Virus record (IMG/VR): IMGVR_UViG_3300030106_004523
Coordinates: 1 to 38,567 of that record
Direction: 5' to 3' (one strand)
DNA: 38,567 bases
Source: a virus
The notes beneath the pieces were generated by a model that ran no database searches, was not told the DNA's origin, and saw nothing but the letters and a program-made list of their open reading frames with translations. Shown in pieces: positions 1-38,567 of the stretch (positions within the stretch are counted from its first letter, which is position 1; each line of letters starts with the position of its first letter). The translations under genes were made by a program, and so were the position numbers.

Positions 1-1
1 A

Positions 2-898
2 CGCGCACAAATGCTGAAAGAACTGCTCCCCGGTCTAAACGCCTTGTTTGGCTTGGAATACGAGCGGTATGACGACGAGCACACGATGATTTACGAAAGT
101 GAGTCATCTGAGCGTTCGTTTGAGGAAGAGGTGAAGCTGTCTGGATTCGGTGCGGCACCGGTCAAAGCTGAAGGCGCGGCCATCAGCTACGACTCTGCCC
201 AAGAGTCTTTTACTGCTAGGTATAATCACGAAACGATTGCTCTCGGCTTCAGTATCACAGAAGAAGCAATGGAGGACAATCTATATGACTCATTGTCTGC
301 AAGATATACAAAAGCTCTTGCAAGGGCAATGGCTCATACCAAGCAGGTGAAAGCGGCGAATCCACTTAACAACGGCTTCGGCACTTTCCAATCTGGTGAC
401 GGCGTAACGCTGTTCAGCACGGCTCACCCGCTGGTAAATGGTGGCACCAATGCCAACCGTCCTACCACTGCGGCTGATCTGAACGAAACCTCGCTGGAAG
501 ATGCTGTGATTAACATCGCCGCATTTACCGACGAGCGTGGTCTGCTGATCGCGGCACGTCCCCGTCGTTTGATCGTTCCACCCGCGCTTCAGTTTGTAGC
601 AACTCGCTTGCTCGAAACTGATGGCCGTGTTGGTACGTCTGACAACGACATCAACGCCCTTCGTAACAACGGTTCGATTCCAGAAGGCTACTCAGTCAAT
701 CACTTCTTGACTGACACCAACGCCTTCTTTGTCATTACCGATGTACCGAATGGCATGAAGCACTTCCAGCGCACAGCGTTGGAGACCTCAATGGACGGCG
801 ACTTTGACACCGGCAATGTTCGGTACAAGGCTCGTGAGCGATACAGCTTCGGCGTATCCGATCCTCTGGGCATCTACGGATCACCCGGAACGTCCTAA
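2..898 (+). CDS. Major capsid protein, 5' end cut by the window
   Basis: This is the HK97-fold shell protein of the phage head. The reading frame is open to the first base of the window. The residues before the first Met (R-A-Q) match the usual family beginning, so only a few codons are probably missing. The body carries stretches I recognise from marine phage capsid proteins: an early ELLPGLNALFGLEY segment, SERSFEEEVKLSGFGAAP, EEAMEDNLYDSLSARYTKAL, a middle AARPRRLIVPP and the closing VRYKARERYSFG. About 295 residues is the expected family size. It is followed by a hairpin terminator, as is common for very highly expressed capsid genes. Family assignment rests on recalled sequence similarity and is strong. 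The exact start is outside the window. Confidence 0.92.
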   Translation, partial: RAQMLKELLPGLNALFGLEYERYDDEHTMIYESESSERSFEEEVKLSGFGAAPVKAEGAAISYDSAQESFTARYNHETIALGFSITEEAMEDNLYDSLSARYTKALARAMAHTKQVKAANPLNNGFGTFQSGDGVTLFSTAHPLVNGGTNANRPTTAADLNETSLEDAVINIAAFTDERGLLIAARPRRLIVPPALQFVATRLLETDGRVGTSDNDINALRNNGSIPEGYSVNHFLTDTNAFFVITDVPNGMKHFQRTALETSMDGDFDTGNVRYKARERYSFGVSDPLGIYGSPGTS

Positions 899-904
899 TC
901 CTAC

Positions 905-925
905 GGGGGCTTCGGCCCCCTTTTT
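905..925 (+). terminator. Rho-independent terminator after the capsid gene
   Basis: A 6-bp GC stem (GGGGGC / GCCCCC) closes a TTCG tetraloop and is followed by five T residues. It starts seven bases after the capsid stop codon. It is a textbook intrinsic terminator on the plus strand. Because the next gene lies only 84 bases downstream in the same direction, it probably reduces rather than stops transcription, or stabilises the capsid mRNA 3' end. Confidence 0.85.
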
Positions 926-938
926 ATTCCTGACTAAT

Positions 939-954
939 TGTTCCACATGGAACA
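939..954. promoter_or_regulatory. 16-bp palindrome resembling a ParB parS site
   Basis: The sequence TGTTCCACATGGAACA has 7-bp perfect inverted arms around a central CA. It differs at one central base from the perfect palindrome TGTTCCACGTGGAACA, a form of the chromosomal ParB-binding site parS in Pseudomonas and related bacteria (consensus TGTTTCACGTGAAACA). It lies between the capsid terminator and the next ribosome binding site, outside any gene. Flanking CTAA/TTAG extend the symmetry with one unpaired base. It could instead be an operator or an RNA hairpin. Resemblance to parS is seen; ParB binding is inference. Confidence 0.45.
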
Positions 955-982
955 TTAGACCCAGCCAAGACAGGAGACCCCC

Positions 983-1492
983 ATGGCTAATTCTACCTTT
1001 TCCGGTCCCGTTAGATCCGAAAGCACCTTCAAAACCATCAGCAAAAACTCTACCACCGGCACGATTACCGAGGTCGCCACTATTGGTGATGGCCCCGTAA
1101 GCCTTGCAGATGGCAACGTCACGCTTACCAATGCCACCCACAGCGGCAGAATCCTTTTCGTCCCAGATGGCGGACAAGACAACACCTACACGTTGCCTGC
1201 GCCTATTGCGGGCTCTATGTTTAGGTTTGTCTATGCTGGCGGTGCGGCAGATGCCACTGATGCGCTTATTGTTACTCCGGGTAACACCAACTTCTATATC
1301 GGCGGTGTTACCTTATTGGATACAGATGGTGACGCAATCAGCAGTGTTTTTTCTAATGGAAGCTCAAACAGCAGTATTCAATTAAACGTGCCTGCTGGAT
1401 TTGATGTAACCATCGTTGGCTTGAACACGACGAACTACCAAATCTTCGGAAATGTTACGAGCACAACTGCGCCTGCATTTGCCGATCAATAA
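983..1492 (+). CDS. Probable virion protein downstream of capsid (decoration-like)
   Basis: A 169-residue protein rich in Gly, Thr, Ser and Asn, with the alternating beta-type composition of phage decoration or fibre proteins. The start ATG has a clear AGGAG site (972-976) six bases upstream. I do not recognise a named family. Its place directly after the major capsid gene, its lack of charged catalytic motifs and its beta-rich composition suggest a head decoration or minor head protein. The gene is bracketed by two identical GGGGGC-TTCG-GCCCCC hairpins. The function is inferred from context only. Confidence 0.7.
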   Translation: MANSTFSGPVRSESTFKTISKNSTTGTITEVATIGDGPVSLADGNVTLTNATHSGRILFVPDGGQDNTYTLPAPIAGSMFRFVYAGGAADATDALIVTPGNTNFYIGGVTLLDTDGDAISSVFSNGSSNSSIQLNVPAGFDVTIVGLNTTNYQIFGNVTSTTAPAFADQ

Positions 1493-1499
1493 TCTTGTC

Positions 1500-1515
1500 G
1501 GGGGCTTCGGCCCCC
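1500..1515 (+). other. Second copy of the GGGGGC-TTCG-GCCCCC hairpin
   Basis: The stem-loop is the same as the terminator at 905-920 but is followed by ATTATTGG instead of a T run, so it should not terminate efficiently. It sits between a stop codon and the next ribosome binding site. It may protect the 3' end of processed mRNA or be a degraded terminator. Confidence 0.6.
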
Positions 1516-1531
1516 ATTATTGGAGGCTGTT

Positions 1532-1939
1532 ATGGCTGATACAGTTACAAGCAAAACCATTGAGGACGGTCCCCGCACAGCAATTATTGCGTTTACAAAC
1601 GTAAGCGATGGGACTGGCGAGTCCGCTGTTACGAAGGTGGACGTTTCTGCGCTTTCCTCAGACCCGATGGGTAAAGGCGCCTGCACTGGCGTCAACATAG
1701 AGTGCATCTGGTTCTCTACTGTCGGCATGGGCGTGAAGATTTTGTTTGATGCCAGCACCGACGTTCTGGCATGGGAAGTGCCTGCGGACTACGCAGATAC
1801 TGCGGATTTTTCTGAGTTTGTTGGATTGGTAAATAACGCAGGCTCAGGCAAGACAGGTGATATCAACTTTACAACTGTGGGTCATTCTTCTGGCGACTCC
1901 TACAGTATCGTTCTCAAGCTGAAGAAGAGCTACGGCTAA
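1532..1939 (+). CDS. Conserved virion-associated protein, function unknown
   Basis: A 135-residue protein beginning MADTVTSKTIEDGPRTAII. The ATG at 1532 is chosen because a GGAGG box (1522-1526) lies five bases upstream; a TTG at 1520 overlaps that box and is not a likely start. The protein is predicted mostly beta: alternating hydrophobic residues, a central segment around VGMGVKILFDAS, and a short basic end. Small proteins of this type sit between the capsid and head-tail adaptor genes in many marine phages, so a structural role is likely. No enzymatic motif is visible. The stop overlaps the next ATG (TAATG), indicating translational coupling. Confidence 0.65.
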   Translation: MADTVTSKTIEDGPRTAIIAFTNVSDGTGESAVTKVDVSALSSDPMGKGACTGVNIECIWFSTVGMGVKILFDASTDVLAWEVPADYADTADFSEFVGLVNNAGSGKTGDINFTTVGHSSGDSYSIVLKLKKSYG

Positions 1940-2160
1940 TGAGAGAGTATTACAAGAAAGGCGGTAAGACTAAGACTAAGAAAAAGTCTAAATCTCGCGT
2001 GAATGAGGCTGGTAATTATACAAAGCCCACCATGCGTAAGCGTCTGTTTAACAAGATAAAAGCTGGGGGAAAAGGTGGCAAGCCGGGGCAGTGGTCTGCC
2101 CGTAAAGCACAAATGCTTGCTCAACAGTACAAGAAAGCTGGCGGTGGGTATAAAGACTGA
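1939..2160 (+). CDS. Small basic protein, resembles N-terminal half of DUF5872
   Basis: A 73-residue, very lysine-rich protein. Its core GGKPGQWSARKAQMLAQQYK closely resembles a motif I associate with the DUF5872 family, known from phages and from algal giant viruses (Phycodnaviridae), where it precedes a segment like the one encoded here at 2278-2532. It is the first of five consecutive tiny basic genes between the capsid and adaptor genes. The composition suggests nucleic-acid binding, perhaps DNA compaction inside the head. The start overlaps the preceding stop (TAATG). The family link is from memory; the function is unknown. Confidence 0.65.
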   Translation: MREYYKKGGKTKTKKKSKSRVNEAGNYTKPTMRKRLFNKIKAGGKGGKPGQWSARKAQMLAQQYKKAGGGYKD

Positions 2161-2288
2161 TGGCAGAACTAACTTTGGCGCAAAAGCGCAAGATGATTGC
2201 TGAGCTGAAGAAAGCGTCGAAAACGCACGCGGCCCAAGCGGCACGGCTCGAAAAGACGCTTCCCAAGAAAAAGAAGAATGGCTCTTAA
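2160..2288 (+). CDS. 42-residue basic helical protein
   Basis: A very short gene found by its TGATG overlap with the previous stop. It encodes a 42-residue protein starting MAELTLAQKRKMIAEL and ending with a PKKKKNGS tail. It is helical and lysine-rich, and its end overlaps the next gene by 11 bases. The tight overlap on both sides and the shared basic composition with its neighbours support that it is translated. No family is recognised. It may bridge what are two halves of one protein elsewhere (see the genes at 1939 and 2278). Confidence 0.5.
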   Translation: MAELTLAQKRKMIAELKKASKTHAAQAARLEKTLPKKKKNGS

Positions 2289-2532
2289 AAAATCGCAAAA
2301 GTCGCTCAAAAAATGGACTAAGCAGAAGTGGCGCACAAAGTCTGGCAAGCCCAGCACTCAGGGCAAAAAAGCTACTGGCGAGCGTTATCTGCCCGAGAAG
2401 GCGATCAAGTCGCTGTCTGACAAGGAGTACGCGGCAACCAGCCGTAAAAAGCGAGCCGATACCAAAAAGGGCAAGCAACACTCCAAGCAACCCAAAAAGG
2501 TGGCCAAGAAGACGGCGAGGCATCGAAAGTAA
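2278..2532 (+). CDS. Small basic protein conserved in marine phages and algal viruses
   Basis: An 84-residue protein with nearly one quarter lysine. The segments KKWTKQKWRTKSGKPSTQG, ATGERYLPEKAIKSL and EYAATSRKKRADTKKGKQ form a pattern I recognise from short phage proteins and from the C-terminal part of DUF5872-type proteins of algal viruses. There is no enzymatic motif. Regular W and RYLP residues suggest a small folded domain rather than a disordered tail. It overlaps the genes on both sides. A likely role is nucleic-acid binding or head assembly; this is inference. Confidence 0.65.
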   Translation: MALKKSQKSLKKWTKQKWRTKSGKPSTQGKKATGERYLPEKAIKSLSDKEYAATSRKKRADTKKGKQHSKQPKKVAKKTARHRK

Positions 2533-2801
2533 TGCGTGCGTATTACAGGTCTGGCGGAAAGGTCAAGAAGAAGTCTATGGCTTGTAACAAGCCAAGGCGC
2601 ACCCCCGGACACTCAAAGAAAAAGTTTGTGGTCAAGGCGTGTGAGGACGGCAAAGAGAAGCTGATCCGCTATGGCGACAAAAACATGAAGATCAAAAAGA
2701 ATCAGCCGGGAAGGCGAAAGTCGTTCCGTGCTAGGCACAAGTGTGACTCTAATCCACCAAGCAAGCTGTCGGCTCGCTATTGGTCGTGTAAGAACTGGTG
2801 A
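2532..2801 (+). CDS. Small basic cysteine-containing protein, DUF6321-like
   Basis: An 89-residue protein. The stretch MACNKPRRTPGHSKKKFVVK, followed by a KACEDGKEKLIRYG segment and a C-terminal RKSFRARH ... SARYWSCKNW, matches a small family seen in marine phages and algal viruses (DUF6321, from memory). Four conserved cysteines and one or two histidines could form a structural zinc site. The N-terminal MRAYYRSGGK is similar to the MREYYKKGGK that opens the gene at 1939, hinting at a repeated leader shared by the two proteins. The start overlaps the previous stop (TAATG). Confidence 0.65.
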   Translation: MRAYYRSGGKVKKKSMACNKPRRTPGHSKKKFVVKACEDGKEKLIRYGDKNMKIKKNQPGRRKSFRARHKCDSNPPSKLSARYWSCKNW

Positions 2802-2805
2802 TGAT

Positions 2806-2931
2806 ATGCCGATAAGCAGAGCGCAGATGGGCAAGCAGATCAAAAACGCGCCCAAGTCTAGGAAGATAAAGGCGGCTAAGTGTAGAAATGGCTTGGCTCG
2901 CAAGGGCAGGACAAGAGGAAGGAAGGTCTAA
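2806..2931 (+). CDS. 41-residue highly basic protein
   Basis: A tiny gene starting MPISRAQMGKQIKNAPKSRK and ending in an Arg/Lys tail (GRTRGRKV). The ATG at 2806 is used because it lies five bases after the previous stop; the frame extends upstream only inside the preceding gene. It is the last of five consecutive basic genes. Its stop overlaps the next ATG (TAATG), and its C-terminal Arg/Lys codons supply the AGGAAGGAAGG ribosome binding site of the adaptor gene. It is probably nucleic-acid binding; the function is unknown. Confidence 0.55.
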   Translation: MPISRAQMGKQIKNAPKSRKIKAAKCRNGLARKGRTRGRKV

Positions 2932-3626
2932 TGGCCACGAGCGGAACAACCGGCTTTACTCTGGACTTGTCAGACGTTATCGAAGAAGCGTATGAGCGAG
3001 CTGGTCTGGAGCTGAGAAGCGGCTATGACTATAAAACAGCTCGACGTAGCCTAGACCTACTTATGTTGGAATGGCAGAACAGGGGGTTGAACCTTTGGAC
3101 TGTTAGAGACGCGACAGTTTCTCTTGTTGCCGGGACGGCGTCATACACTCTTGGCGTTGACAAGTTAGACATTATTGAGGGATTGCTTCGCACAGACGCT
3201 GGGGATACATCAAAGCAGTCTGATCTAACCATGCAGAGAATCTCTGTTAGTCAGTATGCACATCAAACAAACAAGCTAACACAGGGTAGGCCGTTACAGT
3301 ACTACGTTGAGCGCAAGCCAACCGGCATAACACTTCACTTCTGGCCTGTCCCTGATGCCACAACGAGCTACACCTTTGCTTATTACTATATGGACAGGAT
3401 TGAGGATAGCGGTAGGCCGGCATCAAACAATATGGACGTTCCGGCAAGGTTTTTGCCGTGCTTGGTTGCTGGGCTTGCCTATCAGGTCGCGAGCAAAAGG
3501 CCCGAGGCATTGCAGTTGGCGCCGGCACTCAAGCAGGTTTACGAAGAGCAGTGGAATCTAGCGTCTGATGCGGCAAGAGAAAAGGCCGCTCTGTATGTTG
3601 CGCCCGGAGGCTACAGCAATATATGA
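2931..3626 (+). CDS. Head-tail adaptor, P22 gp4-like tail accessory protein
   Basis: A 231-residue protein. It is helical at the N-terminus (DVIEEAYERAGLELRSGYDY, then RRSLDLLMLEWQNRGLNLW), followed by a beta-rich middle (VAGTASYTLG, TLHFWPVPD) and a helical C-terminus. This arrangement is typical of the adaptor proteins that sit under the portal and stabilise packaged DNA, as P22 gp4 does. A purine-rich AGGAAGGAAGG site precedes the start. It is followed by a second adaptor-like gene at 3967, so the connector probably contains both. Assignment by recalled similarity and position. Confidence 0.75.
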   Translation: MATSGTTGFTLDLSDVIEEAYERAGLELRSGYDYKTARRSLDLLMLEWQNRGLNLWTVRDATVSLVAGTASYTLGVDKLDIIEGLLRTDAGDTSKQSDLTMQRISVSQYAHQTNKLTQGRPLQYYVERKPTGITLHFWPVPDATTSYTFAYYYMDRIEDSGRPASNNMDVPARFLPCLVAGLAYQVASKRPEALQLAPALKQVYEEQWNLASDAAREKAALYVAPGGYSNI

Positions 3627-3967
3627 GTAGTTATGCCAAGGGTAAAAAAGCATTTGGCTTTTGCGACAGAACTGGATTTAGGTATCCGCTGAGAGACCTT
3701 GTTCGCCAGATAGAAGACGGTAGATGGAATGGTCTGTTGGTGGGTCGTGATGTTGTTGATCAAGATCAGCCTCAGCTAAAGCTCGGTGATGTTAACGCAA
3801 GCGATCCACAGGCGCTCAGGTTTCCAAGGCCAGACGATAGCCTAGATGAAAGCCGTGCGCTTTCTGCCTTTGATCCTGTTGGCGGGGGAAATACTGCCTT
3901 GGGTAGCCGCACCGTCGGTCTGGACATGGCTGGGGAAGTGGGCCGTGTGACGGTGGAGATATCTTAA
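3623..3967 (+). CDS. Conserved phage structural protein of unknown function
   Basis: A 114-residue protein opening MSSYAKGKKAFGFCDRTGFR, with RYPLRDLVRQ, GLLVGRDVVD and DPQALRFPRPD following. I recognise this pattern as a short protein conserved in podovirus-like marine phages, located among head-tail joining genes. It has one Cys and several Asp/Arg residues but no complete metal-binding motif. The start overlaps the previous stop in ATGA and the end overlaps the next start (TAATG), so it belongs to the same translational unit as the adaptors. A structural role is inferred. Confidence 0.65.
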   Translation: MSSYAKGKKAFGFCDRTGFRYPLRDLVRQIEDGRWNGLLVGRDVVDQDQPQLKLGDVNASDPQALRFPRPDDSLDESRALSAFDPVGGGNTALGSRTVGLDMAGEVGRVTVEIS

Positions 3968-4608
3968 TGGCTTTCACTTTTACCACTCTGAAGCAGGCTA
4001 TACAGGACTACACAGAGTCAAATGAGACAACATTCGTCAATAACCTGACGACAATCATAAAACAAGCCGAAGACAGAATACTGAAGCGGTGTCAGCTCCC
4101 TGATTTCAGGAAGAATGTTACTGCTAACATGTCGTCAGCAAACCAGTATCTGGCGATGCCGACTGACTTCTTGACGCCATACTCGCTTGCGATAGACAAC
4201 TCGGGATACGACTACCTTATATTCAAAGATGTAAACTTTGTTAGGCAGGCATATCCGTCCTCGTCGACAACTGGCATACCTAAGTATTACGCAATATTCA
4301 GCGATACCTTTTTTTTGATTGGTCCGACGCCAAATGCGAATTTTGCAGTGGAGCTACACTACTTTCACAAGCCAGAATCCATCACAGCGGCCTCGTCAGG
4401 AACCAGTTGGCTTGGCACTAACGCGGAGTCAACCCTGCTGTATGGTTGTCTTCTGGAGGCATACACATTCCTGAAAGGCGATGCTGACCTAATGCAGTTG
4501 TACGCACAGAGGTACGAGGACGCAGTCGCTCGGCTTGAAGAGCTTGGTGAGGGCTACAATACGACGGACAGCTATCGCAGTGGCGCCGTGAGAAAGCCTA
4601 GAACGTAA
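3967..4608 (+). CDS. Head-tail adaptor, SU10-type
   Basis: A 213-residue protein. The N-terminal helix pair (TTLKQAIQDYTESNETTF, then IIKQAEDRILKRCQLPDFRK), a central beta domain with YLAMPTDFLTPYSL and a terminal helical section (LLYGCLLEAYTFLKGDADLM) match adaptor proteins such as that of phage SU10 and other C3-type podoviruses. These form a ring under the portal that joins the nozzle. It sits beside the P22 gp4-like gene at 2931. The assignment is from family memory and context. Confidence 0.75.
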   Translation: MAFTFTTLKQAIQDYTESNETTFVNNLTTIIKQAEDRILKRCQLPDFRKNVTANMSSANQYLAMPTDFLTPYSLAIDNSGYDYLIFKDVNFVRQAYPSSSTTGIPKYYAIFSDTFFLIGPTPNANFAVELHYFHKPESITAASSGTSWLGTNAESTLLYGCLLEAYTFLKGDADLMQLYAQRYEDAVARLEELGEGYNTTDSYRSGAVRKPRT

Positions 4609-4886
4609 TGCTTGAGCTTGAGGTGGGGAGTGTTGCGGTTCAGACAACCACTAACCGTGGTTTTACCCCGGAGGAGGTGGCTGAAAGGTGCCTAGACAGG
4701 ATCATTAGTGTGTCCTCCTCAGCTCCTCAGGCGCTCAAAGATCAGGCGCTTGCATATCGCAAAGATATCCGGGATGTTTTGTTGTTTTACATGCGTGAGG
4801 CGATAAACAGTGATCGCACTACTATTTACAATGCTCTGGTAGACGCAGGGCAAAAAGACCTAGCCGAGGCTATCAGGAGGCTTTGA
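4608..4886 (+). CDS. Conserved small helical phage protein
   Basis: A 92-residue mostly helical protein. The segments TTTNRGFTPEEVAERCLDRI and FYMREAINSDRTTIYNALVD are highly conserved in marine phages next to adaptor and tail genes. It lacks enzyme motifs and membrane segments. A role in assembly or as a minor virion component is plausible. The start overlaps the previous stop (TAATG). Its terminal Arg codons (AGGAGG) supply the ribosome binding site of the next gene, which begins immediately after its stop. Confidence 0.65.
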   Translation: MLELEVGSVAVQTTTNRGFTPEEVAERCLDRIISVSSSAPQALKDQALAYRKDIRDVLLFYMREAINSDRTTIYNALVDAGQKDLAEAIRRL

Positions 4887-5321
4887 ATGGCTTTTAGTGG
4901 AAACTTTATGTGTACCTCGTTCAAGCAAGAGTTGCTTGAGGGCGTGCACAACTTTAAGAATTCTGGCGGGAACACGTTCAAGCTGGCCATGTATACCAAC
5001 AGCGCCTCTTTTACTGCGGCGACAACCGCGTATACCACTTCAAACGAGGTTAGCGGCACAGGGTACACTGCTGGCGGAGCATCCTTGACTAGAGTAGATC
5101 CAACAACGTCCAGCACTACGGCGTTTACGGACTTTTCTGACTTAACATTTAGCACGGCGACTGTGACCGCTCGGGGAGCGTTGATATACAACGACAGCGC
5201 ATCAGGAGATCCAACTGTTGTTGTGCTGGACTTTGGCGCAGATAAGACATCTACAGCCGGAGATTTTACGATTGTGTTTCCCACGGCTGATGCGAGTAAC
5301 GCGATTATTCGGATAGCGTAA
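4887..5321 (+). CDS. Conserved virion protein, probable tail or fibre component
   Basis: A 144-residue protein beginning MAFSGNFMCTSFKQELLEGV, with a beta-rich, Thr/Ser/Ala-rich body (TTSNEVSGTGYTAGG, TARGALIYNDSASGD) and an end motif FTIVFPTADASNAIIRIA. I know this as a widely conserved marine phage protein in the tail region, often preceding fibre-like genes. The AGGAGG box at 4875-4880 supports the start. No catalytic signature is present. The likely role is tail or fibre structure; evidence is composition, neighbours and recalled similarity. Confidence 0.65.
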   Translation: MAFSGNFMCTSFKQELLEGVHNFKNSGGNTFKLAMYTNSASFTAATTAYTTSNEVSGTGYTAGGASLTRVDPTTSSTTAFTDFSDLTFSTATVTARGALIYNDSASGDPTVVVLDFGADKTSTAGDFTIVFPTADASNAIIRIA

Positions 5322-6088
5322 TGGCTGATGTCATTGTCCCCCTCACTGGGTGGGGGCGAGATGGCTGGGGCGCCCTCGGCTGGAATGAGGGTAGTGTCAC
5401 CAACTCAGGAGCTACAGGTGGCGTAGGATCTGTTTCGGTCACTGCCGACGCAAGCGTATCTGTTACAGGGCTTTCCGCTACAGGCTCGGTTGGTTCCGCA
5501 ACGGTTACAGCAGGGGCCAGTGTAAGCGTCACGGGACTCTCTGCAACTGGCTCTGTGGGCTCGGTCACTGTTGTTGCTGAGGCTAACGTAAGTGTTACGG
5601 GGCTTGCGGCAACAGGTTCTGTGGGGTCGGTAACAACCACCGCAGATTCAAACACAAGTGTCACAGGGCTTGCGGCAACCGGATCGGTTGGCTCAGTCAC
5701 TACGACAGCGGGCGCAAGTGTTTCTGCAACAGGTCTTGCGGCAACGGGCGCTGTCGGCTCCGTTACGATTCAGACTGTTAACAATATAGACGTTACGGGC
5801 GTTTCGGCTACCGGAGGTGTTGGGTCTGTTACCACCGTGGCTCAAGCGGGCGTGTCCGTAGAGGGCGTGTCTGGCTCGGGCGAGGTTGGTTCTGTACTGG
5901 TCTGGGGTGTAATTGTTCCAGATCAAACACCAAATTATGTAGAGATTGAGCCCTCTCAGTCTGCGGGCAATTCAGAAATAAGTCCTTCTCAGTCAGCAGG
6001 ATACTCGACAATAAGCCCGTCGCAGTCACCCGGATGGACAGAGGTGGCTCCGTCACAAACGCCAAACTATGAAGATATTGCGGCATAA
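5321..6088 (+). CDS. Repeat-built fibre-like virion protein
   Basis: A 255-residue low-complexity protein. After an N-terminal WGRDGWGALGWNEG segment, about eight repeats of 22 residues follow, with the core ATGSVGSVTVTAGASVSVTG, then about four repeats of 11 residues built on PSQSAGYSTIS, ending NYEDIAA. Such Gly/Val/Thr repeats suggest a beta-helical or fibrous rod. The acidic Ser-Pro tail resembles C-terminal modules seen on other marine phage tail proteins. It lies just before the main tail fibre gene, so attachment to or extension of the fibre is plausible. Repeat number may vary between related phages. Confidence 0.65.
   Translation: MADVIVPLTGWGRDGWGALGWNEGSVTNSGATGGVGSVSVTADASVSVTGLSATGSVGSATVTAGASVSVTGLSATGSVGSVTVVAEANVSVTGLAATGSVGSVTTTADSNTSVTGLAATGSVGSVTTTAGASVSATGLAATGAVGSVTIQTVNNIDVTGVSATGGVGSVTTVAQAGVSVEGVSGSGEVGSVLVWGVIVPDQTPNYVEIEPSQSAGNSEISPSQSAGYSTISPSQSPGWTEVAPSQTPNYEDIAA
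5407..5910 (+). repeat. Tandem 66-bp coding repeats
   Basis: About seven to eight in-frame 66-bp units encode the 22-residue fibre repeat. They are diverged at synonymous positions, so this is an old expansion maintained at protein level rather than a recent slippage product. Confidence 0.7.
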
Positions 6089-6100
6089 GAGGATTGGTTA

Positions 6101-8359
6101 ATGGCCAGCACTTATACAACTAACCTTGGTATTGAGAAGATTGGAACTGGCGAGCAGTCAGGGACATGGGGCGATACCACCAACACTAACTTTGACATCT
6201 TAGATGAAGCGGTTAATGGAATTATTTCAATCACGCTTTCTTCTGCGGGAAGCTCTGGGTCTCCTACAGCTCTGCCTATAACGGACGGAGCCTCATCGAA
6301 CGGTAGAAACAAATTCATTGAGTTTGTGGACGGCGGGGATTTGGGTGGCACGGCATATGTGCAACTTACGCCAAATGACGCCGAAAAGATTGTCCACATC
6401 CGTAACAGCCTGTCTAGTAGCCGGTCGGTCATTGTTTTTCAGGGCACTTACAACGCATCCAATGACTTTGAGATTGTAAACGGCGCAGATGTTCTGCTGA
6501 AGTTTAATGGCGGTGGATCAGGGGCCACAGTCACAGACGTCAATGTTGACTTGACAGTGACAGGCGCAACGATTGCCACTGCTGACATCAACGGTGGAGC
6601 TATTGACGGCACCGTTATTGGAGGGGCCTCTGCCGCCGCAATCACTGCCACAACCATTACTGGCACCACTATAACCGCCAGCACAGCGGCAGTCCCAGAT
6701 GCCAGTGATGGCGCAACGCTGGGATCAGCCTCTTTGGAGTGGTCTGATCTGTACCTTGCAGACGGTGCCGTTGTGTTTTTTGGCGATGACCAAGACATTA
6801 CGTTGACGCACGTTGCAGATACGGGTCTGACACTTAAACACGCCAATACCGGGGACGACAAGTTTCCCACGTTCTTATTAGCCACCGGCGATACAGATAT
6901 TGCCGCAGATGACAAGCTGGGTGTAATTAACTTTCAGGCTCCCGATGAGGGCGCAGGCACAGACGCAATACTGGTTGCCGCGGGCATAGAAGCTGTATCT
7001 GAGGGTGATTTTAGCGCCTCAAGCAACGCTACCTCACTTGTATTCAAAACAGGCGCAAGTGAAGCCGCCGCTGAAAAAATGCGCGTTGATAGTGCGGGTA
7101 ATGTAGGTATTGGCACTACGAGCCCTTCATCTTTTTACGCGACAGAATTAGTGGTTTCGGGTTCAGATGAGGGTGGCGTTACGTTGGCGGCTGAAGGTAC
7201 AACTTTTACTAACTACCTTGCGTTTGCCGATGGTACAAGTGGCGATGCTCGGTTCAGGGGTCAAATTCGTTACGATCATAATGACGATAGCCTAAGTTTA
7301 GTTTCCTCGGGCTATGCGAGAATACTTACAAGCTCAAGCAGGACCGAGGCTCTGCGTGCGGATGCTTCTGGCGACATCTCAATTGGCTCATCTTCAAACC
7401 ATGCCGGTGCAAGAGTTGTTATTAACGACACCCCGCCAACGGCCTTTGGCAGTCCGATGTTTCAAGTCGGTCAAGAGACATTCACGGGTAGCGGGATGTA
7501 CTCTATTGGTTTTGGGTACACGGCTGGAAGTTACACGGAGCCGCCCGTAGAGATTGCCGCGATCACAACATCAGATTCTGGCGGCACAAAAGCCGACATT
7601 GTTTTTGGCACTAGAAATGCAACAACAAACACTGCTGTTACAGAGCGTGTGCGTATTGACAGCTCTGGAAACGTGGGGATTGGCTGTAGTCCAAGCAGGC
7701 TATTAGATATTGAAAATTCTGGTGGCGCCGCATTTGTATCAATTGTTTCGAGCACTAGCGATAACACGGGTTTATTTTTCGGTGACACTGACAGCGATTC
7801 GCGTGGTCGCGTCGAGTATGAAAATGCCAATGATGCGATGAAGCTGTACACAGCAGGCTCAACGAGAGTCACCGTTGATAGCTCTGGTAATTTCTTGGTC
7901 GGAACAACTACGTTGGGCGGCGATGGCATCAGCCTTTTGCCACGCTACTCTGGAAGTAGCACAACCTCGCAAATACGATTCAATCGCGCCGCTACGTCAA
8001 CGGAAGGCACGGCGCTCCTGTTTATGGACAACAGCGTCATCAAGGGATCTATTAAGTATACCAACAGCGCCACATCCTTTAACACATCGTCCGATCAGCG
8101 GCTTAAAGAAAATATTGTTGACGCTCCGGCAGGCAATATTGACGACATACGAGTTCGTTCTTTCGATTGGAGGGTTGACGGTTCTCATCAAAAATACGGC
8201 GTGGTAGCACAAGAATTGGTCAATGCGGCACCGGAAGCGGTTACCGTAGAGGATGATGAGGAAAAAACTATGCAAGTGGATCACTCCAAACTTGTCCCAA
8301 TGATGATCAAAGAAATCCAAGATTTGAAAGCCGAAGTAGCGGCACTGAAAGGAGTGTAA
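6101..8359 (+). CDS. Tail fibre with C-terminal S74 intramolecular chaperone
   Basis: A 752-residue fibre. The N-terminus (GIEKIGTGEQSGTWGDTTNT) is the conserved virion-attachment domain of marine phage fibres. The middle is a long repetitive stalk with recurring VRIDSSGNVGIG-type units near 340, 525 and 605, which probably form a trimeric beta-rod. The last 89 residues are a peptidase S74 / endosialidase chaperone domain: S664-D-Q-R-L-K-E-N, a central KYGVVAQEL and a final coiled coil. In this family the domain drives trimerisation and cuts itself off just before the Ser, with Ser and Lys of the SDxRxK motif as catalytic residues; both are present here. The fibre probably recognises the host surface. 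Confidence 0.9.
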   Translation: MASTYTTNLGIEKIGTGEQSGTWGDTTNTNFDILDEAVNGIISITLSSAGSSGSPTALPITDGASSNGRNKFIEFVDGGDLGGTAYVQLTPNDAEKIVHIRNSLSSSRSVIVFQGTYNASNDFEIVNGADVLLKFNGGGSGATVTDVNVDLTVTGATIATADINGGAIDGTVIGGASAAAITATTITGTTITASTAAVPDASDGATLGSASLEWSDLYLADGAVVFFGDDQDITLTHVADTGLTLKHANTGDDKFPTFLLATGDTDIAADDKLGVINFQAPDEGAGTDAILVAAGIEAVSEGDFSASSNATSLVFKTGASEAAAEKMRVDSAGNVGIGTTSPSSFYATELVVSGSDEGGVTLAAEGTTFTNYLAFADGTSGDARFRGQIRYDHNDDSLSLVSSGYARILTSSSRTEALRADASGDISIGSSSNHAGARVVINDTPPTAFGSPMFQVGQETFTGSGMYSIGFGYTAGSYTEPPVEIAAITTSDSGGTKADIVFGTRNATTNTAVTERVRIDSSGNVGIGCSPSRLLDIENSGGAAFVSIVSSTSDNTGLFFGDTDSDSRGRVEYENANDAMKLYTAGSTRVTVDSSGNFLVGTTTLGGDGISLLPRYSGSSTTSQIRFNRAATSTEGTALLFMDNSVIKGSIKYTNSATSFNTSSDQRLKENIVDAPAGNIDDIRVRSFDWRVDGSHQKYGVVAQELVNAAPEAVTVEDDEEKTMQVDHSKLVPMMIKEIQDLKAEVAALKGV

Positions 8360-8360
8360 A

Positions 8361-8681
8361 ATGGCACACACATGGACCGTCCCGGCGATGGATTATGACG
8401 TTTCATCAGGCGGTAAAACTAACGTAGTGACTACCGTACACTGGCGCTGTTCAAAAACTGATGGCGATCACAGCGGATCATCTTATGGGTCTGTAGGGCT
8501 TGCGGCTCCGAGCGGGTCTTTTGTTGAGTGGGCTGATATTACAGAAGCAACTGCCGTTGGTTGGGCTAAAGCGGCTTTAGGCGCTGATGAAGTGAGTGCC
8601 ATTGAGGCCGGTATTGACGCACAGATTGCAGAAAAGGCCAACCCCACGACAGGCGAAGGCGTTCCGTGGTCGTCAAGCTAG
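8361..8681 (+). CDS. Conserved small phage protein near tail fibre
   Basis: A 106-residue protein with the pattern WTVPAMDYDV, VVTTVHWRCSKTDGD, SGSSYGSVGL and a helical C-terminal half ending in GEGVPWSSS. I recognise this as a short protein that commonly follows fibre genes in marine phages (DUF7936, from memory). A strong AAAGGAG site (8348-8354) lies upstream. It might be a fibre assembly factor or a tip protein, but no function is established. Its end overlaps the next small gene by 16 bases. Confidence 0.65.
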   Translation: MAHTWTVPAMDYDVSSGGKTNVVTTVHWRCSKTDGDHSGSSYGSVGLAAPSGSFVEWADITEATAVGWAKAALGADEVSAIEAGIDAQIAEKANPTTGEGVPWSSS

Positions 8682-8821
8682 AGCTTAGTGTAGAAGAGGT
8701 TAACTCTGTGCTACAGGTTTTAGGTGAGATGCCTACTAGGTCAGGTGCATGGCCCTTGGTTGTGAAGATCAAAGAGCAGGCTGAAAGTCAGGTCGAGCCA
8801 GAAGCAGAAAGCAATGACTAA
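8666..8821 (+). CDS. 51-residue conserved phage protein, GTG start
   Basis: A short gene starting at GTG 8666, six bases after a GAAGG site. The protein runs VVVKLELSVEEVNSVLQVLG, then GEMPTRSGAWPLVVKIKEQA and an acidic tail. Many marine phages encode a small protein of the form LELxVEExNxxLQALG with a helix-turn-helix-like spacing at this position, so I regard it as real. It overlaps the upstream gene by 16 bases and the downstream start by one base (TAATG). It is helical and soluble; the function is unknown. Confidence 0.7.
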   Translation: MVVKLELSVEEVNSVLQVLGEMPTRSGAWPLVVKIKEQAESQVEPEAESND

Positions 8822-9291
8822 TGGACCCGTTATCCATGATCGCGATGGCGTCTACCACGTTCAAGGGCATCAAGACGCTGGTAGACAGAGGCGCAGAGAT
8901 TGAGCATGTAGCTCAGAAGCTCGGGGCTTGGTATGGCTATGCGGCTGATATCAAGCAAATCGAAAAAGAAGCGGAAAGTCCCGGTATATTTAAGAAACTG
9001 TTTGATGGGAATACCGTTGAACAGCAGGCGCTTAATAGCGTCATTGCAAAGAAAAAGCTAGAAGAGCAAGAGAAGCAAATCAGAGAGCTGATCGTTTGGG
9101 CGTATGGCGTCGAAACTTATCAGGAGATGATCATGCTTCGCAGAAAAATTAAGGCTCAACGCGAGCAAGCCATATACAAGCAAAGGCGAAGACGCCGGAT
9201 GTTTGTCGACGGGGTTCTTTTGCTTATCGGTTTGGCGGTGGGGGCTAGTATAATTTACGGGACGGTAATATTTATACGGGGAGCATCATGA
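8821..9291 (+). CDS. Conserved helical protein with one C-terminal membrane helix
   Basis: A 156-residue protein. Residues about 1-120 are helical with a charged coiled-coil section (AKKKLEEQEKQIRELIVWAY). An arginine-rich turn (KQRRRRRMF) then leads into a hydrophobic helix near residues 130-153. By the positive-inside rule the N-terminal body should be cytoplasmic. The opening MDPLSMIAMASTTFKGIKTL resembles small proteins found at the same place in pelagic podoviruses. The gene lies between fibre and lysis genes, so it could be a membrane-associated virion or lysis accessory protein. The function is unproven. Confidence 0.65.
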   Translation: MDPLSMIAMASTTFKGIKTLVDRGAEIEHVAQKLGAWYGYAADIKQIEKEAESPGIFKKLFDGNTVEQQALNSVIAKKKLEEQEKQIRELIVWAYGVETYQEMIMLRRKIKAQREQAIYKQRRRRRMFVDGVLLLIGLAVGASIIYGTVIFIRGAS

Positions 9292-9731
9292 AAAGACTGT
9301 TTATCTTGCTGGGCTTTGTGTCTGCGTCTGTCATGGCGAAGACAGTTATTCTGTATGACGACGGCACTCAATACACCGTGGAGAATAACGAGAAAGTGTA
9401 CGTCAGTGATTACTCTCAGCTATACCACTTCAAGCAGTGGGGTAACGGCAACATAGATTTGAGAAAGGTGTCGCCAAGCGTCAAGCGTGATCATGTGTAC
9501 CAAGAGCCGAGTGGCGAGGGCGAGTTAGGCAGTCCGCAGTGGTGTGAGACGTATGTTCCTTGGTCAGAAGGACTGAACTTCAACATGACCGCGTGGCAGA
9601 AAGTTTGCGATGTCAATAACGATGGCATTTACGATATGTGTGACTATTACGAGCCTACCGGCATCCAGACGTTTGAAGAAATCGAATGGCAGGACAGGTG
9701 CAACGACGGTGATCATTGGGATGGCTCGTAA
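9288..9731 (+). CDS. Secreted protein with a calcium-loop-like motif
   Basis: A 147-residue protein with a clear signal peptide: MKRLFILLGFVSASVMA, then likely cleavage before KTV. The mature part is acidic and aromatic. It contains DVNNDGIYDMCD near residue 107, which follows the D-x-N-x-D-G spacing of EF-hand or dockerin calcium loops. Three or four Cys could form disulphides in the periplasm. A GGGGAG site supports the start, which overlaps the previous stop in ATGA. The location in the lysis region suggests a periplasmic or envelope role; the exact function is unknown. Confidence 0.65.
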   Translation: MKRLFILLGFVSASVMAKTVILYDDGTQYTVENNEKVYVSDYSQLYHFKQWGNGNIDLRKVSPSVKRDHVYQEPSGEGELGSPQWCETYVPWSEGLNFNMTAWQKVCDVNNDGIYDMCDYYEPTGIQTFEEIEWQDRCNDGDHWDGS

Positions 9732-9900
9732 AAGTCTTAGGGTGAAGGTTGCACGCGCAATTACTCAGACTCGGCGTGATGTCAAGAATGCTGTGGCTCG
9801 CGTAAAGGGCCGTATCTGGACCCTCCAGACTGACCTCAGATTGCGCTTGAAAAAAGCCAAAAAGGCTCTCCGTAAGGCGTGGAGTAAGTTCTGGAAATGA
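9721..9900 (+). CDS. 59-residue highly cationic amphipathic protein
   Basis: The gene starts at ATG 9721 (MARKSLRVKVARAITQTRRD) inside the end of the previous gene, with an 11-base overlap. The 59 residues contain about 22 Lys/Arg and almost no acidic residues, with hydrophobics spaced to give amphipathic helices and a C-terminal Trp-rich KAWSKFWK. Its stop overlaps the next ATG in ATGA. It could bind nucleic acid or, given its place in the lysis cassette, disturb membranes as some short cationic phage lysis proteins do. No family is recognised. Confidence 0.6.
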   Translation: MARKSLRVKVARAITQTRRDVKNAVARVKGRIWTLQTDLRLRLKKAKKALRKAWSKFWK

Positions 9901-10163
9901 ACGAGCAAAGACTGGAGCGAATTGAAAGCAAGCTCGATAAGGTGTCGTATTCGGTAGCGGACTTTGCTCGGATAGAAGAAAGACTGCTTTCAGCGTTTAA
10001 GCGGCTGGAGCGGCATGAAAGGCAGATTGATCGCCACTCTGATGACATTAAAACTCTTACCAGTAGTGTGCTGACAAACTCTCGAACGCTTCATTTTGGT
10101 GAGCGGATGTTCTGGATCATGGTTACCGCTGGCGTGTCGCTGGCTGTCTATTTGGGGAGCTGA
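9897..10163 (+). CDS. Coiled-coil membrane protein, XhlA-like lysis accessory
   Basis: An 88-residue protein. Residues 1-65 form a charged coiled coil (MNEQRLERIESKLDKVSYSV, then RIEERLLSAFKRLERHERQI), and residues about 68-88 form one transmembrane helix (ERMFWIMVTAGVSLAVYLGS). This arrangement resembles XhlA-type haemolysin/holin partner proteins and small phage proteins next to holins in marine phages. It probably sits in the inner membrane and tunes or supports the holin encoded next. It is followed by the next gene after two bases. Confidence 0.65.
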   Translation: MNEQRLERIESKLDKVSYSVADFARIEERLLSAFKRLERHERQIDRHSDDIKTLTSSVLTNSRTLHFGERMFWIMVTAGVSLAVYLGS

Positions 10164-10165
10164 GT

Positions 10166-10567
10166 ATGTTGCAGGCATTGATCGGGCCAGTTACAGGGTT
10201 GCTAGATAAATTTATTCCAGATGCGGATGAGAAGGCGAAACTTGCACATGAAATTGCAACCATGTCAGAGCGACACGCACAGGAGCTTGCTAAAGGGCAG
10301 TTGGAGATCAACAAAGCTGAGGCGGCACATAAATCACTGTTTGTCGCAGGCTGGCGTCCCTTTGTTGGCTGGACTTGTGGTGTTGCTCTGGCTTGGCATT
10401 TCGTTGGTCAGCCTCTTGTTGTTTTTGGTATTACAGTTGCTGGTGTGGAAACCCCTGAATTACCTGTATTTGAGATGGAAAGCCTACTCACAGTTCTTCT
10501 CGGAATGCTCGGTCTTGGTGGTTTACGAACCCTTGAAAAAACCAAAAATATAGCTCGAGAAAAATGA
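10166..10567 (+). CDS. Holin of the 3-TM (gene-transfer-agent) family
   Basis: A 133-residue protein. A charged N-terminal section (GLLDKFIPDADEKAKLAHEI and the following helix) leads to the family hallmark AGWRPFVGWTCGVALAWHF, then hydrophobic helices near residues 63-90 and 107-122, and a short charged end. This matches the holin family typified by the gene transfer agent of Rhodobacter (Holin of 3TMs). It would form holes in the inner membrane, letting the endolysin reach the peptidoglycan. A GGGGAG box precedes the ATG and the stop overlaps the next start in ATGA. Confidence 0.85.
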   Translation: MLQALIGPVTGLLDKFIPDADEKAKLAHEIATMSERHAQELAKGQLEINKAEAAHKSLFVAGWRPFVGWTCGVALAWHFVGQPLVVFGITVAGVETPELPVFEMESLLTVLLGMLGLGGLRTLEKTKNIAREK

Positions 10568-10764
10568 CACCAGAGACATTCGATAAGTGGCGCGTCGTAC
10601 CAAGAGTGCTGGTTCTGATGATGGCGTGGGCTACTTGGGACGTGATTCACTGGTTTACAACCCTATCTGACCCCACGTTCGAGCAGGCCGGTCTTGTGTC
10701 TGTGTGTACGGGCGCCATGACAGCCGTATTTGGCCTATTTCTGGGGCAAGGGAAGAAGGAATGA
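10564..10764 (+). CDS. Small 2-TM protein, holin or antiholin candidate
   Basis: A 66-residue protein with two hydrophobic segments, about 13-32 and 41-61. Typical family residues are DKWRVVPR at the start and AVFGLFLG at the end. Similar short proteins accompany holins in many marine phages. Its position between the 3-TM holin and the endolysin, with ATGA overlaps on both sides, supports a role in timing lysis. Whether it makes holes itself or inhibits the holin cannot be told from sequence. Confidence 0.65.
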   Translation: MTPETFDKWRVVPRVLVLMMAWATWDVIHWFTTLSDPTFEQAGLVSVCTGAMTAVFGLFLGQGKKE

Positions 10765-11114
10765 ATTATTTCTCAGAGGATGAGCTGAGATGTCAGCACA
10801 GCGGCGAGTATAAGTTTGACGCCGACATACTGAAAATACTAAACGCGATTCGTAAAGAGTTTGGTCCTATGCCTGTCACCAGTGGGTATCGCTGTCCTGA
10901 GCATCCGATAGAAGCGAAAAAGCAAAAACCGGGGGCGCATACCACAGGAAAAGCGGTTGATATCGGTGTGAGTCGGGCAGATGCCTACAAACTAATTGAG
11001 ATTGCTCTAGCTCATGGATGTCCAAGAATAGGCGTCAACCAGAAAGGTGAGGGGCGTTTTGTACATTTGGACTGGGATTATGATCGACCATATCCAACCG
11101 TTTGGTCATATTAG
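10761..11114 (+). CDS. Endolysin, M15 family peptidase
   Basis: A 117-residue zinc peptidase (M15A, D-Ala-D-Ala carboxypeptidase/endopeptidase fold) that cuts the peptide cross-links of peptidoglycan. Zinc ligands are visible as H60 and D67 in GAHTTGKAVDIG and H102 in VHLDW. SGYRCPEHP lies upstream of them, as usual. The start at 10761 is chosen because it overlaps the previous stop in ATGA and follows a GGAAGAAGGA purine box. There is no signal peptide, so export depends on the holin. It acts on the host cell wall at the end of infection. Confidence 0.9.
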   Translation: MNYFSEDELRCQHSGEYKFDADILKILNAIRKEFGPMPVTSGYRCPEHPIEAKKQKPGAHTTGKAVDIGVSRADAYKLIEIALAHGCPRIGVNQKGEGRFVHLDWDYDRPYPTVWSY

Positions 11115-11126
11115 CGAGGTATAGCT

Positions 11127-12980
11127 GTGCCGCTGTCGAAGATTGCATTTGCCCCCGGCATAAACAAAGAAGGCACCCAGTACACCGCTGATTCTGGCTG
11201 GTTTGATTCTGACAAGATACGCTTTCGGAAGGGCCGCGTTGAAAAAATTGGCGGCTGGCAAAAATACATGGCGAGTGCAATCAAGGGCGTGGCTCGCTCT
11301 TTGATGGACTGGGGCACGAAAGATGGCCAGATATTCCTTGGTATTGGCACTAACCTAAAGTTTTATATTGAGTCAGGCAAGTCGTTAAACGACGTGACGC
11401 CGATCAGGGCCACAACAACCAACGCCGCGACCTTTGCGGCGACAAATGGATCGTCGTCTTTGACGATTACCGATAGCTCTCATGGGGCGGTAGCAGGCGA
11501 TTTTGTAACATACTCTGGAGCGGCTACGCTCGGCGGCAATATTACTGCGGCGGTGATCAATCAGGAGTATCAGATAGATGTTGTTCTTACTGCCAACACG
11601 TACACAATAACGGCAGTAGACACTAGTGGAAGTGCTGTTACTGCAAATTCTAGTGATACAGGCAATGGCGGTGGTTCTGTAACTGCGGCATATCAGCTCA
11701 CCACAGGTCTAAACGCTTATGTGGGATCAACTGGATGGGGCGCTGGCGCATGGAGCGCAGGCGCGTGGGGCTCTTCGACCTCGCTGATACTGGGAAATCA
11801 GCTTCGACTGTTTAGTCAGGACGCCTTTGGTGACGATTTAGTTTTTAATCCTCGGGCGGGCAGTGTCTTTTTTTGGGACAAGTCAGCGGGCCTCTCCACC
11901 AGAGCTGTTGATATCAGCACCCTGAGCGGGGCAAGTAATACACCTACAGCCGCGCTTCAGGTAATGGTTTCAGACATAGATCGTCATGTTATTTGCTTTG
12001 GTGCAAACGCTATTGGAAGTTCGGACCTAGATCCGCTCTTGGTTCGCTGGTCTGATCAAGAGAATGTTGCGAACTGGACTCCGACAGCCACAAACAGCGC
12101 CGGCGGTCAGGTTCTTTCTGTTGGCACTCAGATTGTGGGCGCAGTAAAGACAAGACAAGAAATCATCATAAGCACTGATAGCGGCCTTACATCTATGAGG
12201 TTTGTTGGTGCACCGTTTGTTTTTTCGTTCACTCCTGTCGCAGAGCATGTCCGATTTTGCTCGCCCAATGCCTCTGTTGTTGCGGCAGATACTCTTTACT
12301 TTATGGACCCCGGCGGGTTTTATGTCTACAGGGGTGCAGTCCAAAGACTGCCATGCTCTGTTCACAGGTATGTTTTTGACAACCTCAATTATGATCAGAT
12401 ATACAAGGTATTTGCGACGACAAATGCCGATTACTCTGAGGTAACGTGGTATTACCCTATTGGATCTAACAGCTCAGACATCACTAACTATGTGTCATAC
12501 AACTACTTGGAGCAGGTGTGGGCTGTGGGCACCCTGAGTCGTGGCGCATACATACCGACGGCGACACAACAATACCCGATTGCGGCGACAAATGATGTCG
12601 ATAACCCGCTCACCAACTACCTATTTAACCATGAGATTGGCTACGACGGAGACGGCGCAGAGATAGCCGCCTTTGTTGAGTCTGGCGACCTTGGCGTTGG
12701 TGACGGTGAGGCTTTTATGATGGTCAATCGGATTATCCCCGACTTTACATTTACGGGCGACAAGACCGAGGCAAGCCTAGAAATAAAGCTGAAGGGCAGA
12801 AACTTTCCGCTTGAGGATGCGTCTGACTTGTCAACAGCAACAGTGACCAGCTCAACAACGCAATCTCACGTCAGGGCCAGAGCCCGAGAGCAGATTGTCA
12901 GGATACAGTCCAGCGGTCAGGGATATGGCTGGTCTCTGGGTGATCTTCGCTTAGGAATCAGAACGGACGGAAGACGATAA
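11127..12980 (+). CDS. Tail nozzle / P22 gp10-like packaged-DNA stabilisation protein
   Basis: A 617-residue beta-rich protein starting at GTG 11127, six bases after GAGGT. The opening PLSKIAFAPGINKEGTQY, then WFDSDKIRFRKGRVEKIGGW, is typical of nozzle proteins of P22-like and marine podoviruses. Later parts (GTKDGQIFLGIGTNLKFY, LLVRWSDQENVANWTP, FVFSFTPVAEHV) are also characteristic. A threonine/alanine-rich insert lies near residues 94-190. In P22 this protein forms the tube below the adaptors through which DNA passes. Assignment is by recalled pattern and neighbours. Confidence 0.8.
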   Translation: MPLSKIAFAPGINKEGTQYTADSGWFDSDKIRFRKGRVEKIGGWQKYMASAIKGVARSLMDWGTKDGQIFLGIGTNLKFYIESGKSLNDVTPIRATTTNAATFAATNGSSSLTITDSSHGAVAGDFVTYSGAATLGGNITAAVINQEYQIDVVLTANTYTITAVDTSGSAVTANSSDTGNGGGSVTAAYQLTTGLNAYVGSTGWGAGAWSAGAWGSSTSLILGNQLRLFSQDAFGDDLVFNPRAGSVFFWDKSAGLSTRAVDISTLSGASNTPTAALQVMVSDIDRHVICFGANAIGSSDLDPLLVRWSDQENVANWTPTATNSAGGQVLSVGTQIVGAVKTRQEIIISTDSGLTSMRFVGAPFVFSFTPVAEHVRFCSPNASVVAADTLYFMDPGGFYVYRGAVQRLPCSVHRYVFDNLNYDQIYKVFATTNADYSEVTWYYPIGSNSSDITNYVSYNYLEQVWAVGTLSRGAYIPTATQQYPIAATNDVDNPLTNYLFNHEIGYDGDGAEIAAFVESGDLGVGDGEAFMMVNRIIPDFTFTGDKTEASLEIKLKGRNFPLEDASDLSTATVTSSTTQSHVRARAREQIVRIQSSGQGYGWSLGDLRLGIRTDGRR

Positions 12981-13177
12981 TGGCGGCATCCAGACCCTTA
13001 CCTGTAGCGACAGCACAATACGATGCAGAAAACGAGCAGATATCCAGACGAACGATAGAAAACTCGTTTCAGGACTTAGAGACTAAGGTTGATGGTAACA
13101 CCACCAAGACGAGCAAAACGTCGTCTCTGGCGCTTCGCCGGTTCCAGTTCTTGCTGATGGGAGCCTCTAGTGGCTGA
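12980..13177 (+). CDS. Small conserved tail-region protein
   Basis: A 65-residue protein opening MAASRPLPVATAQYDAENEQ, with a short helix (ISRRTIENSFQDLETKVD) and a polar tail. Short proteins with the same RPLP..xxQYD beginning follow nozzle genes in marine phages. It overlaps both neighbours: TAATG upstream and 8 bases downstream. The helical part could form a small oligomer attaching a fibre or plug. There is no known function. Confidence 0.6.
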   Translation: MAASRPLPVATAQYDAENEQISRRTIENSFQDLETKVDGNTTKTSKTSSLALRRFQFLLMGASSG

Positions 13178-13499
13178 TGCGATAAAGGTTCTTGGTCAAG
13201 CAGATGTCAGCGCGACGACCACAACCACGCTGTATTCAGTACCAGATCTAACGCAAACAACTTGTAGCTCACTTGTTATATGTAACAGGGGCGGATCTGG
13301 CATCACGTTCCGCGTGAGCATTCATGTAGACAATGCCAGCGCAGACGACAAGCAGTTTATTTTTTATGACGAAGACTTAGCGGCCACCACGTCGAGAACA
13401 GTGGTGATTGGCCTGTGTTTGGGTCAAAAGGACGTGGTCAAGGTCTATGCAAGTGCGGCTAATGTCAGCTTCAACTTATTTGGTGTAGAGACAAGCTAA
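13170..13499 (+). CDS. Small beta-rich virion protein
   Basis: A 109-residue protein with GTG start at 13170 and a GGGAG box just upstream. It begins MADAIKVLGQADVSATTTTT and is made mostly of beta-type segments (YSVPDLTQTTCSSLVICNRG, FRVSIHVDN, FNLFGVETS), suggesting an Ig-like or jelly-roll fold. Such proteins recur next to nozzle and internal virion genes in pelagic phages, probably as tail decorations or knobs. Stop and next start overlap (TAATG). Confidence 0.6.
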   Translation: MADAIKVLGQADVSATTTTTLYSVPDLTQTTCSSLVICNRGGSGITFRVSIHVDNASADDKQFIFYDEDLAATTSRTVVIGLCLGQKDVVKVYASAANVSFNLFGVETS

Positions 13500-16400
13500 T
13501 GATGAATCAATATCCAGCTAAGCCAATGATGGATCAGATGGCGCAGTATGGGCGTTATGGCGACTCCATGCTGGTGCATATGAACCCAGTGGAGGTTGCA
13601 GGGATCGCGTCACTGTCTCCCACGGGGCAACTAACGACCAATCCGGTTACCGGCCAGCCAGAAGCGTTTCTGCCCTTGCTTTTCGGCGGACTGGGCAGTT
13701 TGCTCAATCTCACCCCGTTGATGACAGGCGTTCTTAGTGGCGTTGGCACTGCGGCTGTTACAGGAGACCTGAAGCGCGGCTTGATCAGCGGATTGACCGC
13801 CGGATTTGCTGGCGTTGCTGGTGATGCTCTGAGTGCCGCAGAGACTGGTGCTGAAGTCGCTGATACTGTGGTGGGGAATGTTCCCGGCGCAATAGACACA
13901 ACGGTTGCTGGTTCTGATGCTCTTTATGGCGCCGAGGCACTGGCAGATTTAACCACTACTACCCCAGAAATTGCCGCACAGGTGGCGGCTGATCCGACAC
14001 TCCTAGATCAAGCCAGAGGGGTCGTGCCAGACTTTCTAAAAGAAAGGCCAGACTTCCTGAAGAATGTAGCGACAGACTTTGACCCGACATTTACTCAAGC
14101 ATTTGTTCCTGCCGCAATAGGGCAGTCCACTCTTGAGCAGATGGACGTGCAAGAGGACTTTGAGCGGGCCGCAAGAGCCCGAATGGCCGAAGCGGAAGAG
14201 AAAAAAGCACAGTCCACAGCTGATCTACAATTTGGCTTTGCGATGGCACAGCCAGACGCTCCAAGGGGCAGAAGCCCTATGAGAGATCGGATGGATCGTT
14301 ACATACGGGACTACGGCACCGACCTGTATGCGGCGGGTGGCGGTCAAATGCCCACAATGGAAATGCAGGTTGGCGGCGCGGCCGCCGCCGCAGAGCAATA
14401 TTTGCGCCAACTGTATCAGCAAAGTGGCTCGTCTTTGCCTTATGAACAGTGGGTCCAAGAGACTTTCGGGAACCAAGGAGGCCAAGGAGGCCAAGGAGGC
14501 CAAGGGGGTGTCGACACTACGCCTGCTGTAACAACAGACACTCTCGGCCCGATAAATGTGCCACCTACCGATCAAGAAGCGGCTGTTCTTGCGGCGGCTA
14601 GAGGAAATACCGCTCTTAGCCCACAAGATCAGCAGATTCTGGAGGGGTATTACAACCGCTACGAGCAGGAAAGGCAGAACCGAGCATCCCAGATTACCGA
14701 TACGGGCAGTGATTTCGATCTTGCCGCTGTCGCGGCGGCTACTGGTGGGTTTGGGTACAACCCAACTGTGGATATCGGCGGGATTGATCCGGTGACGATC
14801 CAAGCGGGTTTGCGTGGTGATTACGTTATTAGACCTCCAGACGACTATATGCCCGGATTTGAGGCAGAATTTTCGTATTTTCAAGATGATCCCAATGCGC
14901 CATTCATGCCATACAGGGGCTACAGGCCAGTCACTGGCGGGATCACGTCGGAGGGCGATTATTTCGACCCCATCCTCGACAGAGGTGCCTACAAGAAGAA
15001 GCTGGCTGAGTACTACGCGACACTAGCGAGCTATGGATTGGGCGAAGACCGAAGTGATACTGAAGGAGGAGACGGTACTGGTGGTGGCGGCACTGATGGC
15101 ACAACCAGCCCTGAATACGAAGCAAGAATACAGGAGCTGATGGCTAGAGGCATGACCAGAGAGGAGGCGATTGCAAACCAACAGTTCGCCGTGGAAAGCG
15201 GCTATGACCTCAATGGTGATGGAATAGTAACTAACAACGAATACGCAACAGCAATGGGTCAAGACCTTGATGGTGACGGAACAGTAACCAACAATGAGTA
15301 TGCAATCTCACAGGGTTATGACCTTGATAGTGACGGAACCGTGACCAACAATGAATATGCGGTATCAATGGGGTATGACATTGATGATGACGGCACTGTA
15401 ACCAACAACGAGTATGCGGTGTCGATGGGTTATGACATTGATGGCGACGGCACCGTAACTGATAATGAATATGCGGTGGCAATGGGTTACGACCTCGATG
15501 GTGACGGGACCGTGACTGATGCTGAGTATGCGGAGTCCAGAGGTATTACTAAGGATGATTACCTGTTGTCGATGGGTTACGACCTTGATGGCGACGGGAC
15601 GGTGACAAAAAATGAGTACGCAGTGTCAATGGGCTATGACCTTGATGGTGATGGAACGGTAACTGATGCTGAGTATGCAGAGGCTACTGGTCTTAACAAA
15701 GGTGACACCGATGATGATGAGGGCGACTCAAAGTCTAGTCCCGATGACGGGACAGAGCCCGAAGAGACAGCGGCCCCACCTGAAGATCCGATAGATCCAA
15801 TAATACCTGATGAAACGGGAACTGTAACCGCCAAACCCACCGACAACACAGGTGGTATTGATTTATCAACCCTGCCCCCAAGAATAAGAGAGTTGGTGGA
15901 GTCCGGCCAGCTCAACCTAGACACTCTGCGGAGATTTTATGGCGGACTTGGTCCTTTTGCTGGGTACAATCCAGCACAGACAGCGCCACCCCCACCAAAA
16001 GACCTAACATCAAGGGCCGGAGCAGGCATTGACCTTTCTACCCTGCCCCCGAACATACGAAGCTCAATAGAGTCTGGTCAATTTAATCCAGCCAGTATTG
16101 CTCAAAGGGGAGGCAGAGGCCGCAGAAGCATGAGCGAGGGCGGTGAGGCGAGAGGGCCTTTAAAAAGTCTTCAAGATTACCTAAAAAGGGCGGCTCAAAC
16201 TTACGGTGGAATTAACACTACGGGTCAAATTTTTCGTGGATTAGGTTCTCTGATGGAAAGCAACATACCCCGTGCCGCAACTGATCCACTGCCCTTTGAT
16301 GACTTCCCATCTGGCCCCATTACGTCTACACCGAACGCACGGTCCAACCAACGAAGAAAGCCCTCGTTTGGTCGTTTGGGGCCGATGCCATCTATTGCTA

Positions 16401-16981
16401 CTCAACAAGCAAAGCCTACCCCAACAAAGATGCCGTCATTTTCTCGTTTTGAAGAAGGCGGCGAGGTGAGGCTTCAGACATCACTTGGTGAGGCTCGGGT
16501 GCCTGAAGGCGGCATCGCTGAAGTTGAGACCCAGTTCACGGCTAGGCCAGAGAGAACTGAGATGCCAACAAAAGATGAAATTGACATTTTGGCAATGGCA
16601 GTCATGGGCGAGGTTAGCGAGGAGCAACAAGACATGATCGTCAGTGCCTTTACTGAAAAGTATGGGGCTGAGATGTACGCCATGCTTAGGTCAGAGATAT
16701 TGCGATCAGTTGTGCCGGACGCCCAAACAGAGGGGATGATTCGGGGCAATGGCGGTGGTATGGACGATAAGATTCCCGGTATGATTGGCGCTCAACAGCC
16801 TGTCGCTGTGTCCCCCGGAGAGTTTATCGTTCCGGCAGATGTTGTTTCGGATCTGGGTGATGGAAGCTCAGACTCTGGAGCTGACGAGTTATACGCAATG
16901 ATGGAGCGTGTGCGAAAGGCTCGGGGCGGCAACGGCGAACAGCCCCCAGCAATTAACGCACGGAGAAATATGCCAGCATGA
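13499..16981 (+). CDS. Large virion protein with eight EF-hand calcium loops
   Basis: A 1160-residue protein. Residues 1-120 contain the conserved opening YGRYGDSMLVHMNPVEV and IASLSPTGQLTTNPVTGQPE followed by glycine/alanine-rich hydrophobic stretches, typical of marine phage internal or tail proteins. A GGQ repeat lies near 326-337. Residues 570-725 hold eight loops of the form DLDGDGTVTNNE, complete 12-residue EF-hand loops (ligands at 1, 3, 5, 9 and 12). A Pro/Asp/Glu-rich linker, two IDLSTLPP repeats near 780 and 842 and a C-terminal domain (GGGMDDKIPGMIG, SPGEFIVPADVVSDLG) follow. It probably assembles inside or on the tail, with calcium stabilising the EF array. Starts at 13499 or 13502 are both possible. 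Confidence 0.75.
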   Translation: MMNQYPAKPMMDQMAQYGRYGDSMLVHMNPVEVAGIASLSPTGQLTTNPVTGQPEAFLPLLFGGLGSLLNLTPLMTGVLSGVGTAAVTGDLKRGLISGLTAGFAGVAGDALSAAETGAEVADTVVGNVPGAIDTTVAGSDALYGAEALADLTTTTPEIAAQVAADPTLLDQARGVVPDFLKERPDFLKNVATDFDPTFTQAFVPAAIGQSTLEQMDVQEDFERAARARMAEAEEKKAQSTADLQFGFAMAQPDAPRGRSPMRDRMDRYIRDYGTDLYAAGGGQMPTMEMQVGGAAAAAEQYLRQLYQQSGSSLPYEQWVQETFGNQGGQGGQGGQGGVDTTPAVTTDTLGPINVPPTDQEAAVLAAARGNTALSPQDQQILEGYYNRYEQERQNRASQITDTGSDFDLAAVAAATGGFGYNPTVDIGGIDPVTIQAGLRGDYVIRPPDDYMPGFEAEFSYFQDDPNAPFMPYRGYRPVTGGITSEGDYFDPILDRGAYKKKLAEYYATLASYGLGEDRSDTEGGDGTGGGGTDGTTSPEYEARIQELMARGMTREEAIANQQFAVESGYDLNGDGIVTNNEYATAMGQDLDGDGTVTNNEYAISQGYDLDSDGTVTNNEYAVSMGYDIDDDGTVTNNEYAVSMGYDIDGDGTVTDNEYAVAMGYDLDGDGTVTDAEYAESRGITKDDYLLSMGYDLDGDGTVTKNEYAVSMGYDLDGDGTVTDAEYAEATGLNKGDTDDDEGDSKSSPDDGTEPEETAAPPEDPIDPIIPDETGTVTAKPTDNTGGIDLSTLPPRIRELVESGQLNLDTLRRFYGGLGPFAGYNPAQTAPPPPKDLTSRAGAGIDLSTLPPNIRSSIESGQFNPASIAQRGGRGRRSMSEGGEARGPLKSLQDYLKRAAQTYGGINTTGQIFRGLGSLMESNIPRAATDPLPFDDFPSGPITSTPNARSNQRRKPSFGRLGPMPSIATQQAKPTPTKMPSFSRFEEGGEVRLQTSLGEARVPEGGIAEVETQFTARPERTEMPTKDEIDILAMAVMGEVSEEQQDMIVSAFTEKYGAEMYAMLRSEILRSVVPDAQTEGMIRGNGGGMDDKIPGMIGAQQPVAVSPGEFIVPADVVSDLGDGSSDSGADELYAMMERVRKARGGNGEQPPAINARRNMPA
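14473..14508 (+). repeat. Four tandem CCAAGGAGG-type 9-bp repeats
   Basis: Near-identical 9-bp units encode a Gly-Gly-Gln repeat in the large virion protein. High identity at DNA level suggests recent slippage expansion. Each unit contains an AGGAGG-like core but no start codon follows. Confidence 0.65.
15206..15673 (+). repeat. 57-bp tandem repeats encoding EF-hand loops
   Basis: Loops begin at 15206, 15263, 15320, 15377, 15434, 15491, 15581 and 15638. The spacing is 57 bp except one of 90 bp, where an 11-residue insert (RGITKDDYLLS) interrupts. Each unit reads D-x-[DN]-x-D-G-x-V-T-x-x-E followed by YA and a short linker. Third-codon positions differ between units, so the repeat is under protein-level selection. 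Confidence 0.85.
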
Positions 16982-17400
16982 ATATCACCCTAGTCCCCCC
17001 CGAAGAGATTATGTTTGCGTGGAACAGGGCTAGGGTGCATTTAGAACCCGCCATCGAAAGATGCAAGGGTCGCTGGACAATGGAGCATCTTTGCGCCGCG
17101 CTGGCCACAGGAAGGTCTCAGTTGTGGCTGGCGTTTGATGACGACGCCGAGGTGCACGGCGCTCTTACTACAGAGATTACTGATTACCCAGCAAAGAAGA
17201 TGCTCTCTATGCACTTCATTGGCGGTACTAATTTTGATGAGTGGTACGGCGACTTGCTAAAAATGATCACAAGCTACGCAAAAGACTGCGGTTGCGACGG
17301 CCTTGAGGGTGTGGCGCGATTTGGTTTTTGGAAGTGGCTGGAGAAAGACGACTTTAAAAAAGCGTCGATATTTTACGAAAAGGATATAAGCGATGTCTAA
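16978..17400 (+). CDS. GNAT-fold protein of phage type
   Basis: A 140-residue protein resembling the GNAT-like proteins found beside internal virion genes in many marine phages. Recognisable parts are RCKGRWTMEHLCAALATGRS, LWLAFDDDAEVHGALTTEI, KMLSMHFIGG and the C-terminal CGCDGLEGVARFGFWKWLEK. The canonical acetyl-CoA loop (Q/R-x-x-G-x-G/A) is not evident, so transferase activity is uncertain and the domain may be structural. The start overlaps the previous stop in ATGA and its end overlaps the next gene by 8 bases. Confidence 0.7.
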   Translation: MNITLVPPEEIMFAWNRARVHLEPAIERCKGRWTMEHLCAALATGRSQLWLAFDDDAEVHGALTTEITDYPAKKMLSMHFIGGTNFDEWYGDLLKMITSYAKDCGCDGLEGVARFGFWKWLEKDDFKKASIFYEKDISDV

Positions 17401-18553
17401 AGGTGGTGGTGGCGGCGGTCCCAGCGAACAGACAGTAATACAGTCCAATCTGCCTGAGTATGCAGAACCGTTTTACCGGAGTCTATTGGCCCGTGTTGGT
17501 TATGAGAGCGCGTTGCCGTATGAGGCGTATCCGGGGCAAAGGCTGGCTTACTTTAACCCTGCCGAGCAAGAAGCTCAGCGCAGGTTTGAGCAACTTGGCG
17601 TGTCTGGCACTCCTGATGAGTTGTTAGCGGCAGGTGACATTGCGGCGCAGGTAGGACAGGGCAACCCGTTCGCGGCGACAATGCTTGGCGGTCAGTATCA
17701 GGCGCTAGATGCCGGGCTTAATTACATGCCCACACAAGGCACAATAACCAGCTCGTTGCCTACCGCTTACACAGCAGGATCATTTACTGACCCGACAACA
17801 GTTGAGACGTACATGAATCCTTATCAGCAACTTGTTGTAGATGAGCAGAAGGAAGAGGCAAGAAGACAGTCGGACATCATGGCACAGCAAGCGTCCTTGC
17901 AGGCGGCGGGGTCTGGCAGTCTTGGTGGGTATCGTGAAGCAATTATGCAGGCTGAAAGAGAGCGGAACCTAGCAGATCAGCTTGATCAAATACAGGCAGA
18001 AGGATCACAGCGTGCATTTACTGAGGCTCGTCAGGCTTTTGGTGAGGATCAATTAAGGAAGCAACAACAGTTTCAGACCGGACTTAGTCGGTTTCAGGCC
18101 GGCATTGGCGCCCTTTCTGATGCGGAGCGTCTTAATCTTCAAAGACTGCAAGCAAACGAGGCGGCACGTCAGCAACAGGCTCAACTGGCTCAGGGTGCCT
18201 TTGGCCAGTTGCTATCTGCTGATCAGCAAAGGCTTGCGGCGGCAGGGATGCTGGGCGATTTCGTGTCACAACGTCAGGCTATGGAGCTGGAAAGATTGCG
18301 TCAGATGCAGGCGTCTGGCCAGATCGAGAGAGAGCTTATGCAACGCGGTCTGGATATCGGCTACACCGACTTCCTCAGACAGCAGGCGTTCCCGAAAGAA
18401 CAGCTATCTTTCTACAGCTCAATGCTCCAAGGCGTTCCGATTGCGCCGGGGCAAGTATCACAGTCTTATGGCATTACCCCTTCCGTTACCCAGCAGTTGT
18501 TGGGCTCAGGCATAGCGGGTGTCGGCCTGTATAACGCCCTTGGAAGAGGTTAA
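17393..18553 (+). CDS. Internal virion protein, glutamine-rich coiled coil
   Basis: A 386-residue protein. After a glycine-rich start (MSKGGGGGGPSEQTVIQSNL) comes the conserved PEYAEPFYRSLLAR and PGQRLAYFNPAEQEA. Residues about 140-330 are almost purely helical and rich in Gln, Ala, Arg and Glu (YMNPYQQLVVDEQKEEARRQ, then long coiled coil). Proteins with TYMNPYQQ are common in marine podovirus genomes next to giant internal proteins and are thought to be ejected with DNA. AAGGATAT lies upstream of the ATG. Exact function unknown. Confidence 0.7.
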   Translation: MSKGGGGGGPSEQTVIQSNLPEYAEPFYRSLLARVGYESALPYEAYPGQRLAYFNPAEQEAQRRFEQLGVSGTPDELLAAGDIAAQVGQGNPFAATMLGGQYQALDAGLNYMPTQGTITSSLPTAYTAGSFTDPTTVETYMNPYQQLVVDEQKEEARRQSDIMAQQASLQAAGSGSLGGYREAIMQAERERNLADQLDQIQAEGSQRAFTEARQAFGEDQLRKQQQFQTGLSRFQAGIGALSDAERLNLQRLQANEAARQQQAQLAQGAFGQLLSADQQRLAAAGMLGDFVSQRQAMELERLRQMQASGQIERELMQRGLDIGYTDFLRQQAFPKEQLSFYSSMLQGVPIAPGQVSQSYGITPSVTQQLLGSGIAGVGLYNALGRG

Positions 18554-18556
18554 GAC

Positions 18557-20392
18557 ATGATTTCCAATATCCTTGAGCAAGAAGACATTATTAAAGGCTT
18601 GCCTGATGCGGCTTTGCAGAAGGAAGCCCGAGCACCCTCGGGTGCGCTCCAGCAGTTTCTGGTTGTCTCAGAGATCAAACGTCGCACAGACATGCGTAAA
18701 AGCCATGAGAACCAGATGAAGGAACAGCCACAGGGCACTGTGGCAGATCAGATTGTGATGGAGGGCATCGCAGGCATGATGCCCCAGCAGGGCGTGGGTA
18801 TGCCCCCTCAGATGGGTCCACAGGTGCCTCCTCAAGGTATGCCTCCACAAATGCCTCCTCAAGGTATGCCTCCACAGGGCGGGCCACAGATGCCCCCACA
18901 AATGCCTCCGCAGGGCATGCCCCCACAAATGCCCCCGCAACAGCCGCCACCGGGGATGCCTCCGATGGGGATGGCGTCAGGCGGGATAGTGCGGATGTCC
19001 ATTGGTGGTCAAGCAAGAATCCAGACTCTTATGGAAATCTTATCTCGCGGCGGCGTAACCATGCCGAACTTGCTCTCCCAAGGCTACACGATGGCTGAGG
19101 TAGAGGCGGCACAGAATCAACTAAGAGGAACAACGGAAGCTAGTGCGCCCTCTTATTCGGCAACGGACGGTATGTCCCCTGCGGCAAGAGAGATGCTTGA
19201 TCGTGAGCCTTCAGGCGCTGACCCAGTGCCGAGCCAAATTCCCGAAAGCGTGCCGCGAACTCAGAGAGGGCGAATGGCCAACATGATTCCTCCGGAGTAC
19301 GACGAAGGGGTTGCCAGAAGGCGTGCCGGAATCGGGGAGTTTTTTAGTGATTTGTCAGATCAATTTGCCGAAGGCAGGGCTAGGGATAGGGAGTTTATTG
19401 CTGGGGGGCGTGGGCGCTTCAGTAACCCCGGACTTGAGCCTGCCTCTCCGATAGTTGCGTCGGGAAGACTGGGAGATAGCCCTGAAGCGCCAAAGCCCGG
19501 ACAACAGTCTGCTCAGCCATATGCCGGTGCTCTTGAGTTTGTTCAAGAAGTTCAAACAGATGCCAGCGACCCTCTGTCGAAATCTTATGGGGTTTTTAAA
19601 TCGGATCAAAACGTGGATAGTCGCCCAAGGGCTGTTTCTTTTGTAGATCAGTTAATAGAAGGCGTCACTCAAACAAAGGCCGACTCAACCAACCAAGGCG
19701 TCACTCAAACGAAGACCGACCCAACCAAACAAGGCGTCAAGGATAACGCTCAAGTGCAAGGAACTGGCGCCGGTATTCGAGACTTGGGCTTTAGTGAACT
19801 TTTTGACAAGCTCAGCGCCTTGCGAGGAGAAAGATCGGACGTGGAGGCTCCTACCCTTGACTTCTCAGATTTAATTGAGGAGTCCAGAAGGATGACCAAA
19901 GCAAACGTCCTTACGCAGTTGGGCGCCGGCATTGCCGCCGGAGACACTGCAAAGGCTCTTTCTGCCGCAGGAACTGCCGCCACCAAAGGCATGCAGGAAG
20001 CTAGAACGCTGGATCTGAGAAAACGCTTGGCTGAGTATCAGGCTGGCAGAGAGGACATTGCGCGAGGTGAAAAGCGTGCGGCAGAGGATGTAAGTCTAGG
20101 CTTGGGTGTTGCCAAGATAATGGGCCAACAAGAGACCAGTGAGGCCACCACCGAGAGGGCGCTCATCAGATACTACCAGAATAGATCAGATGAGCTGATG
20201 AAAAAAGCCACCGCGCTTGCTGAATATGACAACGAGCTATCCAAAGAAGAACAAGAGGAACTTAGGCAAATTAGAGATCTACTCTCGCAATATGGAAAAG
20301 ATTTTGGCCTTGCACTTCCAGATGGTCCCGTTATTGATACGACCCTAGAGGGCCTTCGGGCTGAAGGGTACGGGATTGCACCCAGAACATAA
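18557..20392 (+). CDS. Internal virion protein with proline-rich PPQGM repeats
   Basis: A 611-residue protein. The N-terminal 70 residues are helical (EQEDIIKGLPDAALQKEARA, then QQFLVVSEIKRRTDMRKSHE), as in related phage proteins. Residues about 81-137 are a low-complexity stretch of MPPQGMPPQMPPQ repeats. A GGIVRMSIGG turn and TMPNLLSQGYTMAEVEAAQ helices follow. The C-terminal third is helical (near ESRRMTKANVLTQLGAGIAA to the end). It lies between the coiled-coil internal protein and the giant polyvalent protein, so it is probably part of the ejected core. A GGAAGAGG site precedes the ATG. Confidence 0.7.
   Translation: MISNILEQEDIIKGLPDAALQKEARAPSGALQQFLVVSEIKRRTDMRKSHENQMKEQPQGTVADQIVMEGIAGMMPQQGVGMPPQMGPQVPPQGMPPQMPPQGMPPQGGPQMPPQMPPQGMPPQMPPQQPPPGMPPMGMASGGIVRMSIGGQARIQTLMEILSRGGVTMPNLLSQGYTMAEVEAAQNQLRGTTEASAPSYSATDGMSPAAREMLDREPSGADPVPSQIPESVPRTQRGRMANMIPPEYDEGVARRRAGIGEFFSDLSDQFAEGRARDREFIAGGRGRFSNPGLEPASPIVASGRLGDSPEAPKPGQQSAQPYAGALEFVQEVQTDASDPLSKSYGVFKSDQNVDSRPRAVSFVDQLIEGVTQTKADSTNQGVTQTKTDPTKQGVKDNAQVQGTGAGIRDLGFSELFDKLSALRGERSDVEAPTLDFSDLIEESRRMTKANVLTQLGAGIAAGDTAKALSAAGTAATKGMQEARTLDLRKRLAEYQAGREDIARGEKRAAEDVSLGLGVAKIMGQQETSEATTERALIRYYQNRSDELMKKATALAEYDNELSKEEQEELRQIRDLLSQYGKDFGLALPDGPVIDTTLEGLRAEGYGIAPRT
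18799..18966 (+). repeat. Short coding repeats for Met-Pro-Pro-Gln
   Basis: Imperfect 12-15-bp units of CCTCCACAAATG/GGTATG type encode the proline-rich spacer of the internal virion protein. They are likely variable in length between relatives because of slippage. Confidence 0.65.
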
Positions 20393-23300
20393 TGGCGATT
20401 ACGCAGGTACAGACGCCGAATGGGCGTTTTATCGACGTTGAGCATCCTGAGGGCGCAACAGAAAAAGACATTCTCACCTTTGCCAAGCTCAGCTTTGAAG
20501 AAGACCCCTTTCTAGCTTACGAGCTAGAGGAAGAGGGCGGGTTTTTTGATGGAGTAACCGAGTTTGGTCAGCGTCTCGCCGGTAGCGCAGAGACGATGCT
20601 CAGGCAGGCACCTGTTGGTCTTCAGGCGCTGTTTACTGGCGAGGAAATGGACGCTGATGCTGAGCTTGTTGAGAAGTCACGAGCAATCAGCGCATCTGTG
20701 CGCGACCGTTACGGCTACGACGAAGAATATGACGAGGGCGCTATCCCCTTTGCCGCAGGAGCCCTTGGTAGTACCGCCCCTTTCTTTGCGGCGCCCCTTG
20801 CTGGTGCGCTGATTGGTGGCCCAGTTGGGTTTGGAGTTGGACTTCTGGGCGGTGCGGCACTGGGCGTGGGTTCTCGTGAGGCAGAGTATATAGAAGAGGC
20901 CGCGAGTGCTGTCGAGCGAGGGGTAACCCCTGATGACTATGCGGCGGGTAAAGTAAAGTCAGGATTGCTTGGCGTTGCAGAGGTTGGCGCCCCGCTACTG
21001 CGTTTCCTTCGTCCAGTAAAAAAGACAATCCTTCAAGACCCTACTGCACTAGAGAGATTAACGCAAAGAATCAAGGATATAGCCGTTACTGGCTCAGCAG
21101 AAGCAACTCAGGAAGCGGTTTCTGGTCTGGCAATGGACGCAATACTGCGTAAGCACATAGATCCAGACCTTGAATTTGGTGACTCCATCCTAGAGGATGC
21201 CGCCGCTGGCGGCTTTGCCGGCTCGGTTATTGAGGGGATTTTGGGCTTTGTCCCCGGCACTAGAAGAGTGGAATACAATCGCTCTTTTGCAGAAGAAGAA
21301 GAGGGCAATCTCCGCAACGCTGTTGAGGCAAATGAGTCAGCGCGACGAGAACGACTTTCTGCTGACATGCAAAGTCAGTCCAGAGAGGATATTCGTCCCG
21401 ATGTAGATGAAAACGTGGTGTTGCCAACGGCGCTGGCTGATATCGACATGCTTGCTTCGGCTGGAGAGCTTGATGGCGCAGAAGGCTTGGCCCTTCAAAC
21501 TAGGCGCTTTGCCGAGAGCGCAGTACAGCAGATGGGCGACAGCTTCCCCACGGAGCCAGTGTTTCAGGTTGTCGAACTGTCCGCTGATGCAGATGGTCAG
21601 CCTGCAAGACTAGGCATCATAGACGATCAAAAACGTGTGTATGGCTCAGCAGAGCCTATTGCTCCTAACAAGTCAGCAATTGCGGAAGCAATGGCCACCG
21701 CGCTGAACAACCAAGCTATTGAAGAACGATCGTATCAAAACAATCGGTTGATTATTGAGGAGTCAACAGAGTCTTACGGCCCAGAGCAAATTGCTACATT
21801 GCACAGACTCGGTAGAGTTGTCTTGGGGCCAGAGGCGTCAACATATTCAGCCGAAGCGGCTAACTATGCGGGCGGCACTACCGCAGAGAATGGCTTTTCT
21901 GAGGGACTGTCGGCACAGTCGATAATCGACTCTGGAGTTCCAACAAAAAATCAAACTGTAGCTCAAAAGATAAATGTAAAGCGGGTCAAAAAAGGGCTTC
22001 CAGAGACAAACCGATTCACTGTCTCAGAGATTAGGTCTGTTCTCGGTAACGATGTCGGCAACTTAGCTGAGTTTGTATCTGGCGCCAATGAAGCAGAGAC
22101 TTACGCGGCAACCACAGTCGACGGCGCTCCTCATGTAGCCGTCGAACAGGGCGGAGAGCGTATCGCTCTTTTAAAAGGTCGTCCAGCAACCGCACAAGAG
22201 CGTGACGCGGCCAAACAGGCCGGCACCCGTGCACCACGCAATGCTAAGTTCAAGGACGGCAGGGACGCCTACCAGTACGCAAGGTTTATGAACCTGCGGA
22301 AAGGCGGCACGTTTATCCCAAGCACCACCGTGTTCAGCGATTTTAATCTGAGCAGGAAAGAATTTGAGGCGCTTCTCAGGGCAAAAAACATATCATCGGA
22401 TATCAACTCGCCAGAGATAAGAAAGCTGGCGCAGATTTTCTCAGGCAGAAAGTTGCGGCGAGATGAGTTGCTTGATGACCTAAGCCCAGAAGAACAGCGC
22501 CTTACATACCACAAAATCAGGCAACTACCACGCTTTGATACACCCACCAAGATTCCCACCTTTGAAATAAAACCGTACAACAAGTCTCAGATAAGAGCGG
22601 CTATCAGGCACCGAGAGCAGGAAGGTGTCGACATGCCTCGCGAGCAGTTCGAGAGTGCGTTTGGTCCGATAACCGCAACAAATTACAAGCGAGTGGTAGA
22701 GGCGGCAAGAAAAGAGGCTCAGACAGAAGTTGCCGCTTTGCCGTCACCAGACATGCCTGCGGGTATGATGCCGGCTACGCGAAAGTCTTTTGAGCAAATT
22801 CTTCGACAGCGCCTAGATCAACTAAATCTGCCAGACGTTGACGCCGTTTTAACAAACCTAGCCAGAGATGTGGAGCGAGATGCCGAGGGCAATGTTTATC
22901 TTCGTGGCATTGCAGAGGGCGCAGATACTACCGTAGAGGGCGGGTATTCTAGAAATGGGCCTAGAGTCATACAGGTGGCTCTTGATGCTGTCATGGCAAG
23001 AGCCGACAAGCCACAGGATGTGGAAGCGGCTGTCGTAGATGTTTTAAATCATGAGGTTTTGCACGCGCTAAGAGAGCTTGATCTTATTACTGAGGCCGAG
23101 CTTGGAATGCTGGAAAGGCTCGCCACTAAATATAAGAAGTCAGGAACAGAGCAAACATACGAGCAGTGGGCCATAGAGAACTACCCAGAACTGCGAAATA
23201 GACCGACATCACTGATCGAAGAAGCTGTTGCGGAAATGATCAAGGACAGTGTTGCTGGTCGTGTTGTTATAAATGCCAAGCCCGTGAAGCTCACTGGCAG

Positions 23301-26300
23301 ACCCAGATCAATCATCAAGCGGATTGTTGACTTCTTCAAGGGTTTGTTCAGCGTCGCAAAAGATGCCGACGCATCCTCCTTTACTGAGTTTATGACGGCA
23401 CTTGAATCTGGCGAAATCGGTCTGCGTGAAAGAGGCAAGATCAGAACGCTTTACAGGCTAGAGAGCGCAACGGGACAGTTTTTAGGTAGAGGCGATCCGT
23501 TCACCGAGCGCGACATGCTACAGCAGGTAGTTGTCGAGGACGACAGACCTTTAGCTGACGAAGAGGATGTTGAGGCTAAAACAACACCGACGGAAAAAAC
23601 CACAACCAAAAAAGAAAAAACACCAGACCAAAAAACGGATGATGAGCGACTCTCTGGGATAGCGGGAATAGACGAAGTGATGTTCAGCCGCCGCACTCCC
23701 GCCTACTCTAGCGGTAGCGGAAGACAGATTGCCAGAGATCAGCTTGCTGATGACCTTGAGCAGGCAGGAATAGAGTATGACTATCCGCTGTCTGATTTCA
23801 ACGCAGGGGACTTCACAAAAGTAAAACCCGCATCCAGAAGATTGATAAGGGCGCTAGAGAGAGAAGACTTTCTGGGGTATGACAACCTAGATCAGTTGTT
23901 GACCGATCTTTTTGAGACAGACTTAGATGCGTTTGATGCCTCAAATGCGCTCAAAACTGCGCTCGGCAGGTTTGTGAATGAGTCTGCTATGGCTGACATG
24001 TCTGACACAGCACGCTCGAATCGGTTCCCGGTGCCCGAAAAAGTCAAAAAGCGAAGAAAGCTACAGCAAGAAATAACCAAGCTGTATTCTTATCTAGACG
24101 GAAAGACCGCCCCAGAAGCGGCGAGAGAGCTACAGAAGCGAGTTAGCAATGAGTCGTACTCTGAGATAGCTGGGCGGGTTGCCGATAAGCTGGCATCTCT
24201 GGAGTCAGAAGGTCTCGACACTAACGTGAGGGTGGTTAACGCAGGGGATAAAGCCCCAAGCAGATACGCCCGAGACACCAACACGCTCGGACTTTTTCAG
24301 GCTTTGGATATATTTGATGCGCCCTACGCATCGACAGTGTATTTATCGGGCGGAAACACCGGAAGGATTGATTCCATCCCGCAAGCAGAGGAGGTAGCGT
24401 TACACGAGCTTATACACGCCGCAACATCTCATGCCCTTGTCATAGGTAAAACGAAAGGAGCGGTTGGCACAACTTTCGGAGAGTTCAACAGTGAAATCAC
24501 TTCAATCATAAATCAAGTTGTCAGGGAGGTTAACAGGCAGATAGATAACGGTTCGATGGATCGAAGCGGACAGACTGCGGGACTGCTTAGAAACGCCACC
24601 CATAACGCACAAGAGTTTATTGCTTACGGGATGACAAGCCCAGAGCTTCAAAAGTTTCTTGCCGGCGTTTCCGTTGAGCCAAAAGATGCCGAAACTGAAG
24701 CGCAAGCGGCAGTCGAGGACGCTGTTCCGCAAGAAGAGACAAAGCCTAAAAACCTATTAGAAAGGCTCATCAAAGCGATATCTGACTTCTTGGGGATTAC
24801 AAGCAAGGTGGAAGAAGCGCCTGCTGTTCAGGCCCAGAGACAGACCGTCAGCGCGCTTTCACAGGTCATTGAGCTTGGTGATCGAGCCCTAAGGATACCC
24901 GAGGGATATACGGCATCTGCTCTTGCTGACTTGGGTCGAGACGAAAATGTTGGCATTAGCCCAGACGAAATATCGTTTAGCAGAAGATCGGCCAACAAAG
25001 CTGTTGAAAAAGGCAATCAGGAGGCACAAAAGAAAGTAGAGCAGTATGTGTCGACGCATGAGGTAGATCCGATTGGTGCCACGTCATTGCAGGCTGGCCC
25101 GATAGCGTTTTCTCGTCGCGCCGGATTCTTCTCTTCTCCACAAGGGACGCCAGCGTTTGCAACGCCTTCTGACGGATTGTTCAAACGACTGATATATCAG
25201 GTGCAAGACAAGCTCGTTGGGCTCAAAGACATAGAAGAGGCCATTAACGAATCAAGAAAGGCCCTTGGTTTGTCGCCAATAACAGTAGATAAAAGTGTAT
25301 ATCGTGGAGAGGAAACGATCCCCGGCAAGCTGGGTAATTTTCAACGAACGTTTCAGCAACGCGAGCTTGAGCCCCTTATTCAGGACATGTCAGACAATGA
25401 CGTGTCGATAGACCAGCTCGATGAGTTCTTGATTTTGCGTCACGCGATAGAGCGGAATGACCGAATACGAAAGATAAACCCTGCGAAGGAAATGCAGGAC
25501 GGCGGCGCAGGAAGCATTACTGTCAATGGCAAGCTTCAGAGACTGACGGATGATTATGTAAAAAACCGGATGCTTTCTGAGTTCGGCTTGAAGTGGAATG
25601 ACGCCAAGGGCGAGTGGTCGGGAGGCAATCAGAAAGGCAAAAAATACAGCCGCCTTGCAAAAAAGGTAGACGATATCAACTCTACAACCCTGTTGATCGA
25701 AGAGCGGGGAGGTCTCATGACCTCTGAGGAGCGACAGCAAATAGCGTCGTTTTACAAATACTACACCCCGCTCAGAGGAGTCGTTAGCCGAGAAGAAGAC
25801 ATGGCGATAGAGACCAATGCCAAAACAGCGGGTTCTGGCGGGTCTCTCAGTATTATGGGCAAAGAAACAGAAAGAGCTATGGGTCGAGAGACCGAGGCTT
25901 TTTCTCCGCTTGCCACCATTGTCACTGAGCGTGGAGTCAAGACTGCGCGTGCGGTTAAGAACACATCGGTCGGAAAGCGTCTTGTCGAACTGATACAGGA
26001 CAACCCAAATGACGAGGTCTGGCAGTTAATTTCGCCAGACAACCCCAGATATGTGAACGCTTTTGAGTCCTTTTACACCTACGTTGGGCCAGATACTCAG
26101 AAGTACGGAAAGACACTTTCAGATATATCTAATGAGCCAGACAAGAAAAACTGGGTAAGAAGAATCACGCCACGAAAAGATGCGGTGCTGAACCCCTACG
26201 CTGATGAGTTGTTCGGAGTAAAGATAGACGGACAGCAGTACTACATCGCATTTTCTGATCCCAGCTTGCGGAAGGCAATGATCAACCTCGATGGCGGCAC

Positions 26301-28116
26301 AACAAACAGAGCAATCGAGTTTTTAAATTACGCCACTCGGTGGATGTCATACGTCAACACCAGCCTCAACCCTGAATTTGTTATTGGTAACTTCTCACGA
26401 GATATACAGACGGCGATCTACAATATCATTGGCGAGCAGTCGATGGAGGGCGGTCTAGCTAAAGATGCAAAGGGAATTGTCACTGAGGTTTTAAAACAAA
26501 CATTCGGAAGTCCTCTGGGTCTTGTTCCGGGCATCGACAAAGGAAAGCCGTCCGCAATTAAGGTTTTTTACAAGGGGTACAGAGACCCCAATTCATTGAG
26601 TCCAGAAGACAGACGAGATTACGATGAGTTTATAAAGAGCGGCGCAAAGACAGACTGGTTCCATTCTCGGACGCCAGAACAGCAAAAACTCAACATTGAG
26701 CAGATGCAAAGTATGGCCCAAGGCACATTTAGGGGCAATACGCGGGCCGGCCTCAACGCGGTTAAGGACTTTATTGACGATAGCAACGCCGCAGTAGAAA
26801 ACGGAGTGCGGCTTGCTACGTTTAAAGTTGCTAGAGATAAGATGATTGAGAATGGTGTGCCAAGAGAGCTTGCCGTTCAGCAGGCGGCATCTCTCTCTAA
26901 AAACCTGACAGTCAACTTTAATCGCAGAGGACAGTCGGGGAATACACTTAACGCGCTGTACCTGTTCTTTAATGCCTCGGTGCAAGGCACGGCGAACTTG
27001 GTGAGAGGTCTCAACGTCCTTGACCCCAACTCCTCAAGAACAAAGCAAGCAATCGTTTTCAGCATGATTGGCATCGGAGCCTTGTTCTCCGCTCTAGCAG
27101 AAGAGCTTATGGACGAGGACGAGCTTAGGGATATCGAGGATTATGTCCGTAATAGAAATATCATAATCCCGCATGCGCTTTGGGGCGGAGATCCCAAAAA
27201 GTACTCGATGATACCGTTGCCTTATGGATACAACGTGTTTCATGTTTTTGGGGACGCGATGTATCAGGTTTCATCTGGTCGTGAGTCTGTGGCTTCCGCC
27301 GGCTCTCGCGTAGGAAATGTCATGATGGGCTCTTTTAGTCCGATTGGCGCGTCAACCGGAGAGACCATACCGGAGGCGGTTTTAAAGACGGTGACGCCAA
27401 CTGTAGCCAATCCCATAACCGACATTGCGTTCAATTCAAACTACTTTGGAGCGCCGATATATCCACCAGACAGTCCTTATGAGGTAGCACAAGCACCGCT
27501 TTCTAGGCGATCTTTCTCCAGCACGCCTCAGTTCTACAAAAGTGTTTCTGAGTTTTTGGCTACTCGTGACATGTTTGGTCTAGCAGAGCCCGGAAATGAA
27601 AGTCAGCCCGGAGTAATAGAAATACCCCCTGATCTATTTGGTTATTTAATCGATTGGGGCATGGGCGGTGCTGGCGCATTTGGAGAGCGCATAATCTATC
27701 GAGCAGTGCCAGCCGCGCTCAGTGACGAAGTTGAGCTTGAGACAAAGGATGTTCCGTTCATGCGTCGTCTTGTTGGTGAAATCAATCAGAGACCCAGAAC
27801 GGAGCGATATTACGAGCGTAGGATTACTCTTGCGGAAATAGAAAATCAGATGAACGACGTGCTTCGTGGCGCAGAGCGTAGTGCGTTCATAGAAAAAAAC
27901 AGAGAGTATGTGAATCTGATGCCCATGATGAAGGGATCGGAAAAGAGGTTGCGAAATTTACGAAAGAGATTAAAGAATATTCGCGCTTTAAGAGATATTA
28001 CTCCGGCTAGAAGTTTGGAGCTTGCAAGGTTAGAAGAGGAAATACAGACGCAGATAGATGAAACCATGAATAAATTTAATAAGCGGTATGATGATGTTAT
28101 AGGGAAAAATAAGTAA
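20392..28116 (+). CDS. Giant polyvalent internal virion protein with two zincin motifs
   Basis: A 2574-residue protein, one fifth of the window. The N-terminal 40 residues form a small domain (RFIDVEHPEGATEKDILTFA) seen at the start of large phage proteins. Glycine-rich hydrophobic segments lie near 120-165. A gluzincin-like peptidase motif is H887-E-V-L-H891, with E943/E944 downstream. A second is H1338-E-L-I-H1342, with E1408 (NAQEFIAYG) downstream. FSRR motifs lie at about 1098, 1529 and 1573 between modules. The C-terminal third carries NPEFVIGNFSRDIQTAIYN near 1990, LYLFFNASVQGTANLVRGL near 2190 and a hydrophobic stretch, as in LPD38-type polyvalent proteins. It is probably ejected into the host with the DNA to modify the envelope or defences. 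Confidence 0.8.
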   Translation: MAITQVQTPNGRFIDVEHPEGATEKDILTFAKLSFEEDPFLAYELEEEGGFFDGVTEFGQRLAGSAETMLRQAPVGLQALFTGEEMDADAELVEKSRAISASVRDRYGYDEEYDEGAIPFAAGALGSTAPFFAAPLAGALIGGPVGFGVGLLGGAALGVGSREAEYIEEAASAVERGVTPDDYAAGKVKSGLLGVAEVGAPLLRFLRPVKKTILQDPTALERLTQRIKDIAVTGSAEATQEAVSGLAMDAILRKHIDPDLEFGDSILEDAAAGGFAGSVIEGILGFVPGTRRVEYNRSFAEEEEGNLRNAVEANESARRERLSADMQSQSREDIRPDVDENVVLPTALADIDMLASAGELDGAEGLALQTRRFAESAVQQMGDSFPTEPVFQVVELSADADGQPARLGIIDDQKRVYGSAEPIAPNKSAIAEAMATALNNQAIEERSYQNNRLIIEESTESYGPEQIATLHRLGRVVLGPEASTYSAEAANYAGGTTAENGFSEGLSAQSIIDSGVPTKNQTVAQKINVKRVKKGLPETNRFTVSEIRSVLGNDVGNLAEFVSGANEAETYAATTVDGAPHVAVEQGGERIALLKGRPATAQERDAAKQAGTRAPRNAKFKDGRDAYQYARFMNLRKGGTFIPSTTVFSDFNLSRKEFEALLRAKNISSDINSPEIRKLAQIFSGRKLRRDELLDDLSPEEQRLTYHKIRQLPRFDTPTKIPTFEIKPYNKSQIRAAIRHREQEGVDMPREQFESAFGPITATNYKRVVEAARKEAQTEVAALPSPDMPAGMMPATRKSFEQILRQRLDQLNLPDVDAVLTNLARDVERDAEGNVYLRGIAEGADTTVEGGYSRNGPRVIQVALDAVMARADKPQDVEAAVVDVLNHEVLHALRELDLITEAELGMLERLATKYKKSGTEQTYEQWAIENYPELRNRPTSLIEEAVAEMIKDSVAGRVVINAKPVKLTGRPRSIIKRIVDFFKGLFSVAKDADASSFTEFMTALESGEIGLRERGKIRTLYRLESATGQFLGRGDPFTERDMLQQVVVEDDRPLADEEDVEAKTTPTEKTTTKKEKTPDQKTDDERLSGIAGIDEVMFSRRTPAYSSGSGRQIARDQLADDLEQAGIEYDYPLSDFNAGDFTKVKPASRRLIRALEREDFLGYDNLDQLLTDLFETDLDAFDASNALKTALGRFVNESAMADMSDTARSNRFPVPEKVKKRRKLQQEITKLYSYLDGKTAPEAARELQKRVSNESYSEIAGRVADKLASLESEGLDTNVRVVNAGDKAPSRYARDTNTLGLFQALDIFDAPYASTVYLSGGNTGRIDSIPQAEEVALHELIHAATSHALVIGKTKGAVGTTFGEFNSEITSIINQVVREVNRQIDNGSMDRSGQTAGLLRNATHNAQEFIAYGMTSPELQKFLAGVSVEPKDAETEAQAAVEDAVPQEETKPKNLLERLIKAISDFLGITSKVEEAPAVQAQRQTVSALSQVIELGDRALRIPEGYTASALADLGRDENVGISPDEISFSRRSANKAVEKGNQEAQKKVEQYVSTHEVDPIGATSLQAGPIAFSRRAGFFSSPQGTPAFATPSDGLFKRLIYQVQDKLVGLKDIEEAINESRKALGLSPITVDKSVYRGEETIPGKLGNFQRTFQQRELEPLIQDMSDNDVSIDQLDEFLILRHAIERNDRIRKINPAKEMQDGGAGSITVNGKLQRLTDDYVKNRMLSEFGLKWNDAKGEWSGGNQKGKKYSRLAKKVDDINSTTLLIEERGGLMTSEERQQIASFYKYYTPLRGVVSREEDMAIETNAKTAGSGGSLSIMGKETERAMGRETEAFSPLATIVTERGVKTARAVKNTSVGKRLVELIQDNPNDEVWQLISPDNPRYVNAFESFYTYVGPDTQKYGKTLSDISNEPDKKNWVRRITPRKDAVLNPYADELFGVKIDGQQYYIAFSDPSLRKAMINLDGGTTNRAIEFLNYATRWMSYVNTSLNPEFVIGNFSRDIQTAIYNIIGEQSMEGGLAKDAKGIVTEVLKQTFGSPLGLVPGIDKGKPSAIKVFYKGYRDPNSLSPEDRRDYDEFIKSGAKTDWFHSRTPEQQKLNIEQMQSMAQGTFRGNTRAGLNAVKDFIDDSNAAVENGVRLATFKVARDKMIENGVPRELAVQQAASLSKNLTVNFNRRGQSGNTLNALYLFFNASVQGTANLVRGLNVLDPNSSRTKQAIVFSMIGIGALFSALAEELMDEDELRDIEDYVRNRNIIIPHALWGGDPKKYSMIPLPYGYNVFHVFGDAMYQVSSGRESVASAGSRVGNVMMGSFSPIGASTGETIPEAVLKTVTPTVANPITDIAFNSNYFGAPIYPPDSPYEVAQAPLSRRSFSSTPQFYKSVSEFLATRDMFGLAEPGNESQPGVIEIPPDLFGYLIDWGMGGAGAFGERIIYRAVPAALSDEVELETKDVPFMRRLVGEINQRPRTERYYERRITLAEIENQMNDVLRGAERSAFIEKNREYVNLMPMMKGSEKRLRNLRKRLKNIRALRDITPARSLELARLEEEIQTQIDETMNKFNKRYDDVIGKNK

Positions 28117-28562
28117 TGAATAACGAGTGGCTGTATCACGCTACATGTGAACGTGTAGTGGATGGCGACTCTATTATCCTGACGATAGACGCTGGATTTG
28201 ACGTTCTACTGAGTAAGCAGTCAGTAAGGCTCTACGGGATAGATACGGCGGAGACTCGTGGAGGAACGCCAGAACTAAAGGCTCTTGGGATGCTCGCCAA
28301 GGATTACGTTAGTCAAATGGTTCCAAGGGGTTCTGATGTGCTCATCAGGACTCACATGGACCGGAAGGGTAAGTTTGGGAGAATCCTTGCAGAGCTGTAT
28401 CTACCGGAAGTGTCAGATACTGGAGGCTTTCAGGACAGAAGCCTGAACAACATCTTGCTGGACGAGATGCTGGCGGTGCAGTACTACGGCCAGTCAAAAG
28501 AAGATGTCATGAACCAACATCTTATCCATGTCGAGCACCACAAGAGTCAGGGCAGGATGTGA
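28116..28562 (+). CDS. Staphylococcal-nuclease-like endonuclease
   Basis: A 148-residue protein of the SNase/thermonuclease fold. Key parts are VVDGDS (D16, D18), VRLYGIDTAETR with R38, D43 and E46, and GKFGRILAEL with R89. These correspond to the calcium and phosphate-binding residues of staphylococcal nuclease (R35, E43, R87). There is no signal peptide, so it works in the cytoplasm, probably degrading host DNA or processing phage DNA, as small nucleases do in T7-type phages. It is the last plus-strand gene of the late block, and its final 16 bases overlap a convergent minus-strand gene. Confidence 0.88.
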   Translation: MNNEWLYHATCERVVDGDSIILTIDAGFDVLLSKQSVRLYGIDTAETRGGTPELKALGMLAKDYVSQMVPRGSDVLIRTHMDRKGKFGRILAELYLPEVSDTGGFQDRSLNNILLDEMLAVQYYGQSKEDVMNQHLIHVEHHKSQGRM

Positions 28563-28720
28563 TGAAGATTGACCGCCAGAAGTGATATCGCGCCGACAAT
28601 AATAAGCGGCAGGACATATTCTGACGTTGTCAGATCCTTGACGATTTCTTCTTTGCAGTTATCGCACAGGGCATTGCTGATCGGTACTCCTGACTTGTTA
28701 CATATATAACAGTGTCTCAT
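28547..28720 (-). CDS. 57-residue zinc-ribbon protein with a membrane helix
   Basis: A short minus-strand gene. It starts MRHCYICNKSGVPISN with C4-x2-C7, then C19-x2-C22 (ALCDNC), forming a four-cysteine zinc knuckle. A charged helix is followed by a hydrophobic segment near residues 36-51 (LPLIIVGAISLLAV). Its ATG overlaps the previous stop in ATGA, strong support for translation. It is the last gene of the minus operon and converges with the nuclease gene. A membrane-bound zinc finger might bind nucleic acid or a protein at the membrane; the function is unknown. Confidence 0.72.
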   Translation of the reverse strand: MRHCYICNKSGVPISNALCDNCKEEIVKDLTTSEYVLPLIIVGAISLLAVNLHHILP

Positions 28721-29085
28721 CCTACGGCCTCTTGGGGGTAATCATCAGGCCCCAGCTCTGGCAGGTTGGTTGCGTCAGCCTCTTCCGATGTTTGTTTGCG
28801 CGTTCTAAAGAAGCCGGAATATTCTGGGTACATCCGATGAAATCTGCGGGCATAAAACGCCCTGTAGTTGTTGTTCAGCTTGAAGCTGTTGTCAGGCCCG
28901 TGCTTTATATCCACCTCCCATCTCAGTCTTTCAAACACTGCGTTTACTGAATAGTGTTTGCGCCCAGACATAATCATCTCAAAGGTGAACCCCACGAACA
29001 TCTTCCACACCTCTGGGTTGTTGTTGTGGAACTCGGTGACCTGAGAGCGCATTTCGTCTAGCCGGCTTACATCATCACTAATCAT
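28717..29085 (-). CDS. Conserved phage protein in recombination operon
   Basis: A 122-residue protein. The pattern NNNPEVWKMFVGFTFEMIMS, GRKHYSVNAVFERLRWEVD and NNNYRAFYARRFHRMYPEYS is shared by many phage proteins of unknown function found in early or recombination clusters, including marine phages. It has an aromatic and basic surface that would suit nucleic-acid binding, but no catalytic signature. A GGAGGT site precedes the ATG. It overlaps its upstream neighbour by 8 bases and the next gene in ATGA. Confidence 0.7.
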   Translation of the reverse strand: MISDDVSRLDEMRSQVTEFHNNNPEVWKMFVGFTFEMIMSGRKHYSVNAVFERLRWEVDIKHGPDNSFKLNNNYRAFYARRFHRMYPEYSGFFRTRKQTSEEADATNLPELGPDDYPQEAVG

Positions 29086-29302
29086 CTTCTACCTCCAGTG
29101 CCTCTTTTGCCTTTTCCAGTCGCCCCATCGCATCTTTAAGTGTGTCTAGAGTGTCAGCATTGGCACCAGTCAGAGACGTGATCTTGTCCAGCAAAGACTC
29201 AATCTCGCTGATTCTTTCCAATATCTCGTGGGTAAAGTCATTCATTGCCGTAAGGACATCTGCGTAGGCTTCCCCCTCCAGCTCCACCTTTATTTTTGTC
29301 AC
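29078..29302 (-). CDS. Small coiled-coil protein, GTG start
   Basis: A 74-residue acidic helical protein (MTKIKVELEG, then a coiled coil of about 55 residues with EILERISEIESLLDKITSLT). The start is GTG at 29302, with AGGAG eight bases upstream and a GTGA overlap with the previous stop. It may dimerise through the coiled coil and serve as an adapter. No family recognised. Confidence 0.6.
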   Translation of the reverse strand: MTKIKVELEGEAYADVLTAMNDFTHEILERISEIESLLDKITSLTGANADTLDTLKDAMGRLEKAKEALEVEDD

Positions 29303-29520
29303 TCGGCGAACTCCTCATCAGGGGTCTCTGCTCTGATTTCAGCAATCTCTTCGGCCAGCTCCCCGACAATATCCATATTTGCTGACACCCCGTATGTGTG
29401 AAACCAGTCCCGCATTTCTGCGGCTGTCGCCCTACCACTCTTTCCGTAGACGTTATTGACCGCTCTGGCCAACGTGGCATCGTACTCAAAATCTACCCGC
29501 ACCTTCATCACCTTGCTCAT
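29299..29520 (-). CDS. Small acidic protein of unknown function
   Basis: A 73-residue protein starting MSKVMKVRVDFEYDATLARA at ATG 29520, after an AGGAGAG site. A longer frame reaching upstream has no good signal and overlaps the neighbour. The first half could be a beta-hairpin plus helix; the second half is acidic and helical (GELAEEIAEIRAETPDEEF). It overlaps the preceding stop by one base (TGATG). No function can be assigned. Confidence 0.6.
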   Translation of the reverse strand: MSKVMKVRVDFEYDATLARAVNNVYGKSGRATAAEMRDWFHTYGVSANMDIVGELAEEIAEIRAETPDEEFAE

Positions 29521-29945
29521 CAGGCTCTCCTCTCTTCTGCTGGTGGTATGTAGTAGTCCATTTGTGCGGCGACCCGACACAGCGTTTCTATTAGATCTGA
29601 ATAGTCACCTCTAGTGGCGTCACTGCTTCGCTTCACTGGTCTTCGCTTGACACCAAATTTAGTCTCGCACTCCTCTGAGCCGTAACACTGGCAAAGTATT
29701 TCGTCGTGCATCTCGTCAGGAGTCATCCCGCAGAACTTGGCAAACATGCCACAGTATTTCCGGTAGTAGTTTTCTTGAGGCCGCGTTCTCTTGGTCTTGA
29801 GCGGCTTTACCTCGACCGTCACTCCATGCCGCGAGACCCTGTTTATTTCGGCCAAATCCTTAGTTGCATCTGGGAACACTGATGACAGCAACTTCAGTGT
29901 TTCAATTATCTTTAGCGTTTCTGATCTGGGTATATGCAGTTGCAT
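29520..29945 (-). CDS. NinB-like recombination protein
   Basis: A 141-residue protein. The central part KPLKTKRTRPQENYYRKYCG, then FCGMTPDEMHDEILCQCYGS and KRSSDATRGDYSDLIETLCR, matches a phage family related to lambda NinB (Orf), which binds single-stranded DNA and helps load recombinases in the lambda Red pathway. Its neighbours (HNH nuclease, SSB-like protein, Erf, RusA) make a recombination role likely. The fit to classical NinB is partial, so I treat it as NinB-like. Four bases separate it from the upstream gene. Confidence 0.6.
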   Translation of the reverse strand: MQLHIPRSETLKIIETLKLLSSVFPDATKDLAEINRVSRHGVTVEVKPLKTKRTRPQENYYRKYCGMFAKFCGMTPDEMHDEILCQCYGSEECETKFGVKRRPVKRSSDATRGDYSDLIETLCRVAAQMDYYIPPAEERRA

Positions 29946-29948
29946 TGC

Positions 29949-30272
29949 TCACTCCGCTTCATGACCCTTTACTGTAATTACGCCTTGGTCTATCCGCCTG
30001 ATTAGCGTTTGAATTATCAGGAATAAGAACTGCTCACTCTGATCAACCTTCTTGGTGAAGGTGCCACGATCCGCCGCTACGTCGAACTTGTAATGGCAAC
30101 GCTGGCAAAGATCTGCGATACAAAGATCATGCGGCTTGTGGCCCGTGCCCTTCCCGAGCCTGTGGCTACGGAGTCCCGTATAGTGAGCCGCGACTACGGT
30201 GCCGTCCTTGGCTCCGCAATTGACACATGCCTGATCTTTTGCCGCGTTGAGCAGGTGCTTTGATCTGATCAA
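29949..30272 (-). CDS. HNH-type nuclease of the YbcO/DUF1364 family
   Basis: A 107-residue protein. Metal-binding residues are C16-x2-C19 (CVNC), H30 in AAHYTG and C56-x2-C59-H60 (LCQRCH). The N-terminal MIRSKHLLNAAKDQ and the motif KGTGHKPHDLCIADLC are typical of YbcO, a lambdoid-prophage nuclease linked to recombination and Holliday-junction processing. The start is a TTG at 30272 overlapping the previous stop in a TTGA, without its own ribosome site, so it depends on coupled translation. It may nick or trim recombination intermediates. Confidence 0.8.
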   Translation of the reverse strand: MIRSKHLLNAAKDQACVNCGAKDGTVVAAHYTGLRSHRLGKGTGHKPHDLCIADLCQRCHYKFDVAADRGTFTKKVDQSEQFLFLIIQTLIRRIDQGVITVKGHEAE

Positions 30273-30565
30273 AACGGGAAGTCATCCTTTTCCTGTATGA
30301 TCGGCTGAGGAGCTGGCGGTTCTTGGCTTTCCTCTGGATCAAAGAACACCTCACCAGAAACCCACTGGTAAGGCTGTCCGGTATCTTGCGCTTTGCGGTC
30401 CCAAGCGGCCAGCTTTATTCTTACTGGCTTGCCCTCGTTTTTCATCGCAATCAGCCCCTTCATCTGCTCTTTGGTGATCTCGATGTGTCCGGTTTTGTCA
30501 GGCTGTTTGCCTTGCTTGTCTGTGTTAGGCCACAGACCACCCTCGCTTTTGTGATACTTAGTCAT
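30269..30565 (-). CDS. Small DNA-binding protein with SSB-like C-terminal tip
   Basis: A 98-residue protein. A compact beta-type domain (WPNTDKQGKQPDKTGHIEIT, PVRIKLAAWDRKAQDTG, QWVSGEVFF) is followed by a Pro/Glu tail ending D-D-F-P-F. Bacterial SSB ends in a very similar DDDIPF tip, which recruits repair and replication enzymes. The gene directly follows the Erf gene and precedes the nuclease genes. I infer that it binds single-stranded DNA and recruits host or phage partners by its tip. A GGGAGG box lies just upstream. Confidence 0.65.
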   Translation of the reverse strand: MTKYHKSEGGLWPNTDKQGKQPDKTGHIEITKEQMKGLIAMKNEGKPVRIKLAAWDRKAQDTGQPYQWVSGEVFFDPEESQEPPAPQPIIQEKDDFPF

Positions 30566-30566
30566 G

Positions 30567-31289
30567 TCATGCCTCCCTAATTTTCTTCAGCATCTGCGAA
30601 ACATACAGCTTCAGTTCTTCATACTGCTCTGGGTAATCGCTGTCGAGAGTGTCTATGAGTTTTTTCTTCTGCGACCAGAACTCTCTTAACTCACTTTCAC
30701 TGCCGGACGCGAACGTATTGATGTGCTCCTTTAGCACGCGCACCAACTCTACGGCGTCTTCTTCAAAAACAATGTCATCGGGGTCCGTTGTCTCCGGTGC
30801 CGTCTCTTTTTTGGCCTCCGCGATAGGCGTCACCTTTTTGGCCGGCGCCTTCTTCGCTGGTGGCTTGGTCTTGTCCTTGTCTTTGAACTGGTCTTCGACT
30901 GAGTTGGCATCGTCGTCATCGTCAGACTCAATACCAAAGGCGCTACAAATCCCATACCGCTTGGCATAGGTGCAGGCGGCGCCCACTCCCTGTGGTGTAA
31001 ACTTGTCAATGAGAACAGCCGGCCCATCCAGCGTCAGAGTTTCGCCGGACTGATGGATGATGGTGGTCTGCGCCATGACAGATTTTTCTTCGCTCACAAT
31101 ATTCTGCACGAACGTGAGACCATGACTGCTTAGCGGCCCTCTGACGTGTTGAATCAAATCCTCCAGCTTGCAGTAGTAACTCCCCCACTGCGGATTCTTC
31201 GACTTTTTGTCTGGGTTATTGAGCACGCCTCTTAGCGCGACAAGGGCGCCGTACAACGTCTCAGAGGAGGTATCCTTTTTTGTAGACAT
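30567..31289 (-). CDS. erf: Erf-family single-strand annealing protein
   Basis: A 240-residue recombinase related to P22 Erf, which anneals complementary single strands during recombination and genome circularisation. The Erf domain occupies residues about 10-130: LYGALVALRGVLNNPDKKSK, LSSHGLTFVQNI, IIHQSGETLTLDGP and the hallmark GVGAACTYAKRYGICSAFGI, then a run of aspartates and N129. A Lys/Ala/Pro linker (PAKKAPAKK) separates it from a helical C-terminal domain (about 175-240). An AGGAG box lies six bases before the ATG, and the gene overlaps its upstream neighbour by 29 bases. Confidence 0.9.
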   Translation of the reverse strand: MSTKKDTSSETLYGALVALRGVLNNPDKKSKNPQWGSYYCKLEDLIQHVRGPLSSHGLTFVQNIVSEEKSVMAQTTIIHQSGETLTLDGPAVLIDKFTPQGVGAACTYAKRYGICSAFGIESDDDDDANSVEDQFKDKDKTKPPAKKAPAKKVTPIAEAKKETAPETTDPDDIVFEEDAVELVRVLKEHINTFASGSESELREFWSQKKKLIDTLDSDYPEQYEELKLYVSQMLKKIREA

Positions 31290-31491
31290 CTGCTACTCCT
31301 AGTGCTTTCCAAACTTCTGTTGGTTTCATTTTGTAGAACTCGGCTGTTGTCATATCGCCGATATGCTTATCGGCTAAATAAAACGACATCCGGTTGCCGT
31401 TGACTGTGATGTGCAACTTAGGCGTAGAAGCCTGCATCATGCCCACCACTCTGTGATAAAACTCAGGGTCTGTACCCAGCGGGTCACTCAT
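31261..31491 (-). CDS. Small hypothetical protein before erf
   Basis: A 76-residue protein starting MSDPLGTDPEFYHRVVGMMQ, with a beta-hairpin-like section (LHITVNGNRMSFYLADKHIG) and a helical end. A clear AGGAGG site precedes the ATG. The end overlaps erf by 29 bases. No motif or family recognised. Its position inside the recombination operon suggests an accessory role. Confidence 0.6.
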   Translation of the reverse strand: MSDPLGTDPEFYHRVVGMMQASTPKLHITVNGNRMSFYLADKHIGDMTTAEFYKMKPTEVWKALGVADVYKKGYLL

Positions 31492-31500
31492 TCCGCCCTC

Positions 31501-31887
31501 CTAGTGCGTGACTCTTTGGCGCCGTGACCGTGTGCGCTTTCGTTCTGATTTAGGCTTTTTATCATTGATAATGCCCTCGAATGTCCGTATGAAATCGAAC
31601 GGTATGCCGCACCAATCCCCAAAGACTGGCAGTACAACAATCATATTTTCGGGATCATTGTCCTCGTCTGGCCTGATCATCACACAGCCAGAGTCTCCGT
31701 CAGTGACAAGCATCCGGGTGTCGCCGTCGAGTCGTTCTGTAATCCAGCACTTAGGCTTGAAGTCTTTGATTCCGCGCCAAAAATCCTCTTGCTCGATACC
31801 GAAATCATCCAAGATGCCCAGAATAATTTCGATTGACAGCCCTGTTGTGATGACATTTTCGTCATCTATTTCGTCATCAGTTTCCAT
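31501..31887 (-). CDS. Hypothetical protein with acidic start and basic tail
   Basis: A 128-residue protein. The start at ATG 31887 (METDDEIDD) is chosen because GGAGGT lies seven bases upstream; the frame is open further but would run far into the neighbouring gene. The N-terminus is acidic, the middle has a mixed alpha/beta pattern (ILGILDDFGIEQEDFWRGIK, RMLVTDGDSGCVMIRP) and the last 20 residues are strongly basic (KKPKSERKRTRSRRQRV). The basic tail could bind DNA. It overlaps the nuclease gene by 11 bases. No family recognised. Confidence 0.6.
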   Translation of the reverse strand: METDDEIDDENVITTGLSIEIILGILDDFGIEQEDFWRGIKDFKPKCWITERLDGDTRMLVTDGDSGCVMIRPDEDNDPENMIVVLPVFGDWCGIPFDFIRTFEGIINDKKPKSERKRTRSRRQRVTH

Positions 31888-32758
31888 CTTCACTACCTCC
31901 ATGCTGATCACAGAATTGGGCAACACGACACCAGTTGTCCTCACAGCGTGTGCATTTGCCCACCCGCTCTTCGACACCAAGGTTTGTTGCTGATTGTGTG
32001 ACAATGTAGTCTTCAGCGGATTGACGATCAGAGAAAACACGCTTTGCACGTTTTTGCCCCTTGGCCATCACCGCGAATGTGCTCTCTTTTTTCCAACGCT
32101 CGTCGTCAGAGCAGAGCGGCAAATCCTCACCAATAAGCCTACTGAATTCCGCCTCCTGATGAATTCTGACTCGCTCCCGAACATAAGCGTCTCTCTCGTC
32201 TCGTGACCAGAGGGGTATATCAACGATTATGATTGGTGCTTGTGGGTACTCTGAGTCTTGACTCGCTTTAGACCTCTGCCAGTCACGAAGGACAGTCACG
32301 ATTTGCAACTTGCTCACGCTTGCGTCCTTGGACTCCTCTACCAGCCAAGCGTAGAAGTTGAGCTGTTTATGCCACTCTTTTTTGCCAAATATTACTGACC
32401 AGACTGATGTGCATTTGTAGTCAAGCACAGTCACTGAGCCGTCAGACTCAGATCTCTGCACGTCAATCGCGCCACTAATCACCCAGTTATCTACCTCCGC
32501 GTAGAGCCGCTCCTCGACAATGTGGCCGTCTGGTTGGTGCTCCTCAAACATTTTGTGAACTGACGTGCCCAGAACACTCCACACCATATCGGACACATCC
32601 TCTGTGATCTGGTCATCATGCTCCTTGCGGAGAATCTGTACCCGAGGTGAGTCGATAAGCTGAGAAACTGAGCGGTTGCTGTGACCCTTTGTATAGTCAC
32701 TGTGCGTCAGCGCCTTAAATATCGGCTGAGGTAAATTTGTGTGATTGGTGTAGTTCAT
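31877..32758 (-). CDS. PD-(D/E)XK exonuclease, Cas4/RecB-like with iron-sulphur cysteines
   Basis: A 293-residue nuclease of the PD-(D/E)XK superfamily. Active-site residues are H68 in GTSVHKMFEE, D99 in ISGAID, D113-x-K115 in VLDYKC and Q132 in HKQLNFYAW. C216, C269, C272, C277 and C283 (KCTRCEDNWCRVAQFC) could hold a 4Fe-4S cluster, as in Cas4 and AddB. It probably resects DNA ends to give single strands for the Erf protein encoded in the same operon. It overlaps the upstream gene in ATGA. CRISPR adaptation genes are absent, so a CRISPR role is not indicated. Confidence 0.85.
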   Translation of the reverse strand: MNYTNHTNLPQPIFKALTHSDYTKGHSNRSVSQLIDSPRVQILRKEHDDQITEDVSDMVWSVLGTSVHKMFEEHQPDGHIVEERLYAEVDNWVISGAIDVQRSESDGSVTVLDYKCTSVWSVIFGKKEWHKQLNFYAWLVEESKDASVSKLQIVTVLRDWQRSKASQDSEYPQAPIIIVDIPLWSRDERDAYVRERVRIHQEAEFSRLIGEDLPLCSDDERWKKESTFAVMAKGQKRAKRVFSDRQSAEDYIVTQSATNLGVEERVGKCTRCEDNWCRVAQFCDQHGGSEDGN

Positions 32759-32985
32759 GCTACGCGAAAAACTCTCATGCCCTCCTCGCTACGCACAACA
32801 CTAAAACGGGATGTCAGCCCACGTTGCCAGCGGCTGACACGTTGCCTCAGCGCCCTCACCTCCACTTCGCTCTGGGCGTTTATTGGCGCCAGAAAGCTGT
32901 CGCCGATCTCCATATCCCCCAGTGGCAGGTCGGGAATCTTCGTCCTTTTCGGGATAGGGATGTGCTTGTCGATCTGTATCTGCAT
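32755..32985 (-). CDS. Conserved small phage protein, DUF7303-like
   Basis: A 76-residue protein, MQIQIDKHIPIPKRTK followed by LPLGDMEIGDSFLAP and ending GMRVFRVA. This IPIP...MxxGDSF...VRVxR pattern is shared by short proteins of many phages and some plasmids (DUF7303, from memory). The ATG at 32985 lies seven bases after AGGAG (complement of 32993-32997). A longer frame to 33012 lacks a signal. It overlaps the nuclease start in ATGA. It looks like a small DNA- or protein-binding domain; function unknown. Confidence 0.65.
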   Translation of the reverse strand: MQIQIDKHIPIPKRTKIPDLPLGDMEIGDSFLAPINAQSEVEVRALRQRVSRWQRGLTSRFSVVRSEEGMRVFRVA

Positions 32986-33031
32986 CTGCAGTCTCCTGTT
33001 GTTGAAAAACATAACGTCCCATCTTGCTCAT
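32801..33031 (-). CDS. Candidate overprinted gene, first of the minus operon
   Basis: A frame starting at ATG 33031 has the best ribosome site of the region: AGGAG (complement of 33038-33042) six bases upstream. It would give 76 residues beginning MSKMGRYVFQQQETADADTD and ending ATWADIPF. All but the first 15 codons lie within the gene at 32755-32985 in another frame. The N-terminal MSKMGRYVFxxQE is of a type I associate with short marine phage proteins; the rest is polar and disordered. Translation start is well supported; the functional value of the whole frame is uncertain. Confidence 0.42.
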   Translation of the reverse strand: MSKMGRYVFQQQETADADTDRQAHPYPEKDEDSRPATGGYGDRRQLSGANKRPERSGGEGAEATCQPLATWADIPF

Positions 33032-33082
33032 GCTAAACTCCTGAATGATCGGGACAACGAATAATGAAGGACTGAGAGCAAT

Positions 33083-33436
33083 ATGTCAATCAATATGGTG
33101 ATCTACGGAGAGCCCTGTAGTAAGGCGAATAGCAGGAGACTGGTGAAGAGCAGGTCTGGTAGACCATTGTTTATCAAAAGCCAGAAGGCGTTAAATTATG
33201 TCAAGTCTTTTGGCGAGCAATGTAAAGTTTTAGATCCGCTGATTGTTGATGATGTAGCTGTGCTGATCAGGATTTACTATTCCAGTCGCCGCCCAGACCT
33301 TGATGAGTCTTTGATACTGGACTGCATGCAGGGTCTGGTGTATAAAAATGATCGGCAAGTGAAAGAGAAGCATGTTATCTGGGGAGGCGTGGATAAAGAG
33401 AATCCGCGTGCAGAGATTAGTGTCAGAAGTTTATAG
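33083..33436 (+). CDS. rusA: RusA-family Holliday junction resolvase
   Basis: A 117-residue endonuclease that cuts four-way DNA junctions. The RusA signature is visible: KANSRRLV near the N-terminus, RRPDLDESLILDCMQG with D72 and D74, and VYKNDRQV with D90, matching the catalytic D70, D72 and D91 of E. coli RusA. Length (about 120 residues) is typical. It is the first gene of the right-hand plus-strand block and diverges from the recombination operon, leaving only 51 bases between the two starts. It probably resolves junctions made by the Erf pathway. Confidence 0.9.
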   Translation: MSINMVIYGEPCSKANSRRLVKSRSGRPLFIKSQKALNYVKSFGEQCKVLDPLIVDDVAVLIRIYYSSRRPDLDESLILDCMQGLVYKNDRQVKEKHVIWGGVDKENPRAEISVRSL

Positions 33437-33671
33437 GTTGGTGTACAGCAAGGTGATACAGCAGGCCATTAAAGATTTGGTTTGCAATCAGCCGCAGGAC
33501 CGAAAAGCCGCCCGTAAATATCTGAAATCCCCTGTGTTTTTGAGGCACTGCCAAACCGCTGGCTACCCTTCCGGCTTGCAGGATGCGCTGGACGAGATGC
33601 TACTTCTGAGTCGCACTGAGCAAAAAATTGTTGCGGCGATGGTAATGGAAGAGCTGACAGAGCTTGTGTAA
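33372..33671 (+). CDS. Conserved small helical phage protein
   Basis: The 99-residue frame contains a conserved helical part: YSKVIQQAIKDLVCNQPQDR, ARKYLKSPVFLRHCQTAGYP and LQDALDEMLLLSR. Similar short proteins occur in the early regions of marine phages. The ATG at 33372 would overlap rusA by 65 bases, unusual for this genome; GTG at 33441, just after the rusA stop, is an equally plausible start and would give 76 residues. No catalytic motif. A minus-oriented terminator hairpin begins just past its stop. Confidence 0.6.
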   Translation: MLSGEAWIKRIRVQRLVSEVYRLVYSKVIQQAIKDLVCNQPQDRKAARKYLKSPVFLRHCQTAGYPSGLQDALDEMLLLSRTEQKIVAAMVMEELTELV

Positions 33672-33695
33672 AAAAGCCCCCCAGCGCGGGGGGGC
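33670..33695 (-). terminator. Intrinsic terminator oriented to the minus strand
   Basis: A 7-bp GC stem (33676-33682 with 33689-33695) is followed, when read on the minus strand, by six T residues (33675-33670). On the plus strand there is no T run after the stem. So the element should stop transcription coming leftwards from the primase upstream region, not the plus-strand genes it follows. Confidence 0.7.
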
Positions 33696-33720
33696 AAAGC
33701 TCAATGAGAGTAGTCAACGA

Positions 33721-33739
33721 ACCTAGTAATGTACTAGGT
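33721..33739. promoter_or_regulatory. 19-bp inverted repeat (operator-like)
   Basis: ACCTAGTA and TACTAGGT are perfect 8-bp arms separated by ATG. It lies in the noncoding region upstream of the primase-helicase gene and fits a repressor or initiator binding site. Confidence 0.55.
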
Positions 33740-33748
33740 CTAGAAACT

Positions 33749-33770
33749 TACTAAGTAAATTTACTTGGTA
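33749..33770. promoter_or_regulatory. 22-bp AT-rich palindrome
   Basis: The palindrome has a perfect 14-bp core, AAGTAAATTTACTT (33753-33766), and extends to 22 bp with one T.G mismatch pair. It could be an operator for a dimeric regulator or part of a replication origin, given that the primase-helicase gene follows. Confidence 0.6.
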
Positions 33771-33795
33771 CAGTTCTAGTCTAGGACAGTACTAG
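33770..33795. repeat. Direct repeat ACAGTTCTAG / ACAGTACTAG
   Basis: Two 10-bp copies with one mismatch start at 33770 and 33786, 16 bp apart, next to the AT-rich palindrome. Together with the palindromes they make six CTAG tetramers in 73 bp, a tetramer usually rare in proteobacterial and phage DNA. Confidence 0.55.
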
Positions 33796-33801
33796 GGGGT
33801 C

Positions 33802-33830
33802 TAAATATCAGAAAAAAAGGAGGTAGTCAA
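33802..33830 (-). promoter_or_regulatory. Sigma70-like promoter on the minus strand
   Basis: TTGACT (33830-33825) and TATTTA (33807-33802) are separated by 17 bases, and TG lies one base before the -10 (extended -10 type). Transcription would start near 33795 and run through the palindromes to the terminator at 33670. The -10 match is moderate. Confidence 0.4.
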
Positions 33831-33834
33831 CACT

Positions 33835-35577
33835 ATGAACAGCTTGGAAGAGTTTGTCCTAAGTCACAATAAAGACACGAGGACACGATGCCCGGACTGC
33901 GCGGACTCTCGCAAGAAGAAAAATATCAAGACTTTTTCCATAACCATAAAGCCAGATCAAGCACTGTATCACTGTCACCATTGCGGTTTATCAGGATCTT
34001 TCTGGCGAAAAAAATTTTACGAGGCTCATATGAACGAACCAAAAAAGGTGGTGCAGATACCCACCCAGCTCAACTACAACGTCGATCAAATCAAGTCATT
34101 CTTCGAGGGCAGAGGCGTTGCGCTCGACAACCTAGATACACTACCTGCCATGACCACCGGCACAAAGGTCTTTGCTGGCGAAAAGAAGGCCGCTGTAGGC
34201 TTCGTGTACGGCCCCAGAGAAAACCCCACCGCAATCAAGTGGCGGAGCATTGATGGCAAGGGATTTACCTGTGACGGGGCTCCTAGAGCCTTCTACGGCA
34301 TAGAGCAGGTGGGGGAAGATGACGAGGAGCTAACCATTGTCGAGGGCGAGTGCGATGTGATTGCGCTGGCATCTGTGGGCATCAAGGCAGTGTCCTGTCC
34401 GAATGGCGCACCCATCAAGGCATCTCAGCACAGGATCGATCCAGAGGAAGACAAGAAGTTCAACTTCATCTGGAACGAAAGAGACCTTCTGGAGCGATGC
34501 AAAAAAATCATCTTGGCGACCGACAATGACTCAGCCGGCGAGGCACTGGCAGAAGAGATTGCTCGGCGGGTTGGAAGGGCCAAGTGTTGGCGGGTGAAGT
34601 TCCCAGAGCAGATCAAAGATGGCAATGATGCTGTACAGTGGCTGGGGGCAGAGGAGACACAGAATCTGTTTGAAAACCCAGAGCCTGTGCCGCTTTCTGG
34701 CGTTTATTCTGCCGCTGACTACACTGACGCGGTCAAAGAAATTTACGCCAACGGACATGGCCGGGGCGCCTCAACCGGATTCGACAGTATTGACGATCTC
34801 TTCACGGTGGCAGAGGGCCAGCTCTCCATTGTCACTGGCATGCCTTCTTCAGGAAAATCTGAGTTCATTGATCACGTCATGATCAACCTAGCTCAGCGGG
34901 AGGGCTGGAAGTTTGCGGTCTGTTCTTTTGAAAACCCACCACACATGCACATAGCAAAACTGGCGGAAAAGATAACTGCCAAGCCGTTTTATTCTGGATC
35001 AGGACAGAGGATGACTGAGCCTGAGCTGGAGGAGGCGGTGTCATTCATTGACAGACATTTTATGTTTTTGGAGAGCAAGGACGGCAACCTGTCTACCATC
35101 GATTCGATCATTGACAGGACAAAGCAGGCGGTTATGCGTGGGGCTAACGGACTTCTGATCGACCCCTACAACTACATCGAGGCTGGGTCTGGAGAGGAGT
35201 ACAGTAACATCTCGCAGATGCTGACTCGGATCACCAGTTTTGCCAAAGCATACGGCATCCATGTTTGGTTTGTTGCACATCCACAAAAGATGTACCCGAG
35301 GGACGATGGCACCTACGCCGTGCCAAAGGGTATGAATATTTCTGGCTCGGCGGCTTGGTTTGCTAAGGCTGATCTGGGGATTACTGTGCATCGCGGAGAT
35401 GAGGGCGTCGAGGTCCACTGTTGGAAATCGAGGTTCAAGTGGGTGGGTCAGCAGGGCGTGGCAGTCCTCGACTATGACCTGTCGACAGGGCGATACAGCG
35501 AGAAGGTGAAGCAAACGTCCAGTGTTGACTATGCGCGTGCGACGGGCAGGGATTGGGATGATCTAGATGACTTCTAA
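33835..35577 (+). CDS. Primase-helicase, T7 gp4-like
   Basis: A 580-residue bifunctional replication enzyme. Zinc ribbon: C19-x2-C22 and C47-x2-C50. TOPRIM primase: E170 in LTIVEGECD and D230/D232 in LATDNDSAG. RecA-like helicase: Walker A GMPSSGKS (335-342), Walker B LLIDP (D443) and the arginine-finger region near the end. The tail DWDDLDDF is acidic and ends in Phe, like the T7 gp4 tail that docks the DNA polymerase. It unwinds DNA and lays primers at the fork. AGGAGG at 33818-33823 is 11 bases from the ATG, rather long. The upstream palindromes may control it. Confidence 0.92.
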   Translation: MNSLEEFVLSHNKDTRTRCPDCADSRKKKNIKTFSITIKPDQALYHCHHCGLSGSFWRKKFYEAHMNEPKKVVQIPTQLNYNVDQIKSFFEGRGVALDNLDTLPAMTTGTKVFAGEKKAAVGFVYGPRENPTAIKWRSIDGKGFTCDGAPRAFYGIEQVGEDDEELTIVEGECDVIALASVGIKAVSCPNGAPIKASQHRIDPEEDKKFNFIWNERDLLERCKKIILATDNDSAGEALAEEIARRVGRAKCWRVKFPEQIKDGNDAVQWLGAEETQNLFENPEPVPLSGVYSAADYTDAVKEIYANGHGRGASTGFDSIDDLFTVAEGQLSIVTGMPSSGKSEFIDHVMINLAQREGWKFAVCSFENPPHMHIAKLAEKITAKPFYSGSGQRMTEPELEEAVSFIDRHFMFLESKDGNLSTIDSIIDRTKQAVMRGANGLLIDPYNYIEAGSGEEYSNISQMLTRITSFAKAYGIHVWFVAHPQKMYPRDDGTYAVPKGMNISGSAAWFAKADLGITVHRGDEGVEVHCWKSRFKWVGQQGVAVLDYDLSTGRYSEKVKQTSSVDYARATGRDWDDLDDF

Positions 35578-36043
35578 GCATACAGACCTCGGCACCAACG
35601 AGATTCACCAGCGCCACAGCGTGATGGTTGAAGGTGGCAAAATGCCGCGCGCCAAAGTGATGGATCAGACCATCATCGACCGTTACCTGATCGATGGGCT
35701 CCTCAGCCTCAGTGAGCATCAGGCCGGAGAGTATCTTCTTCACCAAGCATCCCGAGCAGGGATATTTGCACAGCCGTTGCGTTACGAGGTGGGGGGTGGT
35801 GAGCCAAGCAAAGACGCAATGGCTACAGAAGGACTGATGAAGTTCGGTAGAACCCTGGCCCTTGTCAGAAAGGCATTAGGAATACACCATCACAAGGTAC
35901 TGCAACGTGTGGTGTTGGAGGACAGAGACATATCGTCTGATAGTAGTGATTTGAAAATGCTGAAACAGGCGCTGAGGTTGATTGCTGATCGTCGGATGGC
36001 CGGCGGTAGAAACCCCCTGAGACATCTGAAGTCTCGCTCTTAA
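35567..36043 (+). CDS. Conserved helical phage protein after primase-helicase
   Basis: A 158-residue protein beginning MTSKHTDLGTNEIHQRHSVM, with VMDQTIIDRYLIDGLLSLSE, HQAGEYLLHQASRAG and GRTLALVRKALGIHHHK. The helices and basic segments suggest DNA binding, perhaps a regulator. Proteins with the same THTDLxTNEIHQRH opening follow primase-helicase genes in other marine phages. It overlaps the helicase gene by 11 bases, so production is linked to it. Function not established. Confidence 0.65.
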   Translation: MTSKHTDLGTNEIHQRHSVMVEGGKMPRAKVMDQTIIDRYLIDGLLSLSEHQAGEYLLHQASRAGIFAQPLRYEVGGGEPSKDAMATEGLMKFGRTLALVRKALGIHHHKVLQRVVLEDRDISSDSSDLKMLKQALRLIADRRMAGGRNPLRHLKSRS

Positions 36044-36295
36044 ATGGGCGGGATGGACAACGACACAAGTGTTGGCATTGCCAAGGACAGGCGCTATGCC
36101 GCGCATCGTGCTCGATCATTCTATAAGGGTTGCTACGAGGAGTTTCTGAACGATCCCTCAGCGCAATATCTCATGACCTACTCGGAGTTCAAGCGACGTT
36201 GGGGTAAGAAAAAGCGAGAGGAACAGAAATGCAATGCAGTTGTGGTGGGCAAACGGAAGAAAGGAAAAAGGTCAAGAAGAAGGAAGTCGTCGTAA
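36044..36295 (+). CDS. Small basic protein
   Basis: The 83-residue frame starts immediately after the preceding stop (ATG 36044; ATG 36053 is also possible). The central part RRYAAHRARSFYKGCYEEFL, then MTYSEFKRRWGKKKREEQK, is conserved-looking and helical, and the end is an Arg/Lys-rich tail (GKRKKGKRSRRRKSS). It resembles small early phage proteins that bind nucleic acid. Its last 67 bases overlap the zinc-ribbon gene in another frame. Confidence 0.6.
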   Translation: MGGMDNDTSVGIAKDRRYAAHRARSFYKGCYEEFLNDPSAQYLMTYSEFKRRWGKKKREEQKCNAVVVGKRKKGKRSRRRKSS

Positions 36296-36396
36296 AATAC
36301 GAGAGATGTGAGGCTTGCGGAAGGGTCCATATTTTTTGGAAGAAGGATGCGGTGGATGATCTTCCTGCTAATCATGAAAAGATAGGGGGAGCATAG
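36229..36396 (+). CDS. 55-residue zinc-ribbon protein
   Basis: A short gene with ATG at 36229 and a GAGAGGA box about seven bases upstream. It encodes MQCSCGGQTEERKKVKKKEV, then YERCEACGRVHIFW. Cysteines C3-x-C5 and C27-x2-C30 make a compact zinc ribbon with a basic strand between. Marine phages often carry such a protein at the end of the primase operon. It probably binds nucleic acid or an RNA polymerase. It overlaps the previous gene by 67 bases. Last plus-strand gene before the convergent minus block. Confidence 0.7.
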   Translation: MQCSCGGQTEERKKVKKKEVVVKYERCEACGRVHIFWKKDAVDDLPANHEKIGGA

Positions 36397-36430
36397 AAGA
36401 TCTAGCGACGCCACCGCACGCCGTTAGGAG

Positions 36431-36619
36431 TCATCCCCCCAAATCCAGTGTATTCTTTTTCAGCGCGTCAGGACACCGGACTATTTCCAGCACAATACCT
36501 TGGGCGCCTGTGAGCGGCTGGGTGCTCAGGTCAGACATGATTGCCATGTCTTCGCCAAGCACCTCAGCCATTTGTGTGGCGGATTGAACTGCCACTAAGG
36601 CGTCATCGCTATAATCCAA
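36431..36619 (-). CDS. Small hypothetical protein, start uncertain
   Basis: About 62 residues, with the conserved-looking LDYSDDALVAVQSATQMAEV and LGEDMAIMSDLSTQPLTGAQ, then GIVLEIVRCPDALKK. I choose TTG 36619 because it overlaps the previous stop by 11 bases, like other genes here; another TTG at 36691 would overlap far more. No ATG lies near the beginning. It looks like a soluble alpha/beta protein of the type often seen in marine phage early clusters. Function unknown. Confidence 0.5.
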   Translation of the reverse strand: MDYSDDALVAVQSATQMAEVLGEDMAIMSDLSTQPLTGAQGIVLEIVRCPDALKKNTLDLGG

Positions 36620-36788
36620 CTTTCTGGGCCGCTTCGTTTTTAGCAGACTCAATTTGCAGACCAGTGAGAGATGGAGCAAAACTTTCCGCAAGCTCCACCG
36701 CCCTTTCTGACTGCTCGTTGGTGGGGGCTATGATTGCCAGTACCAAGGCCATCACGAAGCAATCGTATTGACTTGGATCATAGCTCAT
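36609..36788 (-). CDS. Small conserved helical phage protein
   Basis: A 59-residue protein, MSYDPSQYDCFVMALVLAII, APTNEQSERAVELAESFAPS and LTGLQIESAKNEAAQ. Short helical proteins of the form FVMALxLAIxAPTxEQ recur in marine phages. The ATG at 36788 overlaps the previous stop in ATGA, and a longer frame upstream is only a shadow. Function unknown; likely a helical oligomer or partner protein. Confidence 0.62.
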   Translation of the reverse strand: MSYDPSQYDCFVMALVLAIIAPTNEQSERAVELAESFAPSLTGLQIESAKNEAAQKVGL

Positions 36789-37147
36789 GACAGCACCGCC
36801 GCTACCACAACCAACAGCGTTGTGAGTGACATCACTGCGCTGACAGAGGAGGTCACGAGAACCCACCTCATGTCTGCACTGCGGGTTCTCACCTCGACCT
36901 TCGGCTGTATTGGCGCGACTACTGGCGCAGGCTTTTTCACAACAACACGCTTTGCCGGACGCCGACGGCTCCTTGATTGTTGATATGCAGAAAGTATCTC
37001 GCTGTCGTTGTAAATACGATTAGCGATTGCCGACAGTGATCGACCCTGCATTTTCTCTGCAATTTGCTTTTGCGAGAGACCCTGTTGAACCAAGCTGATC
37101 AGCTTGATTTTTTCTTGGTCACTCCAAGGTTTCCATCCATTTTTCAT
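36785..37147 (-). CDS. SANT/GcrA-like DNA-binding protein with C-terminal membrane helix
   Basis: A 120-residue protein. Residues 1-50 (MKNGWKPWSDQEKIKLISLV, QQGLSQKQIAEKMQGRS and LSAIANRI) fit a Myb/SANT or GcrA-type helix-turn-helix: Trp near the start, the GLSxxQIAxxM turn and RSxxAIxxRI recognition helix. A Pro/Lys/Arg-rich linker (about 58-88) leads to a C-terminal hydrophobic helix (about 94-120, VLVTSSVSAVMSLTTLLVVV). It would bind DNA while tethered to the inner membrane. AGGAG lies seven bases before the ATG, and the end overlaps the next gene in ATGA. Confidence 0.7.
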   Translation of the reverse strand: MKNGWKPWSDQEKIKLISLVQQGLSQKQIAEKMQGRSLSAIANRIYNDSEILSAYQQSRSRRRPAKRVVVKKPAPVVAPIQPKVEVRTRSADMRWVLVTSSVSAVMSLTTLLVVVAAVLS

Positions 37148-37156
37148 AGTTTGCTC

Positions 37157-37309
37157 CTAGCAAGTTGTTTCAGTTTTAAAATGGGGCCAAAGACCTGACC
37201 CCACCATTTCGCAGTAGTGGCGAGTCTCAGCGATCTCTTGCTGATACTCATCCTCTCCCACGATCCCTAGTGCTAACAACAACAGCAAGACAAACATAAA
37301 TCCTTTCAT
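37157..37309 (-). CDS. 50-residue protein with signal or membrane segment
   Basis: A short gene between two larger minus-strand genes. It encodes MKGFMFVLLLLLALGIVGED, a hydrophobic start, then DEYQQEIAETRHYCEMVGSG, LWPHFKTETTC. The ending RHYCEMV...WPxxK...C is a pattern I know from small marine phage proteins. Its ATG overlaps the previous stop in ATGA. Two Cys could form a disulphide if the protein is exported. It may be a membrane or periplasmic factor; function unknown. Confidence 0.68.
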   Translation of the reverse strand: MKGFMFVLLLLLALGIVGEDEYQQEIAETRHYCEMVGSGLWPHFKTETTC

Positions 37310-38567
37310 GACTTGTTCCTCTTGTTGACTAGCTCATACTCATGAATGATTGTCCCAAGGGACGCATCACCCACCCACTGCTCAGGTATCCACTTCCTTG
37401 ACACAGTGCCGTCCTTGTGGACGTATCGACGCCAGTGTCCACGCCTGACATGCCGGCGCTTCTTAGCTCCTGAGCCGCTAAACAGCTTCTCGTACTGCAC
37501 CGTGCCACGCGGCTTGGGTAGATCAATCTCGACCACTCGCAGTTCATTGCGCGGTACGGGGACACCAAAAACTCTCCGCTTGGCCTCGCTTGGCTCCTGA
37601 GTGCGCTCTATCACTGTATGGCTGTAGTTCAGCAGTGAGAGAACAGACACAATCCACCTAATTTCACCACGCCAGCCATTCAAGCCGTGGTCTCTGGCCT
37701 CCGCGTAAACAAGATTCATTAACTCATACTTGTCTTTCGAGTCATCATGCCAAAGTCCATGCTTAAGCATTTCACCCATGAGGCACATCCGCCCGACGTT
37801 GTCTGTAGAGACTATGCCGGCCTTGAGGTAAAGGGCATCTAGCGCCCTGCTCTCATGCTTGCCTTGCAGACCAAAGACGACCGGCCCCTCTTCAAGCTGT
37901 AATTCAACGCACTCATCGACTGATTCGGCACGGCTCAAAAATGCCAACTTGCCGTTGACGTTCTCTAGCTTGCCACCCCCACCTTGCGCGTGGCGCTTGT
38001 AATGGCCGTAAATATCAGACCAGCCGATATTGTCGCCAACGGTAAACCGTAGGCTGTAGGGTGAGCACCCAATTTTGTTACTCAGTGAGTCGTCTTGATC
38101 ATTCTGAGCATCGAGCTGAGGAGTCAAAAAATAAATGTCGACGTAGTAGGCGCCAGCCGTGCGTTTGCATGAATAGATGTGAAATCCTATTTTTTGCGGC
38201 CCTTCTTCAGCGTGGCTTTGAGGGCTGGCTTTTGTTTTCATGGGGTGCTCAATAGCCCCCCACTCGTCGGCAGGAGAATGATCCTCTGCTTTTTCGCCAA
38301 GTAAAATTTGGCTTCTACGCTCCCGCTCATCCCACTCAATCCACATGTTGTCAAATGGAGGTATTGCGGCGCTCATCATGTTGAGCATGGTCTTTGGTGG
38401 CTGAGAGGTTGCCTCGCAGGCATGGTGCATGAGGCTATCGCAGACATAAAATTTTTGAGAGCCTAGTAGGTTGATCCTAGTTTTCCTTGCCTCCCTTTCG
38501 ATAATCTTCTTCTGTTGCTTGATCCTAAAAGAAGGCTCAGAAAACCCTCGGCGTGGGTTATGGCAGG
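37306..38567 (-). CDS. Large conserved phage protein, N-terminus cut by the window
   Basis: The frame has no stop up to the window end, so the protein is at least 419 residues and begins outside. Upstream of the first Met in the window (38430) lie the residues RIKQQKKIIEREARKTRINL and FYVCDSLMHHACEA, clearly part of the same protein. Conserved parts include AAIPPFDNMWIEWDE, GLQGKHESRALDALYLKAGI, PVPRNELRVVEIDLPKPRG and the basic C-terminus RRHVRRGHWRRYV with WIPEQWVGD. I associate this pattern with unnamed proteins in marine phages. No enzymatic motif is recognised. Confidence 0.65.
   Translation of the reverse strand, partial: CHNPRRGFSEPSFRIKQQKKIIEREARKTRINLLGSQKFYVCDSLMHHACEATSQPPKTMLNMMSAAIPPFDNMWIEWDERERRSQILLGEKAEDHSPADEWGAIEHPMKTKASPQSHAEEGPQKIGFHIYSCKRTAGAYYVDIYFLTPQLDAQNDQDDSLSNKIGCSPYSLRFTVGDNIGWSDIYGHYKRHAQGGGGKLENVNGKLAFLSRAESVDECVELQLEEGPVVFGLQGKHESRALDALYLKAGIVSTDNVGRMCLMGEMLKHGLWHDDSKDKYELMNLVYAEARDHGLNGWRGEIRWIVSVLSLLNYSHTVIERTQEPSEAKRRVFGVPVPRNELRVVEIDLPKPRGTVQYEKLFSGSGAKKRRHVRRGHWRRYVHKDGTVSRKWIPEQWVGDASLGTIIHEYELVNKRNKS

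Follow-up and report, generated by a model that had tools for sequence, protein, structure and literature searches.

What control, if any, does the short intergenic gap in front of a phage primase-helicase gene exert, and does it act through an RNA or through the DNA itself? In the window, by which we mean the whole analysed stretch of 38,567 nucleotides at the start of a 54-kb IMG/VR virus record (IMGVR_UViG_3300030106_004523), this gap is 163 bp long and lies between a small ORF (33372-33671, with its stop at 33671) and the primase-helicase start at 33835. A sequence-only reading of this DNA had proposed a control locus here, producing a structured noncoding RNA that is transcribed away from the primase and regulates replication in the manner of plasmid copy-control antisense RNAs, or primes replication at an origin. 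As described below, we consider it probable, though well short of certain, that 33670-33834 is a compact transcription-control cassette, in which the palindromes are factor sites shared with a second array at the late operon and couple both regions.

A probable minus-strand transcription unit before the primase gene

In minus-strand order, the gap consists of a promoter-like element, four 15-bp units around an AT-rich centre, a 27-nt linker and a terminator (Table 1). The promoter-like sequence with 17-bp spacing reported in the sequence-only reading is present, with a TG preceding the -10, and the claim of a terminator that works on the minus strand only was borne out; the RNA predicted from them is about 126 nt long and has no ATG, also as proposed. 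The -10 of the window, TATTTA, is weak (3/6), and a generic sigma-70 scan did not report the element at 33830-33802.

Conservation of the unit was followed through a primase search of IMG/VR, which gave 80 loci, and the cassette was scanned in 42 loci (41 relatives and the window). The unit, whose terminator or palindromes relatives might have been found to lack, is kept in 42/42 scanned loci in the order promoter, array, terminator, with predicted RNAs of 111-158 nt; in one of the loci (L041), the CTAG units of the array are lost, and the promoter and the terminator are retained. All 42 carry TTG...TGnTA in the same 25-bp layout as well as a GC hairpin and T-tract on the minus strand at the same place. 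The TTG, TG and TA columns are 100% conserved over the 21 distinct sequences of the promoter, in which most adjacent positions vary, and the hexamer spacing is invariant despite a varying distance from the promoter to the primase ATG. Similar arrangements are found at greater divergence. For example, in three loci with primases 53% identical (L048, L051 and L052), the array is directly preceded by a near-consensus -10 (TATAAT, TACAAT or TAAAAT) and followed by a minus-strand terminator, and a locus with a 49% identical primase (L069) has TTGACT-N17-TAATTG before the array and a T-run just past the last unit. When the 17-bp spacing is assumed, the minus-strand -10 of the close relatives is without the usual T at its last position; we weighed alternative readings of this -10, and the layout is invariant under every one of them. 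It is very probable from these comparisons that the minus-strand transcription unit, with its promoter, RNA of about 126 nt and terminator, is real, and the cassette and its conservation can be read directly from the sequences. A leader peptide encoded ahead of the array, ATGAACCTAGTAACTTACTAG in L004, was also considered and rejected, because it is not conserved and the window reads ACG instead of ATG.

Table 1 Features of the gap and of the nearby genes discussed here, in window positions
Feature	Position	Strand	Remark
Intrinsic terminator	33670-33695	-	hairpin 33695-33676, T6 33675-33670
Predicted small noncoding RNA, ~126 nt, no ATG	33670-33797	-	start placed from the promoter
Direct repeat GTAGTCAAC, copy 1	33710-33718		inside predicted RNA
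Palindromic unit 1, CTAGTAATGTACTAG	33723-33737		
Palindromic unit 2, CTAGAAACTTACTAA	33740-33754		
AT-rich central palindrome AAGTAAATTTACTT	33753-33766		mirror centre of array
Palindromic unit 3, TTGGTACAGTTCTAG	33765-33779		
Palindromic unit 4, CTAGGACAGTACTAG	33781-33795		identical copy at record position 43266-43280
Promoter-like TTGACT (33830-33825)-N17-TATTTA (33807-33802), TG 33810-33809	33802-33830	-	overlaps primase ribosome-binding site
Direct repeat GTAGTCAAC, copy 2	33823-33831		primase translation start region
Primase-helicase gene, 3' of cassette	33835-35577	+	phrog_239, E 3.6e-78
Myb/GcrA-like helix-turn-helix protein, hydrophobic C-terminal helix	36785-37147	-	candidate array reader
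50-aa probable membrane protein	37157-37309	-	phrog_6168, motif HYCEMV...WP

Palindromic arrays at the primase gene and the late operon

The transcribed stretch is dominated by palindromes. Six CTAG tetramers, noted already in the sequence-only reading, lie at 33723, 33734, 33740, 33776, 33781 and 33792; given 116 CTAG in the 54-kb record, 0.15 would be expected per 74 bp versus the six seen (Poisson P ~1.5e-8). These tetramers are parts of four 15-bp palindromic units which that reading overlooked, centred at 33730, 33747, 33772 and 33788 and arranged as mirror images around the AT-rich centre. The unit motif is CTAGnACnGTnCTAG (15 bp), the spacing is mostly 16-17 bp, and the array (33722-33796) matches its own reverse complement at 79%. 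Of the other repeats described before, the inverted repeat with 8-bp arms (33721-33728/33732-33739) is exact, the 22-bp palindrome is reduced to a perfect palindrome of 14 bp with outer 20-nt arms that are 80% complementary, and the direct repeats of 10 bp are indeed present in two copies, with an exact length of 9 bp.

Within the 54-kb record, the motif CTAGnACnGTnCTAG occurs at two places only, the gap and 43249-43280, and the latter is also the next densest independent CTAG cluster (four CTAG, at 43249). This second array is found where the late operon begins, about 9.4 kb away from the first, and closely follows another conserved promoter. Among 18 relatives' records scanned, 17 contain the motif and eight the second site (G001, G002, G003, G008, G009, G011, G012 and G018), about 9.5-11.5 kb from the primase array, which in G001 and G012 is itself a weaker motif match; in the other motif-bearing records, many of them shorter contigs, the primase array alone was found. 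Seven of the second sites were read completely; all are flanked by terS on one side and the structural genes on the other, and each is preceded by the conserved promoter-like sequence TGTCA-N15-TACAAT. In G024 (L048, L164), the relative orientation of the early and late modules is reversed with respect to the window's record, and the second site precedes terS while still lying between promoter and late genes; in G029 (L192) it also precedes terS. Both of these sites stand behind a -10-like box. Since the array recurs at the late operon, the proposal that the gap is a control locus now has stronger support than the sequence-only reading could have given it.

The late-operon promoter-like element was also observed in its own right at record positions 43175-43230 (L084), in L107-L113 and in L163, as TGTCA-N15-TACAAT or TAAAAT. 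Its 15-bp spacing is unusual and is kept even in G010, and a late-operon promoter with such spacing may need an activator.

The positions of the two arrays bear on two other explanations. First, the sites could serve packaging (pac) or DNA organisation and be read by the small terminase or by a membrane-bound DNA-binding protein, the transcription unit being incidental. The second site adjoins terS, TerS proteins are found together with the arrays, and the Myb-like candidate described below has a hydrophobic C-terminal helix, all in line with such a role. However, both arrays are immediately downstream of promoters even where the gene order differs, and TerS does not track the motif, since the G024 protein is among the most diverged and the CTAG-type motif is kept there, which makes packaging a very improbable function. 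Second, the array and its AT-rich centre could form an iteron-type origin that binds an initiator, with the minus-strand promoter providing transcriptional activation or a primer and the late array acting as an accessory origin element. Regularly spaced, repeated dyads with an AT-rich centre beside a primase-helicase gene, and a promoter that fires into them, fit this well; the lambda origin has four 19-bp iterons with the opposing promoter pO nearby (PMC3985674), and iterons are also present in T4 oriE, where their role is unproven (PMC3016281). We nevertheless regard an origin as unlikely, because the second array precedes the late operon and follows it upon module inversion, which suits transcription control better, because no initiator gene was recognised, and because the GC skew, suggested earlier as a check for an origin, follows the gene strand.

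Motif switches provide the strongest evidence that both arrays are read in trans. In G020, both arrays carry GAGAACnnTCTC, with two stray one-mismatch matches in addition, and in G010 (24.5 kb) CGTAnATnTACG is found at no more than one mismatch at both arrays and nowhere else. When the arrays were cross-compared, those of G010 and G020 each scored best against the partner from their own genome. Because both arrays change motif within the same genome, they must be read by a sequence-specific, trans-acting factor; the two and only two sites and their joint change of motif are features of the sequences themselves. The primase region and the late operon are probably controlled together by one phage factor; recognition of the sites by a factor of the host is conceivable. 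Within the CTAG group, apart from the common motif, the two arrays of one genome showed no particular match to each other: they resemble one another no more closely than they resemble arrays from other genomes, and thus give no sign of a dedicated RNA-RNA pairing between the two places.

DNA sites, RNA stems and candidate readers

Whether the palindromes act as DNA or as RNA was judged from 135 units from 31 distinct sequences, with the pairing test made on 15 representatives. Unit positions 5/11 and 7/9 are each constrained (C never occurs at 5, and G never at 11), and they form 56 complementary pairs versus 50.4 expected (15 representatives, P 0.17), that is, no covariation within units. Among the mismatches, A-C is at least as common as G-U. 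The two halves of a unit thus vary independently, as DNA half-sites would and RNA stems would not. The predicted RNA folds more stably than shuffled sequences (z -5.4), and the plus strand is even more stable (z -6.8), as is expected of a DNA palindrome. Between the first and last units there are 50 complementary pairs versus 39.7 expected (P 0.001), yet these units are equally alike in direct orientation, and the inner pair tends to mirror itself (P 0.025, not corrected for sequence relatedness). RNAalifold gives a covariation term of just -0.31 kcal/mol and the stems do not covary, so the earlier proposal of a structured RNA as the functional product finds no support as a general mechanism. 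The units resemble protein half-sites (CTAG-D-A-M), and we favour DNA sites over RNA hairpins as the reading of the palindromes; the RNA hairpin looks mainly like a by-product, with a structural role of the RNA less likely.

A further explanation is that the 126-nt RNA acts as an antisense small RNA, pairing with the primase leader and ribosome-binding site and limiting translation in the style of plasmid copy control. Any minus-strand RNA from the gap would also be antisense to the primase leader. Pairing of the pre-terminator linker with the region of the primase ribosome-binding site and start codon reaches dG -20 to -27 kcal/mol in L004, L006, L007 and the window, and -19.3 kcal/mol in L040 (P <= 0.005 versus shuffles). 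The direct repeat GTAGTCAAC of the sequence-only reading belongs to this pairing and gives the predicted RNA its complementarity to the ribosome-binding site. However, the other clades have no clear excess of complementarity to this site (P 0.1 to 1), the stems lack covariation inside the units, with almost none found by RNAalifold, and Rfam 15, searched with the window cassette and six relatives, gave no match at gathering score (the best score in the cassette was that of anti-hemB, 22.1 of 49.5 bits). Copy control by an antisense RNA is thus not supported as a general role, since the window clade and L040 alone show pairing beyond that of shuffled sequences; it is decidedly improbable as the explanation of the cassette, and antisense pairing is at most a local addition.

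If the sites are DNA sites, a protein reader can be sought among the neighbouring genes. The Myb/GcrA-like helix-turn-helix protein is a candidate. Its matches to Pfam Myb (8e-5) and GcrA (6e-4) are both below the curated cut-offs, and it matches phrog_323 at 1.6e-6. The protein is present in 55 fetched loci, among them many CTAG-motif relatives and several loci that come from the same records, and is lacking in G010 and G020, whose motif differs; it is also missing from the G024 and L039/L040 loci, though these keep the CTAG-type motif. Its gene is fast-evolving and directly downstream of the 50-aa ORF, and the pair is conserved in most CTAG-motif relatives.

Other genes were considered and set aside as readers. 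The 50-aa ORF (37157-37309) was examined as an Arc-size small repressor and rejected on account of its hydrophobic N-terminus and membrane-protein look. Right after the primase, ORF 35567-36043 encodes an all-helical protein conserved in the CTAG group, G010 and G020; it was rejected because it was not found in G024 and because Pfam, PHROGs and PDB-fold searches gave no family or fold match. The primase and TerS were rejected because their divergence does not track the motif. Among the genes of the window region that were compared, those shared with G010, G020 and G024 are rusA, an exonuclease, a recombination gene, the primase, an ArdC-like protein, a nuclease and terL, as well as terS (by position and HTH alignment), and none of the genes common to these three follows the motif type. 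The ArdC-like anti-restriction protein (record 41030-41998, L084:2463-3431), with an N-terminal ArdC domain and a metallopeptidase, is highly variable, with 27-42% identity between relatives, and a relative has a tRNA gene in its early region (L006:9612-9682). None of 50,697 phage records matched the region at the DNA level, so no cultured relative was there to help. When GTDB genomes were searched with the primase, one contig was obtained (L085), filed under a Euryarchaeota MAG; it gives no host, and its assignment is probably a binning artefact.

Proposed control and comparison with known systems

For the transcription-control cassette, we propose the following mechanism. Minus-strand transcription by RNA polymerase would begin within the ribosome-binding region of the primase gene, proceed leftward through the four 15-bp palindromic sites and end at the intrinsic terminator about 126 nt on. 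The palindromes would be DNA binding sites of a sequence-specific factor, most likely phage-encoded and dimeric, one dimer spanning two CTAG half-sites 11 bp apart and neighbouring dimers following each other at intervals of 16-17 bp. This factor would also occupy the matching array just behind the promoter that serves the late (packaging/structural) operon, about 9.4 kb off. Because both arrays are in the first transcribed stretch after a promoter, the bound factor may block or clear both promoters together, tying the primase-control region to the onset of late genes. The reader would be a protein rather than an RNA, and repression would be the direction of control; what would matter is the act of minus-strand transcription, which, like that from lambda pO, would hinder or help processes at the replication gene, and not the RNA made. 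More tentatively, and with considerable doubt, the cassette may belong to a widespread uncultured phage family whose life cycle is timed by one factor, maybe a membrane-anchored Myb-like protein, that reads two mirror-symmetric arrays of palindromes, the first within the self-terminating minus-strand unit and the second behind the late promoter, and has switched specificity at least two times together with both arrays.

On this proposal, one recognisable sequence code would link two control points of an uncultured phage family, a replication gene and the late operon. The natural motif switches show that this code is read in trans, and the regulator can thereby be found, for example by comparing gene content with motif type. 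In addition, the cassette can be a testable case for the old question of what purpose pO/oop-like units beside phage replication genes serve.

Literature on phage P4 ori/crr and phi29 p16.7 gave nothing directly usable for comparison. The closest analogue appears to be the lambda system of pO, the oop RNA and the iterons of ori-lambda. The pO/oop promoter of lambda is controlled by LexA. In both systems, an opposing promoter is located at the start of the replication gene (here in 42/42 scanned loci), a short RNA with an intrinsic terminator points away from that gene (here predicted, 111-158 nt), and four dimer sites form an array, bound by initiator dimers in lambda and putatively by factor dimers here. 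In lambda, the activity of pO affects replication and opposing transcription, and the oop RNA as such seems to matter little to replication (PMC3985674). Unlike in lambda, the array here is inside the transcribed unit and is repeated at the late operon, and the RNA is not antisense to an upstream gene, as oop is to the 3' part of cII; the T-tract of the terminator merely overlaps the stop codon of the upstream ORF (33669-33671). Plasmid copy-control antisense RNAs are small RNAs opposite the leader of a replication gene, and the RNA predicted here has the same placement. In contrast to them, stem-loop covariation is not conserved here, and above-chance pairing to the ribosome-binding site is found in one clade and one locus only. 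Finally, the stoperators of cluster A mycobacteriophages are asymmetric sites for a monomeric repressor that are scattered across the genome (PMC9283540). Both systems present a single phage factor with multiple genomic sites (putatively so here), whereas the phages described here have two dense arrays only, with symmetric sites that stand directly behind promoters and switch their motif in step.
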